Source: Flavisolibacter nicotianae (GTDB taxonomy: Bacteria > Bacteroidota > Bacteroidia > Chitinophagales > Chitinophagaceae). Taken from it: 64,000 nucleotides of DNA. How positions within the stretch are numbered: the stretch's first letter is position 1; every line of letters begins with the position of its first letter. The notes beneath the pieces were generated by a model, which saw only the letters and a list, made by a program, of their open reading frames with translations, ran no database searches and was not told the origin of the DNA. The translations under genes and the position numbers were made by a program. Positions 1-64,000 of this stretch are shown here, piece after piece. The stretch is from contig NZ_RBCI01000001.1 of NCBI RefSeq assembly GCF_003628535.1, forward strand, positions 992,001-1,056,000, read 5' to 3'.

Positions 1-1539
1 CGCAAGCGATTGCAAACCCTGATCGTCGAAGGCTCCGACAGCCTATACACATACACGCTTGGCGATTTGCACGTAAACTTTTTTGGCGGAGATGTTGGCG
101 TGCACGACCTGGCTATATCGGTGGACAGTAACCGCTATAAGCAGTTGAAGCAGGCAGGCACCCTGCCGGCACTGGTCATGGAGGTGAACGTGAACAGCGC
201 ACACATCAAAGGACTTGGCGTGTTTTCGCTTCTTTTCGGCAAAAAGATTTTTATCAACGAAATTTCCTCCGAGGACGCCGACGTTAAACTTAACCGTTTC
301 CCGAAAGACAAGGATACGGTGGTGACCACCGGGGAAAAGCCGCCGTTGTGGAAGGCCCTGCAACCCCGGATCAAATCAGTAGTGGTCAACAAGATCCGGC
401 TGAATGGCATCAAGCTGCTATACAAGAATGCAGAAGGCAGCGAAGGCAAGCTGCAGTTCGACCGTTGCGATGCCCTGTTTGAACACATCCGCATCGACAG
501 CGTGGCGGCACAGGATACCAGTAACCTTGGCTACGTACAAAACTTCTCGCTCCGGCTGAACGATCTGAAGTTTCGCACAACCGACTCCACGTACAAACTA
601 AAAGCGGAGTGGATAACCTACAATTCGGCAAAGCGCCTGTTGGAAATCGACAGTTTTAAACTGCAGCCAACACTTAAGAATGACGAACGAAACGACACGC
701 TGCGCAAATCGTGGTACACGGTCAAATTCGACAAGGTCAGTTTTACGGGACTGCGCCTCGATCATTACCTGCGGCTGAACCACGCCGAAGCGGATAGCGT
801 GATCTTTCAAAATCCTTCGCTGGCCGTTTACCAGGATAAAAAGGGGTGGAAGAGTTATGCCAGCAAAATCGGTCAGTACCCGCACCAGGTTTTGCTCCGT
901 GCAAAGGCAGTTATTGCTATCAAAACGATCATTGCCCGCAACATGCAAATTGCCGTTACCGAAAAAGACGAAACCACGCGGGAAGAAGGTACAATCAATC
1001 TTGATGGCGTGAACCTGCAGGTGGCCAACATTGTCAACGACCCGTCGCTGCTGAAAAAAAATCCGGTTACAACCGCCGAAGCCAAAGGCCGCATCATCGG
1101 CAGCCCAATAAAGGCTTCGTTCCGGTTTTACCTGGATTCGGCCGATGGCCGGTTTGATGTAAAAGGACGTATCGGGCCGGTAGCGGCTGCACAGATCAAT
1201 CCCATCTCGACCCGCCTGGCCAACATCGAAGTGCCCACGGTACAGATCTCGTCCATTGATTTTTTTGTGCGGGGTGAAGACTATGAAGCCACGTCGGATG
1301 TGCAGATGCAGTACAGCAATCTGGCCCTCATTTTCCGCAAGCGGGATGAACAAACCGGGGCCAATAAAACACGAAAGTTCCTGACCAGGATTTTGAACCG
1401 CTATGCAATCAATCCTTCCAACAACGGCAGGGATGTGGAGGCCCGGAACGTAAGGGTAGCACGGCTCACCACCCAATCGTTTTTCGGCATTATCTGGAAG
1501 GCTGTTTTTGAAGGAATGCAGCGGATTATGTTGAAATAG
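1..1539 (+). CDS. AsmA/DUF748-like hypothetical protein (5' end outside window)
   Basis: The frame is open from the first base of the window, so this is the C-terminal part (about 512 residues) of a larger protein whose start lies upstream. The visible part alternates short beta-strand-like segments, for example TLGDLHVNFFGGDVGVHDL and later INLDGVNLQVANI, as seen in AsmA/DUF748-type envelope proteins built from long beta-sheet repeats. It ends in a basic segment (FEGMQRIMLK). I see no catalytic motif. The AsmA-like assignment rests on general sequence texture, not a diagnostic motif. The stop codon is fused to a heptanucleotide tandem repeat, so nothing else is co-transcribed immediately behind it. 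Confidence 0.6.
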   Translation, partial: RKRLQTLIVEGSDSLYTYTLGDLHVNFFGGDVGVHDLAISVDSNRYKQLKQAGTLPALVMEVNVNSAHIKGLGVFSLLFGKKIFINEISSEDADVKLNRFPKDKDTVVTTGEKPPLWKALQPRIKSVVVNKIRLNGIKLLYKNAEGSEGKLQFDRCDALFEHIRIDSVAAQDTSNLGYVQNFSLRLNDLKFRTTDSTYKLKAEWITYNSAKRLLEIDSFKLQPTLKNDERNDTLRKSWYTVKFDKVSFTGLRLDHYLRLNHAEADSVIFQNPSLAVYQDKKGWKSYASKIGQYPHQVLLRAKAVIAIKTIIARNMQIAVTEKDETTREEGTINLDGVNLQVANIVNDPSLLKKNPVTTAEAKGRIIGSPIKASFRFYLDSADGRFDVKGRIGPVAAAQINPISTRLANIEVPTVQISSIDFFVRGEDYEATSDVQMQYSNLALIFRKRDEQTGANKTRKFLTRILNRYAINPSNNGRDVEARNVRVARLTTQSFFGIIWKAVFEGMQRIMLK

Positions 1540-1661
1540 GAGTTTGGAGTTTGGAGTTTGGAGTTTGGAGTTTGGAGTTTGGAGTTTGGAGTTTGGAGTT
1601 TGGAGTTTGGAGTTTGGAGTTTGGAGTTTGGAGTTTGGAGTTTGGAGTTTGGAGTTTGGAG
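1539..1661. repeat. Heptanucleotide tandem repeat (GGAGTTT), about 17.6 copies
   Basis: Seventeen perfect GGAGTTT units plus GGAG begin at the last base of the preceding stop codon and run without a mismatch. Such uniformity suggests recent expansion by slippage. Because seven is not a multiple of three, one frame reads a repeating MEFGVWSLEFGVWSL peptide, which I treat as an artefact. Confidence 0.97.
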
Positions 1662-1991
1662 AAATGGAACCCGGTAAGATAAATAAGGATCACTTTCTTT
1701 TTCACTGCGAAGCAGTGCCGTGTTGATAGACAGAAACCAGAACGGGGAACCAGCTACGGAGGAGCCGCGAGATTTAAATTATCACGTAAAAGCAGGTGCA
1801 GAGCTTAGCCGTTTACCGTACTATTTTGACTTCTTCTCCCGTAAAAGAAACCTTGGAAAACAACGCGATAGCAAGGCCCATGGCGGAATCGCAGGCGGCA
1901 GATGGCCGTCAAATCGGGGAAGATTCGGTGCAGCACAATTTCTACATTCTTATTTGCCTGATAGGCATGCTCTTTGGAGAAGCTAAGGCAA
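1662..1991. other. 330 bp with no supported gene
   Basis: Two short overlapping open frames cross this stretch (1720-1986 and 1796-2050). Neither has a recognisable domain or a convincing start, and they exclude each other, so I call no gene here. Confidence 0.5.
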
Positions 1992-2276
1992 ATGACAACA
2001 ATGGAAATTACAGCAGCTGTGCTATATGGTGGTTCACTTGCACATTATGATGTGCAGGTCGAAAGCGGGAGAGAGTGTTTTGCTCGACTTTCCAGCTACA
2101 ACGGTAACCCATCGCAACAACCACCCAGCACAATAAAATTACGCAAAGAAGGCCGGCATTGGGTCAGCGACAGCGCTGAGAACGGCCTTTCCGACGACCT
2201 GGGTTACGCAGTGGAACTAAAGGCAAAACCAATACTGGAAGGCAGGCGACGCGATGGCAGCCACCCGGCAGGATAA
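1992..2276 (+). CDS. Small hypothetical protein, 94 aa
   Basis: I prefer the ATG at 1992, giving a product starting MTTMEITAAVLYGG; the frame extends upstream to 1974 and another ATG lies at 2001. The protein is acidic to neutral with no signal peptide or membrane segment. A hairpin terminator 20 bp after the stop supports a real transcript. Its central region (HYDVQVES, ECF, a PP segment, then KEGRHWVSD) resembles the product at 44323-44547 (ADYHIIFEN, YCF, RRTHDEWQA), suggesting a shared small domain of unknown function. No function can be assigned. Confidence 0.5.
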   Translation: MTTMEITAAVLYGGSLAHYDVQVESGRECFARLSSYNGNPSQQPPSTIKLRKEGRHWVSDSAENGLSDDLGYAVELKAKPILEGRRRDGSHPAG

Positions 2277-2295
2277 GTGTAAAAGGCAAAATTTG

Positions 2296-2331
2296 AAAAG
2301 GAGTCCTTCATTCATCGGCTCCTTTTATTTT
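2296..2331 (+). terminator. Rho-independent terminator
   Basis: An AAAAGGAG / CTCCTTTT stem with a short loop is followed by ATTTTT. It lies directly behind the small gene ending at 2276 and ahead of the nicotinamidase gene. Confidence 0.75.
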
Positions 2332-2350
2332 TACAGCCGAATGTATCCAC

Positions 2351-2965
2351 GTGAAAGCGCTACTTCTCATCGACATACAAAATGATTTTCTACCCGGCGG
2401 CGCATTGGCCGTACCGGATGGAGATGCAATTATTCCCCTCGTCAACCAGCTCCAGCCGGCATTTGAGCTGGTGGTGGCTACGCAGGACTGGCACCCGGCC
2501 GACCACAAAAGCTTCGCTTCCAATCACCCGGGTAAAATCCTCTTCGAGCAGATCGACTGGCAGGGATTACCGCAAGTGTTATGGCCCGACCACTGCGTAC
2601 AGGAAACGGCCGGGGCAGCTTTTGCCAGTGGTGTGGACTGGCGACGCACGGAGGCCATTTTTCGTAAGGGCACCGATCCGCAGATCGACAGCTACAGCGG
2701 CTTTTACGACAATGGCCACCGGAAAGCAACAGGACTTGCCGCCTATTTGAAGGGCAGAGGTGTGAAAGAAGTTTACCTGGCCGGCCTGGCAGCCGACTAT
2801 TGCGTTTCCTATAGCGCCATGGATTCTCTGGCAGAAGGCTTTGCCACCTTTCTTATTGAAGACGCTACACGAGCCATCAGTATGGAAGGATTGGAGGAGG
2901 CCAGAAAAGCGATACGGGAAAAAGGGGGGCAGTTTGTACGAAGCCACAACATCCTGGCAGGATAG
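2351..2965 (+). CDS. pncA: Nicotinamidase (PncA family)
   Basis: A 204-residue isochorismatase-fold hydrolase that would convert nicotinamide to nicotinate and ammonia for NAD salvage in the cytosol. The catalytic triad is visible as Asp8 (LLIDIQNDF), Lys106 (FRKGTDP) and Cys151 (AADYCV). The metal site matches the PncA pattern: Asp46 and His48 (TQDWHPADH), His52 and His81 (WPDHC). Length and motif spacing fit bacterial PncA. The start is GTG; the ATG ten bases upstream is out of frame. A terminator precedes it, so it is probably transcribed alone. Confidence 0.93.
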   Translation: MKALLLIDIQNDFLPGGALAVPDGDAIIPLVNQLQPAFELVVATQDWHPADHKSFASNHPGKILFEQIDWQGLPQVLWPDHCVQETAGAAFASGVDWRRTEAIFRKGTDPQIDSYSGFYDNGHRKATGLAAYLKGRGVKEVYLAGLAADYCVSYSAMDSLAEGFATFLIEDATRAISMEGLEEARKAIREKGGQFVRSHNILAG

Positions 2966-3069
2966 TAGGGAAATCTTAAATGAAGCGAATTGCTTTCCTC
3001 CGGCTATTAATTATCCAAATCGAAATGGGTAACCAGGCTACCGGGGCAGGTGGCAAGTTGCCGCAAAAA

Positions 3070-3097
3070 ATATCCAATATTTAATATCCCAATATCC
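3070..3097. repeat. CCAATATCC-type intergenic repeat cluster
   Basis: This AT-rich run contains TATCCAATAT and CCCAATATCC units and ends 5 bp from the stop codon of the histidine kinase gene. Similar clusters occur at 39931, 43296, 43376 and 49753, always between genes. Confidence 0.6.
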
Positions 3098-3102
3098 CTC
3101 CC

Positions 3103-5403
3103 TCACGCCGGCAGCAACACACGGAATGTTGTGCCTACACCGGGACTACTTTCCGCAGAAATATAACCGTGATGATTTTCCACCACCTTGCGCACAATGG
3201 CCAGGCCTACACCTGTTCCATCGTATTCGCTGTTGCCGTGTAGGCGGGTAAAGACATTGAAGATCCGGTCGGCATACTCCTGTTCAAAACCAATCCCGTT
3301 GTCGGCAACCTCGATCAGGTGAAACAACTTTTCCGCATCCATTGTAGCCACACTGAAACCAGAAGCACCACCGGTTATAGTATGCGCCGACACCGTCACC
3401 ACCGGCTCAATGCCTGGTTTTGCATACTTGATCGCATTGCTCAGGAGATTGTGAAAAAGCTGTTGCAATTGCCGCCTGTGTCCTTTGACTACCGGTAACA
3501 GACCTACGTCGATCTTTGCTTTTTTTTCCGTCACCATTAGTTCCAGGTCCGACAGCACCAGTTTGACTTTTTTGTTCAGGTCAATATCCTCCATTTCTGC
3601 CGCCGGCTGTGCATTCACATGCGCATATTCCAGCAAATCATCCACGAGGAGCTTCATCCGGGACGCTGCCGTTTCCATCCGTTCCATCATGCTCTTTTCT
3701 TCTTCCGACAGGCGGCCTTCCAGCCTGCCCTTCAGCCGGTCGGCAAAAAACTGCACCTTTCGGATAGGCTCTTTCATGTCGTGCGATGCCGCACGGGTAA
3801 ATTCTTCCAGGCTTTCGTTGGAACGCTTCAGTTCATCAAGCAACGACTGCATGCGCTGTTGCGACTCTTTCGCCTGGGTCACGTCGGTCGTCACGCAGAT
3901 CAGGTGTTCCCTGTCCATTTTCGATGCGGCGCCTTCGATCCATTTGCCGGTTGGCAGCCGGTAATCCGTATAACAGGATTCGCCTGTTTGCAGGGTCATC
4001 GAGAGCAAATGGAAAAGCGGGCTTTGCAGAAAAGCCGGGTCAAGTGCCGCATTCGACCGGTTCAACAGGTCCTGCCGGGAAATGCCCGTAAACTGTACGG
4101 CCAGGTCGTTTACAAGAACGTTCTGGAAGTCAATAACCTCGCCCTCTGCGTTGCGGATCGCTTTAAGCACCGAAATGCTGCTGGGCGAAAAGCGCAGAAT
4201 CTTGTCCAGCATGTCTTTCTGCTGCTCCACTTCAAGCGCTGCCTGTTTTTGGTCGGTAATATTGGTAAAGGTGACCACCACACTGTTTTCACCCAGTTTG
4301 ACGGCGCAGGTGTCGTACCAGCCATCATAGTGATCGCTGCGATAATGGACTTCAAAGCGCTCCGCCTTTCCGGTGTTTATCACAGATACCAGTTTGTCGA
4401 CCATAATGGTTTGACGGGTCGCCGGAAACTCTTCCAGCAGGTTTTTGCCAATCACGTCTATTTCGGGCCGTACGCTTAGTTCACGGAAGCGCTGGTTGAC
4501 CTGGACAAAGCGAAAGTCAACAATGTTGCCGGTAGCGTTGCGAACTGCTTCGCAGGTGTAAACTGCATTCAGCGATGCATCGAGAATGTTGTTGAGCAGG
4601 TTTTTTTGCTCCAGGATTTGCTGTTCGTAGACCTTTTTTTCGGTGATGTCCACAAAGGAGGAAATCACGCCGTCGCCCAGCCTGGACAGGGAAACCATAA
4701 ACCATCCATATTCCTCTCCGCCCGGTGTTTTGAACGTGGTTTCAAAGCGAACCGGCAGGCCGCTCTCGACAACACTTTTGTGCAGGTCGAACTGCTCGGA
4801 AAACTTCAGGTGTGGCAGGAGTTCAAGGAGTTTTTTGCCAACGGCATCCGGCGGAAACTGGCCCCATTCCAATCCCTTCCTGTTGCAATGTGTGACGTAG
4901 AAATCGACAATCCTGCCGGTCTTGTTGCGAATGCTTTTCAGCAGCATCACGCCATCGGCCGAGCTGTCGAGAATGTGCTGGTACATTTTCTCCTGTTCCT
5001 GCCGGTCGATCTCCATCCTGACCTCGCGGGTGCGGTCGCGGGAGATGCTAAGAATACCCCCGTCCACTTTGCGCCGTTGTACATTGAAATAGCGTTCGAA
5101 TCCCGGGCTGTAATAACTGTGTTCCAGCGGTTCGCCGGTTCGCCACACCTCGAGGCATTGCTGAAAGATCAGCTTCACGGAGGGATCGTCGAGCAGGCTT
5201 GTCGATTGGAGACGGCCGCCAACCACCTGGCCTGGACTGATACCCAGGATCTGTGCTGCGGAGTGGTTGCAGTAGCGGGCTTCAAAATCAATCACAACAT
5301 TATTGCCCTCGCTGTCAAAAACAGGCACAAACCAAACCACAGAGTCCGGCTGGCTGTCGAAGAGTTGAGCAATAAGGTTTTCGGTTACGCTTTCTTTCAA
5401 CAT
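3103..5403 (-). CDS. Multi-PAS sensor histidine kinase
   Basis: A soluble hybrid of about four N-terminal PAS domains, the last about 230 residues being HisKA plus HATPase_c. The phosphoacceptor His is in ASHDMKEPIRK. The N box reads LFHNLLSNAIKYAKPG, and the G boxes read EVADNGIGF and DGTGVGLAIVRKVVENH. There is no membrane segment, so the signal is probably cytoplasmic or redox/ligand based. I prefer the ATG at 5403; an in-frame ATG at 5454 would add 17 residues. No response regulator is adjacent; the nearest is the stand-alone receiver at 8470-8892, whose pairing is only conjecture. Confidence 0.9.
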   Translation of the reverse strand: MLKESVTENLIAQLFDSQPDSVVWFVPVFDSEGNNVVIDFEARYCNHSAAQILGISPGQVVGGRLQSTSLLDDPSVKLIFQQCLEVWRTGEPLEHSYYSPGFERYFNVQRRKVDGGILSISRDRTREVRMEIDRQEQEKMYQHILDSSADGVMLLKSIRNKTGRIVDFYVTHCNRKGLEWGQFPPDAVGKKLLELLPHLKFSEQFDLHKSVVESGLPVRFETTFKTPGGEEYGWFMVSLSRLGDGVISSFVDITEKKVYEQQILEQKNLLNNILDASLNAVYTCEAVRNATGNIVDFRFVQVNQRFRELSVRPEIDVIGKNLLEEFPATRQTIMVDKLVSVINTGKAERFEVHYRSDHYDGWYDTCAVKLGENSVVVTFTNITDQKQAALEVEQQKDMLDKILRFSPSSISVLKAIRNAEGEVIDFQNVLVNDLAVQFTGISRQDLLNRSNAALDPAFLQSPLFHLLSMTLQTGESCYTDYRLPTGKWIEGAASKMDREHLICVTTDVTQAKESQQRMQSLLDELKRSNESLEEFTRAASHDMKEPIRKVQFFADRLKGRLEGRLSEEEKSMMERMETAASRMKLLVDDLLEYAHVNAQPAAEMEDIDLNKKVKLVLSDLELMVTEKKAKIDVGLLPVVKGHRRQLQQLFHNLLSNAIKYAKPGIEPVVTVSAHTITGGASGFSVATMDAEKLFHLIEVADNGIGFEQEYADRIFNVFTRLHGNSEYDGTGVGLAIVRKVVENHHGYISAESSPGVGTTFRVLLPA

Positions 5404-5575
5404 GGTTAAGGAATCACAGAACAAGTTACGAAGTTTTGAATGACCCGCTTTCATCCAACCGCAAGAAAAGGTCTTGTGGCTGTGGCTGCCCGTCGGAAAA
5501 GGAAAGGTTCGTTCCTGTTATTGACAAACCGTATCGTTGCCGAAATTTTCTTACTTTCCTTTTTAAAAACTTTGC

Positions 5576-6913
5576 ATGTCCAACCGTCGTCATTTTCTGA
5601 AACAGTCTTCCACCTTGCTGGGAGGAACGGCCCTGCTGTCGGCTATTGATCATCCCGCCTTCGGGATTTTGAAATCATCTTTTTCTCCTGCCAACCAGGT
5701 CAACATTGGTGCGATCGGGATCAACGGCATGGGCTGGGCCAACGTTACTTCGGCACTGAAGCAGCCGGGTGTAAACCTCGTGGCGCTTTGCGATGTTGAT
5801 AAAAACGTACTGGATAAACGCATGGGCGACCTGGCCAGGATGAACGTGAATGCAGCCAACATTAAAACCTATACTGATTACCGTAAGCTGCTGGAGCAAA
5901 AAGACATCGACGCGGTGATCATCGGCACCCCCGACCACTGGCATGCGCTGATCATGATCCATGCCTGCGAGGCGGGCAAAGATGTGTACGTAGAAAAGCC
6001 GGTCGGTAATTCCATTGTTGAATGCCGTGCCATGGTGGCGGCGCAAAAGCGCTATAACCGCGTGGTGCAGGTAGGGCAGTGGCAACGCAGCCAGCAGCAC
6101 TTCCGCGATGCTGTTGACTTTATCGGAACGGGCCAACTGGGCAACATCCGCACGGTGAAGGTGTGGTGTTACCAGGGATGGATGCGACCCGCACCCGTGG
6201 TTCCGGATTCCGCGCCACCTGCCGGCGTGGATTACAAAACCTGGCTGGGACCGGCCGAAACAAGGCCGTTCAACAGCAGTCGCTTTCACTTCAACTTTCG
6301 CTGGTTCTGGGACTATGCCGGCGGCCTGATGACCGACTGGGGCGTGCACCTGCTGGATTATGGCCTGCTGGGTATGAATGCACCCGTTCCCAAAACGGTA
6401 GTGTCGCTCGGTGGCAAGTTTGCCTATCCCGAACTGGCGCAGGAAACTCCGGATACGCTGACGGCTCTTTACGAGTTTGACAACTTCAACCTGGTGTGGG
6501 ACCATGCAATGGGAATCGACAACGGCTCGTATGGGAGAGACCACGGCATTGCCTACATCGGCAACAACGCCACGCTGGTGTTGGACCGCGGCGGATGGGA
6601 AGTGCTGGAAGAAAAGAACAGCAAAACCAAAGTGAGCAAACCCCTGGTAAAGCCGTCGGACAATGGCCTGGACAAGCACTGGGAAAACTTTGTTTCCGTT
6701 GTTCGCTCCCGCAAGATGGCCGACCTGCATTGCCCCGTAGAAGCGGGGGCACATGTGGCCACGGTGGCGCAGATGGGCAACATCAGCTTCCGTAGCGGCC
6801 AGCGGGTGGTGTGGGACAAAGGTGCCGGGAAGTTCACCGATGAAAAGCTGAATAAGGACTACCTGCTGAAAGAGTACCACAATGGCTATAAGCTGCCGGT
6901 GGTTAAAGCATAA
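5576..6913 (+). CDS. Gfo/Idh/MocA family oxidoreductase, Tat-exported
   Basis: A 445-residue NAD(P)-dependent sugar or polyol dehydrogenase-like protein. The N-terminus carries a twin-arginine signal (SNRRHFLKQ followed by a hydrophobic stretch), so it is probably exported folded with its cofactor. The Rossmann part reads NIGAIGINGMGWANV; the family signature EKPVGNSIVECRAMV follows, then the C-terminal alpha/beta domain with the motif GGLMTDWGVHLLDYG. Such exported members are common in Bacteroidota and are often linked to glycan catabolism. The substrate cannot be deduced. It is monocistronic, with a terminator behind it. Confidence 0.92.
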   Translation: MSNRRHFLKQSSTLLGGTALLSAIDHPAFGILKSSFSPANQVNIGAIGINGMGWANVTSALKQPGVNLVALCDVDKNVLDKRMGDLARMNVNAANIKTYTDYRKLLEQKDIDAVIIGTPDHWHALIMIHACEAGKDVYVEKPVGNSIVECRAMVAAQKRYNRVVQVGQWQRSQQHFRDAVDFIGTGQLGNIRTVKVWCYQGWMRPAPVVPDSAPPAGVDYKTWLGPAETRPFNSSRFHFNFRWFWDYAGGLMTDWGVHLLDYGLLGMNAPVPKTVVSLGGKFAYPELAQETPDTLTALYEFDNFNLVWDHAMGIDNGSYGRDHGIAYIGNNATLVLDRGGWEVLEEKNSKTKVSKPLVKPSDNGLDKHWENFVSVVRSRKMADLHCPVEAGAHVATVAQMGNISFRSGQRVVWDKGAGKFTDEKLNKDYLLKEYHNGYKLPVVKA

Positions 6914-6965
6914 AAAATTGCAATAAAGAGAAAGGGTCTCCGTTCAATCGCTGCCCAATAAAATT

Positions 6966-7003
6966 CAAAACCTCGCCGGTTCTTTACCCGCGAGGTTTTT
7001 TTA
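6966..7003 (+). terminator. Rho-independent terminator
   Basis: An AAACCTCGC / GCGAGGTTT stem with a 13-nt loop runs into seven T residues. It ends the oxidoreductase transcript. Confidence 0.85.
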
Positions 7004-7191
7004 TGCGCCGATCAATTGACGATGCCTTTCCAGGTGAACCCGGGCAGCCGGGTGCTGCCATGCAGATTCGTCGGGGAAGGGAGCTTTTGAGACAAACGAT
7101 TTACGTGTGTATGGAAACGATAGCGGAATCAGTTTGGGCGCATCCTGGTGGCTAAGTGTTTTCACATATTTCTATTTTGCGCCCTGCCTTT

Positions 7192-7199
7192 TAACTTTG
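7192..7199 (+). promoter_or_regulatory. Candidate -7 box TAACTTTG
   Basis: An exact match to the Bacteroidota -7 consensus TAnnTTTG. A start site just downstream would favour translation from 7253 or 7274 rather than the upstream ATG at 7148. I see no TTTG -33 element at the usual spacing. Confidence 0.4.
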
Positions 7200-7252
7200 C
7201 TCCCTTTCCGCTTCCAATCCTTTGCAAAGCCCCGTTTCCTTTCCTTCTGAAA

Positions 7253-7516
7253 ATGCCTGAAAAAACTATTTTCATGACACTGTCAGCATTTCAGGAACTC
7301 GACTACAAAGGCAGGACGGCAGTTACCGGCCGGGGCGTTTGCGTTGGCGGCAGAGCCGATAGCGAACACATTATTTTGCTCTACCAGATCGAAAGCTTTT
7401 ACATCGAAGTTTTTTTCCACAAGAAAAATCACTACATCACGAGGTTTTTTGGCTTTGATGACATGAACCTCCTGGACCCGTACCTGGAAAAAATAAATAT
7501 CTGCATCCCTTACTAG
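7253..7516 (+). CDS. Small hypothetical protein, 87 aa
   Basis: The preferred starts are ATG at 7253 (MPEKTIFMTL) or 7274 (MTLSAFQELD). The longer frame from 7148 would begin with a Pro/Phe-rich stretch overlapping the candidate promoter. The product is soluble, with a repeated beta-strand look and a conserved-looking core (EHIILLYQIESFYIEVFF, then TRFFGFDDMNLLDPYL). This resembles small uncharacterised proteins of Bacteroidota, but I do not recognise the family and assign no function. Confidence 0.55.
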   Translation: MPEKTIFMTLSAFQELDYKGRTAVTGRGVCVGGRADSEHIILLYQIESFYIEVFFHKKNHYITRFFGFDDMNLLDPYLEKINICIPY

Positions 7517-7859
7517 GATAGGGTATCTTTTGCCGACGGGTACATAAACTGTTTGTTTTTTAAACGGGAATTTGCAATAAGAAGAAACAGGTTACGTCTA
7601 CGCTATCGCATTTAATTTTTGCCAGGAACTCCTCCTTTGTAAACTATAGGGTGGCCGACCAGGAAGCAGGCTCTCTGCTGCCTATCCTCTGTGTGCGCCC
7701 AGCGATCTGCCCGGGTGGAGTACAAGATGATAAATCATATCGTCAATGAAGTAATTCCAACACCTGTTTCATCTCAACAGCGCTACCGATTCTTACGTGT
7801 TTTTGCTTATTGCATAACGGAAGGATACGTAGTATGTTTGCGGTACACCCACCGGACTC
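7517..7859. other. 343 bp intergenic stretch
   Basis: No supported gene. An open frame at 7691-7882 has no coding character. A TATGTTTG box at 7833-7840 matches the -7 consensus and sits 20 bp before the ATG of the next gene. Confidence 0.5.
7833..7840 (+). promoter_or_regulatory. Candidate -7 box TATGTTTG
   Basis: Exact TAnnTTTG match about 20 bp upstream of the ATG at 7860. The nearest upstream TTTG (7802-7805) is farther than the usual -33 spacing. Confidence 0.4.
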
Positions 7860-8222
7860 ATGTATACTGTGACGTACTATAAACTAGGAAAACATTGGTA
7901 CCTGGATGCGCCAGACTATATCGCCCAGGGAGGCGAGGCGGATGACCTGGAACGCATTGGTGCCTTCCACGATTTTTTGGAACTCGCTGCCGAAGGGGCA
8001 ACTACGGTTGTTTTTCACATGGACACAAATGCCTTTAACGATGCTGATTTTTTTGAACTGGTGGCATCCAGCGGTGGCCGAACCGGCGGGCATTACCACC
8101 TGCATAGCTTCCAGGGCCAGCCGGTCGACCTGGAACTCTGGTTCAATTCCATGATCTTCTCCGGCCTCGCAACACTGCCGCAACGGATTTATTTTAAAAA
8201 GGTCGCCCATTCCATGTTGTAA
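7860..8222 (+). CDS. Hypothetical protein, 120 aa (possibly DUF6717-like)
   Basis: The soluble product opens MYTVTYYKLGKHWYLDAPD and continues with an acidic helix (EADDLERIGAFHDFLEL). The start TYYKxGxxWYLD and a following acidic patch recall the small DUF6717-type family, but this is from memory and weak. The ATG is supported by a -7 box 20 bp upstream. No catalytic residues, signal peptide or membrane segments are seen. Function unknown. Confidence 0.6.
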   Translation: MYTVTYYKLGKHWYLDAPDYIAQGGEADDLERIGAFHDFLELAAEGATTVVFHMDTNAFNDADFFELVASSGGRTGGHYHLHSFQGQPVDLELWFNSMIFSGLATLPQRIYFKKVAHSML

Positions 8223-8469
8223 CAAATCCGCAAATGTCCACCTGCCAAAAGACGTTCCGCCAGGATCTTGCCCCGGATATTCTTTGAGAAAAACGGGTGC
8301 ACCATGAAAGCCTGCGACGTGGATTTGGGGCTGTGTACCAACAGCTTGTGCCGCCCATTCTTATCATAAAAACCGGTAAAGCCGCGCTGCAAAACGCTGG
8401 CGCCGCTTTCCTCTTTCCAGTTCCGGCCGCCTTCATGGATTGGTTTTTGTGGTCCATATATCATCGACC

Positions 8470-8892
8470 ATGCGCAGCAAGCAATACGATATCCTGGTAG
8501 TAGACGATGATCAAGAGGACCGGATGATCATGGGTGAAGCGTTCTCGGAATTGAGTTGTCACGACCGGGTAACCATGTATGACTCGAGCTCTGCATTCCA
8601 TCGTGATATGATGGAGTTGAAAATCCTTTCGCCCCTGCCGTTTTTGGTTGTTTTGGATTACAATCTTCCCGGATCTGACGGGGCCGTCATTCTTAGCCTT
8701 TTGAAAAACGACCCGGTATTAAGTACCATTCAGGTTGTGATGTATTCGACGGGAATGAGCAACACACAACGGCAGGACTGCCTTCTCAAAGGTGCCGTCA
8801 ACTGCTTTGAAAAAGGCATTACCTACCAGGATGTGCTCTCGTTTTGCAAACAGGTGTGCAATGTTGCGTTTGGTAAATCAACGCCCGTGTAA
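8470..8892 (+). CDS. Single-domain response regulator (receiver only)
   Basis: A 140-residue CheY-like receiver with no output domain. Key residues are Asp12/Asp13 (ILVVDDDQED), phosphoacceptor Asp63 (VVLDYNLPG), the Ser/Thr switch at 93-94 (MYSTG) and Lys115 (FEKG). The start at 8470 gives the canonical N-terminus; a longer frame from 8440 adds ten unlikely residues. It probably relays phosphate for a kinase encoded elsewhere; the cytosolic PAS kinase at 3103-5403 is the only one in this window. Confidence 0.9.
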   Translation: MRSKQYDILVVDDDQEDRMIMGEAFSELSCHDRVTMYDSSSAFHRDMMELKILSPLPFLVVLDYNLPGSDGAVILSLLKNDPVLSTIQVVMYSTGMSNTQRQDCLLKGAVNCFEKGITYQDVLSFCKQVCNVAFGKSTPV

Positions 8893-8982
8893 CGAAACGG
8901 CTGCTGCAGCCTCGCTGGCGGCTTGTGGCTCGAATTTGTGTCCTTCCAAAAGAAACGTACATTGCCATTTAACGAAACTCCA

Positions 8983-9423
8983 ATGAACCTCTTTCGAATA
9001 GCCATCCTTGTTATTGGCCTGGTGTTTTGCAGCCACGTTTCTGTTGCACAGACGGTCCGAAGCAAAGAACTTCTTCTCCACCTTTCAAAGGAAGACAGGT
9101 ATGCGTTTTTGATGTACAAAAGCAAAAGTGAAAAGTCGAAAGCCATCGGCGCGGCCATCGCCGGCCCTGTTTTATCCGGCCTGGGTCTTTACCTCCTGGG
9201 CAAAGAAGGCCCGGTTCCAAACGTGCAGAACGATTCGCCTACGCGGCTGTATGGCGTTCTGCTAGGCAGTTTGGGCCTTATGGTCAGCATCAGCAGCATT
9301 TCCTTATTTTATTCCGCAGCAAAAACGAAAAGGCAAGCCCAGTTGCTTTTATCGGCCACTTCTACTTCGCAGCTTACCGGCGAGTTCCTCGCACCTGGTC
9401 TGCGGATCCGCATTGTTTTTTGA
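8983..9423 (+). CDS. Hypothetical exported membrane protein, 146 aa
   Basis: A signal-peptide-like N-terminus (MNLFRIAILVIGLVF up to SVAQ) is followed by two hydrophobic segments (IGAAIAGPVLSGLGLYLLG and LYGVLLGSLGLMVSISSIS). The protein is probably in the cell envelope. The start at 8983 places the ATG at the signal peptide; the open frame extends to 8923. The segment KEDRYAFLMYKSKSEKSKAIG is typical of small Bacteroidota membrane hypotheticals. No function is assigned. Confidence 0.65.
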   Translation: MNLFRIAILVIGLVFCSHVSVAQTVRSKELLLHLSKEDRYAFLMYKSKSEKSKAIGAAIAGPVLSGLGLYLLGKEGPVPNVQNDSPTRLYGVLLGSLGLMVSISSISLFYSAAKTKRQAQLLLSATSTSQLTGEFLAPGLRIRIVF

Positions 9424-9610
9424 TTGAACGATTCTTCGCAAGGCCAAAAGGTTTCATCGGCGCTATGGATTCTGTGTAGAACGGTGGCGTTCTGTTGTGG
9501 GCCTGGTGCCCGCCGCAGATGCCATACAGGGGCATTTGGGATGGGGCCAAGGCGCTTGGAAAAGGTTGTTATTCCGTTCGTTATCTTTGATTACCCAATT
9601 CGTACTGCTT

Positions 9611-10930
9611 ATGAAAGTCAATCTTCTGTTTACCCTGTTTATTTTGATTCTTACCGAAGGGGCAGTAGCCCAAACAAAATTCCGAAAAGCTTCAGTGATT
9701 ACATCCAACGGCGATACGCTGCACGGCTATGTTGAAAGTATGGAGTGGGTGCGGACGCCGGATTTTTTTTCGTTCTCTCTTTCTCCAGCTAAAACCGAGA
9801 CAAAAAACTTTACGGTTCGTGAGGCCAAAACCGTGATGATTGAGGAGGGCCTGGTATATCAACGGTTTGTCGTATCCATTAGCATGAACCAAACCGAAGA
9901 CGCGAAGCTGGATTTTGTAATCGATACCACCAAACGAACAGAGGTTGTGTTTTTGAAACTGCTGGCGCAGGGTGACAAGATGAACCTCTATGCTTATCGG
10001 GACAAATTAAAGGACCGCTACTATTTGCAAACGCCTACGCAGGAAACCCCGGTTGAACTAATCTGGAAAAAAGAGCTGAAGGATGACCAGATCCATACCA
10101 TTGATTTCTACCGTCAGCAATTAACAGACGCAGCCATCAGGAGTGGCACTTTTACGTCTTCGGCGGAAAAACAAATTGCAACGGTTCGGTATTCCGACAA
10201 GTCCCTGACCCACCTGGTGAACCAATTAAACGGAAGACCTGAAGTGGCACTTACTAGGGGCGCAAAAGCTCCCCGGCAAGGCCGGTATTTTGTGGGGCTG
10301 GGAATCAACAACAGCGTACTGACGTTTAAAGGAGAAACGCTGATCAATGCCGATGGATTGGATGCCAATGAGAACACAGCTTACAGGTCGGAGGTCAGAA
10401 CAAAATCCCTGTTGCCGGTTGTTTGCGGAGGCTACGATGTGTTTTTTCATCCATCGCTGGAACGGACTTACCTGCGTTTAGAAGGAGCTGTGACGGCCAT
10501 CCAGGCAAAAACCACATCCGTCTTTAAATTTTCCCGGCCCAGTGACGAAGAGCTGACGAACCGGTATGAACTCTTTGGTGTTTTTGTTTCGCTGGCGCCG
10601 CAACTCATTTACGAGGTTTACCAACGAACGAATTTTCGGCTGTTTGCCGGCGCCGGTATCATGCTGCGGCATGCCATCTATCCAAAGCAAACCCTGTATC
10701 AAACCACCAATAAACATGGCCAGGGGTATGCTGACCAGGTTATTGAAGAGTACTTCCGGTTTTCTTCTTTTGCAGGTATACCCATGGGGAAGGCTGGTGC
10801 CACCATTCAAAATAAGTGGAGTGTTTGGGGTTCCTGGCTTGCTTCTCGTTACCTGACCCCTTCGGATAAAACGCTGATCAAATCGGTCCGTGAGTCCTCC
10901 TGGCAGGCAGGTGTGAGTTACCTGTTTTAA
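9611..10930 (+). CDS. Hypothetical secreted/outer-membrane protein, 439 aa
   Basis: The ATG at 9611 opens a signal peptide (MKVNLLFTLFILILTEGAVAQ); an in-frame upstream extension to 9497 is ignored. The N-terminal half (ASVITSNGDTLHGYVES) resembles a recurrent domain of Bacteroidota exported proteins. The second half has alternating amphipathic strands with glycines (YFVGLGINNSVLTF, RLFAGAGIMLRHAIY) and a terminal aromatic strand (WQAGVSYLF), consistent with a C-terminal outer-membrane beta-barrel. Molecular role unknown. Confidence 0.65.
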   Translation: MKVNLLFTLFILILTEGAVAQTKFRKASVITSNGDTLHGYVESMEWVRTPDFFSFSLSPAKTETKNFTVREAKTVMIEEGLVYQRFVVSISMNQTEDAKLDFVIDTTKRTEVVFLKLLAQGDKMNLYAYRDKLKDRYYLQTPTQETPVELIWKKELKDDQIHTIDFYRQQLTDAAIRSGTFTSSAEKQIATVRYSDKSLTHLVNQLNGRPEVALTRGAKAPRQGRYFVGLGINNSVLTFKGETLINADGLDANENTAYRSEVRTKSLLPVVCGGYDVFFHPSLERTYLRLEGAVTAIQAKTTSVFKFSRPSDEELTNRYELFGVFVSLAPQLIYEVYQRTNFRLFAGAGIMLRHAIYPKQTLYQTTNKHGQGYADQVIEEYFRFSSFAGIPMGKAGATIQNKWSVWGSWLASRYLTPSDKTLIKSVRESSWQAGVSYLF

Positions 10931-11166
10931 GCTGTCATTTGTTTCGCTTTTCAAAACAGGAGGTCCGGATTTCTACGACAGGCTGTTCCCGTCTTTGCCA
11001 TGAGTCATTCACTATAGCAAATGGCGCCTTCGCTAATACTCCCGGATCTGGCCACCAGGCCAGTGGTTGGAGCAGGCTGCGAAGAGCCCAGGTGAGAAGC
11101 AGTTGCTGTTCGCCGGGAACAGCAACTGCGAATACCGGGACCATACACCGGGAAAGAACACCGGAA

Positions 11167-13137
11167 TTATCTCGGGTTGATTTTTAGAAACCGCACGGTT
11201 TCACTGCCTGCCTTTAGCAGGTAAACACCTGTGGGTAAACCCGAAAGGTCGATGGCAGTCGTCACGTACCCCTGCTGCTCCACCGGTATTTTTCGCACAA
11301 TGGTTCCTGCCATATCCTGCAGCCGGATTTCCGTAGCCTGCGTACTATTCAGTGATACATTGATCACCGAACCTGCGGGGTTGGGAAAAACTGCCAGTTT
11401 CTTTTTGCTATCGGGCCGCACCAGGACAACCAGGCTGTATCGCACAGAATGATCGGCATCCACCATTTTCAGGCGGTAATAGCCTGCCGGTGTTAACGGC
11501 TGCCCGTCCTGGCATTGGTAGCTTTGTTCACTGCTTGAATTTCCTGCGGCAGCCACCGTGGCAATCGTTTCGTAGTGCCGGCCGTCGCGACTCCGCTCTA
11601 CCTCAAATCTTGCTGTGTTTTGCTCAAAGACTGTTTTCCATTGCAGTTGGACAATGTCAGCCGTGCTGGTCGCTGTAAATGACACCAGGGTAAGCGGCAG
11701 CGGTACTGTTTCGGAAACCTTCACCAGGAAAATATCATACGAGCCCGGACCGGTGAGAGTATAAACGCCGGCACCCGGGTTAAAATCGCCTGCTCCCTGG
11801 AAGTAACCGCCAACAAACAGGTTACCGGTGGGGTCCAGGACCATGGCGGACGGAGAATCATTGTAGCCACCAATGGATCCGGCCCACAAAAAGTTTCCTG
11901 CTGCGCTGTACTTGGCAATGTACATATCGGTGCCACCGCTGGACGAAAGGTTGAAGGTGCCCGCTCCCGGGTCGAAATCAACAGTGCCGGAGAAAATCCC
12001 GGTGGTGTAAACGTTGCCGGAGCCATCGACCTTAACGAGTTTTCCCTGGTCGTAATCCGTATTTCCCATGCCGTGTGCCCACAGGTAGTTGCCTGATGCG
12101 TCCAGTTTGAGCGTAAAAAGATCGGTATTGCCGGCCGAGGTACGATTGACCGTACCGGCACCGGGGTCAAAATCAACAGTTCCCTGGAATTTACCAACGG
12201 TGTACACATTGCCGGAGCCATCGACCGTGATCGATTGCCCCATGTCGTCACTGGTGCCACCAAACGATTTGGCCCATACGTAGGAGCCGGAGGTATTCAG
12301 CTTGGAAACAAAAATATCTACAGTGCCAGCGGCTGTTCGTGTGGCCGTGCCGGCACCGGGGTCAAAATCGACGGTTCCGCCAAAAAATCCAGTTGTGTAA
12401 ACGTTACCCGACGCATCCAGGGCAAGCGAATAACTTTCATCCTGCCCAGTGCCTCCCAATACTTTGGCCCATACATAATTGCCGGAGGCGTCCAGTTTCG
12501 AGAGAAACACATCGGTAATCCCGGCAGAAGTCAAGGTAACCGTACCGGCACCGGGATCAAAATCACCCGACAACCAAAACGACCCGGTGGTGTACACGTT
12601 ACCCGAACCATCGACTGCAATTGCATTGCCGTAGCTATCGTCAGCGCCACCCATACCCCTGGCCCACAGGAGTGTTCCGGCCGCATCCAGCTTTACCACA
12701 AAATTGTCATAACCGCCTGCCGATACCAGGTTGGTGGTGCCTGCACCCGGATCAAAGTCTGCGGTGGTTTGAAAGCTACCTGTCATATAAAGGTTCCCGG
12801 TAGCATCAATGGTAATAGCGTTGCCGAAGTCATAGTCAGCGCCACCCATGCTTTTCACCCACAGTAGATTCCCGGACGCATCCAGTTTTTGCAAAAAAAT
12901 ATCGCTTTGGCCTACAGCAGTGAGGGCGGTAGTGCCGGGGCCGGGATCAAAGTCCAGGGTGCCATAAAAATAGCCGATGTTGTAAACATTTCCCGATGCA
13001 TCGGTGACCATGCCACGCATTTCTTCGGTACCGACATCGCCAATTGTTTTTGCCCAGTGGAGATACGGCTGGGCCAGGGCCGTTACAGAAAGAGCGAGCA
13101 AGCCCGCCAACAAAAAGCCAGTTTTCAAAGTTCTCAT
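11167..13137 (-). CDS. SBBP beta-propeller repeat protein with T9SS sorting domain
   Basis: A 656-residue secreted protein. The signal peptide (MRTLKTGFLLAGLLALSVTALAQ) is followed by seven tandem repeats of about 65 residues, each containing DxSGNVYTTG, a DFDPGAGT element and LDASG; this is the SBBP propeller signature. A linker with a fibronectin-like strand region follows, then a C-terminal sorting domain (LAVFPNPAGSVINVSL to SETVRFLKINPR) typical of type IX secretion cargo. It is therefore probably surface-attached or released. DFDPGAGT may bind calcium, which is inference. The repeats are strongly conserved at DNA level, so copy number may vary between strains. Confidence 0.92.
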   Translation of the reverse strand: MRTLKTGFLLAGLLALSVTALAQPYLHWAKTIGDVGTEEMRGMVTDASGNVYNIGYFYGTLDFDPGPGTTALTAVGQSDIFLQKLDASGNLLWVKSMGGADYDFGNAITIDATGNLYMTGSFQTTADFDPGAGTTNLVSAGGYDNFVVKLDAAGTLLWARGMGGADDSYGNAIAVDGSGNVYTTGSFWLSGDFDPGAGTVTLTSAGITDVFLSKLDASGNYVWAKVLGGTGQDESYSLALDASGNVYTTGFFGGTVDFDPGAGTATRTAAGTVDIFVSKLNTSGSYVWAKSFGGTSDDMGQSITVDGSGNVYTVGKFQGTVDFDPGAGTVNRTSAGNTDLFTLKLDASGNYLWAHGMGNTDYDQGKLVKVDGSGNVYTTGIFSGTVDFDPGAGTFNLSSSGGTDMYIAKYSAAGNFLWAGSIGGYNDSPSAMVLDPTGNLFVGGYFQGAGDFNPGAGVYTLTGPGSYDIFLVKVSETVPLPLTLVSFTATSTADIVQLQWKTVFEQNTARFEVERSRDGRHYETIATVAAAGNSSSEQSYQCQDGQPLTPAGYYRLKMVDADHSVRYSLVVLVRPDSKKKLAVFPNPAGSVINVSLNSTQATEIRLQDMAGTIVRKIPVEQQGYVTTAIDLSGLPTGVYLLKAGSETVRFLKINPR

Positions 13138-13391
13138 AGTCTTGTTTTAGTTCCCCTCATCCCACCGGTGCCGGCGAGGACGTAGCATGCTGGCCGGTGC
13201 AGGATGTGTAAGGCTGCGCAAGATAGCGGCCACAAAAGGAAATTCAAACATGATCGGGAAAATTAATACGGGCAGGCCGGCTGTTCAGGCACAGTGCCCA
13301 TGTGGCCTGGCATGGGTCCGGGCAGCGGCGAGGGAGCAGGCTCCCTTCAAAAATCCCGCTCTACCTTCGTGGCCTTCAAAACAAGGAATGC

Positions 13392-14609
13392 ATGAAACTT
13401 GACGAAGGCCTGCTGAAAAAATATGCACAAGTGATGGTGCACTATGCCCTCAACGACGGCAAGGGGATCAACAAAGGTGATACGGTTTTCCTAGTGGGAC
13501 AGGAGTGCACCCGTGACCTCTTTATGGCCATGGCAGAAGAGATCTATGCAGCCGGTGGTAACCTGATTTCCAACTACCAGCCGAACAACCTGCGAAGCGG
13601 CAGCCTTGCCCGCTACCTGCTGCTGCAGGGAACGGATGAACAGATCGGGTTTTTTGCCACACCCTACTGGAAAGGAATCGTGGAAGCCACCGATCATATC
13701 CTCTTCATCGTTTCGGAGCCGGACGTGCACTACCTCGAAGACATCCCGGCTTCTAAGATCAGCCGCATGAACAGTGCCCGTGCACCGTACATGAAAATGC
13801 GGGAACAGAAAGAGCAGGCCGGGAAATTATCCTGGTCGCTTTGTCTCTACGGCACGCAGTCGATGGCCGACGAAGCAGGACTTTCGCTGGAAGAATACTG
13901 GGAGCAGATCATCGAAGCCTGTTATTTACGCGAAGAAGACCCGGTAGGCAAATGGAAGGCGGTACAAAAAGAGATCGAGACGATCAAAGACAAGCTGGAT
14001 GCGCTGGAAATCGACACCCTGCACATCAGGGGCGAAGACGTGGACCTGGCCGTAAAGATTGGCGAGCACCGCAAGTGGCTGAGCGGCGGCGGCAAGAACA
14101 TTCCCAGCTTTGAAATTTTTACCTCACCCGACTGGCGGGGCACGAACGGCACCATCCGCTTTAACCAGCCGCTTTATTATTCCGGCAAACGGATCTCGGG
14201 TGTGTCGCTGGCGTTTGAAAACGGGGTGGTCACTGCGGCTTCGGCTAGCGAGAACGAAGAGGCGCTGAAAGAAATGATCGCCCAGGAAAATGCCGACAAG
14301 GTGGGAGAGTTTTCCCTCACCGACAGGCGCCATTCGCGGATCACCCGGTTTATGGCCACGACTTTGTTTGATGAGAACAGGGGCGGCGAATTTGGCAACA
14401 CGCATATTGCCCTGGGCAATGCCTACAAGGATACCTTTACCGGCGATATGGCAACCGTGAAAGAGGAGGAATGGGCCGCCATGGGTTACAACAGTTGCCC
14501 GAAGGTGCATACGGATATCATCAGCACCAGCGACCGGACGGTAACGGCTATACTACGCAATGGAACGGAAAGAGTGATTTACCGGGACGGGCAGTTTGTG
14601 CTGGATTGA
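13392..14609 (+). CDS. M29 family aminopeptidase
   Basis: A 405-residue cytosolic metallo-aminopeptidase. The M29 metal ligands and catalytic tyrosine are all visible: Glu241 (IPSFEIF), Glu306 (VGEFSL), His338 (GNTHIALG), Tyr345, His373 and Asp375 (KVHTDIIS). Spacing parallels the thermophilic aminopeptidases AmpT/AmpS. It would release N-terminal residues from peptides. The ATG at 13392 is chosen over an upstream extension because residues from MKLDEGLLKKYAQ match the family start. The last 13 codons and about 150 bp beyond reappear in diverged form at 17656-17850. Confidence 0.93.
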   Translation: MKLDEGLLKKYAQVMVHYALNDGKGINKGDTVFLVGQECTRDLFMAMAEEIYAAGGNLISNYQPNNLRSGSLARYLLLQGTDEQIGFFATPYWKGIVEATDHILFIVSEPDVHYLEDIPASKISRMNSARAPYMKMREQKEQAGKLSWSLCLYGTQSMADEAGLSLEEYWEQIIEACYLREEDPVGKWKAVQKEIETIKDKLDALEIDTLHIRGEDVDLAVKIGEHRKWLSGGGKNIPSFEIFTSPDWRGTNGTIRFNQPLYYSGKRISGVSLAFENGVVTAASASENEEALKEMIAQENADKVGEFSLTDRRHSRITRFMATTLFDENRGGEFGNTHIALGNAYKDTFTGDMATVKEEEWAAMGYNSCPKVHTDIISTSDRTVTAILRNGTERVIYRDGQFVLD

Positions 14610-14712
14610 TTTCTCTTCTCTGATTCATCTTTGTAACCGGCCCAGGAAAAAAGCTTTTCGGATTCATTGGGGAAGGAAACAAGAAATAATACTCCCGGGG
14701 TCTCGCCACTGC

Positions 14713-14751
14713 GCCGGCGCACGGGTCTTGCCGCGAAGACCCCGGGTGGAC
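14713..14751 (+). repeat. 39-bp intergenic hairpin element, copy A
   Basis: Contains GGGTCTT-GCCGCG-AAGACCC, a 7-bp perfect stem. Identical over all 39 bases to copy B at 15871-15909 and diverged from copy C at 17799-17837. Confidence 0.85.
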
Positions 14752-14832
14752 AGCAAGAACCCGGGTGAACGATAAAATAACTCCACAAGTTGATGAGAAA
14801 CTTTTTGGCGGATTCAGAAGCCAGGTATGTCT

Positions 14833-15738
14833 TTAGTGCAGGAATGGAATCCCATTGATCTCCGTTTTGGGAATTCCGGGCAGTTTGTTTTTTAGCGACG
14901 AATCGTCAATCAGTAGGTTCGGCAGATCGATATTGGGAGAGTTTTTCATCTCCAGTGTCACCACTGCGAAACCATTAGCAGGGTGCCGGCTGGATTGGAT
15001 CTTTTCGGTTACTATCCGTATAATGTCGCTTTTATCGTATTTGAACGGATTTTCTTTTTCACCGAAGTAAAACGTGGGGTTGCCTCTCGACATCACCAGT
15101 AGCTTGCCTCTGGCGTTTTTGTAGTAGCCGAAAAAGAGCCAAAGGTTCAACCCGCCACCCATAAAGAATATCGCAAGGCATAAGATAAGAATTTCAATAA
15201 TGGATATACCAGCGCGGTGATTGATGAACAGATACGGAAGAAGAAAGAGAGATAAAATGAAATTGATTCCACTTGTCGAAAGCAGAAACTTTCGAATTCT
15301 TTCAGGTGTCAGGGTGTAATGAAAATCCGCGGTTTCAAAATGTACCCGGTTATGCTGAAACGGGGTAGGCTCTTTTTTGAATCCGATAGGCGTGAAGGGG
15401 GATGCCGCAAAAAAATCTTTTACGAAGGGGAATAGCTGCTTGTAGTCAATCGCACTCCTGGTAAAGAGCCGTTGCGCATGGTCGAAGTAATACAGAACAT
15501 ATTTTCCATTGTAATAGGGTGCAAGTTTAAGGTAATCGTTGTTTCTTCCCTGGATGGCGACGGATGGATTGGTAAGGCTGATCACAATTCCTTTCCGCTC
15601 TTCAGCCCATGGAAACTGCTCAATCAGTGCAAGTGTCTGATCAATGGTCCTCGGTGTTTCTTCTATGAACTCTCCCGGTTCAAAGCTGCGCAATTGCAGT
15701 TTGACGATTAGTTGAACAGGGTGGATTTCAGCATTCAT
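14833..15738 (-). CDS. Hypothetical membrane protein, 301 aa
   Basis: The N-terminal half (about 165 residues) is soluble. Two adjacent transmembrane segments follow (INFILSLFLLPYLFI and IIEILILCLAIFFMGGGLNLWLFF), then a C-terminal soluble part with a GKLLVMSRGNPTFYFGE strand region reminiscent of PH-like membrane-protein tails. No catalytic motif is seen. The gene sits between element copies A and B and is transcribed opposite to its neighbours. Base composition is a little AT-richer than the flanks. Function unknown. Confidence 0.7.
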   Translation of the reverse strand: MNAEIHPVQLIVKLQLRSFEPGEFIEETPRTIDQTLALIEQFPWAEERKGIVISLTNPSVAIQGRNNDYLKLAPYYNGKYVLYYFDHAQRLFTRSAIDYKQLFPFVKDFFAASPFTPIGFKKEPTPFQHNRVHFETADFHYTLTPERIRKFLLSTSGINFILSLFLLPYLFINHRAGISIIEILILCLAIFFMGGGLNLWLFFGYYKNARGKLLVMSRGNPTFYFGEKENPFKYDKSDIIRIVTEKIQSSRHPANGFAVVTLEMKNSPNIDLPNLLIDDSSLKNKLPGIPKTEINGIPFLH

Positions 15739-15870
15739 AAAGACGCTGAAAATACAGGAAAAGTCATTGCCATACTGTTGTCATTGCACAATGTAAGTTC
15801 ACTGTTCACCCGGGGTTTTCGTAGATGGCCTGTGTTCTGATATTGTGGCAAAACCCGGGGGAATGAAAAA

Positions 15871-15909
15871 GCCGGCGCACGGGTCTTGCCGCGAAGACCC
15901 CGGGTGGAC
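15871..15909 (+). repeat. 39-bp intergenic hairpin element, copy B
   Basis: Identical to copy A over 39 bases with the same GGGTCTT/AAGACCC stem. It lies 80 bp upstream of the DJ-1/PfpI gene and could be transcribed as part of its leader. Confidence 0.85.
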
Positions 15910-15988
15910 GGTGAGGACCGGAAGGATCGATGCATCCGGAAAGGAAGAACGGGTATTTCGAAAGCCTTTTCCCGCTAACTTTAGAAGT

Positions 15989-16582
15989 ATGACTGAAACC
16001 AAAAAAATCCTGATCATCACCGGCGATGCCGGTGAAAGCTTTGAAGTGCTGTTTGCCTGCCACCGTTTACGCGAAGCAGGGTATCAGCCGGTGATTGCCG
16101 CCCCTGCCGTCAAGCGGATGAACTTAGTGATACATGATTTTGAACCGGGCTGGGATACCTATATCGAACGCCAGGGTTATGGGGTGGAATCCGACCTTTC
16201 GTTTGACGAGGTAGATCCTGCCGACTACCACTGCCTGCTGATTCCCGGCGGCCGGGCCCCTGAGTTTTTGCGCAACGACCGGCGGGTCATCAACATTGTG
16301 AAAACGTTTTACAACAGCAACAAGTACATTTTTGCCATCTGCCACGGCGTGCAGATCCTGGTGACGGCCGGCCTGGTGTCCGGGCGGAAGATCGCCTGCT
16401 ACGAACACGTGAAATTCGAAGTGGAATCCTGCGGCGGCATCTATGTAACCCCTGACGAGGCGGTGCAGGATGGGCGGATCGTGACCGGCAAAACCTGGCA
16501 GTCGCACCCCGCGTTTTACCAGCTTGTTTTTGCCTGCCTCGAAAAAGTAAAAGCGGAAAGCCCGCAGGTTGTTCTCAGTTAG
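15989..16582 (+). CDS. DJ-1/PfpI family protein
   Basis: A 197-residue glutamine-amidotransferase-like protein. The start MTETKKILIITGDAGESFE fits the family; the frame runs upstream to 15845 through repeat copy B, so that extension is rejected. The nucleophile elbow is AICHGVQIL, with the Cys that defines the superfamily, and a conserved acid lies in GDAGESFE. PfpI-like proteins act as stress chaperones, proteases or glyoxalases; which applies here cannot be decided. It is followed after 6 bp by an alpha/beta hydrolase gene, so the two are probably one operon. Confidence 0.88.
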   Translation: MTETKKILIITGDAGESFEVLFACHRLREAGYQPVIAAPAVKRMNLVIHDFEPGWDTYIERQGYGVESDLSFDEVDPADYHCLLIPGGRAPEFLRNDRRVINIVKTFYNSNKYIFAICHGVQILVTAGLVSGRKIACYEHVKFEVESCGGIYVTPDEAVQDGRIVTGKTWQSHPAFYQLVFACLEKVKAESPQVVLS

Positions 16583-16588
16583 CCGAAG

Positions 16589-17455
16589 GTGTTTGACGAA
16601 CCATCATACGACCCCGCTTTGCTCGACAGCCAGTACAACAACCGGCTGCATGTGCCCGATTACCAGGATTACCTGGACCGGTGGGAAAAGCAAAGCCGGG
16701 AAACCGAAAAGTCGCTGCGGGTTTTCAAAGACATTCCGTATGGCGATTTACCCCGCGAACGGCTGGATGTATATCCTTCATTAAGGCCGCATTCCAAAAC
16801 ACTGATCTTTATTCACGGCGGGTACTGGCAGATGCTGGACAAAACCCTGTTTCATTTCATTGCCGGGGGCTTTCAGCGGTACGGCATTACCACGGTTTTG
16901 CTCACCTACCCTTTGGCGCCGGAAGCTTCCATCGATCAGATAGTGCTTTCCTGCCGGAAGGCGGTGCAGTGGTTGTACGGCCATGTGGCTGACTATAACG
17001 GTGATCCCCACCAGCTTTACGTGGCCGGATACAGTGCCGGCGGACACCTGACAGCCATGCTGGTAGCAACGGATTGGGAACGTTTGGCCACCGGTATTCC
17101 GGCCAATGTGCTGAAAGGAGCTTGTTTCATCAGTGGCTTGTTTAACCTGGTGCCGATCCAGCATTCTTATCTCAACGCCGTATTACAAATGGATTCGGAA
17201 ACCGCGGTACGAAACAGTCCCGTAGGTCTTACACCCCTGGCCGCATGCCCGTTGGTGGTAGCCGTAGGCGAAGCGGAAACAGCAGCGTTTCAGGAGCAGA
17301 GCAATGAATTGTATGAATGCTGGAAAGACAAAGGAAGTGCGATTGAGTTTCTATCATTGTCTGGATTGAATCATTATTCGGTTGTAGAAGCGGTGGTTGA
17401 CAAGAATGGTGCGCTTCATGAGGCCATTTGTGGTTTGATGGGAATTTACAAGTGA
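16589..17455 (+). CDS. Alpha/beta hydrolase, kynurenine formamidase-like
   Basis: A 288-residue serine hydrolase. The oxyanion motif is IFIHGGYW, the nucleophile is in AGYSAGGHL, and the acid and histidine are in the C-terminal third (LSGLNHYSVVEAV). HGGYW plus GYSAGG is the pattern of arylformamidase-type esterases, which hydrolyse N-formylkynurenine; other small esters are possible. The start is GTG at 16589, 6 bp after the DJ-1/PfpI stop, suggesting translational coupling. No other tryptophan-degradation gene is nearby, so the substrate is uncertain. Confidence 0.87.
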   Translation: MFDEPSYDPALLDSQYNNRLHVPDYQDYLDRWEKQSRETEKSLRVFKDIPYGDLPRERLDVYPSLRPHSKTLIFIHGGYWQMLDKTLFHFIAGGFQRYGITTVLLTYPLAPEASIDQIVLSCRKAVQWLYGHVADYNGDPHQLYVAGYSAGGHLTAMLVATDWERLATGIPANVLKGACFISGLFNLVPIQHSYLNAVLQMDSETAVRNSPVGLTPLAACPLVVAVGEAETAAFQEQSNELYECWKDKGSAIEFLSLSGLNHYSVVEAVVDKNGALHEAICGLMGIYK

Positions 17456-17649
17456 ATCGTTGCAACGGAAATTTACGATTTAGGCCTGGTTATATAGGAG
17501 AGCATTGTTTTTTGTTCCCGGCTTCAAAAAGATATATGCTTGCAGGTAGGTTGTTGAAATAGAAACAAAGAGGAGCGACGGACACAGAGCCGATAAGTCC
17601 AGCATAGAAAGTTTCGAGTTGTTAGTCTCAACGGCGGAGACTCATCGGG

Positions 17650-17694
17650 GAAGGAAGAGTGATTTATCGTGACGGGCAATTTTTTCTGGGTTGA
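17650..17694 (+). pseudogene. C-terminal stub of a second M29 aminopeptidase
   Basis: From 17656 the codons read RVIYRDGQFFLG and a TGA stop, matching the last residues of the intact M29 gene (RVIYRDGQFVLD, stop). Three of the changes are synonymous (TAC/TAT, CGG/CGT, CAG/CAA), so the ancestor was a translated gene and not a recent copy. The remaining upstream coding sequence is absent. Confidence 0.7.
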
Positions 17695-17798
17695 TTGCCG
17701 TTCCCTTATTCATTTCCGCAACCGGCTTTGGAAAGAAACTTCTTGGGTTAATTGGGAAATAAAATAGTGAAGCAATAATCCCGGAGTCTCGCCACTGA

Positions 17799-17837
17799 GC
17801 TGGCACACAGGTCTTGCAGTGAAGAGCCCGGGCGGAC
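17799..17837 (+). repeat. 39-bp intergenic hairpin element, copy C (diverged)
   Basis: Aligns without gaps to copies A and B with about nine substitutions. It keeps the flanking TCTCGCCACTG and GGACAGCAAG seen in copy A. It marks the left edge of the AT-rich island. Confidence 0.75.
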
Positions 17838-17867
17838 AGCAAGGCCTTTGCTAGGGAAATCAACGTT

Positions 17868-18572
17868 TTAGATGATTCTATCACTTTTGCTCAAGTTGTG
17901 TCTTGCACAAAGCAGCTGAATATTTTCTGTCTTAAGCGAAGTTCCTCCTTTGGAAAAGGGTAAAATATGGTCGAAGTGTAAATTATCGGTACTACCGCAT
18001 TCCACACATCTGCCTTTATCTCGTTTCCAGACTTCAAGTTTTACGGAAGTAGGAATCATTCTGTTATGGTCCAAATCTTTTAATTCCTCAACTCTTCTTT
18101 CCTTTTCAAGAATGGTTTTATCAGTGACATGCAATTTGAACTTAAAAACATTGCGATTGATATCCTTTTCTATCCATGCATCGACTAATTCAAATACACC
18201 ATTGTAAACCCAGATGCCATCTTTTATTTTTTCATAAACCTTTATCAACTCTGGACCTTGCAATCCTTTTTTAAACTTCTCTGCAGCCTCGAAAAATTTC
18301 CCGTTTTCAGTAAGTGCACCTTTGGGAGTTTGGTAAGGTTGATCCACAGACTTTGGATCGCGAGCAAGATTTCTTGGAACATCATGCCCTTCATAAACTA
18401 GAGTTTCTCCATTGTCTTCGACCATATCTGCGTACGGTGCTCCTTTGCGCAAAGACATTAGAATAACAGTTACTCCTCCTTTCAGTCGAAAGTTCATTCC
18501 CTTTTGTAGACTGACGCCTTCTTCCATACACATCTCAGCATGAGAAATAATATCACCTGGATAAATAGCCAT
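17868..18572 (-). CDS. HNH endonuclease, putative modification-dependent (SRA-like + HNH)
   Basis: A 234-residue protein. The N-terminal part (to about residue 150) contains VTVILMSLRKGAPYADMVED and ETLVYEGHDVP, resembling SRA-like modified-base-reading modules of McrA-type enzymes. The C-terminal part is a zinc-type HNH nuclease: CVECGSTDNLHFDHILPF, KTENIQLLC and RHN. The inferred role is restriction of DNA carrying modified bases. The gene start overlaps the stop of an XRE regulator by one base (TAATG), so the two are translationally coupled. AT-rich compared with the genes to its left. HNH confidence is high; the SRA reading is tentative. Confidence 0.8.
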   Translation of the reverse strand: MAIYPGDIISHAEMCMEEGVSLQKGMNFRLKGGVTVILMSLRKGAPYADMVEDNGETLVYEGHDVPRNLARDPKSVDQPYQTPKGALTENGKFFEAAEKFKKGLQGPELIKVYEKIKDGIWVYNGVFELVDAWIEKDINRNVFKFKLHVTDKTILEKERRVEELKDLDHNRMIPTSVKLEVWKRDKGRCVECGSTDNLHFDHILPFSKGGTSLKTENIQLLCARHNLSKSDRII

Positions 18573-18793
18573 TATTTCTTGAAACTTTTAGCATCAAAGA
18601 ACTCAGCGAAGGAAACTTCAAGAGCAGCAATAATCTTTTCCAGGATTTCTATAGAAATGTTGCGGCGACCGTTTTCAACATCCGTCATATACGTGCGATC
18701 CACTTCTGCTTTATTTGCTAGTGCTTCTTGGGAAAGTTCTAACTGGCGTCGTAGCTCTCTTATTCGTTGACCAACTTTTTCTTTGATATCCAT
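18572..18793 (-). CDS. XRE-family regulator, controller-protein-like
   Basis: A 73-residue helix-turn-helix protein, essentially one HTH_3 domain: GQRIRELRRQLELSQEALANKAEVDRTYMTDVENGRRNIS. The size and YMTDVENGRRNIS helix are typical of C proteins that time restriction-modification gene expression. It is encoded immediately upstream of, and overlaps by one base, the HNH nuclease gene. A GACTnnnAGTC-like site lies about 40 bp upstream of its start. It may also influence the divergent nuclease gene at 18888. Confidence 0.88.
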   Translation of the reverse strand: MDIKEKVGQRIRELRRQLELSQEALANKAEVDRTYMTDVENGRRNISIEILEKIIAALEVSFAEFFDAKSFKK

Positions 18794-18824
18794 TCAGGTC
18801 AAACATAGAGGGTTGTGGCTTTTA

Positions 18825-18843
18825 AGTCAACGGACTATAAGTG
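18825..18843. promoter_or_regulatory. Candidate C-box operator for the XRE regulator
   Basis: AGTC-AACG-GACT (18825-18836) overlaps GACT-ATA-AGTG (18833-18843). Controller proteins of restriction systems bind GACT/AGTC half-sites with such spacing; here one base of the last half-site differs. It lies between the divergent nuclease genes. Confidence 0.4.
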
Positions 18844-18887
18844 ACATAGCAAAATACTTTGCTTTATTTATCTTGTGTGCCGTTCCC

Positions 18888-19823
18888 ATGAATGCACTTT
18901 CGAGATACGTTCAAAAATTTAGCAAGCTTAGAGTTGACCGCTCCAAGGGAAAGCCTGCCCCACACAAGCCAATTCTGTTGTTATCAATAATTGAAGGGCT
19001 TACAAAAAATGAAATAGGAGAAAACAAAATTTACATCACTCCTGAACTGGTCGCAACCTTTAAAGACTATTGGCATCAATTGGTCTCTGATACAAGATTT
19101 ACCCCGAACTTTTCTTTGCCTTTTTACCACTTGAAAAGCGATGGCTTCTGGCATTTACAAACAACCGTAGGCCGTGAATTGCTTCTGACGAGCTCTCATT
19201 CTATCAAAAGTTTTTCGCAGCTCAAACAGGTGGTTGACTTCGCCTACTTCAACGAAGACTTGTTTGAACTACTAACAAACGCACATACACGGCAAATCCT
19301 GAAACAGACGCTCCTTGATGTATATTTTAATAGTGCCAGACTGGACGCTTCCCATCAGCTAATAGGAGCGATCATCGACCAAATCCTGCATGAGCCTTCT
19401 GTCGTTTACAAAACAAAAGCATCAACTTTCGATGAAGAAGAGGTCTTTGTCAGAAGTGGTGTATTCAAGAAAGAAATCCCAAAGATTTACAACTACACCT
19501 GTTCGATATCTGGCATGCGGATCATTACAGACCGCGACATTCAAATGATTGATGCCTGCCACATTGTTCCGTTTTCTGAGTCACACGATGATACCATTAA
19601 AAACGGTATTTCGCTTTGCCCAAATCTTCACCGGGCATTTGACCGGGGATTGATTTCTTTAGACGCTGAATACAGGGTGCTTGTCAAGCCTTTTACCGAA
19701 CAGGAGAACTTTTATTCGATTAAGCAGTTTGCAGGAAGGCAGATTTTGCTGCCAACCAACAAAAACTACTTCCCTGCAAAGGAGAATCTGGCTGCTCACC
19801 GGCTTAGACACAGCTTCATATAA
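18888..19823 (+). CDS. SBD-HNH type IV restriction endonuclease (ScoMcrA/SprMcrA-like)
   Basis: A 311-residue protein. The N-terminal domain has LRVDRSKGKPAPHKPILLLSI, an ITPELVATFKDYW segment and LPFYHLKSDGFWHL, the pattern of the DNA sulfur-binding domain of ScoMcrA-type enzymes that recognise phosphorothioate DNA. The C-terminal part is HNH_2: CSISGM, DACHIVPF and NGISLCPNLHRAFDRGLI. The inferred role is cleavage of phosphorothioated foreign DNA. The ATG at 18888 is preferred; the frame opens at 18783 but would add a hydrophobic stretch that overlaps the operator. Divergent from the XRE/HNH pair. Confidence 0.82.
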   Translation: MNALSRYVQKFSKLRVDRSKGKPAPHKPILLLSIIEGLTKNEIGENKIYITPELVATFKDYWHQLVSDTRFTPNFSLPFYHLKSDGFWHLQTTVGRELLLTSSHSIKSFSQLKQVVDFAYFNEDLFELLTNAHTRQILKQTLLDVYFNSARLDASHQLIGAIIDQILHEPSVVYKTKASTFDEEEVFVRSGVFKKEIPKIYNYTCSISGMRIITDRDIQMIDACHIVPFSESHDDTIKNGISLCPNLHRAFDRGLISLDAEYRVLVKPFTEQENFYSIKQFAGRQILLPTNKNYFPAKENLAAHRLRHSFI

Positions 19824-19855
19824 TGTAGAATCATTTTTTGAAGTGTGCCAAGATG

Positions 19856-19878
19856 GACCTGAGACACAGTCTCAGGTC
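19856..19878. repeat. 10-bp perfect inverted repeat
   Basis: GACCTGAGAC-ACA-GTCTCAGGTC, just behind the SBD-HNH stop. No T-run follows on either strand, so a simple terminator is doubtful. Confidence 0.8.
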
Positions 19879-19944
19879 AGCAATTATAAAATTTGAAGAA
19901 CTCTACGGGTAGCGGGGGACGGAGTGGTGCCAGGCACCGGTCTT

Positions 19945-19991
19945 ATTGTTGGTGAGCCTGTGCCCAGGAATTAAACCTCAACACCAACAAT
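19945..19991. repeat. 10-bp inverted repeat with 27-bp spacer
   Basis: ATTGTTGGTG (19945-19954) and CACCAACAAT (19982-19991) are perfect reverse complements between two convergent defence genes. A GGTGCC-AG-GCACC palindrome lies just before. Confidence 0.75.
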
Positions 19992-20086
19992 GACAATAGA
20001 TGAATGAGGGTAAACCACTAGCTGGTACGGGTTCTCGAAATTTATAAAACAATATTTAATAGCACTTTGGCATAGTTGAAAGTTTC

Positions 20087-20935
20087 CTATCTCACTAATA
20101 ACTTATGCTTGATACTTTCTTCTTCAATCCAATATTCAGGAATTAACTTTTCTAGCAATTCGACTGCTTCTATTGAAAATAAGGAATAATCAATCTTTGT
20201 TTTCCAATCACTTTTTACTTTTGACAACTTTATTGGTTCTTCTGGAATAAGTAATTGAATAGAGGGAAATAAATTTTTCTTGATGTCTTGGTAAATCTCA
20301 ATACCTCGATTATCCCAGTCACACAGATAGTAGAATGACACCTTAGGCTCAGGAACAAACTTTAGCTTCGCTGTATTCCTGCCACCTGCAAACCAAAGCT
20401 CGATATCATCCAGTCTTGGCTTTCTTAACTGGTTATCATTCTCACAAAGAACAACAATTTTAGGTATTTTATTTTTGCAGTGTAATACATGTAGATATTG
20501 TTGGTCGTGTTCATCAATTGGCAAGGTTTCTACATCTAAAATCTTTAATACTGCTTCATACAACTTAGTGCCCCTCTTGAGATATTTAGCATCATCAAAA
20601 TATAGAGTAGAAATCTCTTTCATACTTTGTGAATCCAATAATATCGCCCCCTTATTCAACTCAATCTTCACTAGTGCTATTAAATCTGTTTCATTGAAAT
20701 TGGTGTCCTGTAAGCTATACTTACTTATTAAATCCTGAAATTGTTTATAATTTCTAAGTAATGTACCAGAATAATAGCCGTCAAAAAGGTTAGTCTTGAA
20801 TACTCTACTCTTATTAGAATAGACTATATATTCCATTTCCAACATTCTCTTAGCGAGAGGGATATCCATTATTTCTTTTGAAGTTTCACCCTTCTCGAAT
20901 AACTCATTTAAGAGTTTTATCGACTTCCAGTTCAT
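20087..20935 (-). CDS. jetD: JetD-like Toprim nuclease subunit (Wadjet/MksG-type, DUF2220)
   Basis: A 282-residue protein, last gene of a four-gene overlapping operon. The C-terminal half is a Toprim fold: catalytic Glu165 (IVVLCENDNQL), a GG turn (WFAGGRNTAKLKF) and the DxD pair Asp206/Asp208 (YYLCDWDNRGIEIY), the layout of JetD/DUF2220 nucleases related to topoisomerase VI A. In Wadjet, JetD cleaves plasmid DNA compacted by JetABC. It is clearly shorter than typical JetD (about 380-450 aa), so the N-terminal arm is reduced. Its start lies 32 bp inside the jetC-like gene. Confidence 0.82.
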   Translation of the reverse strand: MNWKSIKLLNELFEKGETSKEIMDIPLAKRMLEMEYIVYSNKSRVFKTNLFDGYYSGTLLRNYKQFQDLISKYSLQDTNFNETDLIALVKIELNKGAILLDSQSMKEISTLYFDDAKYLKRGTKLYEAVLKILDVETLPIDEHDQQYLHVLHCKNKIPKIVVLCENDNQLRKPRLDDIELWFAGGRNTAKLKFVPEPKVSFYYLCDWDNRGIEIYQDIKKNLFPSIQLLIPEEPIKLSKVKSDWKTKIDYSLFSIEAVELLEKLIPEYWIEEESIKHKLLVR

Positions 20936-23900
20936 TTTGTTCCTGCTTATACTGCGTTAACTCAACTTTTCTGTATTTCGTCTTAAAGAAACTCATGGGA
21001 GTATAGTTACGTTCTTTATCCTCCTTTCCTCTAACTAGCATGTGTAAGTACCATTCCTCATCATTATAGGAGCCAAAGGGTTTTGGTGTCATTGTTATTA
21101 ACTGATATCCAAACTGCTTCGATATCTCTGGAAAAATATTAAAGTTGGTGTCATCAATATTTGACAACTCTTCAATTATTATGAACTTAACTCCCTGGTT
21201 TTTTTCTTGATGTTTCTGGACAATTGACAACCTACCAATACAGAGTAAGGCTAAAGCAGTGTATGCTTGTCCCCCACTACCTGAATTTGACTTACCTTTT
21301 TCGTCCTCCATCATTACCTTAAGTTTGAAATAAAACTTAGGATTTAATAACTCAGACGGCTCTGCATTTACAGAATGATAAAATGTACGTGCAATATTTT
21401 TTATTAAGTTTTCTGGGGTATTCCCATTCTCAGGCAAGTTCTCCGGTAATGTAAATAAGTCAGGACCTAGCTTTTGAACCCTAGCCTTCTCCTTCATTTT
21501 TTCAATCCAGTCAATATTTATATCTTTTCTTGGTTCAAATTCAATTCTAAACTGAAAAAGATTACTTACTTTATTTTTCTGAAAAAAGAAGTTTAGCCGC
21601 CTTACTGTTTCTTCATTCTCTTTATACTGCTTTTCAACAAGACTAAAAACTTCAGTCAAAATTTTCAACTGCAAATCGCCTAAGGTGATAAGTGTATCAT
21701 TAAGCTGTTTCAACTCTTGTGTTAAGCCTTCAACTCCAATCTTACCACAAAGAATATCAACTAACGTTTGAAAGCTATAAGTAGGAAGGCCATTTGCCAA
21801 GTAGATTTCTGGATTATTATTTACTTGCTTAGTTTCATCAAATAGTTCACATACAGTTGTAAACTCCCTTTCATAACTCCTTTGAGCAATATCATACTGC
21901 TCATTTAAAGTGGAAATAATATCTTCTGTAATATTACCTAAGGAAAGTAATGAATCAAACATCAAATCAGTTTGCTCTTCTAACTCAGATTTAGATTGAT
22001 TGAATGATTTTTCAGCACTAGACTTGTTTATACTTAAAACTTTGTCCTTCTCTTTACATACCTGATAAATCCGGTCTAATTCATCTTTCTTTTTTCTGAT
22101 TGAGTTTCTAGCTTTATTAATTGTATCCAAGTCCTTAGATAAATCATCCCTTAAATCGATAAGTTGATTCTTACTTAAAAAGGAAATATCACTTTTTTGA
22201 AGTTCAATTGGATTAAGCAGTTCCCCTCGGATGTCTCTAAGCTCAACATAGATATTTGCAGACACTCTATCATTCTGCTTATACTCATTTTCCAAAGTAG
22301 CATTGTTACCAATAGCCTTTGTTATGTACCCATCTAACTTATCTGCTTCCTTTTTTATAGATTCTATTCTCTCAAAGGAATCAAAGCTTCGTTCAATAAA
22401 GTCTAAATTCTCTTCTGTAAGAAGCTTATTAACTTCAAAAGCTTCTATATTATCTCTGTTACAATATACTTCACAATATTCCTGGTTGTAGCCTAAATTC
22501 AGCAACTCTTGATTAAGTCTTTTTATATCCTCTTTTTCTTGTTTAAGCTCACCTACTTCTGCAACTACATTATCCCTATTGTTTTCCAAAGCTTGCTTTA
22601 GCTTATCCTTATCACTAAAGATTTGTTTTTGAACAAGTGGGATATACTCACATAAGTCTCCTAGCATAACCCATACTCCCTGACCTTCTCTTTCAAAAGA
22701 ATTCAACAAGAACTTAGGGTTCAGAGTAAACCTTAATCCTTTATTTGGGGAAACACGACTTATAAAGACATCTTTAAATGCCATCAAGATGCTTTCCTGC
22801 TCAATACTCAAAGAGCTACCTTCACTGATTGCCCAATTGAAAAACGAATCTTTATTGCCCTCGTCATATAACTTCAAGAGTTCATCATGAGACTCTAAAA
22901 GCCTATCAATCTCTTGTAACCTGGCATTATAAAACTCATAGGCACTAGTATAATCATTTGCCCACATGGAACTTTGGAACTTCCTGTAAAGAGTACAGGC
23001 TTTTAGTTTTGAGAGCCTCCTCTTTCGGTCTTTCATTTCTTCTTGATGTTCAAAAGCAGCATTTATTTGTTCAACTGTTTTATACTTATAAACAGTTGGC
23101 TGTAACATTTGCAGTCTTTCAACTTCACTCCTTAAGTTTTGTAGCTTCTTCTTTTGGGCATCAATATGTTGAGCATCGGATTCAGCTTTCTGCTCATCAA
23201 GTATATCTTTTATCCGTTGACAAGTTTCTTTCTGCTCTATTAGCTTTGAATAATACAATTGGCTTTGTAATTCATATTCAGCTGTAGAATTTTTGAAATC
23301 ACTAGCAGCCTTTTCCATCTTTGCATTATTCTCGTTATAGGCCTTTAAACTTTCGGTATAAAGGTTGAAATGAAAATGAGCTTTTTTAGTCAGGTGCTCA
23401 CCCTTTGATTTCAAATAAAAGTTATACGTATCTTTTAAATGTGATAGCTGTTTTTGCTTTCTTTCTAAGGTTTTAATTTCTAAATCAGCTTTATGAAAGT
23501 TCCGTATGTGCTGGTTTAAAACTTCTTTTTGTAGGTCAAATGATGTTTTAATATCGTCATTATCTTCAAACAAAAAGTCTTGTAAACTTTTGGACTTATT
23601 TACATCCAACGTTTTAGCCCTAGAAAAGGATTGTAACACCTTAGCAAAAGATTTAAAATTGTTCTCTTTTGTTAAGTCAATGGGTAGAATTTGATTCTTA
23701 TATAGAAGGTCAAAGTATTCATTTATCTGGTCCCTCTGATAAAAGTCCTTAAGGAAAAGATTGTAGTTTTTGTTTAAGGCTCTCTTTAACTCAGCCAAGT
23801 CATAAATATGCAGATTATCAGCAAGAAAGTCAGAATAAGATAATATTTGCTGAAAAGGTCTTAATGGCACTTTTTTATTCTCAAAGTCATCCCCCGCCTG

Positions 23901-24254
23901 GATTATAAAAGGTCTTACGGGCAACCTTGAACTTTTAGGAATAAACACACCAATAGTAATAAAGGAAGATTCAGACTTCTGTATGTTTATGAAGCAATAA
24001 GCATGATTTATCCACTCCTTATCTAAGGGAATACTTTCTATTCTTCTTTTATCCTTATCTAATCCTTCTGTCCCCGGTTTCCATTCATCTCTTAAGGGTA
24101 TAAATACTAATTGCAGTAAATCGGCTATTATAGACTTACCTAATCCGTTATTCCCAGTAAAGTCAGTCCTAACAGAATGCAAAAGGAAGTCAACATTGTC
24201 ATGCTGACGAACACCAACAGTTGATATTGAATATATTTTAGGGTAACTACTCAT
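20904..24254 (-). CDS. jetC: JetC-like SMC/MukB-type ATPase
   Basis: A 1116-residue SMC-like protein. Walker A is GNNGLGKS (34-41). Long coiled-coil segments follow (about 230-420 and 600-940) with a central hinge-like break. The ABC signature region is SGSGGQ (991-996), and Walker B is FIIIEE (1024-1029) followed by a MukB-like LSNIDD D-loop and QLITMTP. The Walker B acidic pair is Glu-Glu rather than Asp-Glu. It would be the DNA-loop-extruding motor of a Wadjet complex. It overlaps the preceding gene by 4 bp (ATGA). Strongly AT-rich, unlike the genes outside the island. Confidence 0.87.
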   Translation of the reverse strand: MSSYPKIYSISTVGVRQHDNVDFLLHSVRTDFTGNNGLGKSIIADLLQLVFIPLRDEWKPGTEGLDKDKRRIESIPLDKEWINHAYCFINIQKSESSFITIGVFIPKSSRLPVRPFIIQAGDDFENKKVPLRPFQQILSYSDFLADNLHIYDLAELKRALNKNYNLFLKDFYQRDQINEYFDLLYKNQILPIDLTKENNFKSFAKVLQSFSRAKTLDVNKSKSLQDFLFEDNDDIKTSFDLQKEVLNQHIRNFHKADLEIKTLERKQKQLSHLKDTYNFYLKSKGEHLTKKAHFHFNLYTESLKAYNENNAKMEKAASDFKNSTAEYELQSQLYYSKLIEQKETCQRIKDILDEQKAESDAQHIDAQKKKLQNLRSEVERLQMLQPTVYKYKTVEQINAAFEHQEEMKDRKRRLSKLKACTLYRKFQSSMWANDYTSAYEFYNARLQEIDRLLESHDELLKLYDEGNKDSFFNWAISEGSSLSIEQESILMAFKDVFISRVSPNKGLRFTLNPKFLLNSFEREGQGVWVMLGDLCEYIPLVQKQIFSDKDKLKQALENNRDNVVAEVGELKQEKEDIKRLNQELLNLGYNQEYCEVYCNRDNIEAFEVNKLLTEENLDFIERSFDSFERIESIKKEADKLDGYITKAIGNNATLENEYKQNDRVSANIYVELRDIRGELLNPIELQKSDISFLSKNQLIDLRDDLSKDLDTINKARNSIRKKKDELDRIYQVCKEKDKVLSINKSSAEKSFNQSKSELEEQTDLMFDSLLSLGNITEDIISTLNEQYDIAQRSYEREFTTVCELFDETKQVNNNPEIYLANGLPTYSFQTLVDILCGKIGVEGLTQELKQLNDTLITLGDLQLKILTEVFSLVEKQYKENEETVRRLNFFFQKNKVSNLFQFRIEFEPRKDINIDWIEKMKEKARVQKLGPDLFTLPENLPENGNTPENLIKNIARTFYHSVNAEPSELLNPKFYFKLKVMMEDEKGKSNSGSGGQAYTALALLCIGRLSIVQKHQEKNQGVKFIIIEELSNIDDTNFNIFPEISKQFGYQLITMTPKPFGSYNDEEWYLHMLVRGKEDKERNYTPMSFFKTKYRKVELTQYKQEQNELEVDKTLK

Positions 24255-24904
24255 TTTTTTAAATATTCTTCTATTGTATCAACATTCTTAATAACATCAC
24301 TATATAGTTTGCTTATTCTCTCAATACTCGGCATTATTTCAAACCGCATTTCATCATTATCTTTAATTACTATCCAGCCTAACTTTTCGAAATCATTTAA
24401 GGCCCTCTTGACCTTGTCTTTTACTGCTAGTTCCTCATTTGGTGTATAATTAGGCTTGACCTTACCATAAAGCAGATTTTGCCAGAGTTCTCTCTGTTCA
24501 CTTTCCTTAAAGATTTGTTCAAGCTCCTGCCATTCAAACTCTTTAGCTTCAAAGAATTTCTCTTTGTATAGGTTAAGCATTAGAATAAGAAAAATAACTT
24601 TTTCATCTTCTAGCTCTTTACTTCTGTTATCCTTACCAAACTTGCCTTTGCTATCTTCTGGAAACTCTAAATAATAAAACCGTTCATTATCACTTGAGTC
24701 TTTTGCCAAGTTCATCCCAAAGAAATCACGATAATACTCCCTTAATCCTTTATCATAATATTCATCGATAAAAGAAAACAACCTAGTATCACTACCATAA
24801 TCTTGGATATGCCGACCTTGCTTTAAAACAATATCAGTATCTGCAAAGTACCTTCTTGCCGATTCAGAGCTTAAGAAGGAGTAGACTGTAACTTCATTCT
24901 CCAT
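24251..24904 (-). CDS. jetB: JetB-like (MukE/KITE-type) subunit
   Basis: A 217-residue protein. Near the N-terminus it has VLKQGRHIQDY, matching the GRHI motif typical of MukE/MksE/JetB, followed by an aromatic-acidic stretch (LFSFIDEYYDKGLREYYRDFFGMNL) and a C-terminal winged-helix-like part (KDKVKRALNDFEKLGWIVI). As a KITE dimer it would bridge the kleisin and SMC heads. It starts 34 bp inside the jetA-like gene and overlaps the SMC gene by 4 bp. Assignment rests on the motif plus operon position. Confidence 0.78.
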   Translation of the reverse strand: MENEVTVYSFLSSESARRYFADTDIVLKQGRHIQDYGSDTRLFSFIDEYYDKGLREYYRDFFGMNLAKDSSDNERFYYLEFPEDSKGKFGKDNRSKELEDEKVIFLILMLNLYKEKFFEAKEFEWQELEQIFKESEQRELWQNLLYGKVKPNYTPNEELAVKDKVKRALNDFEKLGWIVIKDNDEMRFEIMPSIERISKLYSDVIKNVDTIEEYLKK

Positions 24905-26226
24905 AAAGCAATATTATACAGGGTCTTTTCAACCTTTTCTTTTTGAATTGAAATGCTTTTATTATTAGAATTATTGTAAGACTCAATTAAACCAAAGCAA
25001 ACTTGTATTGGTACTTCCAAGTTCTTCTCCTGAGATAAAATCTTATCAAACCATAGGTCAAAATCCACTTCAACACCACTTTCTATCTCCTGGCTAATTT
25101 TGTCTATCCATTTTGCAGTTGATTCCTGAACTTCTAACATTTTCAAGCCTTTTTCTCGTTCCATCTCCTCATACTCTTTATCAACTACATTCTTCTCTGG
25201 CTCAGATTTAGAATAAAATTGAAAATCTATATTTGGAACTGCTAAAAACTTTGTTGGTATAAAAGGCAACAACTTTTTAGGAAAAACTTGATGAATACTT
25301 ATCTCGCCTTTGTCTACCGTGCTTGTTCTCAGCATAATCAGCAATAGCTTTTCAATATTTATTTTGAAGTATTGCTTATGTTTTAGAGTATCTAATAAGT
25401 TCCTTAACCTTTTAGATGCTAACTGTATTTTATGATTGATAGCTATAATCCTTCTATCAATACTTTGAAAAAAGAATTCTATCTCATTTTGCATCCGGCA
25501 AAACTCCAAGTAGGCCTCCTCTTCAAACAAGAATTTGTCCTTAGACGACTTTATTTTATTGAGAGTGTCGTTCTTATGATCAATTGTATTAATCAAGCCA
25601 GAAGTTTGATTTTCTAATTCTTTAAAGATTTCCAGAAATGAGTTTATTAATTCCTTTGGATTTTCAACGTCAGGCTTTAGCAGCGTTCTTAAGTCATTTA
25701 GTCTCAGCTCAATGGAGGTTTGCAGCAATTCTGTATGTGCCAGTATCTCGTTCCTTGCTGGGCGAAAGTTATTATCAAACCAGTATTTTAAATTATCTAT
25801 ATTCTCAAGGTCACCATCATGAAGTGGTAATGTCCTCTTAAAAACGTGATATAGTTCCAGCTTTTTAAGTTCTGGCTGCACTTGGGTAAGTACTAATTTA
25901 CAGAATTCCTTGGCATATACTGTGAGATGTATTTGATACTTATTTCCAATCCTTTCGGTGATGAAAAAATAGCTACTTAGCTTACGGGAAAGGTTTTCCT
26001 TATTCTTTTCAGTTTCTATCTTTAGAAAATCTACAATTTCATCAATTGTATCATTCAAATCCTTTTGCTCGAAATCCTCATTTATGTAATTCTTTTCTAC
26101 CTTTCTATATAACCAAACAATCAATAGTAAAGATTCTTTGTTTTGAGGTAAGAGGTCTGAATAGCTTTTTGATAATGAAATTAATAACTCGTTTTGCAAA
26201 GCAGTAGCAGTTGGTTTATATATCAA
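24871..26226 (-). CDS. jetA: JetA-like (MukF-type kleisin) subunit
   Basis: A 451-residue, mostly helical protein, first gene of the SMC operon. The N-terminal 110 residues look like a winged-helix dimerisation domain; long helices follow (about 175-290), then a C-terminal helical domain after an acidic linker (EKNVVDKEYEEMEREKG). This fits the MukF/MksF/JetA kleisin family by size, order and predicted helicity, not by a single motif. The start is uncertain: TTG at 26226 is the first usable codon after an in-frame stop at 26230-26232, and no early ATG exists. AT-rich. Confidence 0.72.
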   Translation of the reverse strand: MIYKPTATALQNELLISLSKSYSDLLPQNKESLLLIVWLYRKVEKNYINEDFEQKDLNDTIDEIVDFLKIETEKNKENLSRKLSSYFFITERIGNKYQIHLTVYAKEFCKLVLTQVQPELKKLELYHVFKRTLPLHDGDLENIDNLKYWFDNNFRPARNEILAHTELLQTSIELRLNDLRTLLKPDVENPKELINSFLEIFKELENQTSGLINTIDHKNDTLNKIKSSKDKFLFEEEAYLEFCRMQNEIEFFFQSIDRRIIAINHKIQLASKRLRNLLDTLKHKQYFKINIEKLLLIMLRTSTVDKGEISIHQVFPKKLLPFIPTKFLAVPNIDFQFYSKSEPEKNVVDKEYEEMEREKGLKMLEVQESTAKWIDKISQEIESGVEVDFDLWFDKILSQEKNLEVPIQVCFGLIESYNNSNNKSISIQKEKVEKTLYNIALWRMKLQSTPS

Positions 26227-26446
26227 TAGTCAAAATAAGCTTAACTTGTTAGAAATGACTTGCTTATATAGAAGAAGATGACAAGTACAAACTGAAAATA
26301 AGAAAAGGTTTAATCATTTCCCATAAACGCAAAAGAAAGAATTCTTCGGCAAAAGAGTGTTGTTATGTTCAAATATTTTGTGCGTACTCCTAAATATTGG
26401 ACGGTTAAGAATTTAAGTAGAATACTTCAATTCAACAACTGTCATA

Positions 26447-26580
26447 ATGAAGCAATCACGATTTACTGAGACCCAGTTTGTGGCCATTTTAAGCAGCAGG
26501 AGTAAGGACTTAGTTCTTTAGAAGATCAAAATGACAATGTTAATGTTCTCAAAATTGAAAAGGCTAAAAGGGTATAAATG
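26447..26580 (+). mobile_element. Remnant of an IS3-family transposase orfA
   Basis: The frame from ATG 26447 reads MKQSRFTETQFVAIL, the characteristic start of IS3-family OrfA (MKxSRFTExQIVxIL), then stops at 26519-26521. A later stretch around 26556-26577 (LKRLKGYK) recalls the C-terminal RLKxMYA of OrfA. The element is internally deleted and non-functional. It lies between jetA and the tRNA-Phe repeat. Confidence 0.65.
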
Positions 26581-26668
26581 TTAAATAATAAATCAACAAC
26601 CAACGCACCGGCCCTCTAAATAGAAAACCCCTAAGTATTTATATCTAAGTTTTTAGCTTTTTAATTTG

Positions 26669-26728
26669 GGTGTGGGGCGGGATCGAACCGCCGACACAAG
26701 GATTTTCAGTCCTTTGCTCTACCGACTG
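26669..26728 (-). repeat. 60-bp direct copy of tRNA-Phe (att-like or degraded tRNA)
   Basis: Identical over 60 bases to 26933-26992, covering about bases 13-72 of tRNA-Phe: D-loop, anticodon arm, T arm and 3' acceptor strand. The 5' acceptor and D-stem bases have diverged (the copy begins GATAAAG instead of GGTGCGG on the minus strand) and cannot pair, so it is not a functional tRNA. The pattern is typical of an integration site. Confidence 0.85.
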
Positions 26729-26781
26729 CTCTACTTTATCACATCATTCAAAAAACAGCTAACATGATTCACATCCTTAAA

Positions 26782-26815
26782 ACCTAAGTCCAAAAGTGGA
26801 CTTTTTGACTTAGGT
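26782..26815. repeat. 34-bp near-perfect palindrome
   Basis: ACCTAAGTCCAAAAGT, GG, ACTTTTTGACTTAGGT: 15 of 16 positions pair across a 2-base centre. It lies between the tRNA copy and intact tRNA-Phe. It may be a protein-binding or recombination site. Confidence 0.8.
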
Positions 26816-26894
26816 CGAGTTATTCATATATCAAGTTCTGATAGAAAAAGCAAAAGAACCTTTGCATAAGGGTACTGCTGATGGCTGTCCGGCA

Positions 26895-26928
26895 AATAAA
26901 AAGCCCTCAGTAAATACCGAGGGCTTTG
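26895..26928 (-). terminator. Rho-independent terminator of tRNA-Phe
   Basis: On the minus strand AAAGCCCTC / GAGGGCTTT closes a 10-base loop and is followed by TTTTATTT, 5 bases after the tRNA 3' end. Confidence 0.85.
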
Positions 26929-26931
26929 TTG

Positions 26932-27004
26932 TGGTGTGGGGCGGGATCGAACCGCCGACACAAGGATTTTCAGTCCTTTGCTCTACCGACTGAGCTACCG
27001 CACC
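26932..27004 (-). tRNA. tRNA-Phe (anticodon GAA)
   Basis: 73 bases on the minus strand, starting GGTGCGGTAGCTCAG, with anticodon loop CTGAAAA and T arm GGCGG-TTCGATC-CCGCC. CCA is not encoded. The acceptor stem GGTGCGG / CCACACC has one C-A mismatch at pair 5-68, unusual for this tRNA. The same 3' strand is present in the copy at 26669, so it may have been brought in by integration. Confidence 0.93.
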
Positions 27005-27249
27005 AGCCTTCCGCGTTTGCGGGCAGCAAAAATAAGGGAATCAACCCGATAAAAAACCAAACAGGGCCAAGAGATTCTTAAAAAATTTTGGGGAAGGGGG
27101 AGGCAATAGGCATCAAGGCAGAAAGGCAATAAGGCAAAGAGGCAACGAGGCAGAAGGCAACGAGGCAACGAGGTATGGCGGTGGGAAAAAGAAAAAGGAG
27201 AGACGAGCCAAAACTCTTTCTCCCCTTTCAATCCTTTCTCTCTTAGCGC

Positions 27250-29514
27250 CTAGTTGCCGTACACGCTCAAAAACTTGATCCGCATGATCTTCAACTGCTC
27301 CCAGTTGTAGTTGCCGTCGGAAAGTTCCTGCTGCGCCACGTCGAGCGAAGAGGTTTCGCAGCCCTTGAAGTATTCCAGGATCTCTTCCTGCTCGTATTCG
27401 TCGAGCATATCGGAGATGGCGTAGTCCAGGTTCAGCTTTGTGCCGGAAGCGGCGATGGTTTCCATTTCCTCCAGCAGGCTGTCGAGGCGCAGGTCCTTGT
27501 TTTTGGCGATCATCTCCAGCGGGATCTTTTTGTCCACCTGCTGGATGATGTGTACCTTGTTGCTGCTCTTGTTCACCACGCTCTTCATCACAAAGTCGTC
27601 CGGCTTTACAATATTGTTGTCCTCTACGTATTTCGCAATCATCTCGATGAACGGCTTGCCGTAGCGGATGGCCTTACCCTTGCTCACGCCCTGGCATTTT
27701 TCCAGTTCGGCGGTGGTGGTGGGGTAGAGGGTCGCCATGTCCTGCAGGGAGGTTTCGAGGAAGATCACAAAGGGCGGCAGGTTCTTTTTCTTGGCCTCTT
27801 TCTGGCGAAGCTCCTTCAGCATGCCAAAAAGCTGGTCGTCCAGCGCAGTGGCCGTGGCGGTGTCGGCCGGACCTTCTTCATCATCCTCGTTGGCGTTGTC
27901 GTAGAGGTGATTGACCACGACTGGGAATGACTTCGGCTTTTTGAAAAAGTCTTCGCCTTTTTTGGTCATCTTCAACACACCGTATTCCTCGATATCTTTT
28001 GTCAGAAAACCTTCCAGCAGCATCTGGCGGATCAGCGAATTCCAGAAATGCTCGTTCTGCTCTTTGCCAAGGCCAAATTCGGCCAGGCCGTCGTGGCGGA
28101 ACATCTTGATCTGCGGCGTCAGCTTACCGATAATAATCGAAACCGTGTAATCGGTGGCAAAGCGTTCGTCCAGGGCTTTGATCACCTTGATGGCTTGCAC
28201 CACGCTGTCTTTTGCCTCCACCTTTTCTTTCGGGTGACGGCAGTTGTCGCAGTTGCCGCAATTGTCTTCTTTGAATTCTTCGCCGAAATAGCTCATTAAA
28301 ATCTTGCGACGGCAAACACCGCTTTCGGCATAGGACACGCTTTCATTAATCAGCTGGGCGCCCACCTCCCGCTCGGAGAGCGGCTTGTCACGCATCAGGT
28401 GTTCCAGCTTGGAAACGTCTTTATGCGAATAGTAAAGAATGCATTTTCCTTCGAGCCCGTCGCGGCCGGCGCGGCCGGTTTCCTGGTAATAATTTTCAAT
28501 CGACTTCGGGATGTTGTAGTGGATCACAAAACGGATGTCCGGCTTGTCGATGCCCATTCCAAAGGCGATGGTGGCCACGATCACCTGCACGTCTTCGTTC
28601 AGGAACTGGTCCTGCCGCTCGGCGCGGAGCTTCGAGTCCAGCCCGGCGTGGTAGGCCACGGCTTTGATGCCGTTGGCCATCAGCATATCGGCCAGTTCTT
28701 CGGTGGTCTTCCGGTTCAGGGTATAAATGATGCCGCTCTTGCCCTTGTTCTGCACGATGAACTTCGTCATGCTTTTCAGGGTCTGGTCTTTTTTGACCTT
28801 GGGCAGAATTTCGTAATAGAGGTTGGGACGGTTAAACGAGGAAATGAAAATGTTCGGCTCCCGCAGGCCCAGGTTTTTCACGATGTCGCTCTGTACTTTG
28901 GGCGTGGCGGTGGCCGTCAGCGCAATCACCGGAGAGGCGGGGGAGATCTGGTCCATCATTTCCCGCAGGCGGCGGTACTCGGGGCGGAAATCGTGTCCCC
29001 ACTCGGAGATACAGTGCGCTTCGTCCACGGCAAAAAAAGAAATCTCCAGGTCGGAGAAAAAATCAAGGTTGTCCTGCTTCGTCAGCGTTTCCGGCGCCAC
29101 GTAGAGCATTTTGGTATTGCCCGACTTCAGGTCGTCGTGCACTTCCTTGATCTCTTTTTTAGAAAGGGTGGAGTTGAGGAAGTGGGCCACATCGTCTTTG
29201 CTGCTGTAGCCGCGGACAAGGTCCACCTGGTTTTTCATCAGCGCAATCAGGGGACTCACAACGATGGCCACACCGTTGCTGATCATGGCCGGCAACTGGT
29301 AGCAAAGGCTTTTGCCACCACCGGTGGGCATGATCACAAACGTGTCCTGGCCGGAAAGCAGGGAATTGATGGCATTTTCCTGCTGGCCTTTAAAATCTTT
29401 AAACCCGAAATATTCCAGGAGAGGGCTTCGTAAATCGATTCCGTTTTTTGGCGTGGTGGTTTTCGTAGTCCTGGTTCTGGTTGTTTTTGTTTGGTTTTTC
29501 TTTACAGTAGGCAT
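27250..29514 (-). CDS. recQ: ATP-dependent DNA helicase RecQ
   Basis: A 754-residue 3'-5' helicase for recombination and fork repair. After a basic Thr/Lys-rich N-terminal tail come Walker A (MPTGGGKS, 62-69), the DEAH box ([21 protein letters not shown]), the helicase C domain ([10 protein letters not shown]), the RQC zinc cluster ([17 protein letters not shown]) with winged helix, and an HRDC domain ([20 protein letters not shown]). A further C-terminal segment of about 100 residues, common in Bacteroidota RecQ, follows. The ATG at 29514 is the first in frame. Transcribed towards tRNA-Phe. Confidence 0.95.
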
Positions 29515-29529
29515 CTTCTTAGTTTTAAA

Positions 29530-29940
29530 GCTTTAAAAAGCTATCATTCAATCACACTTCACTTTTATTCAACAGTAAAAGAACAGGTTACCAAATTGTG
29601 ACGACCGCGTTTTAAATAGGTACGGTATTCTGGTGGCTCGGTTGGAAAGCCGTTCTGACTGTTTCCCGAAGGGTCAGCGAATTTACTTCACGAAATTTTT
29701 TTTCAAAACAGTAAATAGTTAAAATGACAACTATTTACCATGGAGTGGTTTGATTATTAGCCAGATAAGGTTTTACCGGTCAGCAAATCCCGTTCCTGCG
29801 GCGGTGAGGCGTTGATCCTGGTCATAAATTCTCCCGGGTTTGTGCAAGCCGGCGGCGCAACCAGGGCCCAACCGGGAACGGTTTTGCCGCAGGCGCTAAA
29901 ATCCCATTCAACCTTTCGGGAAATCCTGCCAATCAGCGGT
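29530..29940. other. Intergenic region between recQ and kdsD
   Basis: Shared upstream region of two divergent genes. It holds a perfect 10-bp inverted repeat (29711-29738) and, at its right end, a -7 box for kdsD. No coding sequence is supported. Confidence 0.6.
29711..29738. promoter_or_regulatory. Inverted repeat, possible operator or hairpin
   Basis: GTAAATAGTT - AAAATGAC - AACTATTTAC: 10-bp perfect arms with an 8-base spacer, about 200 bp upstream of the recQ start and 225 bp upstream of kdsD. Confidence 0.45.
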
Positions 29941-29948
29941 TATTTTTG
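29941..29948 (+). promoter_or_regulatory. -7 box TATTTTTG of kdsD
   Basis: Exact TAnnTTTG match 14 bp before the ATG at 29963; implies a very short leader and supports that ATG over the upstream TTG at 29954. Confidence 0.5.
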
Positions 29949-29962
29949 CCCCCTTGAAGACA

Positions 29963-30922
29963 ATGGATACAATACGAACAGCGGCGGTGCGAACCATCGA
30001 GATGGAGGCTTCCGCTATAAAGGGACTGGTGAAACGGCTGGACGAGACCTTTGAAAAAGGCATCGAGTGCCTCGCGGGCTGCGGGGGGCGCATCGTTATC
30101 AGCGGCATTGGCAAAAGCGCCATCATTGCGCAAAAGATCGTGGCGACCCTGAACTCGACTGGGTCGCCGGCCATTTTCCTGCATGCCGCCGATGCCATTC
30201 ACGGCGATCTTGGCATGGTGCAGCAGGACGATGTGGTCATCATCATCAGCAAAAGCGGCGAAAGTCCCGAGATCAAGGTGCTGGTTCCGCTGATCAGGAA
30301 TTTTGGCAACCGCCTTGTTGCCATCACCGGCAGCACCGGTTCTTACCTGGCCAAGAAAGCCGATTTTGTTTTTGACACCACGGTGGAACAGGAGGCCTGT
30401 CCCAACAACCTGGCGCCGACGACCAGCACCACGGCCCAACTGGTGATGGGCGATGCCATTGCCGTTTGCCTGATGGAGAAGAAGGGGTTCAACATCGAGG
30501 ATTTTGCCAAGCTGCACCCCGGCGGCACCCTGGGCAAGAAGCTTTACCTGCGGGTGGGCGACCTGTCGGGTGAAAACGAAAAGCCGGAGGTCCGGGCCGA
30601 CCAGTCGGTAAAAGAGGTGATCATGGAAATGACGCGGACAAGGCTGGGGGTAACGGCCGTTACCGGCTCCGGCGGAAAACTGCTGGGAATCATTACCGAC
30701 GGCGACCTGCGGCGCATGCTCCAAAAAAGCGACAGCATCAGCCATATCCTGGCCCGCGACATCATGACCATCAATCCCAAAACGGTGCGGCCATCGGATA
30801 TGGCGGTGAATGCGCTGGACATCATGCGGAAAAATGAGATCACGCAGTTGGTAGTTGCCGAAAATGATAGTTACCTTGGCATCCTTCATTTGCACGACCT
30901 GGTGAAAGAAGGATTGATCTGA
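29963..30922 (+). CDS. kdsD: D-arabinose-5-phosphate isomerase (KdsD/KpsF)
   Basis: A 319-residue SIS-CBS-CBS protein. The SIS domain has the sugar-phosphate site SGIGKSAIIAQK and IIISKSGESPEIK; the sequence AADAIHGDLGMV is diagnostic of KdsD/KpsF. Two CBS domains occupy about residues 200-319 (GIITDGDLRRML, ILARDIMTINPKTV). It interconverts ribulose-5-phosphate and arabinose-5-phosphate, the first step to Kdo for lipopolysaccharide. The ATG at 29963 is supported by a promoter box 14 bp upstream. The next gene, a GDP-mannose enzyme, fits an envelope-sugar theme. Confidence 0.93.
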   Translation: MDTIRTAAVRTIEMEASAIKGLVKRLDETFEKGIECLAGCGGRIVISGIGKSAIIAQKIVATLNSTGSPAIFLHAADAIHGDLGMVQQDDVVIIISKSGESPEIKVLVPLIRNFGNRLVAITGSTGSYLAKKADFVFDTTVEQEACPNNLAPTTSTTAQLVMGDAIAVCLMEKKGFNIEDFAKLHPGGTLGKKLYLRVGDLSGENEKPEVRADQSVKEVIMEMTRTRLGVTAVTGSGGKLLGIITDGDLRRMLQKSDSISHILARDIMTINPKTVRPSDMAVNALDIMRKNEITQLVVAENDSYLGILHLHDLVKEGLI

Positions 30923-31042
30923 ATAGCCACCGGGTGCATTGAATGCCAGCCGAAGTCAAAATCAAAATTCAAACGGGAAAGAAGAGGTGTAATAAGAAGA
31001 CAGCTTTTTGATGACCGATAAAACAGTGAAGCGTTGAACAAC

Positions 31043-32125
31043 ATGAACAAAGACACCTATGTGGCCATTATGGCGGGTGGTATCGGCAGCCGGTTTTGGC
31101 CGGTAAGCCGCGTGGGGCATCCCAAGCAATTTCTCGATATTCTCGGCGTGGGACGAACCCTGATCCAGCAAACCTTCGACCGGTTTGCCCGGCTGGTGCC
31201 CGTTGAAAATATTTACGTCGTTACCGCCAACGAATACCTCGACATCACCCAGGAACAACTGCCCCAGCTACCCGCAGAGAACATCATCGGTGAGCCGTTT
31301 CGGAAAAACACGGCGCCCTGCATTGCCTATATTTCGTTTAAGCTGCAGCAACGGAACCCCGAAGGCTCGCTCATTATTGCGCCGGCCGACCACCTGATTT
31401 TGCAGGAAGATAAGTTCCTGGAAGTTTGCAACGAAGCCCTCGATTTTGTAAACAGGCACCACGCCCTTCTCACTATCGGCATTCAGCCCACCTATCCCAA
31501 TACCGGCTATGGCTATATCCAGCATGGATCGGCCGAAGCGGCACCCGGGGTATACAAGGTGAAAACCTTTACCGAAAAACCCAACCTGGAACTGGCCCGG
31601 ACCTTCCTGTCGAGCGGCGATTTTCTCTGGAACTCGGGCATTTTTATCTGGAAGATTAAAAATGGGCTGGAGGCCTTCCAGCAGTACATGCCTGAAATGT
31701 ACGAGCTGTTTTCTGCCGACGAACCCAGGCTGAATACAGGGGAGGAAAAGGCGGCGATCGAAGCCATCTACCCGCAGTGCTCCAACATCTCCGTCGACTT
31801 CGGCGTGATGGAGAAAGCCAACAACGTGTTTGTGATCCCGGCCTCTTTTGGCTGGAGCGACCTGGGAACCTGGAACAGCGCCTGGGAAAATATGGAGAAG
31901 GATTATTTCGACAACGCCGTAGCCGGCGACAAGGTGATCGTCTTCGACAGCAACAAATGCGTGGTGCATGTGCCGGACGAAAAACTGGTGGTGCTGCAGG
32001 GGCTCGAAGATTTTATCATTGCCGATACCAAGGATGTGCTGCTGATCTGCAAGAAAGAAAAAGAGCAGGCCATCAAGGAATACGTGGCAGAAGTGAAACG
32101 GAATACGGGAGAGAAATTTTTGTAG
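31043..32125 (+). CDS. manC: Mannose-1-phosphate guanylyltransferase
   Basis: A 360-residue nucleotidyltransferase making GDP-mannose from mannose-1-phosphate and GTP. It has the pyrophosphorylase signature AGGIGSRFWPVSR and HPKQFLD, the substrate motif PADHLI, FTEKP and the acceptor-site stretch FLWNSGIFIWK. It lacks the C-terminal isomerase domain of bifunctional ManC, so it is monofunctional. The ATG at 31043 is preferred over TTG at 31034. It lies 120 bp downstream of kdsD on the same strand. Confidence 0.93.
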   Translation: MNKDTYVAIMAGGIGSRFWPVSRVGHPKQFLDILGVGRTLIQQTFDRFARLVPVENIYVVTANEYLDITQEQLPQLPAENIIGEPFRKNTAPCIAYISFKLQQRNPEGSLIIAPADHLILQEDKFLEVCNEALDFVNRHHALLTIGIQPTYPNTGYGYIQHGSAEAAPGVYKVKTFTEKPNLELARTFLSSGDFLWNSGIFIWKIKNGLEAFQQYMPEMYELFSADEPRLNTGEEKAAIEAIYPQCSNISVDFGVMEKANNVFVIPASFGWSDLGTWNSAWENMEKDYFDNAVAGDKVIVFDSNKCVVHVPDEKLVVLQGLEDFIIADTKDVLLICKKEKEQAIKEYVAEVKRNTGEKFL

Positions 32126-32195
32126 GTGGCCTCCCCAAACCCCTCCAGGGAGGGGTGATCCAAGCGCAAACCTCGCTTACGCACGATATGTTTTA

Positions 32196-32228
32196 AGCCT
32201 CCATCATTCATTTTGATGGAGGCTTTTT
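32196..32228 (+). terminator. Rho-independent terminator
   Basis: GCCTCCATCA / TGATGGAGGC stem followed by TTTTT behind the guanylyltransferase gene. The stem sequence resembles the terminator at 62863. Confidence 0.85.
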
Positions 32229-32530
32229 GCTGCCGTTTGGCGTCCCCGCCAACGGCTTTTCTTTTGCCCCGGAGGGGCATCGTGTTAGTAGAAACAAGAA
32301 TAGAGGGAAGAATAAAGCTTCGTAGGAGCGGAATATTTTTTATGTTGCCAGCGATGGAACGTCGATTGAACACCTGTTGCGTCGCACTCTTCAGCGTTCG
32401 GAACACAGCCGGACAAAAAAGAATTCCATCCCTCGAAGGGATGGAATTCTTTGGTAAACAAACGCCTCTTGCCGTAGCCGGCCTTCGTGCATTGTGGCTC
32501 CCGGAGGGCGGGGCTGTGCATAAACTCTTT
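32229..32530. repeat. Interspersed-repeat-like intergenic block with 16-bp perfect hairpin
   Basis: This block contains CCCCGGAGGGG-CATCGTGTTAGTAGAAAC, then CGTAGGAGCGGAATATTTTTT. This resembles intergenic repeats I recall from several Bacteroidota (a short GGAGGG palindrome followed by GTTTGTAGAAA-like sequence). At 32418-32452 AAAGAATTCCATCCCT - CGA - AGGGATGGAATTCTTT forms a perfect 16-bp stem. No gene is supported. Confidence 0.55.
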
Positions 32531-32583
32531 TTTAGTTTTTGCAGGCAGCGTGTAGCTTGCAGCTTATCGCTAAATTGGCGCTC

Positions 32584-33315
32584 ATGAATTTCAACAATAT
32601 CTTATTCATCGATATCGAAACCGTTTCGCAGGTGGAAACATACAACCACCTCGATGAGGACTGGAAAGAACTGTGGGATCACAAGGCGCGGTCGCTTATT
32701 CGGGGAAGCGATGTCGAAACGAGCGAAGACGTGTATCACCGGGCAGCCATCTACGCCGAGTTTGGAAAGATTGTTTGCATTTCCTGCGGCTGCCTGCAGG
32801 GCAATGGCGAGGGTAAAAAGATCGTCATCAAATCCTATTTCGGCCACGATGAAAAAAAGCTCCTCCTCGATTTTGCGGCCATGCTGCAAAGCTGGAGCGG
32901 CAGCCCCGATAAATTCCTCTGTGCGCACAACGGCAAGGAGTTCGACTATCCCTACCTCTGCCGCCGCATGGTGATCAACGGTATCGAGATCCCGGAAATC
33001 TTAAAGATCTCTGGCCGTAAACCCTGGGAAGTGCGTCACCTCGATACGATGGAACTGTGGAAATTCGGCGATTACAAAAGCTTTACATCGCTGAAGCTCC
33101 TGGCCAAAGTGCTGGGCATTCCTTCGCCTAAAGACGATATCGACGGCAGCATGGTGCATTCCGTGTACTGGGTGGAAAAAGACCTGGAACGCATCGTGCT
33201 CTATTGCCAGAAAGACGTGATCACGATGGCGCAGGTGCTCCTCCGCTTTCATTGCGAGCCGCTGATCCCGGCCCCGAACGTTGAAATCAAAACGCTGCGC
33301 AAAGCAGATGTTTGA
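32584..33315 (+). CDS. DEDD 3'-5' exonuclease (PolB-like exonuclease family)
   Basis: A 243-residue RNase H-fold nuclease. Exo I is FIDIETVSQ (Asp and Glu), Exo II is AHNGKEFDYPYL and Exo III ends in CQKDVITMAQV, so all four acidic residues are present. It resembles the predicted PolB-like 3'-5' exonuclease family found as stand-alone proteins in Bacteroidota; the role is probably in DNA repair or proofreading. The ATG at 32584 is preferred over an upstream extension to 32539. The gene 9 bp downstream starts a probable operon with the next two. Confidence 0.85.
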   Translation: MNFNNILFIDIETVSQVETYNHLDEDWKELWDHKARSLIRGSDVETSEDVYHRAAIYAEFGKIVCISCGCLQGNGEGKKIVIKSYFGHDEKKLLLDFAAMLQSWSGSPDKFLCAHNGKEFDYPYLCRRMVINGIEIPEILKISGRKPWEVRHLDTMELWKFGDYKSFTSLKLLAKVLGIPSPKDDIDGSMVHSVYWVEKDLERIVLYCQKDVITMAQVLLRFHCEPLIPAPNVEIKTLRKADV

Positions 33316-33323
33316 CCGGTAGC

Positions 33324-33902
33324 ATGACAAGCTTTCAACATATCCATTCGGACGAAAAAATCCTGGGCGGAAAACCCTGCATTAAAGGCACGCGGATCAC
33401 CGTGCAGTTGATCAAGGAACTGACGGATTCGGGAGCGACGGTAGAAGATATTCTCGCCGCCTACCCGCACCTGACGGCAGAAGCCATCCGCGAAGCCGTT
33501 GAATACCCGCTTGCCCGGCGAACCAACTACAGTTCCGGTGCCGTATGGGAAGACAAAGTGGGCTACAGCCGTGCGGTAAAGGTGGGCGGTCACATTGAGG
33601 TCAGCGGCACCGTGGCATCGGATGACAACGGTAATGTTGTGGGCCGCGACGATGCCTACGAGCAAACGAAGTTTATCCTGCAAAAAATAGAGACCATTCT
33701 TCACAAAGCCGGTGCGACGCTGAAAGACGTTGTTCGCACCCGGATGTTTGTCACCGACATTTCCCGGTTTGACCAATACGCCAAAGCGCATGGCGAGGTG
33801 TTTGGCAGCATCAGGCCCTGCACGTCGATGCTGGAAGTGAAAGGCCTGGTGGCGCCGGAATACCTGGTGGAAATTGAAATAACAGCGATCCTCACACAAT
33901 GA
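33324..33902 (+). CDS. DUF433-RidA fusion protein
   Basis: A 192-residue protein with two domains normally encoded separately. Residues 8-62 match DUF433 (EKILGGKPCIKGTRITVQLI, then AAYPHLTAEAIREAV), an antitoxin-like DNA-binding fold. Residues 66-192 are a full RidA/YjgF domain (RRTNYSSGAVWEDKVGYSRA, VVRTRMFVTDI, RPCTSMLEV) with the active-site Arg at 164. The RidA part would deaminate reactive enamines/imines. There is no stop or start codon at the junction, so the fusion is genuine in this sequence. ATG at 33324; overlaps the next gene by 4 bp. Confidence 0.87.
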   Translation: MTSFQHIHSDEKILGGKPCIKGTRITVQLIKELTDSGATVEDILAAYPHLTAEAIREAVEYPLARRTNYSSGAVWEDKVGYSRAVKVGGHIEVSGTVASDDNGNVVGRDDAYEQTKFILQKIETILHKAGATLKDVVRTRMFVTDISRFDQYAKAHGEVFGSIRPCTSMLEVKGLVAPEYLVEIEITAILTQ

Positions 33903-34252
33903 ACATCGAAACCCTTCAGCAATATTGCCTCTCCAAAAAAGGCGTGACGGAAGAAACACCCTTCGGCCCCAATACCCTGGTGTACAAGGTCGGCGGCAAA
34001 ATGTTCCTGCTGGCTTCACTCGACGCTGTTCCGTTGCAGTTCAATGCCAAATGCGATCCCGAAGAGGCCATCCAGTTGCGTGATGCCCATCCCTGTGTTT
34101 TGCCGGGCTACCACATGAACAAAAAACACTGGAACACCATCCTGGTTGACGGCACTGTTGGCGATAAACTGTTGCATCAATGGATCGATGATTCGTATGA
34201 CCTGGTCGTTGACAGCTTGCCCCGGAAAACCAAACAAGAAATCTCCCGTTAA
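33899..34252 (+). CDS. MmcQ/YjbR family protein
   Basis: A 117-residue single-domain protein with the CyaY-like YjbR fold. The N-terminal YCLSKKGVTEETPFGPNTLVYKVGGKMF and C-terminal KKHWNTILVDGTVGDKLLHQWIDDSYDLV are characteristic. The family is called DNA-binding by homology, but the molecular role is unproven. The start overlaps the preceding stop (ATGA), and the stop is one base from the next start, so expression is coupled to both neighbours. Confidence 0.88.
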   Translation: MNIETLQQYCLSKKGVTEETPFGPNTLVYKVGGKMFLLASLDAVPLQFNAKCDPEEAIQLRDAHPCVLPGYHMNKKHWNTILVDGTVGDKLLHQWIDDSYDLVVDSLPRKTKQEISR

Positions 34253-34253
34253 C

Positions 34254-35393
34254 ATGATTGTATCCAAACTGCCCAACGTGGGCACCACCATCTTTACCAC
34301 GATGAGCGTACTGGCCGCGCAACACAACGCCATCAACCTTGGCCAGGGCTTTCCCGATTTTCACATGAGCGAGGAGCTGATTGCCCTTGTTGACGAAGCC
34401 ATGCGGAAAGGCTTCAACCAGTATACGCACATGAACGGCTACCTGCCCCTGCGGGAATCCATCGCGGAGAAAGTGGAATTTTTATACCGCACGAAAATCA
34501 ATCCCGATACACAGATCACGGTGACTCCCGGCGGCACCTATGCGCTGTACACGGCTCTCACCACCATCCTGCAGCCAGGCGACGAGGTGATCGTGTTTGA
34601 GCCGGCTTACGACTCCTACATTCCTGCCATTGAAGTCAACGGTGCCAAAGCCGTTGCCATCCAGCTTACGTTCCCGGACTACAGGATCGACTGGACCGAA
34701 GTGAAAAAGCGGGTGACGGAAAAGACCCGTGCCATCATGATCAACTCGCCGCACAATCCCACCGGCAGCGTCTTGTCGGCCGAAGACATTGCGCAGTTGC
34801 GGGAGATTGTAAAAGACACGCCGATCATCATCATCTCCGATGAAGTGTACGAGCACCTGATCCTCGACGGCTACCAGCACGAGAGCATTTTAAAACATCC
34901 CGACCTGCTGGAGCGCAGCTTTGTGTCGTTTTCGTTCGGCAAGGTCTACCACTGCACGGGCTGGAAGCTGGGCTACAGCATTTCCTCGGAATTTCTGATG
35001 AAAGAGTTCCGGAAGATCCACCAGTTTAATGCCTTTTGTTGCGACACGCCCAAGCAGGTGGCGCTGGCGGCGTTTTTAAAGAAAAAAGAAAGCTACCTGG
35101 AGCTCGGCCCTTTCCTGCAGAAAAAGCGGGACTATTTCCAGGCCGGTATGGCGCAGACAAAGCTGCAGCCGCTTCCCACCCGCGGCAGCTATTTCCAGAT
35201 CTACTCCTACAAAAACCTTTCGGATGAAAGCGAGAAGGATTTTGCCATTCACCTGACCAAAGACGTTGGTGTGGCCACCATCCCGGTGTCGGCCTTTTAC
35301 CAGCAGGAAGTGAATCACCTGGTGTTGCGCTTTTGTTTTTGCAAAAAAGACGAAACGCTGGATGCGGCCATTGAGCGGCTGGTGAAACTGTAG
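34254..35393 (+). CDS. Class I/II aminotransferase, methionine aminotransferase-like
   Basis: A 379-residue PLP enzyme of fold type I. It shows LGQGFPDF, VTPGGTYALYT, NSPHNPTGSVL, SDEVYEHL and the PLP-lysine motif SFSFGKVYHCTGWKLGY. FGKVYHCTGWK and GFPDF are typical of the YbdL/kynurenine-aminotransferase group, which transaminates methionine and aromatic amino acids. The ATG at 34254 follows the YjbR stop by one base. The long upstream frame is shadow reading of that gene. The neighbouring RidA domain makes sense because aminotransferase chemistry yields reactive enamines. Confidence 0.9.
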   Translation: MIVSKLPNVGTTIFTTMSVLAAQHNAINLGQGFPDFHMSEELIALVDEAMRKGFNQYTHMNGYLPLRESIAEKVEFLYRTKINPDTQITVTPGGTYALYTALTTILQPGDEVIVFEPAYDSYIPAIEVNGAKAVAIQLTFPDYRIDWTEVKKRVTEKTRAIMINSPHNPTGSVLSAEDIAQLREIVKDTPIIIISDEVYEHLILDGYQHESILKHPDLLERSFVSFSFGKVYHCTGWKLGYSISSEFLMKEFRKIHQFNAFCCDTPKQVALAAFLKKKESYLELGPFLQKKRDYFQAGMAQTKLQPLPTRGSYFQIYSYKNLSDESEKDFAIHLTKDVGVATIPVSAFYQQEVNHLVLRFCFCKKDETLDAAIERLVKL

Positions 35394-35957
35394 TGGCTCG
35401 TGTTGCATTCAGAAGGCGGCAGGCGCTCTTCGCATCTTTCCTTTTTAGTTAGTGTTTGTTCCTTTTTGGCATTGCTCTAAAAAGATCTATGCCGCCCTGA
35501 ACGCTCCGCGCAGGCGGCCGGGCCTGCGCACAACAGCCATTTCTTACAGGTCTGAGGCTTTTCCTTTGTTTTCAATCTTTCTTCTTTGGTGCGATCTGCA
35601 CGATAAGTGGTAAATCTATGTGATTACAATCTGCTTTCGGCGCAAGAGCCTGCAGGCGCTGTCTTGCGCCTTTAGAAATTAAAATCTTTTCCGCAAGTGC
35701 GGGTGGCGCAAAAAGGCGCTGGACGAGAAAGGATCACCAATTTTTTGAAGAACAACGAAAGCCAGTAGCAACAGTCTTTTAGGCTGAAGCCGCAGAAGGA
35801 TTTTATGCGCATTTCATTAGGCTGTTTGGCATTCACGTGTAGGGACATGCCGAAGGCACGTCCTGCTTGCGAGCCAGCGGTTTTCAAAGTCTCCGGGAAT
35901 TTTTTCAAAATGAGAAAATGCCTTTCATCATAAAAATTTTTTTGGTGCGGGTTCTAT
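35394..35957. other. 564 bp intergenic stretch
   Basis: No coding sequence supported. A 9-bp perfect stem (GGCGCAAGA / TCTTGCGCC) lies at 35639-35670 near several GGCGCAAxAGGCGCT fragments. The right end becomes AT-rich and leads into the ArsR operator. Confidence 0.6.
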
Positions 35958-35975
35958 TATCGTATATTTACGATA
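35958..35975. promoter_or_regulatory. ArsR operator candidate
   Basis: TATCGTA-TATT-TACGATA: perfect 7-bp arms around a 4-base centre, 12 bp before the arsR start. Its position and symmetry fit autoregulation by the dimeric ArsR. Confidence 0.65.
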
Positions 35976-35987
35976 TAAAATAAAACA

Positions 35988-36323
35988 ATGGCGTTTCATA
36001 AGAAAGAAGAGTTTGGCAAAAAAGAACAGGAACTGGCCGAAGTGGCCAAGGCACTGAGCCACCCGGCCCGCATCGCCATTTTAAAAGTGCTGGCGCAGAA
36101 GAACGAGTGCATCTGCGGTGAGATCGTGGACGTATTGCCGCTGGCGCAATCGACCGTTTCGCAGCACCTGAAGGAACTGAAAAATGCCGGCCTGATCGAA
36201 GGCACACTGGATGGACCGCGGTCCTGCTACTGCATCAACTGGAAAGCCTTTGAGAAGTTCACCGCGGGGATCAACAGCCTTTTTACGAACCTGAAAGCAA
36301 AGAACGAGAAGGCCTGTTGCTAG
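35988..36323 (+). CDS. arsR: ArsR/SmtB family metalloregulator
   Basis: A 111-residue winged-helix repressor. The recognition helix region reads LPLAQSTVSQHLKELKNAGLI. Cys41 and Cys43 (ECICGEIVD) sit where ArsR-type sensors hold As(III)/Sb(III), and the protein ends KACC, adding possible ligands. It probably represses its own operon through the palindrome 12 bp upstream and is released by arsenite. It heads a cluster with arsM, an ArsN2-like acetyltransferase and arsC. Confidence 0.9.
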   Translation: MAFHKKEEFGKKEQELAEVAKALSHPARIAILKVLAQKNECICGEIVDVLPLAQSTVSQHLKELKNAGLIEGTLDGPRSCYCINWKAFEKFTAGINSLFTNLKAKNEKACC

Positions 36324-36336
36324 TGGGATAATGTGC

Positions 36337-36389
36337 AAATGTGAAAATGCTGAACAGAATAAGGATTGCCAGCTGCCATTTTCACATTT
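36337..36389. repeat. 13-bp inverted repeat between arsR and arsM
   Basis: AAATGTGAAAATG (36337-36349) and CATTTTCACATTT (36377-36389) are perfect reverse complements, followed by CTAATTTT repeated twice. It could form an intercistronic hairpin. Confidence 0.7.
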
Positions 36390-36419
36390 TCTAATTTTCT
36401 AATTTTCAAATTCATTACA

Positions 36420-37259
36420 ATGAATAACGAAACACAATTAAAAGAACTGGTGAAAGAAAAATACAGCCAGATCGCTAACCAGTCGCTGGCGCAAAATCTT
36501 ACCTCCTGCTGCGGCGCTACGTCGCCCTGCTGCACGGACGAAGCGTACACCATCATGTCCGATGATTATACAAAGCTCGAAGGCTACAATCCCGATGCGG
36601 ACCTTGGCCTGGGATGCGGCATTCCTACGCAGTATGCAAAGATCAACGAGGGTGATACCGTGCTTGACCTTGGCAGCGGCGCCGGCAACGACGCTTTTGT
36701 GGCCCGCCGCTACGTGGGGGAAAGCGGGAAAGTGATCGGCGTTGACTTCAGCGAAGCCATGATCGAAAAAGCAAGGGCCAACGTGGACAAGCTTGGCTTC
36801 AACAATATTGAATTCCGCCAGGGCGATATCGAAAAGCTGCCGGTGGCTGCCAACAGGGCCGATGTCATCATCAGCAACTGCGTGCTGAACCTGGTGCCGA
36901 ACAAGAAGGCGGTATTTGCCGAGATCTTCCGGGTGCTGAAGCCAAAGGGGCATTTTTCCATTTCGGATATTGTGCTGGAGGGACAGCTTCCGGAAAAACT
37001 GCAACAGGCCGCCGAGATGTACGCAGGTTGCGTGGCCGGTGCCATTCAAAAAAGCGATTACCTGGCCCTTGTAAAAGAAACGGGTTTCCAGAACATCGAA
37101 TTGCTGAAAGAAAAAAAGATCATCATTCCCGATGACATCCTGCGCAACTACATTTCCGAAAGCGAATTGCAGGAACTAAAGGATTCTGATCTGGGTATTT
37201 ACAGCATTACGGTGTATGCCGAAAAGCCCTGCTGCGAACCGAACACCGGCTGTTGTTAA
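36420..37259 (+). CDS. arsM: Arsenite S-adenosylmethionine methyltransferase
   Basis: A 279-residue class I methyltransferase. It has the SAM motif VLDLGSGAGNDAF and the ArsM cysteine set Cys66 (LGLGCGIP), Cys154 (SNCVLNLVP) and Cys204 (AGCVAGA). Extra Cys pairs occur near both ends (SCCGATSPCC, CCEPNTGCC). It would methylate As(III) to less retained or volatile species. The ATG at 36420 is preferred to an AT-rich extension to 36366. Second gene of the arsenic cluster. Confidence 0.93.
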   Translation: MNNETQLKELVKEKYSQIANQSLAQNLTSCCGATSPCCTDEAYTIMSDDYTKLEGYNPDADLGLGCGIPTQYAKINEGDTVLDLGSGAGNDAFVARRYVGESGKVIGVDFSEAMIEKARANVDKLGFNNIEFRQGDIEKLPVAANRADVIISNCVLNLVPNKKAVFAEIFRVLKPKGHFSISDIVLEGQLPEKLQQAAEMYAGCVAGAIQKSDYLALVKETGFQNIELLKEKKIIIPDDILRNYISESELQELKDSDLGIYSITVYAEKPCCEPNTGCC

Positions 37260-37304
37260 TCGCCGGCAATTTTTGATTTCTTCATTCCGGTAAATTCGCG
37301 AACC

Positions 37305-37733
37305 ATGACCGTCTCACCTGTATCAACCACGACGTACGAAAACGCCATTGACCTGTTGGCCAGGGCCAATCTTCCTGTGCAGGACATCGGCGAGCACACG
37401 GAGCTTTTTGAACTGAAAACAGATGCCGAAATCATTGGCACGATCGGCCTGGAGCACAACGGAACGGTGGGCCTGCTCCGGAGCCTGAGTGTGGAGGAGG
37501 GCAGCCGCGGAAAGGGATATGGAGAGCAACTGGTGGGCTTCCTGGAAGAAACGGCAAAGGCAAGGGGAATCGAAACGCTCTACCTCCTGACCACAACTGC
37601 TGCTGCGTTCTTTTCCAAAAGAGGTTACCTGGTCATTGGCAGGGAAGAGGTGCCGCCGTTTGTCAAGCAAACGACGGAATTTTCTTCCGTCTGCCCTTCT
37701 ACCGCCACCCTCATGAGAAAACAGCTTGTTTGA
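37305..37733 (+). CDS. arsN2: ArsN2-like GNAT acetyltransferase
   Basis: A 142-residue GNAT protein. The acetyl-CoA loop is EEGSRGKGYGEQLV. The C-terminal signature VPPFVKQTTEFSSVCPSTATLM is characteristic of the ArsN2 group found in arsenic clusters. ArsN1 acetylates the arsenical phosphinothricin-like compounds; the substrate of ArsN2 is not well established. It lies between arsM and arsC on the same strand, supporting a role in arsenic detoxification. Confidence 0.82.
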   Translation: MTVSPVSTTTYENAIDLLARANLPVQDIGEHTELFELKTDAEIIGTIGLEHNGTVGLLRSLSVEEGSRGKGYGEQLVGFLEETAKARGIETLYLLTTTAAAFFSKRGYLVIGREEVPPFVKQTTEFSSVCPSTATLMRKQLV

Positions 37734-37785
37734 TAAATCCCGGAGGTTTTCAAAACCTACGGGGATTCATTTTAAAAAGTACCAT

Positions 37786-38187
37786 ATGCCCGTTAAGATC
37801 CTTTTTGTTTGTGTGGAAAACAGCAACCGCAGCCAGATGAGTGAAGCCTTTGCCCGGATTCTTGGCGGCAGCGAGGTGGAAGCCTACAGTGCCGGCTCAA
37901 AGCCTTCGGGTGTCATCAATCCCAAGGCCATTGCAGCCATGAAAGAGCTGGGTTATGATCTCACAACGCACCATTCCAAGTCGCTGGATGAAGTAAAAGT
38001 CCATGCACCTTTTGATGCCGTGGTGACCATGGGCTGCGGCGATGCCTGCCCGTGGATGCCGGCCAGCCAATTTATCGACTGGCAAATTCCCGATCCAAAG
38101 CACATGAACGAAGAAGACTTCAGGGGTGTGCGGGATTTCATTGCGCAAAAGGTAAAGGAACTGCTACCGCAGCTAAGCAAAAACTAA
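37786..38187 (+). CDS. arsC: Arsenate reductase, low-molecular-weight phosphatase type
   Basis: A 133-residue LMW-PTP-fold protein. The P-loop is CVENSNRS (Cys9, Arg15), and two further cysteines at 84 and 88 (GCGDACP) give the redox relay of thioredoxin-coupled ArsC; DPKH supplies the catalytic Asp. It reduces As(V) to As(III) for ArsM. ATG at 37786. Last recognised gene of the cluster; no ArsB, Acr3 or ArsA follows. Confidence 0.9.
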   Translation: MPVKILFVCVENSNRSQMSEAFARILGGSEVEAYSAGSKPSGVINPKAIAAMKELGYDLTTHHSKSLDEVKVHAPFDAVVTMGCGDACPWMPASQFIDWQIPDPKHMNEEDFRGVRDFIAQKVKELLPQLSKN

Positions 38188-38236
38188 AAGGCAAAAGGGA
38201 GTCTTGTGGCCCGGTTCGCCGGTTTTCCTTTTTCCT

Positions 38237-38269
38237 TTTGAATTTTGATTTTCTCCCCGGTTAGCTTTG
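38237..38269 (+). promoter_or_regulatory. Promoter TTTG-N21-TAGCTTTG
   Basis: A -33 TTTG (38237-38240) and a -7 TAGCTTTG (38262-38269) match the Bacteroidota consensus and spacing. It separates the glycosyltransferase from the arsenic cluster and supports the GTG start at 38284. Confidence 0.6.
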
Positions 38270-38283
38270 CCAAAATTTTGTTT

Positions 38284-39930
38284 GTGCAGTCGACCGTTTT
38301 CTCCCGTTCTCAGTACCTGCTGCTTTTTTCCCTGCTGGGCGTTGTATACATCATCGGCCTCTTTGTGCCGCTGATGGATAACGACTCGGCGCACCATGCC
38401 GACATTGCCCTGCGCATGTACCTGACCGGCGATTACGTGAACCTGGTCGATCACGGCGAAGATTACCTTGACAAACCCCACCTTCATTTCTGGCTGTCGT
38501 CCTGGAGCTATTCGGTGTTTGGTGTAACGGGTTTTGCCTACAAGTTTCCCTCTTTTCTCTTTACCATCTTAGGCACCTATTCCACCTTTCGCTTAGGCAA
38601 AAGCCTGTACAATGCCGAAGTGGGACGCCTGGCCGCCCTGATGGTGGCTTCGGCCTTTGCCTACATCCTTGCCAACAACGACGTGCGGATGGACGCCATT
38701 CTCACCGCCTCCATCATCTTTGCCACCTGGCAGCTGGTGGACTGGGTCAACCACAAGCGGTTGGTCAACGTCGTTGGCGCGGCGCTGGGCCTGGCGCTTG
38801 GCTTTTGTACCAAGGGACATATTGCGGTTTTCACGCCGGCCGTCGGCACTTTCTTTTACATCGTGTACAAGGGCGATTTTAAAAGCTTTCTTCACTGGCA
38901 CTTGCTTGTATTGCTGGCTGCCTTTGCCCTTTTTATTTCACCAGTGGTGTACTGCTATTACCTGCAGTATGATCTGCACCCGGAAAAAGTCATCCGCGGA
39001 AAAAGCGGCCGTTCGGGTGTTGCATTTATTTTATGGAAACAGAATTTTGAGCGATTCCAGGGCGACAGCTTTGGTGCCGATGCCAAGAACGATTACCTTT
39101 TTTTCTTTCACTCCTTCCTGTGGGCTTTTGCGCCGTGGAGCGTGCTGGCTTTTGTGGCCTTCTTCCACCGGCTCAAAGGCTTTTTTACCCGGCGATGGGA
39201 GTGGCTGACGATTACCTCGGTTTTGGTGATTGCGCTGATGCTGACCTTTTCGGGGTTCAAGCTGCCGCACTATCTCAATATCATTTTTCCTGTGTCGGCT
39301 GTGCTGACGGCTTCTTTCCTGCTGGACCGCTGGGAAAAGCGAAAGAACCTGCGTCCGCTGCTGGTCACGCAGGTCATCATCTGCACGCTGTGTTTGCTGG
39401 TGGCAGGCGTTGTGAATATCTGGGCCTTTCCCATTTTCGGGTTTTGGGTGATCGCGGGATTTTTTCTCCTGCTTTTGGCCGGCGCCTATTTTCTTTTGCG
39501 GGTGCGGCTGTCGCTGCCGAAAATGGTGGCGGCTTCCGTGGTGACGTCGCTGCTGGTGTTTTACCTGCTGAACAGCAATTTTTATCCCCAGCTTTTGCGC
39601 TACCAGGCTGGCAACGAACTGGCGTTTGACACGAAGGGAAATGTGGATGCCAAACAGGTTTATTTCTGGCCGGGAGTGTACAGTTCTTCCTACGTATTTT
39701 ACACGGCCGAACTGCGAAAAGAATTTGCCGACTCCGTGCTGCAAAACCCTTCCCCTGTCTGGCTCATGACCGACTCGCAGCACCTGCCGGAGATAAAGCA
39801 AAAAGGCTTTTCGTTTCTGCAAACCTACCAGCACAATGACTACGAGATTACCCGCATGCAACTGCCCTTTGTGAACCCGGCAACACGAAAGGGAGAGCTG
39901 ACCAGGCTACTGCTGGTGCGGGTGAAGTAG
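38284..39930 (+). CDS. Glycosyltransferase family 39 (ArnT-like) membrane protein
   Basis: About 548 residues with roughly eleven membrane segments. The first periplasmic loop carries the acidic catalytic motif DNDSAHHADIAL and HGEDYLDKPHLHFWL, as in PMT/ArnT-family enzymes that transfer sugars from polyprenyl-phosphate donors to lipid A or proteins in the periplasm. The C-terminal part is a soluble periplasmic domain. The start is GTG at 38284, just after a good promoter; an upstream TTG at 38245 would lie inside that promoter. The substrate is unknown. Confidence 0.88.
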   Translation: MQSTVFSRSQYLLLFSLLGVVYIIGLFVPLMDNDSAHHADIALRMYLTGDYVNLVDHGEDYLDKPHLHFWLSSWSYSVFGVTGFAYKFPSFLFTILGTYSTFRLGKSLYNAEVGRLAALMVASAFAYILANNDVRMDAILTASIIFATWQLVDWVNHKRLVNVVGAALGLALGFCTKGHIAVFTPAVGTFFYIVYKGDFKSFLHWHLLVLLAAFALFISPVVYCYYLQYDLHPEKVIRGKSGRSGVAFILWKQNFERFQGDSFGADAKNDYLFFFHSFLWAFAPWSVLAFVAFFHRLKGFFTRRWEWLTITSVLVIALMLTFSGFKLPHYLNIIFPVSAVLTASFLLDRWEKRKNLRPLLVTQVIICTLCLLVAGVVNIWAFPIFGFWVIAGFFLLLLAGAYFLLRVRLSLPKMVAASVVTSLLVFYLLNSNFYPQLLRYQAGNELAFDTKGNVDAKQVYFWPGVYSSSYVFYTAELRKEFADSVLQNPSPVWLMTDSQHLPEIKQKGFSFLQTYQHNDYEITRMQLPFVNPATRKGELTRLLLVRVK

Positions 39931-39962
39931 GATAGTGGATATTGAGATAGTGGGATATTGGT
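39931..39962. repeat. GGATATTG-type intergenic repeat cluster
   Basis: GATAGTGGATATTGAGATAG followed by TGGGATATTGG starts at the base after the glycosyltransferase stop codon. Reverse-strand counterpart of the clusters at 3070 and 49753. Confidence 0.6.
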
Positions 39963-40022
39963 TGGAGGGATGAAAAAGGGCAGTCCCGATTCTGGGAAAA
40001 GAAACCTTGTTACATTTATGCC

Positions 40023-41111
40023 ATGCGTAAGACCCTCCGTGCGGAAAAGTTGTTCACCGGTACCGAATGGCTCTACAGCCAGGAAATTTTGATTGAAGAT
40101 GATTTGGTCAGGGCCATTAACCCGTCGGCCGAACAGCCGTTTGTCAGTGAAGAGGCAGAAACCTTTATGGTTCCCGCTTTTGTCGACTTCCAGGTATATG
40201 GTGCGGCGCAAAAACTTTTTGCGGTCTATCCCACGGCCGATACACTTCGCACCATGAACGAGGTGTTTTCAAAAGAAGGGACCTGCCTGTTTCAACCCAC
40301 GCTGGCAACCAATACGCCGACCGTTTTCAAACAGGGGATCGACGCGGTTCGGGATTATTGGCAGCAGGGCGGAATCGGCGTTGCCGGTCTGCACCTCGAA
40401 GGGCCCTGGATTCATCCGGCCAAACGCGGTGCACACATCGAGAGCCTGATTCATGCGCCGACAGCAGAAGACGTGAAGGCGCTGTTAGCCTATGGCAAAG
40501 ACGTGATCAAAACCATCACCCTTGCACCGGAAGTCTGCAGCGACGAGGTGCTGGCCCTGCTTCTTTCTTCAGGTGTTCTTCTTTCGGCGGGCCACAGCAA
40601 CGCCACGTACACGCAGGCCATTGAGGCGTTTGACAAAGGCATCCCGACGGCCACGCACCTGTTCAATGCCATGAGCCCTTTGCATCACCGTGAGCCGGGA
40701 CTCGTTGGTGCCGCTTTTCAGCATCCCAAGGCCATGGCCAGTATTATTCCCGACGGCCACCACGTGGATTTCGCCGCCATCTCGATTGCCAAAAACCAAA
40801 TGGGCGAACGCCTTTTCGCCATCACCGATGCCGTGACGGAAACCACCGAAGGTGCGTACCGGCATCACCGGGTTGGCGACAAGTACGAATGCAACGGCAC
40901 CCTCAGCGGTTCTGCCATCAGCATGTACGATGCTTTTTTTAACCTGGTCGACAAAGCGGGAATTGAACTGGAGGAAGCCCTGCGAATGTGTTCGCTTTAC
41001 CCGGCGCGGCTCCTTGGAGTCTCGCACCTGTACGGAAAAATTGCGCCGGGTAGTGCGGCGCAATTCGTCGTGTTAAATAAGCAATTACAGATGGTTGATG
41101 TTATAGCCTGA
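40023..41111 (+). CDS. nagA: N-acetylglucosamine-6-phosphate deacetylase
   Basis: A 362-residue amidohydrolase-fold enzyme producing glucosamine-6-phosphate in amino-sugar recycling. The metal-binding Glu is in HLEGPWIHPAKRGAH, the His ligands are in SAGHSNATYTQA and ATHLFNAMSPLHHREPG, and the catalytic Asp is in FAITDAVTET. No nagB is adjacent. The 3' end overlaps the convergent membrane-protein gene by 11 bp. Confidence 0.93.
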   Translation: MRKTLRAEKLFTGTEWLYSQEILIEDDLVRAINPSAEQPFVSEEAETFMVPAFVDFQVYGAAQKLFAVYPTADTLRTMNEVFSKEGTCLFQPTLATNTPTVFKQGIDAVRDYWQQGGIGVAGLHLEGPWIHPAKRGAHIESLIHAPTAEDVKALLAYGKDVIKTITLAPEVCSDEVLALLLSSGVLLSAGHSNATYTQAIEAFDKGIPTATHLFNAMSPLHHREPGLVGAAFQHPKAMASIIPDGHHVDFAAISIAKNQMGERLFAITDAVTETTEGAYRHHRVGDKYECNGTLSGSAISMYDAFFNLVDKAGIELEEALRMCSLYPARLLGVSHLYGKIAPGSAAQFVVLNKQLQMVDVIA

Positions 41112-41442
41112 TCAGCGAACGGAACGACAAGGCTTCTTTGTTGCGCTTGAAATAAAGCAGGGCCCAACTGATGGTAAACGTCGGGATAAAATCAATGCCG
41201 GGAATCAGTTCCTCGATAAACGAAAACACACCGCCCAAAAAGCCTTTGCGGAAACCAAACATCCGCCAGAAAATAACAGCCGAAATGGGCGCCCAGATGA
41301 CTTCACCGGCCACGGGGATCAGGATAACAGCGCTGCCGATGGCATCCATCAGCAAACACATCGCCAGTGAGGGCAGTGGCTTTTGTTTTTCCGTCACGAC
41401 CACTGCTGTGTTCTTGCGAAAGAGAAGTTGTTTCATTTTCAC
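41101..41442 (-). CDS. Small membrane protein, 113 aa
   Basis: Two or three hydrophobic segments (MDAIGSAVILIPVAGEVIWAP and FIPTFTISWALLYF) lie between short charged ends (MKMKQLLFRKN; KRNKEALSFRSLIRL). A Gly-Phe-rich turn (FGFRKGFLGGVFSFIEELIPGIDF) recalls small DUF4112-like inner-membrane proteins, but I cannot confirm the family. Start at 41442 (MKMK) or 41436. Its 3' end overlaps nagA by 11 bp, convergent. Confidence 0.65.
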   Translation of the reverse strand: MKMKQLLFRKNTAVVVTEKQKPLPSLAMCLLMDAIGSAVILIPVAGEVIWAPISAVIFWRMFGFRKGFLGGVFSFIEELIPGIDFIPTFTISWALLYFKRNKEALSFRSLIRL

Positions 41443-41545
41443 TTGTTGGCAGAAATTGTTTTAATCCGGCAAGCCGAAATTTCTTTTTGAGAGACGAGCG
41501 CATGACCCCTACCGTTGTATGGCCCGGATTTTATTTTGTTAAAGC

Positions 41546-42283
41546 GTGGATTCGCACATTCATATCGGCACGTCCGGTTGGAGCTACCGGCACTGGAGAG
41601 GCTTGTTTTACCCGCAAAAGCTCGCTTCCGCGAAGTGGCTGGCCCACTACTCGACTTTTTTTTCCACGACAGAAATCAATGGCAGTTTTTACCGGCTGCC
41701 GACCATCGAAACCGTGGAGAAATGGACGGCACAGGTGCGGGACGATTTTCTCTTCTGTCCAAAGATGAGCCGCTATCTCACGCACATGAAAAAACTGCGG
41801 GAACCCGAAGAGCCGCTGGACCGTTTTTTCTCCGTGTTTGAACCCATGAAGCGAAAGATGGGACCCATCCTGGTGCAATTGCCCTCGATGCTGAAATTTA
41901 CCTATGACGTGGCCGAACATTTTTACCGCCTGCTAAAATTCAGCTACCATCCCTATGCGTTTGTGATGGAAGTGCGCCACCCCTCCTGGTTTGCGGAAGA
42001 AAGCCTGACCCTGATGACGGCGTTTGACATCGGCCTTGTGATTTCACAGTCCGGCAACGTGTTTCCTTATTCGGAGATGATCACGGCAAAAAATATTTAT
42101 ATCCGTTTTCACGGCCCGGACGCGTTGTATGCGTCTGCCTACAGCGATGAAATGCTGCAGGAGTTTGCCGGCAAATTCAGGCGATGGGTGGCCGACGGAC
42201 ACGAGGTTTGGGCCTATTTCAATAATGACATCCACGGTTACGCACCGGTAGATGCAAAACGGTTACAGCGGTTCATAAAGTAA
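41546..42283 (+). CDS. DUF72 domain protein
   Basis: A 245-residue TIM-barrel-like protein. The N-terminal IHIGTSGWSYRHWRGLFYP, STTEINGSFYRLP and C-terminal IYIRFHGPDALY, VWAYFNNDIHGYAPVDA are the DUF72 (YecE) signatures. The family function is not established; a nuclease-like or sugar-related role has been proposed. The start is GTG at 41546, chosen because MDSHIHIGTSGW is the normal N-terminus. Confidence 0.9.
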   Translation: MDSHIHIGTSGWSYRHWRGLFYPQKLASAKWLAHYSTFFSTTEINGSFYRLPTIETVEKWTAQVRDDFLFCPKMSRYLTHMKKLREPEEPLDRFFSVFEPMKRKMGPILVQLPSMLKFTYDVAEHFYRLLKFSYHPYAFVMEVRHPSWFAEESLTLMTAFDIGLVISQSGNVFPYSEMITAKNIYIRFHGPDALYASAYSDEMLQEFAGKFRRWVADGHEVWAYFNNDIHGYAPVDAKRLQRFIK

Positions 42284-42315
42284 AATAGTCACACATTGCT
42301 GCGTGACTATTTACA
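42283..42315. terminator. Bidirectional terminator
   Basis: AAATAGTCAC / GTGACTATTT perfect 10-bp stem between the convergent DUF72 and acidic-protein genes. Confidence 0.7.
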
Positions 42316-42332
42316 AAGCAATAGGCTACTGA

Positions 42333-42650
42333 TTAAAGGTCGTCTTCCTCGTCTTCGTCTTCATCCAGGTCGTCATCTGCGTCCAAAACCAGATCGTCGT
42401 CGTCAATATCGTCCATGTCTACATCATCATCATCCATCTCGATCTCGTACTCTTCTTCGTCGCCTTCCAGTTCGTCTTCGTCGCCTAAAACCAGGTCTTC
42501 CTCATCGCCGGTATCATCATCGTCGTCGTCTTCAATGTCATCTTCCGTGTCGGGGAAATAATGTCCGTTCACCTGTGTATTGCCGTTCAGGAGATCGTCG
42601 ATCGTAATGTCCGATAATTCCGGTCCGTTGTATTTATCTCCTTTCTTCAT
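42333..42650 (-). CDS. Highly acidic hypothetical protein, 105 aa
   Basis: The start MKKGDKYNGPELSDITIDDLL is a short ordered segment; from about residue 35 to the end almost every residue is Asp or Glu, with few hydrophobics, giving an extreme negative charge. It is probably intrinsically disordered in the tail. Such proteins can act as nucleic-acid mimics or bind basic partners or metal ions, but no evidence here decides. An in-frame ATG at 42671 gives a 112-residue alternative. Convergent with the DUF72 gene. Confidence 0.75.
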   Translation of the reverse strand: MKKGDKYNGPELSDITIDDLLNGNTQVNGHYFPDTEDDIEDDDDDDTGDEEDLVLGDEDELEGDEEEYEIEMDDDDVDMDDIDDDDLVLDADDDLDEDEDEEDDL

Positions 42651-42754
42651 AGCTTGCTTTTGGTAATCCACTCAAAAAGCTATGCCAAAAAACCGCCGGG
42701 AGATAACCAGAAGAAAGTCAGGTTTTTAGTGCATCAGGCCGGACAGACCACCGT

Positions 42755-43282
42755 TTATGCAAGTGAGGATTTTTTTGCCAGCAGCAGGTCACTGTATGAT
42801 TCGGCTATAAAATCGTCCTGCTTTACGCCAAGAATATCCTGGTAGTGACTGCACTGCTCTTTCAGTTTTTCGAGGCCGATGGTTCCGTTTTTGTCGATGG
42901 CTTCTACCTCAACAAACGTTCCGAGGCCCTCCACCGTGTCGAAGTGAAATTTGACGTTATCGATAAAATAGATCCTGCGTCTTTTATCCACCACGGTTTT
43001 AACCCCGAGCGACTGTGCCAGAACCTGCTTCAGCGCAGGGTCCGACTTGTGCTGGTAAAGTGTGACGTCGGACTGTTTGGCACCTGCCACATTGGTGCGC
43101 TGGTAAAAGATCAGGGACTGCTCGATGTTGCCCTCCCGTAGCTTCAGGCGGCCATTGGGAACATTGAAATAGGTGTCTACCTGGTGGTCTTCACCAACGA
43201 AAAGAGGAGCGTGTTCTTTCAGCCGCTGTTCGGCATCGCCGATATCCTGGTGTCTTGCCTTGAATTCGAAGTTGACATGCAT
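42755..43282 (-). CDS. CYTH domain protein (class IV adenylate cyclase-like)
   Basis: A 175-residue triphosphate tunnel protein. It shows an N-terminal FEFKARHQD (variant of ExExK), HQVDTYFNVPNGRLKLRE, IFYQRTN, KRRRIYFIDNVKFHFDTV and EVEAIDK, the paired basic and acidic strands lining the tunnel. Members hydrolyse or cyclise triphosphorylated substrates (cAMP synthesis, ThTPase, tripolyphosphatase); substrate undetermined. The ATG at 43282 is the natural start. Confidence 0.88.
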   Translation of the reverse strand: MHVNFEFKARHQDIGDAEQRLKEHAPLFVGEDHQVDTYFNVPNGRLKLREGNIEQSLIFYQRTNVAGAKQSDVTLYQHKSDPALKQVLAQSLGVKTVVDKRRRIYFIDNVKFHFDTVEGLGTFVEVEAIDKNGTIGLEKLKEQCSHYQDILGVKQDDFIAESYSDLLLAKKSSLA

Positions 43283-43295
43283 GGCGCAAAGAAAG

Positions 43296-43338
43296 AGATA
43301 TTTGGATATTGGATAGCAGATATTGGGATATTGCGATA
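43296..43338. repeat. GGATATTGG intergenic repeat cluster
   Basis: Contains TTTGGATATTGGATAGC and AGATATTGGGATATTGCG between the divergent CYTH and OmpA genes; a further CTATCCAATATTGGACTATC, partly palindromic, lies at 43376-43394. Confidence 0.65.
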
Positions 43339-43445
43339 ATTCAAATAAAGTTCAACCAATTCCCGATCCCTACTACTATCCAATATTGGACTATCTTCTC
43401 CCTACTGGCATAATTTTTTCCCGACCTTTAGGCAAATTTTTTCGA

Positions 43446-44276
43446 ATGAAAAGAACACAATCCGGTCTCTTCATTGCCCTTTTTCTCGCCTTTGCCTTTA
43501 CGTCCTGCGTGTCGCAGAAAAAATACAAGGAGTCGTTGTCCCGCGAACAAAGCCTTCTCGATCAGAACACGAAACTGAACGATGAAGTGGTGCGCCTGCG
43601 CAGCCAGGTCGACAACCTGCAAAAAGACAATGCCCGCCTGATTGCCCAGATCGACGAAGCACTGAAAAAATATTCGCAGGCATCCGGGCAGGCCAACCTC
43701 ACCCAAAAGCAACTGGAAGCCGAGCAGAAGCGCCTGCTCGAACTGCGTCGCCTGCTGCAACAACAGGGTGAGGCCGTGGAAAACCTGCGCAAGAAAATGG
43801 CCGATGCATTGGTGGGTTTCAATTCGAATGAATTAAGCGTGTTTACCAAGAATGGCCGCGTGTACGTGAGCATGCAGGAAAGCCTGCTCTTCCCGTCGGG
43901 CAGTGCGGTGGTGAATGAGAAAGGAAAAGCGGCGCTGCAAACCGTGGCGCAGGCCCTGAACAATAACCCCGACATCAACGTCGTGGTGGAAGGGCATACC
44001 GACTCGATTCCCATTCGCAAAACCTACGAGGACAACTGGGCGCTGAGTGTGGCCAGGGCGACTTCCATCGTGCGCCTGCTGACCAATACGTATGCCGTCG
44101 ATCCCACCAGGGTTACAGCATCGGGCCGCAGCTATTTTGAACCCGTAGAAAGCAACAGTACACCGGAAGGCCGGCAAAAAAACCGCCGCACGGAGATCAT
44201 CCTGGCGCCGAAGCTTGACCAGATCCTGCAACTCCTGGAGCAAACGAAGACCATGAGTGAAGCCGGCACCAATTAA
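43446..44276 (+). CDS. OmpA-family lipoprotein
   Basis: A 276-residue envelope protein. A lipoprotein signal peptide ends in FTSC with Cys21. A coiled coil (about 25-125; QKKYKESLSREQSLLDQN, then LEAEQKRLLELRRLLQQQ) leads to a C-terminal OmpA peptidoglycan-binding domain (VVVEGHTDSIPI, NWALSVARATSIVRLL, GRQKNRRTEIIL). It would anchor the outer membrane to peptidoglycan. ATG at 43446; an upstream extension runs through the intergenic repeats and is rejected. Confidence 0.92.
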   Translation: MKRTQSGLFIALFLAFAFTSCVSQKKYKESLSREQSLLDQNTKLNDEVVRLRSQVDNLQKDNARLIAQIDEALKKYSQASGQANLTQKQLEAEQKRLLELRRLLQQQGEAVENLRKKMADALVGFNSNELSVFTKNGRVYVSMQESLLFPSGSAVVNEKGKAALQTVAQALNNNPDINVVVEGHTDSIPIRKTYEDNWALSVARATSIVRLLTNTYAVDPTRVTASGRSYFEPVESNSTPEGRQKNRRTEIILAPKLDQILQLLEQTKTMSEAGTN

Positions 44277-44322
44277 CGGCGGAAACCAAGGTGCAATCAA
44301 CCTGAACCAACAAACCCTTTTT

Positions 44323-44547
44323 ATGGAAGATCTTTTTTGGACCACACTGCCCATCGATGGCCAGAACGCAGATTACCACATCATTTTTGAAAACGAGACC
44401 TACTGCTTTCTTCCCAAAAACACGGCATTGCCCCGGTATTGTTTCCGGCGCACACACGACGAATGGCAGGCTGTTGACGAGGCGTCGGAAGGTGTGAAAG
44501 ACAACGCCGTTGATGCACTGGAAAAATATTTACTGAAACAACACTAA
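44323..44547 (+). CDS. Small hypothetical protein, 74 aa
   Basis: MEDLFWTTLPIDGQNADYHI and a C-terminal helix (VDALEKYLLKQH). No signal peptide or membrane segment. The layout (xDYHIIFEN, YCF, short proline segment, basic then EWQAVDE) resembles the 94-residue product at 1992-2276. It lies 46 bp behind the OmpA gene and may be co-transcribed. Function unknown. Confidence 0.65.
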   Translation: MEDLFWTTLPIDGQNADYHIIFENETYCFLPKNTALPRYCFRRTHDEWQAVDEASEGVKDNAVDALEKYLLKQH

Positions 44548-44562
44548 GCAAAAGACTTCCCG

Positions 44563-44949
44563 TCAGCGAAATTGTTTCAGCCACTCTTTGGCCGCCTTGT
44601 CATCCGTAAAGCTTTTCATGGGAATGGGCGGCGGCTTTAGCCGGAAAAGAATGTTCATGATAAACTGTGCAAGTCCCGGTTTGGACACCATGGCCATGGC
44701 CGAATAGATCAGCGGCAGTTGCGTGGTCGAAAATTTCCGGGTTGCCTTGTCGGGAACCGGAGACGGCGACAGGTAGATGAGCAGGGGAACAGGCTTGTTG
44801 CCGGTAAGTTCTTTTACCAGCGCCACGTTGCGGGTGATGTTTTCAACTGTGCGTTTGGGGCTTTTGGAAAGCGAAACCAGGATACCGTCGTCGAACCAGT
44901 AGGTGGCAATTTCGCCTTCGAAGGTTTGTTTGTCTGCGGGAGGTGTCAT
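44563..44949 (-). CDS. STAS/SpoIIAA-like hypothetical protein, 128 aa
   Basis: A soluble alpha/beta protein. GEIATYWFDDGILVSLSKSP, then PVPLLIYLSPSPVPDKATRKF and a C-terminal FTDDKAAKEWLKQF give the strand-strand-helix pattern of STAS/SEC14-like domains; the ending is typical of SpoIIAA-like proteins. No phosphorylatable Ser/Thr context is obvious. Convergent with the 74-residue gene. Fold prediction only. Confidence 0.65.
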   Translation of the reverse strand: MTPPADKQTFEGEIATYWFDDGILVSLSKSPKRTVENITRNVALVKELTGNKPVPLLIYLSPSPVPDKATRKFSTTQLPLIYSAMAMVSKPGLAQFIMNILFRLKPPPIPMKSFTDDKAAKEWLKQFR

Positions 44950-45087
44950 ACGATGTTTGCCGAACGGAGAAGCGCAACGCGGCTTCCGTAGTTAGAAGAC
45001 CTGCACCTCGCACCATTACCGGGGCAAAATACTCTTTCTTCCAATAAAAAATCGTGTTGCAAAAGCTGGTGCCAGCAGCTGTGCGAT

Positions 45088-45557
45088 TTACGGCGATCCC
45101 CTTTCTTTCTTTGGGTGAATCGAATGCCAGTAATCGATCCATCGATCGGTTATTTGCTCTTCGGACAAACGGTCATACGCAGGCGAAAACAGGGCAATGA
45201 GCTGGTTTACCTGCACGAGAATGATATGCCTGATGGCATATTGACTGCCGGCGCTGCAGTAAAATGAAAGAATCGATTCGAATACCGCTCCCCGTCCGAG
45301 TACTTGCGCCACTCCTTTGAACCGGTAACCTTTGCGGGTAAACACATCCACCACATTGATTTCGATGGAAGGGTTGGCCAAAAGATTCGCGGTTGTTCCC
45401 GGCGAGTGAATATCAGCAAAGGCCAGGTGCTCTTCATCCCAGGCGATCGTCGTTCCCTTCGGTGACAGGTTGGGCGTTCCGTCGGGACAAACAGTTGCAA
45501 TAAACCCCAGCCTGGCCTGGTTGACAAAGCCCGGACTTCTTGTGTTAAGAGACCCAT
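45088..45557 (-). CDS. Pyridoxamine 5'-phosphate oxidase-family protein, frameshift near start
   Basis: The body (RLGFIATVCPDGTPNLSPKGTT.., DIHSPGT, NPSIEINVVDVFTRKGYRFKG, split here for length) is a clear flavin-binding split-barrel protein. The family start MGxxTxEx is present as MGLLTQEV from ATG 45557, but in another frame: five bases (45529-45533) separate it from FVNQARLGF where six would restore the frame and give the expected 15-residue spacing. So one base appears lost about 25 bp into the gene. A TAATTTTG -7 box (45580-45587) supports the 45557 start. The downstream frame stays open upstream to 45771. Confidence 0.75.
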
Positions 45558-45579
45558 GGGAAACGTGCTGTTTGCCCAA

Positions 45580-45587
45580 CAAAATTA
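45580..45587 (-). promoter_or_regulatory. -7 box TAATTTTG
   Basis: Exact TAnnTTTG match on the minus strand, 22 bp before the ATG at 45557. Confidence 0.45.
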
Positions 45588-45797
45588 CGCCAGGTAGAGA
45601 GGAAGAAGAATTCGGGAAGCGAGCGAATGATTGATCGTGTTTCACAGCTAAGGTTGGGCATTCAATGTTCGTCAACATGTTTTGGCCGCTTGTCTCACTT
45701 GTAGAATTATGCAGTGAAAGTCTCCCGACTACATTCTGTCTTGTGCCGCCTTTATTAAACCAACGTGTCACTTGACACCAAGTGTCCGCTTAATGAT

Positions 45798-46016
45798 TTA
45801 TTGCATTTTACTTTTTTGTTTATAATACCATCGAACCAAAAGAATTCCCGGAATTACAAATAATGTAAACAAGATTGCCCCTTGCATAATTAGCTTGATC
45901 AAAGGCGCTTCACTTAAATCTTTTGCTACATAAGCTCTATCAAACCATGTCCGGGAAACTGCAATAAATAGTGCAAAAAACACAATAAAAGCATAGCCAT
46001 TTTTCATCAAATTCAC
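45798..46016 (-). CDS. Small membrane protein, 72 aa
   Basis: Two transmembrane helices (YAFIVFFALFIAVS and LIMQGAILFTLFVIPGILLV) separated by a charged loop (DRAYVAKDLSEAP), ending KQKSKMQ. Start ATG 46016 or 46007. AT-rich relative to neighbours and without recognisable family. A CACTTG-ACAC-CAAGTG palindrome lies just downstream near 45770. Confidence 0.55.
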   Translation of the reverse strand: MNLMKNGYAFIVFFALFIAVSRTWFDRAYVAKDLSEAPLIKLIMQGAILFTLFVIPGILLVRWYYKQKSKMQ

Positions 46017-46389
46017 TTCTCAAACTGGTTTATACTCCTTCCACATTATTACGTCAATAATTGTGATTTGTCACCCAGGAAACGTGACAATCTTAAAGTG
46101 AAGCTTCTCTGTTAGCTTTGGTCATACAGGGTGGTTTTAGTTGTAGCTAACGTGAAAGCGCTTTGTGAAGGTGGGTTATTTGGAAATTGGTTGCTCAACT
46201 TCTGTACTTTCGAAGATTGATGTTTGCCGCTGAAAATTAGCACTTCAACTCCACTTTTACAAAGCGGTATGTTAGCCGCATCCTTGCTGCTATTTCGTCT
46301 GACAATCCAAAAATGAAGCTGTTTATGATGATGCCATTGCTTCAAATCACATTATATTTATAACTATTGGGCTAATTATTTTGTCTGTT
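46017..46389. other. 373 bp intergenic region with long inverted repeat
   Basis: Contains TTGTCAC/GTGACAA around 46067-46089, a GTTAGC at 46111 and the 131-bp inverted-repeat element described separately. No coding sequence is supported. Confidence 0.55.
46146..46276 (+). repeat. 131-bp imperfect inverted repeat, attC-like
   Basis: The left arm GCTAAC...GCGCTTTGTGAAGGTGG pairs with the right arm CCACTTTTACAAAGCG...GTTAGC across a central loop of about 76 bases. Terminal GCTAAC/GTTAGC and the total length resemble an integron attC site, though core sites deviate from RYYYAAC/GTTRRRY. Confidence 0.45.
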
Positions 46390-47112
46390 ATGAGTGATAT
46401 CTTTCTTATTAAAACATTGATTGTAAGCCTGTTGTCATTTAGTTTCGTAGGTTACGCTCAATCGGCAACCACTCAATCAGCCGCTAAATTTTTAAAAGAA
46501 AGAGACGAACGAGTGTTTCGTGATAACAACAACAACTATGGGGTAACCTATGCTGATGTTACAGGAACTCCTTTTTGGAAAAACAGTTATTTAAACGCAA
46601 TCCTGTTTGAAAATGGGGCTCCGATTGAAACAACTCCTGTTAAAATAAATCTGTTTACCAATGAACTCTATTTTTTAAAAGAAAACCAAGAACTTGTTTT
46701 GGCCGATAACAATGTCAATAAAGTCGTATTTGTTACACCGAGCGACACAGTCACATTCATTAGATTTGTCCTCAATCTTTTCTTAAATAGGAAGAAAATG
46801 GATGGCTTTGTACAAGTACTCAATACTGGTGAATATCAACTTTTAAAATACATCCAAAAAGAGCTTTTAACCAGTGATTCTGCTTTATCAGCCAAGCGCT
46901 ATTATTTCAAAGAAACCAATTACTATTTTATAAGAAAAGGGCAAAAGGTTGAACAAATCAAAAAGATGGACAAAGAAAACGTACTTGTTCATGTACCTCT
47001 TTCAGGTAAATTGAAAGAATGGATTGATGCAAACCATTTAAATTTTGAAAAAGAAAAAGACATCATTTTATTTTTAAGCTATTATAACTCAAGTGCAGTC
47101 CCAAGGAATTAA
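46390..47112 (+). CDS. Hypothetical exported protein, 240 aa (low GC)
   Basis: The N-terminus (MSDIFLIKTLIVSLLSFSF up to YAQ) is a signal peptide; ATG at 46390 is preferred to TTG at 46381. The mature part has no recognised domain; a LYFLKENQELVLADNNVNKVVF stretch (here split in meaning, not sequence) and DTVTFIRF suggest a beta-rich Bacteroidota exported protein. Composition is much more AT-rich than mqnC next door, and the attC-like element lies just upstream, suggesting acquisition. Function unknown. Confidence 0.65.
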   Translation: MSDIFLIKTLIVSLLSFSFVGYAQSATTQSAAKFLKERDERVFRDNNNNYGVTYADVTGTPFWKNSYLNAILFENGAPIETTPVKINLFTNELYFLKENQELVLADNNVNKVVFVTPSDTVTFIRFVLNLFLNRKKMDGFVQVLNTGEYQLLKYIQKELLTSDSALSAKRYYFKETNYYFIRKGQKVEQIKKMDKENVLVHVPLSGKLKEWIDANHLNFEKEKDIILFLSYYNSSAVPRN

Positions 47113-47273
47113 CGTTTTGCTGTGAGCTGTCAAAATGCAGTTATAAAGCTTATATCGTATGGTGCAAATGCAAGTGCAAGTGCTGCCACTTTACGGCTAA
47201 CAGTTGCATTGCCGAAACTTCTTGCTCCAAAATAGCCTGCCTTCCAATAGCAAACAGCGCATGAATACAGCGC

Positions 47274-48398
47274 TTAATAATTCACCACCTGTTCCACCAT
47301 GGCTTCCGGCAGTTCCCGCCACTCGTACTGCTGGTTGCGCAACTGCGGTTCGAAGCCCGCTTCGCGGATGGCCTGCTGGATGGTCCTGGAGGTAAAGCGG
47401 TGTGGCGCCCCGGCGGCACTCACCACGTTTTCTTCGATCATGATCGAGCCAAAATCGTTGGCGCCGGCATGCAGGCAGAGTTGGGCCGTTTGCTTTCCCA
47501 CCGTGAGCCACGAAGCCTGGATGTTGTTGATGTTGGGCAGCATGATGCGACTGATGGCGATCATGCGGAGGTATTCTTCCGGCGTGGTCAGGTTGTGCAC
47601 ACCGCGGATCTTGGTCAGCAACGTATCCACGTCCTGGAAGGTCCAGGGGATAAAGGCCAGGAATCCCTTGGCGCCTTCGGGCTTTTTTGCCTGCACGTCG
47701 CGGATCTTCACCAGGTGCTCAAAACGTTCCCGCACCGTTTCCACGTGGCCAAACATCATGGTAGCCGATGTGGTAATTCCGAGCTTGTGCGCTTCGTGCA
47801 TGATGGCCAGCCATTCGTCGGCACCGCATTTCCCTTTCGAGATCAGGCGGCGCACCCTGTCCACCAAAATTTCGGCGCCGGCACCGGGCAGGGAGTCCAT
47901 ACCGGCTTCTTTCAATGCCGTCAGTACCTCGCGGTGGGTCTTTTTTTCCAGCTTGGTAATGTGTGCCACTTCGGGTGGCCCCAGCGCATGCAGCTTGATG
48001 GTCGGATATTCCTGCTTGATCTGGCGGAAGGTGGTGGTGTAAAAATCCAGTCCCAGCTCCGGGTGATGACCGCCCTGCAGCAGCAACTGGTCGCCGCCGT
48101 AGCGGATGGTTTCCTCGATCTTTTTTCGGTAGGTGGGCATGTCGGTGATATAGGCCTCAGCATGTCCCGGTATGCGGTAGAAATTGCAAAACTTGCAGTT
48201 GGCGATGCACACGTTGGTGGTGTTCACGTTGCGGTCGATCTGCCAGGTAACCTTGCCGTGCGGCACTTTTTCGCGGCGCAGGGTATCGGCTACAGACATG
48301 AGTTCCGTGAGCGGCGACTCTTCAAAAAGCGTCATTCCTTCTTCAATGCTTAAAAATTCGGAACGGAGCGCTTTGTCGTAGAGAGAAGAAAGGTTCAT
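47274..48398 (-). CDS. mqnC: Cyclic dehypoxanthinyl futalosine synthase (MqnC)
   Basis: A 374-residue radical SAM enzyme of the futalosine menaquinone pathway. The cluster motif CIANCKFC gives Cys64, Cys68 and Cys71, followed by LLQGGHHPELGLDFY, TTSATMMFGHVET and LCLHAGANDFGSIMIEENVVSAAG, all typical of MqnC/MqnE/CofH-type enzymes; overall length and HHPELGLDFY favour MqnC. It converts dehypoxanthine futalosine to the cyclic form. No other mqn gene is in the window. ATG at 48398. Confidence 0.92.
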   Translation of the reverse strand: MNLSSLYDKALRSEFLSIEEGMTLFEESPLTELMSVADTLRREKVPHGKVTWQIDRNVNTTNVCIANCKFCNFYRIPGHAEAYITDMPTYRKKIEETIRYGGDQLLLQGGHHPELGLDFYTTTFRQIKQEYPTIKLHALGPPEVAHITKLEKKTHREVLTALKEAGMDSLPGAGAEILVDRVRRLISKGKCGADEWLAIMHEAHKLGITTSATMMFGHVETVRERFEHLVKIRDVQAKKPEGAKGFLAFIPWTFQDVDTLLTKIRGVHNLTTPEEYLRMIAISRIMLPNINNIQASWLTVGKQTAQLCLHAGANDFGSIMIEENVVSAAGAPHRFTSRTIQQAIREAGFEPQLRNQQYEWRELPEAMVEQVVNY

Positions 48399-48527
48399 AG
48401 TGCAGCAAAGGTAAAGCAGGAACTGCAGGATAATGGAGGAGTGGTTTTTTGTTGTGACAAGCTTGTCCTATTTTTAAAACGGATAATCATTCGACTGTAA
48501 AGATCATCTTAGCTGTAGCCACTGACT

Positions 48528-49721
48528 GTGAAGTTTATTTTTGCCTGCATATCAACCCTCCTTTTTTTGCAGAGTACCGCTGCGCAGGAAGAGTTTGTGG
48601 TGCCCTCCCGCTTTATCACCAAATTTCCTTTTGTGCAACTGACCGGCGGCATCATCCTGCTGCAGGGACGTTTTGACAAATTCAAAGACACGCTCAACTT
48701 TATCCTCGACACGGGCAGCGGCGGCATTTCGCTCGACTCTACTACTGCCGATTATTTCGGCGTGAAACCGGAGCCCTCCAGCCGCACCATCCGTGGCATT
48801 GCGGGTGTGCGGAATGTGAGCTTCCTGAACAACAAGAAGCTGCACCTGCCGGGACTCACGATCGACAGCCTCAATTTCCACGTCAGCAATTACGATATCC
48901 TGACAGCCGTTTACGGCGAACGCATCGACGGCATTATTGGCTATTCGGTTTTCAGCCGTTACATCGTCCGGATCAATTACGACAGCACGCAGGTCGAATT
49001 CTGGACGAAAGGAACGTTCAAGTATCCCCGTGGCGGGCACCTGTTGCGGCCGGCCATCACGGCGCTGCCGGTGCAGGTAGCCCGGCTCAAAGACAACAGG
49101 GCTGTCGAAACGCGGTTCCTCATCGACATGGGAGCGGGGCTGAATGTGCTGTTCAGCCGCGACTTCATCAAGGACAGCAACGTGCTGCGGGCCAACCGCA
49201 AGCTGTACACCAAAGAAGCCGAGGGCCTTGGCGGCAAGGTCGACATGCAGGTCACCGTACTGAAAGAATTCCGGATCGGTCCGTACAAGTTCCGGAACAT
49301 GCCGGTCAATGTTTTTGACGACGAGTTCAATGTCACCTCGTATCCGCACCTGGGCGGACTGATTGGCAACGACCTGTTGCGGCGGTTCAACGTGGTGATC
49401 AATTACGAACAGAAAGAGTTTCACCTTCTGCCCAACTCGCATTTTTACGATCCCTTCGATTATGCCTACAGCGGCATTGAGCTGTACCTGATCAACGGCC
49501 GGATCATTATCGGTGATGTGGCCAAAGATTCGCCGGCTGAAAGCGCCGGTGTGCGGGAAGGCGACGTAGTGGTGGCCATCAACAAAAATTTTATCCAGAA
49601 TATTTCGCTTTACAAAGCCACCCTGCAAAGCGCCAACGAAGGGGTGAACCTCATTCTCCTGCGCGACGGCCAGTTGCAGGAATTCAAGTTCAAGGTCAAG
49701 AACATCCTGAAAAACCAGTAG
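48528..49721 (+). CDS. Retropepsin-like aspartyl protease with PDZ domain
   Basis: A 397-residue exported protein. A signal peptide (FIFACISTLLFLQSTAAQ) is followed by two aspartyl-protease halves, the first with FILDTGSGGISL and the second with FLIDMGAGLNVLF, each having the catalytic Asp and a hydrophobic-Gly pattern (GIIGYSVF, GLIGNDLL). A C-terminal PDZ (GDVAKDSPAESAGVREGDVV) follows. This matches Bacteroidota periplasmic aspartyl proteases. Start is GTG at 48528; no in-frame ATG is near. Confidence 0.9.
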   Translation: MKFIFACISTLLFLQSTAAQEEFVVPSRFITKFPFVQLTGGIILLQGRFDKFKDTLNFILDTGSGGISLDSTTADYFGVKPEPSSRTIRGIAGVRNVSFLNNKKLHLPGLTIDSLNFHVSNYDILTAVYGERIDGIIGYSVFSRYIVRINYDSTQVEFWTKGTFKYPRGGHLLRPAITALPVQVARLKDNRAVETRFLIDMGAGLNVLFSRDFIKDSNVLRANRKLYTKEAEGLGGKVDMQVTVLKEFRIGPYKFRNMPVNVFDDEFNVTSYPHLGGLIGNDLLRRFNVVINYEQKEFHLLPNSHFYDPFDYAYSGIELYLINGRIIIGDVAKDSPAESAGVREGDVVVAINKNFIQNISLYKATLQSANEGVNLILLRDGQLQEFKFKVKNILKNQ

Positions 49722-49752
49722 GGCCATCCTCAATTCGTCGCCTACATAAATA

Positions 49753-49785
49753 GCCCAATATCCAATATCTACTGTCCAATATCCG
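49753..49785. repeat. CCAATATCC intergenic repeat cluster
   Basis: CCCAATATCCAATATC and GTCCAATATCC in the gap behind the aspartyl protease gene, same family as the cluster at 3070. Confidence 0.65.
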
Positions 49786-49893
49786 GCCAGTAAACCGAAA
49801 GTTCTGCCAGGCCTGGCGCTGTCAAGTTTAACCGGTTCTTTTGCGGCTTTTCAGATATTTTTACAGGCCGGTGCAGGCGCACCGGATTAAATC

Positions 49894-49900
49894 AAAGGAG
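49894..49900 (+). promoter_or_regulatory. Strong ribosome binding site AAAGGAG
   Basis: A near-complete Shine-Dalgarno 8 bp before GTG 49909, unusual for this genome type, and it decides the start. Confidence 0.6.
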
Positions 49901-49908
49901 TATTAGCT

Positions 49909-51147
49909 GTGGTCAATTTTGAACGATTTACGTTAGCGAACGGTTTGCGGGTACTGGTGCACCAGGATACATCCACGCCCATGGCAGTGGTGAATGTGCT
50001 GTACGATGTCGGTGCCAAAGATGAAAACCCGGCCCGTACCGGTTTTGCCCATCTTTTCGAGCACCTGATGTTTGGCGGCTCCGTCAACATCCCGGTCTAC
50101 GACGAGCCGCTGCAGATGGCCGGCGGCGAGAACAATGCCTACACCACCAACGATCTGACCAACTATTATATCCAGCTTCCGGCCGAGAACCTCGAAACGG
50201 CGTTCTGGCTCGAGAGCGACCGGATGCTTTCGCTGGCCTTTAGCGAAAACAGCCTGGAAGTGCAGCGCAAAGTGGTGTGCGAAGAATTCAAAGAGCACTA
50301 CCTCAACAAGCCATACGGCGATGTGTGGCTGAAGCTGCGCGAACTGGCCTACGATGTGCATCCTTACCGCTGGATGACCATCGGCAAGGAACTTTCACAT
50401 ATCGAGAACGCCAGCCTGCAGGATGTAAAAGACTTTTTCTTTAAGCACTACCGCCCTGTCAATGCCATCCTGGTGGTGGCCGGCAACGTCACAACCGAAA
50501 AAGTCAAAGAACTGGCGGAGAAATGGTTTGCACCGATTGAAAGCGGTACGCCGTACAGCCGCCAGTTGCCGGCCGAGCCTTTGCAAAAAGGGGCAAAACG
50601 ACTGGAAGTGCATGCTGCCGTACCGCTGGATGCGTTTTATAAAACCTGGCACATGTATCCCCGCATGGACCAACGCTATTACGTGTCGGACCTGATCACG
50701 GAGATCCTGAGCGGTGGCGGTTCGTCCCGCCTGTTCCAGTCGCTGGTGAAGGAGAAGAAACTGTTCAGCAATATCGAGTGCTACCATTTCGGCACGGTGG
50801 ATGCCGGCCTGCTGACCATCGAAGGCAAACTGGTGAAGGGTGTGAAGATGGAAGACGCTGAAAAAGCCGTGGAAGAAGAACTCGAAAAGATCAAAACCGA
50901 AAAAATTTCTGAGGCCGAACTGCAAAAGGTGAAGAATAAAACCGAAAGCCAGATCGCTTTTGAAGACATGAGCGTGATGAACCGTGCCAACAGCCTTGCC
51001 TTTTACGAACTGCTGGGAGACGCGGCACTGATGAACGAAGAGCTGAACCGGTATGGCCGGGTAACCACCGATGACATCCGGAACGTGAGCCGCGAGATCT
51101 TCCGCGATGAGAACAGCAGCACCTTGTATTACCACGCCCAGGCGTAA
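49909..51147 (+). CDS. M16 family zinc peptidase, catalytic subunit
   Basis: A 412-residue processing-peptidase-like protein. The inverted zinc motif HLFEH (His48, Glu51, His52) and the downstream Glu in VCEEFKEHYLNKPYG are intact. It is the likely active half of a heterodimer with the M16 protein at 52414-53697. The start is GTG at 49909 with a clear AAAGGAG 8 bp upstream, one of few strong Shine-Dalgarno sites here. No signal peptide, so the complex appears cytosolic. Confidence 0.92.
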   Translation: MVNFERFTLANGLRVLVHQDTSTPMAVVNVLYDVGAKDENPARTGFAHLFEHLMFGGSVNIPVYDEPLQMAGGENNAYTTNDLTNYYIQLPAENLETAFWLESDRMLSLAFSENSLEVQRKVVCEEFKEHYLNKPYGDVWLKLRELAYDVHPYRWMTIGKELSHIENASLQDVKDFFFKHYRPVNAILVVAGNVTTEKVKELAEKWFAPIESGTPYSRQLPAEPLQKGAKRLEVHAAVPLDAFYKTWHMYPRMDQRYYVSDLITEILSGGGSSRLFQSLVKEKKLFSNIECYHFGTVDAGLLTIEGKLVKGVKMEDAEKAVEEELEKIKTEKISEAELQKVKNKTESQIAFEDMSVMNRANSLAFYELLGDAALMNEELNRYGRVTTDDIRNVSREIFRDENSSTLYYHAQA

Positions 51148-51334
51148 AACGGGCAGGAGGCTTTTGTACCCGGGAAGTTGTAAATTGTGTCAGCAGCTAT
51201 CCGGCCTTCTTTACACGGAACAAAAAGGGCCGGCATCAGAACGATTGCTTTCGGCAGGCCGTTTTACCAAAAAGCGCACTTGCTTTTTGGTGTCCTGCTG
51301 CGGGTCTCGCTCTTCCTTCAAAAGACTCTGAACT

Positions 51335-52417
51335 ATGTTTTACAAAGACGACGATGAAGACTTTACCAGCCACCTGTCCAATGTTTACGATACGGACGAC
51401 GACATCAAGGCGGCTGCGCTTTTTTTTCATCTCAACGAAACAGCGCCCAACAAAAAACAGTACTACCGCATCGACTACCAGGCACTGAGCCGCGAACTGG
51501 CCACCCTTTTTCCGCACCGCTGGCGCGACGACTACAGCGAACAGGAGTTCATCAAGCGGGAAAGCCGTTACAAACAAAAAAATCGGATCTGGTTTTTGCA
51601 AAAAGACGTCTGGATTCGCTACCGCAACGATTACGAAAGCATGACGGCCACCCTGTACTACCTGGCCTCGGCCGATGCGGAAACCCTGCAGAAAGCCGAA
51701 AACCTGCTGCAACAACTCGTAAAGGAAAAAGACGATGACCACAAGGGGAATTTCAGTTTCATTACCACCATCCACGGCCATTTTCATTTAAAAGAATTCA
51801 AGCACATCGGCAACAAGGTGGACATTGAAGACCATTACAACGACGACTTCTATCCCTTCAGTGGACGGGTGATCGAAAAACTGCAAAAGCCCAAAAGCCA
51901 CGGGCTGGTGCTGCTGCACGGAAAACCGGGTACGGGAAAAACAACGTATATCCGCTACCTCGCCAGCCAGTTGACCAAGCGCATGATCTATTTTCCGCCT
52001 TACATGGCGTCGCATATTTCTTCGCCGGAGCTGATCAATTTTTTAATGGACCAGGAAGAAAGCATCCTGGTACTGGAAGACGCCGATAATGTGATTTGCA
52101 AACGGGTGGGATCGGAGAACAGCGCCATTTCCAACCTGCTGAACCTTTCGGACGGTTTGTTGGGCCAATGCCTCCATATTCCCGTTATTTGCACCTTCAA
52201 CATCCAGCAGACTGAGTTGGACGCGGCGCTGCTGCGCAAAGGAAGGCTGCTGGGGATGTACGAATTCAGGTCGCTGCAACCGGCTGTCGCCAACCGGCTG
52301 GCGCAAAAATTACAACTGGACGATACGTTCAGCCACCCGGCAACCCTGGCCGAAATTTATAACATTGGAGAAGAGGCCTACCAGCCTCAGAAACACGAAA
52401 TAGGATTTAAACGATGA
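51335..52417 (+). CDS. AAA-family ATPase between two M16 peptidase genes
   Basis: A 360-residue protein. The N-terminal 185 residues (acidic start MFYKDDDEDFTSHL, YRIDYQALSRELATLFPHR) match no domain I know. The AAA core has Walker A HGKPGTGKTT (195-204), Walker B ILVLEDAD (244-251), sensor-like ICTFN and an arginine finger candidate in LRKGRL (BCS1-like order). Its stop overlaps the start of the second M16 gene by 4 bp, so they are coupled. It could act as a substrate-unfolding or assembly partner of the M16 pair; this is inference. Confidence 0.83.
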   Translation: MFYKDDDEDFTSHLSNVYDTDDDIKAAALFFHLNETAPNKKQYYRIDYQALSRELATLFPHRWRDDYSEQEFIKRESRYKQKNRIWFLQKDVWIRYRNDYESMTATLYYLASADAETLQKAENLLQQLVKEKDDDHKGNFSFITTIHGHFHLKEFKHIGNKVDIEDHYNDDFYPFSGRVIEKLQKPKSHGLVLLHGKPGTGKTTYIRYLASQLTKRMIYFPPYMASHISSPELINFLMDQEESILVLEDADNVICKRVGSENSAISNLLNLSDGLLGQCLHIPVICTFNIQQTELDAALLRKGRLLGMYEFRSLQPAVANRLAQKLQLDDTFSHPATLAEIYNIGEEAYQPQKHEIGFKR

Positions 52418-53697
52418 CACAAACACTCAATCGCACACAACCGCCGCATATAAAAAATGCTGTCGAACTGGAATTGAAGCTGAAGCCCTATGAAAAAGCA
52501 ACCCTCAACAACGGCGCCGATGTTTATGCCGTCAATGCCGGAGCCGAAGACGTGCTGCTGGTAGAGTGGGTGTATTACGCCGGCAACTGGTACGAAGACA
52601 AAAACCTGGTTGCGGCTACCACCAATTTTATGTTGAAGAACGGTACGTCCACCAAATCCGCCTTTCAACTGAACGAGCATTTTGAATACTATGGTTCTTA
52701 TCTCAACCGCAGTTGTTTTAATGAAACGGCAACGATCACACTGCACTGCCTGAGCAAACACCTGGAAGCCCTGCTGCCGGTGGTCAGGGAAATGATCGTC
52801 GACTCGGTTTTCCCGGAAGAAGAACTTGGCATCTACAAGCAAAACATGCAGCAGCGCCTCCGGGTGAACCTCCGCAAGTCGGATTTCGTGGCCGGCCGCC
52901 TGATCGACGCCTATCTCTACGGGCAGGAACATCCCTACGGCCGTTACACCAGCTTTGAAGATTTTGATGCCCTGAACCGCGACGAGATCGTGAATTTTTA
53001 CAGCGATTTTTACCAGAAAGGAAAATTTTTGGTTTTTGCTGCCGGCAAACTGCCGTCGAATTTGATGGCTTTGCTCAACCAGTATTTTGGCGACCTGCCC
53101 CTATCGCCCATCCAGGTTGCTGCGCTTCCCACAAAACCGGCAGCGGAAAAAAAATACCGTGTTGCCAACGACGAGCAGGGCGTGCAGGGCTCCATCCGCA
53201 TCGGTGCGTCGTTTCCCAACCGCCATCATCCCGACTTTGTCAAGGCCCAGGTGCTCAACAATGTTTTCGGCGGCTTTTTCGGTTCCCGCCTGATGAGCAA
53301 TATCCGCGAGGAAAAAGGGTATACCTACGGTATTTACAGTTACCTGGAAAATCATATCCAGGAGAGCGCCTGGATCATCAGCACCGAAGCCGGGCGGGAT
53401 GTGTGCGAAGCCACCATTACGGAAGTGTACAAGGAAATGGAAGGCCTGCGCCAGGCGCCGGTTGACGAAGAGGAACTGCTCCTGGTGCGCAACTACATGA
53501 TGGGTTCTATTCTCGGCGACCTGGATGGACCATTCCAGATCATCAACCGCTGGAAAAATATTATCCTCAACGGGCTGGATGAAGGCTTTTTTGAGCGGCA
53601 GCTCGAAACCATCCGGACCGTTTCGGCAGCAGAGCTGCAACTGCTGGCCAATAAATATTTGCAGCCGGAGAACTTTTATGAATTGGTTGTTGTCTGA
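52414..53697 (+). CDS. M16 family peptidase, non-catalytic partner
   Basis: A 427-residue M16 protein lacking HxxEH: the equivalent region reads TTNFMLKNGTSTKSAFQLNEHFEYYG. The rest keeps the M16 fold, including NNVFGGFFGSRLMSNIREEKGYTYGIYSY, which carries the Arg-Tyr substrate-binding pair typical of partner subunits. It probably forms the dimer with the active protein at 49909-51147. ATG at 52414 overlaps the ATPase stop. Confidence 0.9.
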   Translation: MTQTLNRTQPPHIKNAVELELKLKPYEKATLNNGADVYAVNAGAEDVLLVEWVYYAGNWYEDKNLVAATTNFMLKNGTSTKSAFQLNEHFEYYGSYLNRSCFNETATITLHCLSKHLEALLPVVREMIVDSVFPEEELGIYKQNMQQRLRVNLRKSDFVAGRLIDAYLYGQEHPYGRYTSFEDFDALNRDEIVNFYSDFYQKGKFLVFAAGKLPSNLMALLNQYFGDLPLSPIQVAALPTKPAAEKKYRVANDEQGVQGSIRIGASFPNRHHPDFVKAQVLNNVFGGFFGSRLMSNIREEKGYTYGIYSYLENHIQESAWIISTEAGRDVCEATITEVYKEMEGLRQAPVDEEELLLVRNYMMGSILGDLDGPFQIINRWKNIILNGLDEGFFERQLETIRTVSAAELQLLANKYLQPENFYELVVV

Positions 53698-53751
53698 ACC
53701 ACGATTTGGGGAGATTTGATGGATTTAGGAAAATGAAATGACTCTTTTAGA

Positions 53752-53787
53752 TAAAAAAGGCGTTCTGTGAGGAACGCCTTTTTTATT
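53752..53787. terminator. Bidirectional terminator
   Basis: AAAAAGGCGTTC / GAACGCCTTTTTT stem with a 6-base loop between the convergent M16 and DinB genes. Confidence 0.85.
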
Positions 53788-53823
53788 TCTGACTAAATCT
53801 TCTTCAACCACCCAAATCCCGGT

Positions 53824-54321
53824 TCAGACAAATGTGCTTTCATCGGCGCTGGGACCATAGCTACCGGGAATGGGAATGTCGAGCAGGCGCAGGTACACAC
53901 CCAACTGTGCCCGGTGGTGGATTTGCTGGCTGAACGACATGCGCAGGATCTCAATCTTCGGGTCCGTGCTGTAAATAGTATCGCCGTTTCGCAAGGTCCA
54001 GGGCTTCTCAAGCAGCGATTCGTTTTCCGGTACCAATGCGGACAGGCCTTCTGCATAGCGTTTTTCAAAATAGGCCATCAGGTCCGTGGTCGTATCGATC
54101 TGCGGTTGTTCATAGGGTTGGGCAAAATCTATCTGGTCTGTCGTAAAGGTCATGTGTATCCAGCCGGGAAGATCGGCCAGGTGGGTCGCCAGCCGTTTCA
54201 GGTCCATGCTTTTTTCATGCGGTTTGTAGTCCCATTTTCCGTCAGGAATGCGGGATAGCATTTTGCGGGTCGTTGTGCCTTCGTCGATAAATTGCTTTTT
54301 GAAAAATTCAATGAATGTCAT
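53824..54321 (-). CDS. DinB family protein
   Basis: A 165-residue four-helix-bundle protein. The metal-site histidines appear in THLADLPGW and QQIHHRAQLGVYLRLL, the DinB/YfiT arrangement; related proteins are thiol-dependent S-transferases. The N-terminal RKMLSRIPDGKWDYKPHEKSM is also characteristic. It is encoded 46 bp downstream of the WYL regulator on the same strand and may be regulated by it. Confidence 0.88.
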   Translation of the reverse strand: MTFIEFFKKQFIDEGTTTRKMLSRIPDGKWDYKPHEKSMDLKRLATHLADLPGWIHMTFTTDQIDFAQPYEQPQIDTTTDLMAYFEKRYAEGLSALVPENESLLEKPWTLRNGDTIYSTDPKIEILRMSFSQQIHHRAQLGVYLRLLDIPIPGSYGPSADESTFV

Positions 54322-54367
54322 GTCTTGCTGTTTTGTACAACAAAGTAAACAGCCGTTGGTGACAGCC

Positions 54368-55336
54368 CTATGTCAGCAGGGTTGCGCTGCGTTCAAGTTT
54401 TTTTAAAATTTTTTCCGCCAGCGCCGCCACCATTTCTTTCAGCTCCAGCGGTTCGAGAATGACTGCTTCGTCGCCAAACAAAAGAAACCAGCGGGCAAAA
54501 CCGGTCAGCGAGGCGGACAAAAACGTCATGCGAACTCGGTCGCGATGCGCTTCCTCTTTTACGAAGCCCTGGTAATATTTCTGTTCGCCAAAGTATTTCA
54601 CAATCTCCCGTTTTACTTCGATCACCACCTTTTGCAGTTCCCGCTTTTCGGTGAGCCTGTTGAGAAAATCCTGCAGCGGCGGGTGGGTCTTCGTCATCTT
54701 ATCGCCGGTTGGTTCCAGCCGCGAAATCTTGTCGGTGCGGAAATTCCGGTAGTCGTTGCGGAGGTGACAGTAAGCGGCCAGGTACCAGTGGCTACCCTGG
54801 TAGTAAATGCCGATCGGTTCCACCTTTCGCTGCAGGTGTTCGTTTTTCCCGATGGACACGTAACTGATCTGCAAAACGGCTGTTGACGCTATGGCCTGCA
54901 GGATTTTGGAGAGATGCAGTTCCGCCGGCGGCCTGTAGGCAAATGAGGGGTGGGGCACCACGGCCACATGCTCGTCGATGCCGGCGATGTGGTGCTTTTC
55001 GGTTAGCCGCAACACGGCCCGGATCTTATCGAGGGCCGAATGATAGTGGTTGGACGTGGGTGCATCGCTGAGAGACTGCATCAGTTTCGCGGCTGTTAAC
55101 AGGGCCGAGGCTTCGTCTCCGTTGAACATGATGGGCGGCAACTTGTACCCGTCCATCAACCGGTAACCTGTACCGGCTTCGCCAATCACGGGCACGCCGG
55201 CTTCCTCCAGTGCCCGCACGTCGCGATAAACCGTGCGCAGGCTGATGGAAAACCTGGTTGCAAGATCCTGGGCTTTTACCAGCGGCCTGGATTGAAGCTG
55301 GATCAGAATGGCGGCCAAACGGTCGATGCGATTCAC
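54368..55336 (-). CDS. YafY-type transcriptional regulator (HTH-11 + WYL)
   Basis: A 322-residue regulator. The N-terminal helix-turn-helix reads RFSISLRTVYRDVRALEEAGVPV. The WYL domain (about 140-215) holds IGIYYQGSHWYLAAYCHLRNDYRNFRTDKIS, and a WCX-like C-terminus (WFLLFGDEAVILEPLELKE) follows. WYL proteins sense nucleic acid or nucleotide ligands. Its probable target is the adjacent DinB gene and itself. ATG at 55336. Confidence 0.9.
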   Translation of the reverse strand: MNRIDRLAAILIQLQSRPLVKAQDLATRFSISLRTVYRDVRALEEAGVPVIGEAGTGYRLMDGYKLPPIMFNGDEASALLTAAKLMQSLSDAPTSNHYHSALDKIRAVLRLTEKHHIAGIDEHVAVVPHPSFAYRPPAELHLSKILQAIASTAVLQISYVSIGKNEHLQRKVEPIGIYYQGSHWYLAAYCHLRNDYRNFRTDKISRLEPTGDKMTKTHPPLQDFLNRLTEKRELQKVVIEVKREIVKYFGEQKYYQGFVKEEAHRDRVRMTFLSASLTGFARWFLLFGDEAVILEPLELKEMVAALAEKILKKLERSATLLT

Positions 55337-55425
55337 GGCAATTTTTTGAAGATAACAGCGTGTAAATTACAACTCTGTCCATAGACGGCAAGCAAGGTCC
55401 GGAAAGAATGGCGCCGGTAGAAAAA

Positions 55426-55456
55426 GCAAAAGCCGCTCTGCGCAGAACGGCTTTTA
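55426..55456 (-). terminator. Rho-independent terminator
   Basis: AAAAGCCG-CTCTGCGCAGAA-CGGCTTTT stem-loop downstream of the sigma-factor operon on the minus strand, followed there by GCTTTTTC. Confidence 0.7.
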
Positions 55457-55596
55457 TATCCTAAAAATTTCTATGTCTGTTTCAGGTAAACGAAGTGCTG
55501 TATCGTGGCGGAAAAAAAAGGCCCGCCCTAAAAAGAGCCGGCCGTTGCTAACCTATGAAAAACACCAAGCTCAAATTTAGGGGAAATTTAATTTGA

Positions 55597-56013
55597 TTAC
55601 AAGTCGGGGCCATTTCTTTTGTTAGCACGGCCATCGTGGCGTTCCTGCAAGCGTTCGTTGCGGATGTCCTGCACCTTCTCAACAAATTCACGCTCATAGG
55701 TAAAGACGTCGTTGCTGCGCTTTTCACCGATAACCGGTTTGACCTGGTCGCGGAAGCGCAGGCGGACTTCAATGACTTTTTGCTGCAAGACAAGCCTGTC
55801 GTTTTTGAATTCCTGTTTGGTGGTGCGCAACTGGCGCAGGTAGTCCATGAACAGGGGTTGAAAGCGCTCGGCTTCCGATTTGTTCAGGCCCAGTTTGTTC
55901 TGGATGTATTCCACCATTTTTTCCTTGAGGCGGGCGGCTCCCGGTTGCTCCTCCTGTGCGAAGGCTGTTTGCAGGGTGAAGAAAAAAAGAACTGTGTATA
56001 AAATTTTTTTCAT
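55597..56013 (-). CDS. Spy/CpxP-like periplasmic protein
   Basis: A 138-residue protein. After a signal peptide (MKKILYTVLFFFTLQTAFAQ) it is all helical and highly charged, with KMVEYIQNKLGLNKSEAERFQPLFMDY and a second helix pair, like Spy/CpxP-type chaperones or the heavy-metal-resistance repeat family. It is encoded 3 bp behind the anti-sigma-like gene, so it is the third gene of the ECF sigma operon. Role as an envelope-stress sensor or chaperone is inferred from context. Confidence 0.75.
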   Translation of the reverse strand: MKKILYTVLFFFTLQTAFAQEEQPGAARLKEKMVEYIQNKLGLNKSEAERFQPLFMDYLRQLRTTKQEFKNDRLVLQQKVIEVRLRFRDQVKPVIGEKRSNDVFTYEREFVEKVQDIRNERLQERHDGRANKRNGPDL

Positions 56014-56016
56014 GGG

Positions 56017-56787
56017 TTAATCAATTAAGGCCAAATCATCTTCGGCGGTTGGTAATTGCTCCAAAAAGGCGTCGATTTCCTTTTCCGAAACATCGTTCAG
56101 CAAAGCTTTGACGGAAGCTTTTTCCGTTGGCTGTGCAGCCGCTTGTTGCTTGTCCGGCACGACCGGAACGGTCCGGATAAATTCATCCAGTTCGTTGGTG
56201 CTGGCTTTTTTAATCTCCTGCACAACGCGGGGCTCATTTTTCGCCAGCCAGTTCTGGCTGGTGTCGACCGGTTGCTGGCTGGCTGTTTGATCACCGGCAC
56301 CGTTGAAGTACTGGTAGCCGCCCAGGAAAACGATCCCGGTAATCACGGCGGCGATAGCCACCCGCATCCAGTTCCGCGAAAAAAGCGGAACCAGTTTTGC
56401 TTCAGGCCTTGGCAGTTTGGCCAGTACCTGTTGCGGTACGGTGTCAAAATATCCCTGCGGCACGGCAAAAGGCAGTTCCTTGCCGATGGCGTCCAGAACA
56501 GCCGATTTTTTGTCTCCGTCCACAAAGGACAGGACCGACAAATTTTCGTCAAAATAACCTGCGGGAAGACGGTAAGGCATTTCCCTGGAAAGGGAGGCCA
56601 GCAGGGGAGAGAGTTCGCGCAGTTCATCGGCAGCCGAAATCTGTTGGCCTTTCAGTTTTGCCAGAACAGATGCTGCCAGCCCGTCAAAATAGCCCTCGGG
56701 TACGGAAAAAGGTCCCTGGCTATTGTTCACAGGCAAATCACTGTTCAAACGCCCCAATTCATCCTGTATGTTATCTTGGTCTGTCAT
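56017..56787 (-). CDS. Anti-sigma-like membrane protein
   Basis: A 256-residue protein with one transmembrane helix (VAIAAVITGIVFLGGYQYF, near residue 155) and no signal peptide. The cytosolic N-terminal part contains three repeats of a VPEGYFDxL-type motif (FSVPEGYFDGLA, YRLPAGYFDENL, FAVPQGYFDTVP), characteristic of Bacteroidota proteins next to ECF sigma factors. The C-terminus is periplasmic and acidic. It is encoded between the sigma factor and the Spy-like gene, so an anti-sigma role is likely but unproven. Confidence 0.75.
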   Translation of the reverse strand: MTDQDNIQDELGRLNSDLPVNNSQGPFSVPEGYFDGLAASVLAKLKGQQISAADELRELSPLLASLSREMPYRLPAGYFDENLSVLSFVDGDKKSAVLDAIGKELPFAVPQGYFDTVPQQVLAKLPRPEAKLVPLFSRNWMRVAIAAVITGIVFLGGYQYFNGAGDQTASQQPVDTSQNWLAKNEPRVVQEIKKASTNELDEFIRTVPVVPDKQQAAAQPTEKASVKALLNDVSEKEIDAFLEQLPTAEDDLALID

Positions 56788-56822
56788 TTTCGGGCTTTAT
56801 GACCTTGCACGGTAGTCAAAGT

Positions 56823-57377
56823 TTAATGATTCTTGATGAAGTCTTCTATTTTTTTCACGGCGTGGTGATAGCTCGCTTTTAGCGCTCCCTCGCTGGTTTC
56901 CAGCACTCGGCTCATTTCTTCATACGGCATTTCGTCGTAGTACCGCAGCGTGAAAACAATGCGTTGTTTTTCCGGCAATTGCTGAATGGCAAGCTGCAAT
57001 TTCCACTCCAAACGGTTGGGGTCAAAATGCTTGTCGGCCTTGATCTTATTGCTTAGTCCACTTTCCACATCGCTCAGGCTGACAGCCGCCCGTTTTTTCT
57101 GCCCTTCCAAAAAGGTCAGGCTTTCATTCGTTGCAATGCGGTAAAGCCAGGTGTAAAGCTGCGATTCTTCCTTAAAATTCTCCAGCCCGTTCCATACACG
57201 GATGAAAACGTTTTGCAAAACGTCGTTTGCATCGTCATGGTCTACCACCATACGCCGGATGTGCCAGTAAAGGCGCTCCTGGTATTTTTTAATGATGGCA
57301 GTAAAAGCCGGTTCTTTCGTTTGCGGGTTCCGGAACTGCTGGAGTAATTCTGCGTCTGCTTGGTCGGTTAGTGCCAT
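56823..57377 (-). CDS. ECF RNA polymerase sigma factor
   Basis: A 184-residue sigma-70 family protein. Region 2 has VDHDDANDVLQNVFIRVWNGLENF and SQLYTWLYRIATNESLTFL; region 4 has LPEKQRIVFTLRYYDEMPYEEMSRVLETSEGALKASYHHAVKKI. It directs polymerase to an envelope- or stress-related regulon. It leads the operon with the anti-sigma-like and Spy-like genes (gaps 35 and 3 bp). Start ATG 57377. Confidence 0.93.
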   Translation of the reverse strand: MALTDQADAELLQQFRNPQTKEPAFTAIIKKYQERLYWHIRRMVVDHDDANDVLQNVFIRVWNGLENFKEESQLYTWLYRIATNESLTFLEGQKKRAAVSLSDVESGLSNKIKADKHFDPNRLEWKLQLAIQQLPEKQRIVFTLRYYDEMPYEEMSRVLETSEGALKASYHHAVKKIEDFIKNH

Positions 57378-57493
57378 TGCCAGTGAGTTACAAATCTTAT
57401 GCTACAGGCGTAAAGATAAACGTTCTTCTGAAAGCGGGCAGATGGGCGGCCGGTAAGGACTTTGGATCCGGGTTTGCTTTTTACTTCTGCCGC

Positions 57494-57526
57494 AAAAAAA
57501 AGAGACGCCTTGATGCGTCTCTTTTA
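57494..57526 (-). terminator. Rho-independent terminator
   Basis: AAAAGAGACGC / GCGTCTCTTTT stem; on the minus strand it is followed by TTTTTT and ends the AhpD-like gene transcript. Confidence 0.85.
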
Positions 57527-57544
57527 TCGAACGGCTTTTTGCTG

Positions 57545-58141
57545 CTAATTCAATACAACCCCGAGGCTTTTTACCACGGCACCAACGCGGACAGCGTCGT
57601 GCACCCGCTGTTTTTCACTGCCTTGTTTGACCAGGGCAGCTTCGTGCGAAGTGACACAAAGTGAACAGCCGTTGACGGCACTGACCACAAGACTGATCAA
57701 CTCGAACATCTCCTTACCCACTACAGGATTGGCCATAATGCTCATGCGGATGCCAGCCGGCGCCTTTTCGTAGAATTCATCATTCATGAAATGACGAAAG
57801 CGGTAGTAGACGTTATTGGCATTCATCAGGCTGGTACAGGCGAGCACTTCGGCGATTTCTGCCACCGTTGCACCCTGCTCCAGTGCCTGCTTTTCGAACG
57901 ACTGCTGCAACGCTGTGTTCTTTTCATTCACCGCTACTGCAAAGGCAATCAGCAAGGCATCTTTTTTACCAAGGCTTTCTGCGTTGAGTGCCGTGGACAG
58001 GTTCAGCTTCAGGTCTTTGAGATACCGGCTGCCAGCTGCTTTCAGGGCTGCCAGGTGTGGTGTGAGCGCTGTCTCGTCAAGCCCTAACTCCTTCAGCAAG
58101 GGCGCTGCATCGTCCTGCGCGGTTGTATTTCCGAATAACAT
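57545..58141 (-). CDS. AhpD-like alkylhydroperoxidase (carboxymuconolactone decarboxylase family)
   Basis: A 198-residue all-helical protein. The catalytic CxxC is Cys159 and Cys162 (NGCSLCVTSHE) with His166, as in AhpD. It would reduce peroxides or recycle the partner peroxiredoxin encoded 34 bp upstream, with which it forms an operon. ATG at 58141. Confidence 0.9.
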   Translation of the reverse strand: MLFGNTTAQDDAAPLLKELGLDETALTPHLAALKAAGSRYLKDLKLNLSTALNAESLGKKDALLIAFAVAVNEKNTALQQSFEKQALEQGATVAEIAEVLACTSLMNANNVYYRFRHFMNDEFYEKAPAGIRMSIMANPVVGKEMFELISLVVSAVNGCSLCVTSHEAALVKQGSEKQRVHDAVRVGAVVKSLGVVLN

Positions 58142-58175
58142 AAATCTTTTTCTTTTGGAATGAATTCAAAATGGA

Positions 58176-58730
58176 TTAGGCCGTAAGGGTTGCTTCGCCT
58201 TTTTGCCAGTTGCAGGGGCAAAGTTCATCGGTCTGCAGGGCGTCCAGCACACGCAGCACTTCTTTGACGTTGCGGCCTACGTTCAGGTCGTACAACGATA
58301 CCCAGCGAACGATGCCTTGCGGATCAACGATAAACGTGGCACGGTAGGCGATTTTTTCATCAGCTTGCAGGATGCCCAGTTCTTCGGCCAGGGATTTCGA
58401 GGTATCGGCCAGCATAGGGAACTGCAGGTTGCGCAGGTCTTCGTGGTCTTTTCTCCAGGCAAGGTGTACAAACTCGCTGTCGGTAGAAGCGCCAACCAAT
58501 ACCGCGTCGCGGTCGGCAAAATCCTGGTAGTGTTTATTGAACTCAGCAATTTCTGTGGGGCAGACAAAGGTGAAGTCTTTGGGCCACCAGAACTGCACCA
58601 TCCACTTGCCGGCATTCCTGATCTCTTCATAGGTCAGGTCGTAAAACTCCGTGCCTTTTTCGATGGAGACAACAGCCTTTTTCTTGAAATCCGGGAATTT
58701 CGATCCTAATGATAATGTCGTGTTTCTCAT
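58176..58730 (-). CDS. Peroxiredoxin (AhpC/Prx1-like)
   Basis: A 184-residue thiol peroxidase. The peroxidatic Cys57 is in FTFVCPTEI, the Arg of the active site is in YRATFIVDPQG, and the C-terminal CPCNW (Cys171 and Cys173) provides the resolving thiol. The size and DELCPCNWQ tail are those of AhpC partners of AhpD. The true start is ATG at 58730; the longer frame to 58886 overlaps the divergent promoter region. Operon with the AhpD-like gene; probably peroxide-induced. Confidence 0.92.
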   Translation of the reverse strand: MRNTTLSLGSKFPDFKKKAVVSIEKGTEFYDLTYEEIRNAGKWMVQFWWPKDFTFVCPTEIAEFNKHYQDFADRDAVLVGASTDSEFVHLAWRKDHEDLRNLQFPMLADTSKSLAEELGILQADEKIAYRATFIVDPQGIVRWVSLYDLNVGRNVKEVLRVLDALQTDELCPCNWQKGEATLTA

Positions 58731-59009
58731 GTTGTGTCTTTCTGTTTTTTCGAGGCGCAAATTTCCGTGCTGGACGGTTGCCGGCAAAATGGTAGCGAAA
58801 AAATTCAGCACATGGAATGTTAATTGATGAAAGAGAACGGGTTGCCGGTCGATTGCGACCGGTTGCGAACTACCGCGGCTCCGCAACCGAAGTTGGGAAT
58901 GGAAGTTTTAACCAAATGCTTGGCCGTCCTGTGCCGGGTTATTGGAAGAAAATGCCTAACTATGCACGCTTTTTCGATCTGGGCAAGGCTGTTATTCAAA
59001 ACTAAACAC

Positions 59010-59798
59010 ATGGAAGGCGACAGGAAAAGACGGTTTTTCATCTCCAAACGAGTCGATGGTTTTTTTATCATTTTTTCAAATGTCACGTCTTTTATCGGCC
59101 GCTTTTTTAAAGAAATGTTCCGCCGTCCCTTGGAGTGGAACGAATTCATTCACCAGTGCTACGAGATCGGTTACCGGTCGCTTCTCCTTATTACCATGAC
59201 CGCTTTTATTACCGGCGTGGTATTCACCAAGCAGTCCCGCCCGTCGCTTTCCGAATTCGGTGCGCAGTCGTGGCTGCCCTCCCTGGTGGCCATTGCCGTA
59301 ATCAAGTCGCTGGCGCCGCTGGTTACAGCGCTCATCTGCGCCGGGAAAGTCGGTTCGGGCATCGGCGCCGAACTGGGATCGATGCGGGTGACAGAGCAGA
59401 TCGATGCCATGGAAGTATCGGCTACCAACCCGTTCAAATACCTGGTGAATACCCGCATCGGCGCGGCGACGCTGATGCTGCCCATGCTGATGCTGTATGC
59501 TGCTTTTGTATCCATGATGGGCTCGTACCTGGATATATCTCTGAACGAGCAAACCAGCTTTACCACCTTTTTGCAAAACGCTTTTTCGAAGATCACCTTC
59601 CTGGATTATGCTTCGTCCATCATCCGTTCGCTGGTCTTTGGATTTACCATTGGAACGGTTGGCTGCTACCAGGGATTTAACACCTCCGGCGGAACGCAGG
59701 GGGTGGGCCGGGCGGCCAATTCGGCGGTGGTCGTGTCCATGTTTTTTATTTTCATCGAGGAGATGCTGATCCTTCAAATCATCAACTCATTCAGGTAA
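59010..59798 (+). CDS. mlaE: MlaE-type ABC transporter permease
   Basis: A 262-residue inner-membrane permease with about five membrane segments. The MlaE signature region includes GKVGSGIGAELGSMRVTEQIDAMEV and FGFTIGTVGCYQGFN. It moves phospholipid between membranes with the ATPase and MCE protein that follow. The ATG at 59010 is chosen over an upstream extension to 58824. It lies one base before the ATPase gene. Confidence 0.92.
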   Translation: MEGDRKRRFFISKRVDGFFIIFSNVTSFIGRFFKEMFRRPLEWNEFIHQCYEIGYRSLLLITMTAFITGVVFTKQSRPSLSEFGAQSWLPSLVAIAVIKSLAPLVTALICAGKVGSGIGAELGSMRVTEQIDAMEVSATNPFKYLVNTRIGAATLMLPMLMLYAAFVSMMGSYLDISLNEQTSFTTFLQNAFSKITFLDYASSIIRSLVFGFTIGTVGCYQGFNTSGGTQGVGRAANSAVVVSMFFIFIEEMLILQIINSFR

Positions 59799-59799
59799 T

Positions 59800-60564
59800 A
59801 TGGAGAGGACGAATCAACAACGAGAGGCCGTGGTCAGCATCCGCAACCTGTACAAGGCATTTGGGAGCAACGAGGTGCTGCGCGGTGTGGACCTGGATCT
59901 TTTTCACGGCGAAAACCTGGTGGTGCTGGGGCGTTCCGGTACGGGAAAGTCGGTGCTCATCAAGATTATTGCCGGCCTGTTGAAACCGGACAGCGGCACG
60001 GTGAATGTACTGGGCAGGGAAGTTCCCGGGCTGAATGCAAAAGAACTCAATGCCCTGCGGCTGGAACTGGGTTTTTCGTTTCAAAACAGTGCCCTGTACG
60101 ACAGCATGAGCGTGAAGGAAAACCTCCTGTTTCCGCTGCTGCACCACCGCCGGCATTTACCCAAATCGGCCGTGGACCGCTCGGTTGAAACCGTGCTGGA
60201 TGCGGTAGGACTGCTGCAGGCAAAAAACCAGATGCCGGCGGAATTGTCGGGGGGGCAGAAAAAGCGGATCGGCATTGCCCGTACGCTGATCCTGCAACCC
60301 AAGATCATGTTGTACGACGAACCAACGGCCGGTCTCGATCCCATTACCAGCAGCGAGATCAATGAACTGATCAACGAGGTGCAGGAGCGCTACCACACCA
60401 GTTCCATCATCATCACCCACGACCTGACTTGTGCCAAGGATACCGGCGACCGGGTGGCCATGCTGCTCGACGGGGTGTTTGCCAAAGAAGGAACATTCGA
60501 CGATGTATTCCGCTCCGAAGACGAACGGATTCAGAGTTTTTACAATTATAATTTTACAGGATAA
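59800..60564 (+). CDS. mlaF: MlaF-type ABC transporter ATPase
   Basis: A 254-residue ATPase. Walker A is GRSGTGKS, the Q-loop region reads GFSFQNSALYDSMSV, the signature is LSGGQKKRIGIARTL, and Walker B is IMLYDEPTAGLDP; the H-loop is ITHDL. FQNSALYDSMSV is typical of the Mla/Mkl group. It powers the lipid transporter with the flanking permease and MCE protein; the next gene starts at the base after its stop. Confidence 0.94.
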   Translation: MERTNQQREAVVSIRNLYKAFGSNEVLRGVDLDLFHGENLVVLGRSGTGKSVLIKIIAGLLKPDSGTVNVLGREVPGLNAKELNALRLELGFSFQNSALYDSMSVKENLLFPLLHHRRHLPKSAVDRSVETVLDAVGLLQAKNQMPAELSGGQKKRIGIARTLILQPKIMLYDEPTAGLDPITSSEINELINEVQERYHTSSIIITHDLTCAKDTGDRVAMLLDGVFAKEGTFDDVFRSEDERIQSFYNYNFTG

Positions 60565-61551
60565 ATGGAAAAGAAAAACAAGCGGGCTGTCATTGTGGGA
60601 GCATTTGTGTTTGCAGCACTGGTCATTTTTGTTTTGGGTGTGATGACCCTGGGCGGGCAGAAAAGCCTGTTCAACAAAGGCGCCACTATTCATACCATCT
60701 TTAACGAAGTATCGGGCCTGCAGCCGGGCAACAATGTTTGGTTCGCCGGCGTGAAAGTAGGGACGGTGCAGAACCTCTCCTTCAACAAGGAGGGCAAGGT
60801 AGACGTGGAGATGAACATCGGGGAAAAATCGCTTTCCATGATCAGGAAAGATTCGAAAGCGAAAATCGGCGCCGAAAGTTTTATCGGCAACAAGATCATC
60901 GTGATTTATGGCGGAAGTGCCGCAGCACCGGTGGTGGAAACCGGCAGCACCCTGCAGTCGGAGCAGTCGTTGAGTACCGAGGAAATGATGGCCACCTTCC
61001 AGGAAAACAACAAGAACCTGCTGGCGATTACCGAAAATTTCAAGACTATCAGCGGTCGTCTTTTGAGCGGCCAGGGTTCGGCCGGTAAACTGCTGAACGA
61101 CGACGGTCTTTACCGCGACCTCCAAGCCTCCATGGCCTCCCTGAAAATAGCGGTTGCCAATGCGCAAAACCTCGTGGCCAACGCCAGCGACTACACAACA
61201 CGGTTAACGGCCAAGGGCTCGCTGGCGAATGACCTTGTTACCGACACGGTTGTTTTTGCACGACTTCGCAGCACCGTGCGGCAGATCGACGCCCTCTCCC
61301 AACGAGCCGACCAGGTCATGGCTAACCTGAACACAGCCAGCAGCAACGTCAATCAAAGCCTGGCCGATCCTTCGTCTCCGGCGGGCCTGCTGCTGAACGA
61401 CAAACAAACGGCAGCGGAAATCAGGACCACGATCAAAAACCTGCAATCCAGCACCCAAAAGCTCGACGAAAACATGGAGGCCCTGCAGCATAATTTTTTA
61501 CTTCGTGGGTTCTTTCGCAAAAAGGCCAAAAGCCAGGAAGAGGTTCATTAA
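60565..61551 (+). CDS. mlaD: MlaD/MCE-domain protein
   Basis: A 328-residue protein with an N-terminal membrane anchor (AVIVGAFVFAALVIFVLGVM), an MCE domain (ATIHTIFNEVSGLQPGNNVWFAGVKVGTVQ) and a long C-terminal helical region (about 150-320). It binds lipid in the periplasm as a hexamer and completes the MlaEFD operon. The helical extension, longer than E. coli MlaD, is usual in Bacteroidota and may form a tunnel. No mlaA, mlaB or mlaC is in the window. Confidence 0.92.
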   Translation: MEKKNKRAVIVGAFVFAALVIFVLGVMTLGGQKSLFNKGATIHTIFNEVSGLQPGNNVWFAGVKVGTVQNLSFNKEGKVDVEMNIGEKSLSMIRKDSKAKIGAESFIGNKIIVIYGGSAAAPVVETGSTLQSEQSLSTEEMMATFQENNKNLLAITENFKTISGRLLSGQGSAGKLLNDDGLYRDLQASMASLKIAVANAQNLVANASDYTTRLTAKGSLANDLVTDTVVFARLRSTVRQIDALSQRADQVMANLNTASSNVNQSLADPSSPAGLLLNDKQTAAEIRTTIKNLQSSTQKLDENMEALQHNFLLRGFFRKKAKSQEEVH

Positions 61552-61632
61552 GCGTTGAACATTGGAAATCAGTAGAAGGAATTGTTCACTGCGCCCCAGG
61601 CAATTTGCAAGGTTCAGGATCGAACAAACAGG

Positions 61633-61670
61633 CCATAAAAAAAAGCTCCGAACGGAGCTTTTTTTTATGG
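61633..61670. terminator. Bidirectional terminator (18-bp perfect arms)
   Basis: CCATAAAAAAAAGCTCCG - AA - CGGAGCTTTTTTTTATGG between the convergent mlaD and transketolase genes. Confidence 0.92.
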
Positions 61671-61749
61671 GATATCTTTTCTTGTTTTGTCGATTGATTT
61701 CAGTTTGAGTTAATCCTGCCGCCAACGCCTGCCGTTTGCTTCTTGCCAA

Positions 61750-62718
61750 TTACCTATTACCCTTCTTCCGTTCCATGGCTTTTTCTGCGGCCGACACAAT
61801 GTGTTGCACACTCAGGCCATATTTTTCGAGCAACTGGTCGGGTGTACCGCTTTCGCCGAATGTATCGTTGGTGCCCACGTATTCGATAGGAACAGGGAAA
61901 TGACGGGAGGCCACCTGTGCCACCGCATCGCCCATGCCACCCAGCACATTGTGTTCTTCCGCGGTTACGGCGCAGCCGGTCTTGCGAAGTGATGCGAGGA
62001 TGGCTTCTTCATCGAGCGGCTTAATCGTATGCAGGTTGATCACTTCCACGCTTAACCCTCTTTCTTCCAGCTGCACGCCGGCCTGGATGGCCAGCCACAC
62101 GAGGTGGCCGCAGGCAAAAATGGAAACATCAGTTCCTTCGGAAAACTTCTGTGCCTTGCCGATCTGGAAAGGTTCGCCGGCGTTTGTAAAAATGGGCCAG
62201 CTCGGACGGCCAAAGCGCAGGTAAACCGGGCCCTCGTAATCGGCAATCGCCAGCGTGGCTGCTTTCGTCTGGTTATAGTCGCACGGAACTACCACCGTCA
62301 TGCCCGGCAGCATTTTCATCAGGCCAATGTCTTCGAGGATCTGGTGCGTGGCACCGTCTTCGCCCAGCGTCACGCCGGCATGCGAAGCGCAGATCTTGAC
62401 ATTTTTGCCGCTGTAGGCAATGCTTTGACGGATCTGGTCGTAGACACGGCCGGTAGAAAAGTTGGCAAAAGTGGTGGTGAAGGGAATCTTTCCGCCGATG
62501 GTCATACCGGCAGCGATGCCCATCATGTTGGCTTCGGCAATGCCCACCTGTACAAAGCGTTCGGGGCACTCTTTCATAAAGCCCTGCAGCTTCAGCGAAC
62601 CTGCAAGGTCGGCGGTGAGGGCAACCACGTTAGGGTTCTTTCTTCCCAGCTCCGTCATAGCATCTCCAAAGCCACTGCGGGTATCTTTTTTACCAGTCGG
62701 TTGAATGTCTTTCAGCAT
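61750..62718 (-). CDS. Transketolase, C-terminal subunit (split type)
   Basis: A 322-residue protein carrying the pyrimidine-binding ([25 protein letters not shown]) and C-terminal transketolase domains ([39 protein letters not shown]). It has the glutamate-containing [18 protein letters not shown]. It needs a separate N-terminal, thiamine-diphosphate-binding subunit, as in other split transketolases; that gene is not adjacent here. The start is ATG at 62718, not the frame extension to 62844. Upstream are a 20-bp hairpin and galE. Confidence 0.9.
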
Positions 62719-62756
62719 GGCAGCGAAGATAAGGAAAGCCCCCGACCCCCCAAGGG

Positions 62757-62804
62757 GGACTGAACACAAAGCCTTGCTTCGGCACAAGGCTTTGTGTTCA
62801 GTCC
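62757..62804. repeat. 20-bp perfect hairpin upstream of transketolase gene
   Basis: GGACTGAACACAAAGCCTTG (62757-62776) and its exact complement (62785-62804) enclose CTTCGGCA. No T-run follows on the minus strand, so it is not an ordinary terminator. Confidence 0.85.
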
Positions 62805-62862
62805 TGTTCTGAAGGCTGAAGGGTGCGACGCAAGAGAGATTCAATCCCTGGTAACAAAAAAC

Positions 62863-62903
62863 GAAAAAGCCTCCATCAAAATGGTTGATGAAGGCTTTTA
62901 AAT
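62863..62903 (-). terminator. Rho-independent terminator of galE
   Basis: On the minus strand AAAAGCCTTCATCA / TGATGGAGGCTTTT closes a short loop and is followed by TTTTTCG. The stem resembles the terminator at 32196. Confidence 0.8.
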
Positions 62904-62973
62904 ATCATGAAAAGCAAGAGTCTGTGCCGGGCCAATCCCTCCTTTGGAGGGCGGGGAGGCGTTTGGGGAGAAT

Positions 62974-64000
62974 CTAATTCAACTCGGAATTCATCGCAGC
63001 AAAAAAGGTTTCATCTTCTTTCAGCTTTACTTCCCATTTCCAGGCCGTGGCCATCATGTCGTCGATGGTCATTTGCGGATCCCAGCCCAGGCGCCCTTTG
63101 GCCCTGTCGTTGTTGGCATAGATGGCCACCACATCGCCGGGACGACGCGGCCCGATCTCGTAATTGAGCCTGGCGCCACTGACTTTTTCGAAGGCTTTGA
63201 TGGCTTCCAGTACCGTAACGCCGTTGCCGGTGCCCAGGTTGAAAACTTCGCAGCCGCCGCGGTTGCGGCCTTCTTCCAGGTATTTAATGGCCAGGGTGTG
63301 GGCATGCGCAATATCGCTGACGTGAATAAAGTCGCGAACACAACTGCCGTCGCGGGTGGGATAGTCGTCGCCGTACACCACCATCTTCGGCAGTTTGCCA
63401 ATCGCCGTTTGCGTAATGGCCGGTACGAGGTTTTGCGGCCTGCCAATCGGCATTTCGCCAATCTCAATGGAAGGATGTGCACCCACAGGGTTGAAATAGC
63501 GAAGCAGGATGGTTTGCGTGCCCGCTGCTTTTTGAAATTCGCCCAGGATCTGCTCGCCCATCTGCTTGGTGTAGCCATAGGGCGACTCAGCGGGCTTGGG
63601 CGGTGTTTCTTCGGTAACCGGTATCTGGTCCGGGTTGCCATACACGGTGCAGGAAGACGAAAAGACAAACCAGGGCGTACCGAATTCCTGTACGCATTTC
63701 AACAGGTTGATCAGGGACACGAGGTTGTTTTCAAAATACATCAGCGGCTTCTCTACCGACTCACCCACGGCTTTATATGCCGCGAAGTGGATGATGCCCC
63801 TGATGTCTTCGTTCTCCTGGAAAATCGCGGCTGTGTCGTCAAAATTGCACAGGTCAACTTTATAGTTCTTCACGGTTTTCCCCGTGATGCGCTCCACGCC
63901 TTTTAAAATGGCCGGGTTGGAACGGGAGTTATTGTCCACGCTGATCACGTCGTATCCGTTTTTGATTAAATCAACAAGGGTATGGGAACCGATATAGCCA
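62974..64000 (-). CDS. galE: UDP-glucose 4-epimerase (5' end outside window)
   Basis: 342 residues are visible; the frame is open at the window edge and begins GYIGSHTLVDLIKNGYDVISVD, so only the first few residues of the nucleotide-binding GxxGxxG motif are missing. The catalytic Ser and Tyr-x-x-x-Lys are in SSSCTVYG and YGYTKQMGEQIL; IIHFAAYKAVGES and PVGAHPS support GalE. It interconverts UDP-glucose and UDP-galactose for surface glycans. A terminator follows, so it is transcribed separately from transketolase. Confidence 0.93.
   Translation of the reverse strand, partial: GYIGSHTLVDLIKNGYDVISVDNNSRSNPAILKGVERITGKTVKNYKVDLCNFDDTAAIFQENEDIRGIIHFAAYKAVGESVEKPLMYFENNLVSLINLLKCVQEFGTPWFVFSSSCTVYGNPDQIPVTEETPPKPAESPYGYTKQMGEQILGEFQKAAGTQTILLRYFNPVGAHPSIEIGEMPIGRPQNLVPAITQTAIGKLPKMVVYGDDYPTRDGSCVRDFIHVSDIAHAHTLAIKYLEEGRNRGGCEVFNLGTGNGVTVLEAIKAFEKVSGARLNYEIGPRRPGDVVAIYANNDRAKGRLGWDPQMTIDDMMATAWKWEVKLKEDETFFAAMNSELN

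What the first reader, a model, noticed from the sequence alone, without database searches (positions are those of the whole stretch)
20087..26226. Wadjet-like JetABCD operon, probably a divergent subtype
Seen: four minus-strand genes overlapping by 34, 4 and 32 bp encode, in order, a helical kleisin-like protein (451 aa), a MukE-like protein with KQGRHI (217 aa), an SMC/MukB-like ATPase (1116 aa) and a Toprim protein with E...DxD (282 aa). Known: this is the JetA-JetB-JetC-JetD order of Wadjet/MksBEFG, which extrudes and cleaves circular plasmid DNA. Inferred: the operon is a plasmid-defence system. Subunit motifs are recognisable only in parts, so it may be a subtype not covered by the standard I-III models.
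Basis: partly seen in the sequence, partly recalled or inferred. Interest (0 to 1): 0.8.

Follow-up and report, generated by a model that had tools for sequence, protein, structure and literature searches.

The report
MukBEF-like Wadjet plasmid-defence operon
A four-gene bacterial operon looks like a DNA-cutting plasmid-defence machine of a branch that the PADLOC defence models barely detect, and its nearest relatives without the cutting subunit look like resident chromosome organisers, so it bears on how one became the other.

Summary
In detail: four overlapping minus-strand genes encode a MukF-like kleisin (JetA), an MksE-type KITE (JetB), a MukB-like SMC ATPase (JetC) and a Toprim nuclease (JetD). 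Predicted folds match MukF (JetA) and MksG/JetD (JetD). The operon sits in a 33% GC island beside tRNA-Phe (51% outside the island). The Wadjet reading is supported, and so is "not covered by types I-III": PADLOC gives no match for JetA, JetB or JetC and a weak one for JetD, while a type I control operon matches from 8e-63 to 0. It is no orphan: a scan of named genomes confirmed 158 related JetDs; of the 80 kept, 58 lie in complete JetABCD operons and 7 are close (46-63%). The unexpected part is the sister group: the closest other JetABC cores (41-46% in JetC) have no detectable JetD. JetD-less cores fall in at least three places on the JetC tree, and one origin is rejected. Those tested are lineage-wide, and 0 of 27 such genomes have ScpA; but 7 of 8 JetD-bearing genomes of the same sample lack ScpA too. 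This fits repeated conversion of immune SMC complexes into resident condensins, proposed before for Pseudomonas MksBEF. Plasmid restriction is inferred, not shown.

The parts
24871..26226 (-). JetA: MukF-like kleisin, 451 aa, TTG start
   Evidence: ORF; AF2 pLDDT 81.7, pTM 0.46; Foldseek MukF 9gm7 5.4e-7 and E. coli JetA 8q72 4.4e-4
24251..24904 (-). JetB: KITE subunit, MksE type, 217 aa
   Evidence: Pfam MksE PF21980 5.3e-20, over cut-off; MukE and DUF4194 below cut-off
20904..24254 (-). JetC: SMC/MukB-like ATPase, 1116 aa; Walker A GNNGLGKS, signature GSGGQ, Walker B FIIIEE
   Evidence: profile to MukB in PDB 3.5e-9 and hhalign 2.8e-11; motifs
20087..20935 (-). JetD: Toprim nuclease, 282 aa; E165, D206, D208
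   Evidence: AF2 pLDDT 93.8; Foldseek MksG 8b7f 7.9e-7, JetD 7til 2.9e-5; the three acidic residues invariant in the 70 rows of A3
26931..27004 (-). tRNA-Phe (gaa) at the right edge of the low-GC island
   Evidence: beside recQ in 15 of the 15 same-genus loci scanned
26669..26734 (-). partial duplicate of tRNA-Phe, 66 nt at 97%, start-to-start 264 bp: likely attachment-site remnant (inference)
   Evidence: a 37-nt core has 2 matches in the window, 0 expected
17868..18572 (-). island neighbour: SRA-HNH protein, likely modification-dependent restriction enzyme
   Evidence: Pfam HNH 3.2e-8 over cut-off; SAD_SRA 4.4e-7, just under cut-off
18572..18793 (-). island neighbour: Cro/CI-type HTH regulator
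   Evidence: Pfam HTH_3 2.4e-14
18783..19823 (+). island neighbour: HNH protein like phosphorothioate-DNA restriction enzymes; TTG start uncertain
   Evidence: NCBIfam NF045808 4.9e-32, 111 bits against a cut-off of 180

Best explanation
The operon is a JetABCD-type (Wadjet/MksBEFG) SMC nuclease with a MukBEF/MksBEF-like core. Inferred mechanism, by homology to type I Wadjet: JetC dimers held by the JetA kleisin and JetB KITEs load on DNA and extrude loops using ATP. On small circular DNA, extrusion runs to completion and the converging motors activate the JetD Toprim nuclease, which cuts the plasmid; the chromosome escapes because extrusion does not finish there. Shown here: subunit identities, gene order, intact ATPase and Toprim motifs, island context, and a distinct JetABCD branch found mainly in Bacteroidota. 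Inferred: complex formation, extrusion, cleavage and plasmid restriction. On descent: JetD was most likely present in the ancestor of this branch and was lost at least three times, leaving JetD-less cores that look like resident chromosomal condensins.
For: Subunits. Catalytic E165, D206, D208 invariant in 70 of 70 aligned JetDs and aligned with type I E, D, D. Gene order A-B-C-D full-length and contiguous in 58 of 80 kept loci; JetD starts within 30 bp of the JetC end or overlaps it in 67 of 67 loci with both full-length. Island: GC 33% against 51% outside, tRNA-Phe with partial duplicate, restriction-like neighbours. Of the 7 closest JetD relatives, L073 and L079 flank AbiE pairs and L074 has a serine recombinase about 7 kb downstream. 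Patchy: 2 of 18 genomes of the window's genus have a JetC match (own, and G402 with a distant one). Descent: window, L074-L078 and JetD-less clade 1 form one clade at 100/99; fewest changes of JetD status 3, one JetD-less clade rejected, p-AU 2.6e-6; JetC and JetD path lengths correlate, r 0.79 over 42 rows, 0 of 2000 permutations reach it.
Against: No functional data. JetA has no profile match to type I JetA (E 0.57) and its model is of middling quality. JetD is about 100 aa shorter than type I JetD. Foldseek TM-scores of the top hits are low (JetD 0.43, JetA 0.41, normalised by the query), as expected if domains are posed differently, but not proof of the same architecture. The JetC hinge was not tested. 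In the JetD tree, L054 and L099 join the window clade (98) while their JetC joins the side of JetD-less clade 2, and L140 also moves: long branches or swaps. The outgroup root is reached through very long branches and counts of changes cannot tell gain from loss, so loss rests on congruence and parsimony.
Confidence: 0.8

Rival explanations
1. A chromosomal MksBEF condensin that happens to sit beside a Toprim gene; JetD is a passenger and the complex mainly organises the chromosome.
For: The core is nearer MukB/MukF than type I JetC/JetA by profile; JetB is MksE-type; the closest cores outside the 7 close relatives lack JetD.
Against: JetD overlaps JetC by 32 bp here, and lies within 30 bp of JetC or overlaps it in 67 of 67 kept loci with both genes full-length; JetC and JetD distances co-vary; the host has ScpA, so at least one subunit of another condensin; the operon is patchy in its genus and in a low-GC island.
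Confidence: 0.1
2. Same machine, but the target is not plasmids: JetD cuts phage DNA or other circular intermediates.
For: Most mechanistic work is on type I; types II/III may recognise other substrates (PMC10586767, passages). Neighbours are restriction-like genes and AbiE pairs in two relatives.
Against: All four subunits and the JetD acidic residues match the plasmid-cutting systems.
Confidence: 0.15
3. JetD was gained by the window clade: the JetD-less condensin is ancestral and a defence system arose from it.
For: JetD-less clade 1 lies in the same 100/99 clade as the window group; the root is uncertain.
Against: The next clade out is JetD-bearing in 14 of 15 rows (exception L047), the type I outgroup rows carry JetD, and JetD distances track JetC distances with the window clade as its own deep JetD lineage.
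Confidence: 0.15
4. Decayed or non-functional operon.
For: JetA uses a TTG start; one close relative (L073) has JetC split in two ORFs.
Against: All four window frames are open with intact motifs.
Confidence: 0.05

Closest known systems
Wadjet type I / MksBEFG / EptABCD
   Same: Gene order A-B-C-D; kleisin, KITE, SMC ATPase, Toprim nuclease; JetD fold and acidic residues.
   Different: Not recognised by PADLOC type I-III models for A, B and C; JetB is MksE-type, with DUF4194 under cut-off; JetD 282 aa against 384-397 in three type I operons; no JetA profile match.
MukBEF (E. coli)
   Same: MukF-like kleisin fold; JetC profile scores MukB better (E 2.8e-11) than type I JetC (2.7e-6).
   Different: Has JetD; JetC 1116 aa against MukB 1486 aa.
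MksBEF (chromosomal, P. aeruginosa)
   Same: MksE Pfam family in JetB.
   Different: Carries JetD. P. aeruginosa MksB itself was not fetched or compared.
   Same: 41-46% identity in JetC, same E-E Walker B, same A-B-C order.
   Different: No JetD found in those genomes; present in all or nearly all genomes of the two lineages tested.

Membership tests
Wadjet (JetABCD) | Four-gene operon in the order JetA-B-C-D | tested here: met
Wadjet (JetABCD) | JetA is a MukF-like kleisin | tested here: met
   fold search; no sequence-profile match to type I JetA
Wadjet (JetABCD) | JetB is a KITE protein | tested here: met
   Pfam MksE over cut-off; no model predicted
Wadjet (JetABCD) | JetC is an SMC ATPase with Walker A, signature and Walker B | tested here: met
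   Walker B reads E-E where 12 of the 22 rows read D-E
Wadjet (JetABCD) | JetC hinge domain | not tested
Wadjet (JetABCD) | JetD has the MksG/TopoVI-A Toprim fold with E and DxD | tested here: met
Wadjet (JetABCD) | JetD N-terminal CAP domain | tested here: inconclusive
   Foldseek aligns along MksG but with TM 0.43; hhalign covers the C-terminal, Toprim-bearing part only
Wadjet (JetABCD) | Restricts circular plasmids | not testable with these tools
   -
Wadjet types I-III as modelled in PADLOC 2.0 | All four proteins match JetA-D models | tested here: not met
   control. JetB was tested only for the window and L074
MukBEF/MksBEF condensin | Three subunits without a nuclease subunit | tested here: not met
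   JetD present and overlapping JetC
RecN/Rad50-type or Lamassu ATPase | Best match of JetC to those families, no kleisin/KITE partners | tested here: not met
   No LmuB match for window JetC; 1 of 22 members of A2 matches LmuB at 3.4e-5, as does the type I control

The most novel reading that the evidence does not exclude
This JetABCD is a surviving member of the immune lineage from which resident chromosomal condensins of several families of its class were made by dropping JetD. JetD was lost at least three separate times, and the JetD-less cores then stood in for Smc-ScpAB. The window operon and its JetD-less sister would be a matched pair for testing what turns an immune SMC into a housekeeping one.
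Probability: 0.4. Interest if true: 0.82.

Novelty: new variant of a known kind. Interest (0 to 1): 0.62.

Why it matters
A review states that the relation of Wadjet to MukBEF/MksBEF is unresolved and speculates that the condensins came from Wadjet, MksBEF of P. aeruginosa by loss of JetD (PMC10586767, passages). A Hi-C study found no known condensin in the two Bacteroidetes it examined and asked what aligns their chromosome arms (PMC10197239, passages). This branch gives related JetD-bearing and JetD-less cores in one class, so direction, number of events and change of role can be tested. It also shows a Wadjet branch, frequent among the Bacteroidota loci kept here, that PADLOC 2.0 models barely detect; DefenseFinder was not tried.

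Tried and rejected
Plasmid and phage collections searched with window proteins: no match for JetC in plasmids, none for JetD in plasmids or phages. One IMG/VR contig (L206) carries a 29% JetD, in an operon read by eye. JetD profile against PDB by sequence: nothing meaningful; only the fold search worked.

First genome-contig scan with JetC alone found nothing; the second, with a JetD alignment, worked.

PADLOC JetC2 model over 118 genomes: 66 of 118 genomes ring, weakly and over mixed parts and frame lengths, which looks like coiled coil; not used.

Residues fixed in JetD-bearing close relatives and absent from JetD-less clade 1 (3 in JetA, 1 in JetB, 7 in JetC). The best two (JetA 154, JetB 77) do not separate JetD-bearing from JetD-less rows in the wider set, so no docking site is claimed.

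Holding window and L074-L078 as one clade apart from the JetD-less rows: not rejected (p-AU 0.085); L078's place is open.

Empty site: not shown. In 6 regions taken from 6 relatives the recQ side is shared and no gene of the window's left side is found within about 13 kb.

ScpA: 0 of 27 JetD-less genomes against 82 of 395 in the class sample; hypergeometric 0.0015. Against this: 7 of the 8 JetD-bearing genomes of the same sample also lack ScpA (only G040 has it), ScpA follows family, and none of the 8 JetD-less families is among the 21 with ScpA. So it is suggestive only. Smc and ScpB were not searched.

Rows dropped: A2, A3 and A4 hold 21 of 97, 69 of 86 and 49 of 88 distinct sequences held, plus the window. 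The first JetC tree used 71 of 102 rows (JetD-bearing rows thinned at random, four kept by name); the careful tree used 52 of those 71: 4 outgroups and 15 rows left out, near-duplicates, rows cut by contig ends and the long-branched, discordant L140. One row of unknown JetD status (L067) was counted with the JetD-less rows in the clade test. JetCs split in two or more ORFs (such as L073, L046, L112, L141, L151) were not joined and not used in trees. In one search the phmmer step of my script failed; labels there rest on blastp alone.
Full report
Observation. The genome has one copy. GC is 33% over 20.0-26.3 kb against 51.3% outside 17.5-26.9 kb. tRNA-Phe lies at 26931-27004, with a 66-nt partial duplicate 264 bp away start to start (a 37-nt core found twice, 0 expected). 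tRNA-Phe sits beside recQ in 15 of 15 loci scanned, from 15 of the 17 other genomes of the genus (the other two gave no full-length orthologue). In 6 of 6 relatives taken further, no gene of the window's left side follows. Inside the island are an SRA-HNH protein, an HTH regulator and an HNH protein like phosphorothioate-DNA restriction enzymes. The host is probably Chitinophagaceae: G402, "same genus", carries the same DNA as the record of Flaviaesturariibacter flavus found (31 of 34 sampled 200-base blocks identical between L057 and L089, whose ranges differ), a member of Chitinophagaceae.

Subunits. JetB matches Pfam MksE at 5.3e-20, over cut-off. A JetC profile matches MukB structures at 3.5e-9. 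The JetD model (pLDDT 93.8) matches C. glutamicum MksG at 7.9e-7, P. aeruginosa JetD at 2.9e-5 and topoisomerase VI A at 4.8e-3. The JetA model (pLDDT 81.7, pTM 0.46) matches MukF at 5.4e-7 and E. coli JetA at 4.4e-4. TM-scores are low in both cases (0.43 and 0.41 for the top hits, normalised by the query). JetD residues E165, D206 and D208 are invariant in 70 of 70 aligned sequences and align with E, D and D of type I JetD (E 3.6e-8). JetC has Walker A GNNGLGKS, signature GSGGQ and a Walker B ending in E-E; of the 22 rows shown there, 10 have E-E (window, the seven JetD-less clade 1 rows, L047, L059) and 12 have D-E.

Coverage by models. PADLOC finds nothing for window JetA, JetB or JetC and only 4e-4 for JetD. 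In relatives: 0 of 50 JetA members match a JetA model; JetC matches in at most 3 of 22 members per model, best E 1.1e-5; JetD matches in at most 21 of 70 per model, best E 2.3e-8. Control: a type I operon from another Bacteroidota genome (L153) scores 3.4e-146, 8.4e-63, 0 and 7.7e-126. By profile, JetC scores better with MukB (2.8e-11) than with type I JetC (2.7e-6), and JetA finds weak MukF similarity (0.0033) and none to type I JetA (0.57). These comparisons are uneven in depth (three type I rows, one Muk row).

Distribution. JetC in 395 genomes of the class: 36 matched, being the own genome, 8 with JetD and 27 without. A JetD-alignment scan of named genomes confirmed 158 loci, of which the best 80 were kept; 58 of these 80 hold all four genes full-length and contiguous, the other 22 being cut by stretch ends, split or lacking a recognised full-length gene. 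Seven are close at 46-63%: MAGs labelled Dysgonamonadaceae, Cytophagales, Saprospiraceae (two), Bacteroidales, Nautiliaceae and Altiarchaeales; labels of small MAG contigs may be wrong. Of these, L074, L075, L077 and L078 have the complete operon; L073 has JetC in two ORFs, L076 has JetB about 4 kb from JetC and no JetA in the stretch, and L079 is cut within JetC. L073 and L079 flank AbiE pairs; L074 has a serine recombinase about 7 kb downstream.

JetD-less sister. The closest JetCs outside those seven (41-46% over the full length) lie in JetA-JetB-JetC operons. The next genes downstream differ from genome to genome; of eight tested with Pfam six match unrelated families (phosphatase, patatin, glyoxalase, WapI-like, leucine-rich repeat, transporter) and two match none. 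A JetD profile finds nothing in 27 of 27 JetD-less genomes while hitting 9 of 9 JetD-bearing ones; several of the 27 are incomplete (down to 59%) and a few of their operons run off contigs. Two lineages, chosen because they had many hits, were tested for spread: the genus of G015 (clade 1) has the core in 7 of 7 genomes held, and the family of G230 in 11 of 12, the miss being 66% complete. In that family one genus has clade 1 and two genera have clade 2. JetD-less genomes lack ScpA (0 of 27), the window genome has it, and 82 of 395 in the class sample have it. But 7 of the 8 JetD-bearing genomes of that sample lack it as well, and ScpA follows family, so this is suggestive only.

Phylogeny. 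The careful JetC tree (52 rows) puts the window with L074 (100/99), with L075-L077 (100/100), and with L078 and JetD-less clade 1 (100/99). JetD-less clade 2 and L047 fall elsewhere. Fewest changes of JetD status: 3; one JetD-less clade is rejected (p-AU 2.6e-6), and clades 1 plus 2 alone also (1.3e-8). JetC and JetD path lengths correlate (r 0.79 over 42 rows, 0 of 2000 permutations; 0.85 without L054, L099, L140), and the JetD tree keeps the window group as its own lineage (94). Against: L054 and L099 JetDs join that lineage (98), and the root depends on long outgroup branches. I read this as an old JetD lost several times; gain cannot be excluded.

Mechanism and literature. The working model (loop extrusion to completion, then JetD cleavage) is taken from type I studies as reviewed in PMC10586767 (passages read), which also says the origin of Wadjet is unresolved and suggests that P. 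aeruginosa MksBEF arose by loss of JetD. PMC10123090 (passages) describes MksG; PMC10512200 (passages) reviews structures; PMC10197239 (passages) reports no known condensin in the two Bacteroidetes examined. My literature searches (listings seen, the four papers above read in passages) showed no description of this branch; the library is partial, and many papers were not listed, so this is not proof of absence.

Verdict. Its main value is the pair of JetD-bearing and JetD-less cores.

Noticed in passing
window 17868-19823: SRA-HNH protein, HTH regulator and phosphorothioate-DNA-type HNH protein next to the operon: a small island aimed, by its looks, at modified DNA.
   Followed up: partly
window 26365-26469: Short ORF in the gap between JetA and the tRNA duplicate; the stretch there resembles, from memory, the start of an IS3-type transposase OrfA; not tested.
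   Followed up: no
window 45088-47112: Second GC dip (41%) with a pyridoxamine-phosphate-oxidase-like protein and a 243-aa protein without Pfam match.
   Followed up: partly
L043, L044, L045, L065 (genus of G015): JetD-less JetC ORFs of 1204-1287 aa, longer than the 1116 aa of the window's JetC; where the extra residues lie was not studied.
   Followed up: no
L206: IMG/VR contig with a JetABCD-like operon (29% JetD, JetC apparently in two ORFs) followed by a short ORF whose start reads, from memory, like a Cas9 N-terminus.
   Followed up: no
L075: Close relative on a 6.6-kb contig labelled Altiarchaeales archaeon; may be misbinned DNA or transfer to archaea.
   Followed up: no
L054, L099: JetC groups with JetD-less clade 2 but JetD groups with the window clade: subunit swap or long-branch effect.
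   Followed up: partly
class sample: 313 of 395 genomes show no ScpA, and only 34 of the 395 besides the own genome and G040 match JetC; what condensin the rest use is not known from these searches.
   Followed up: no
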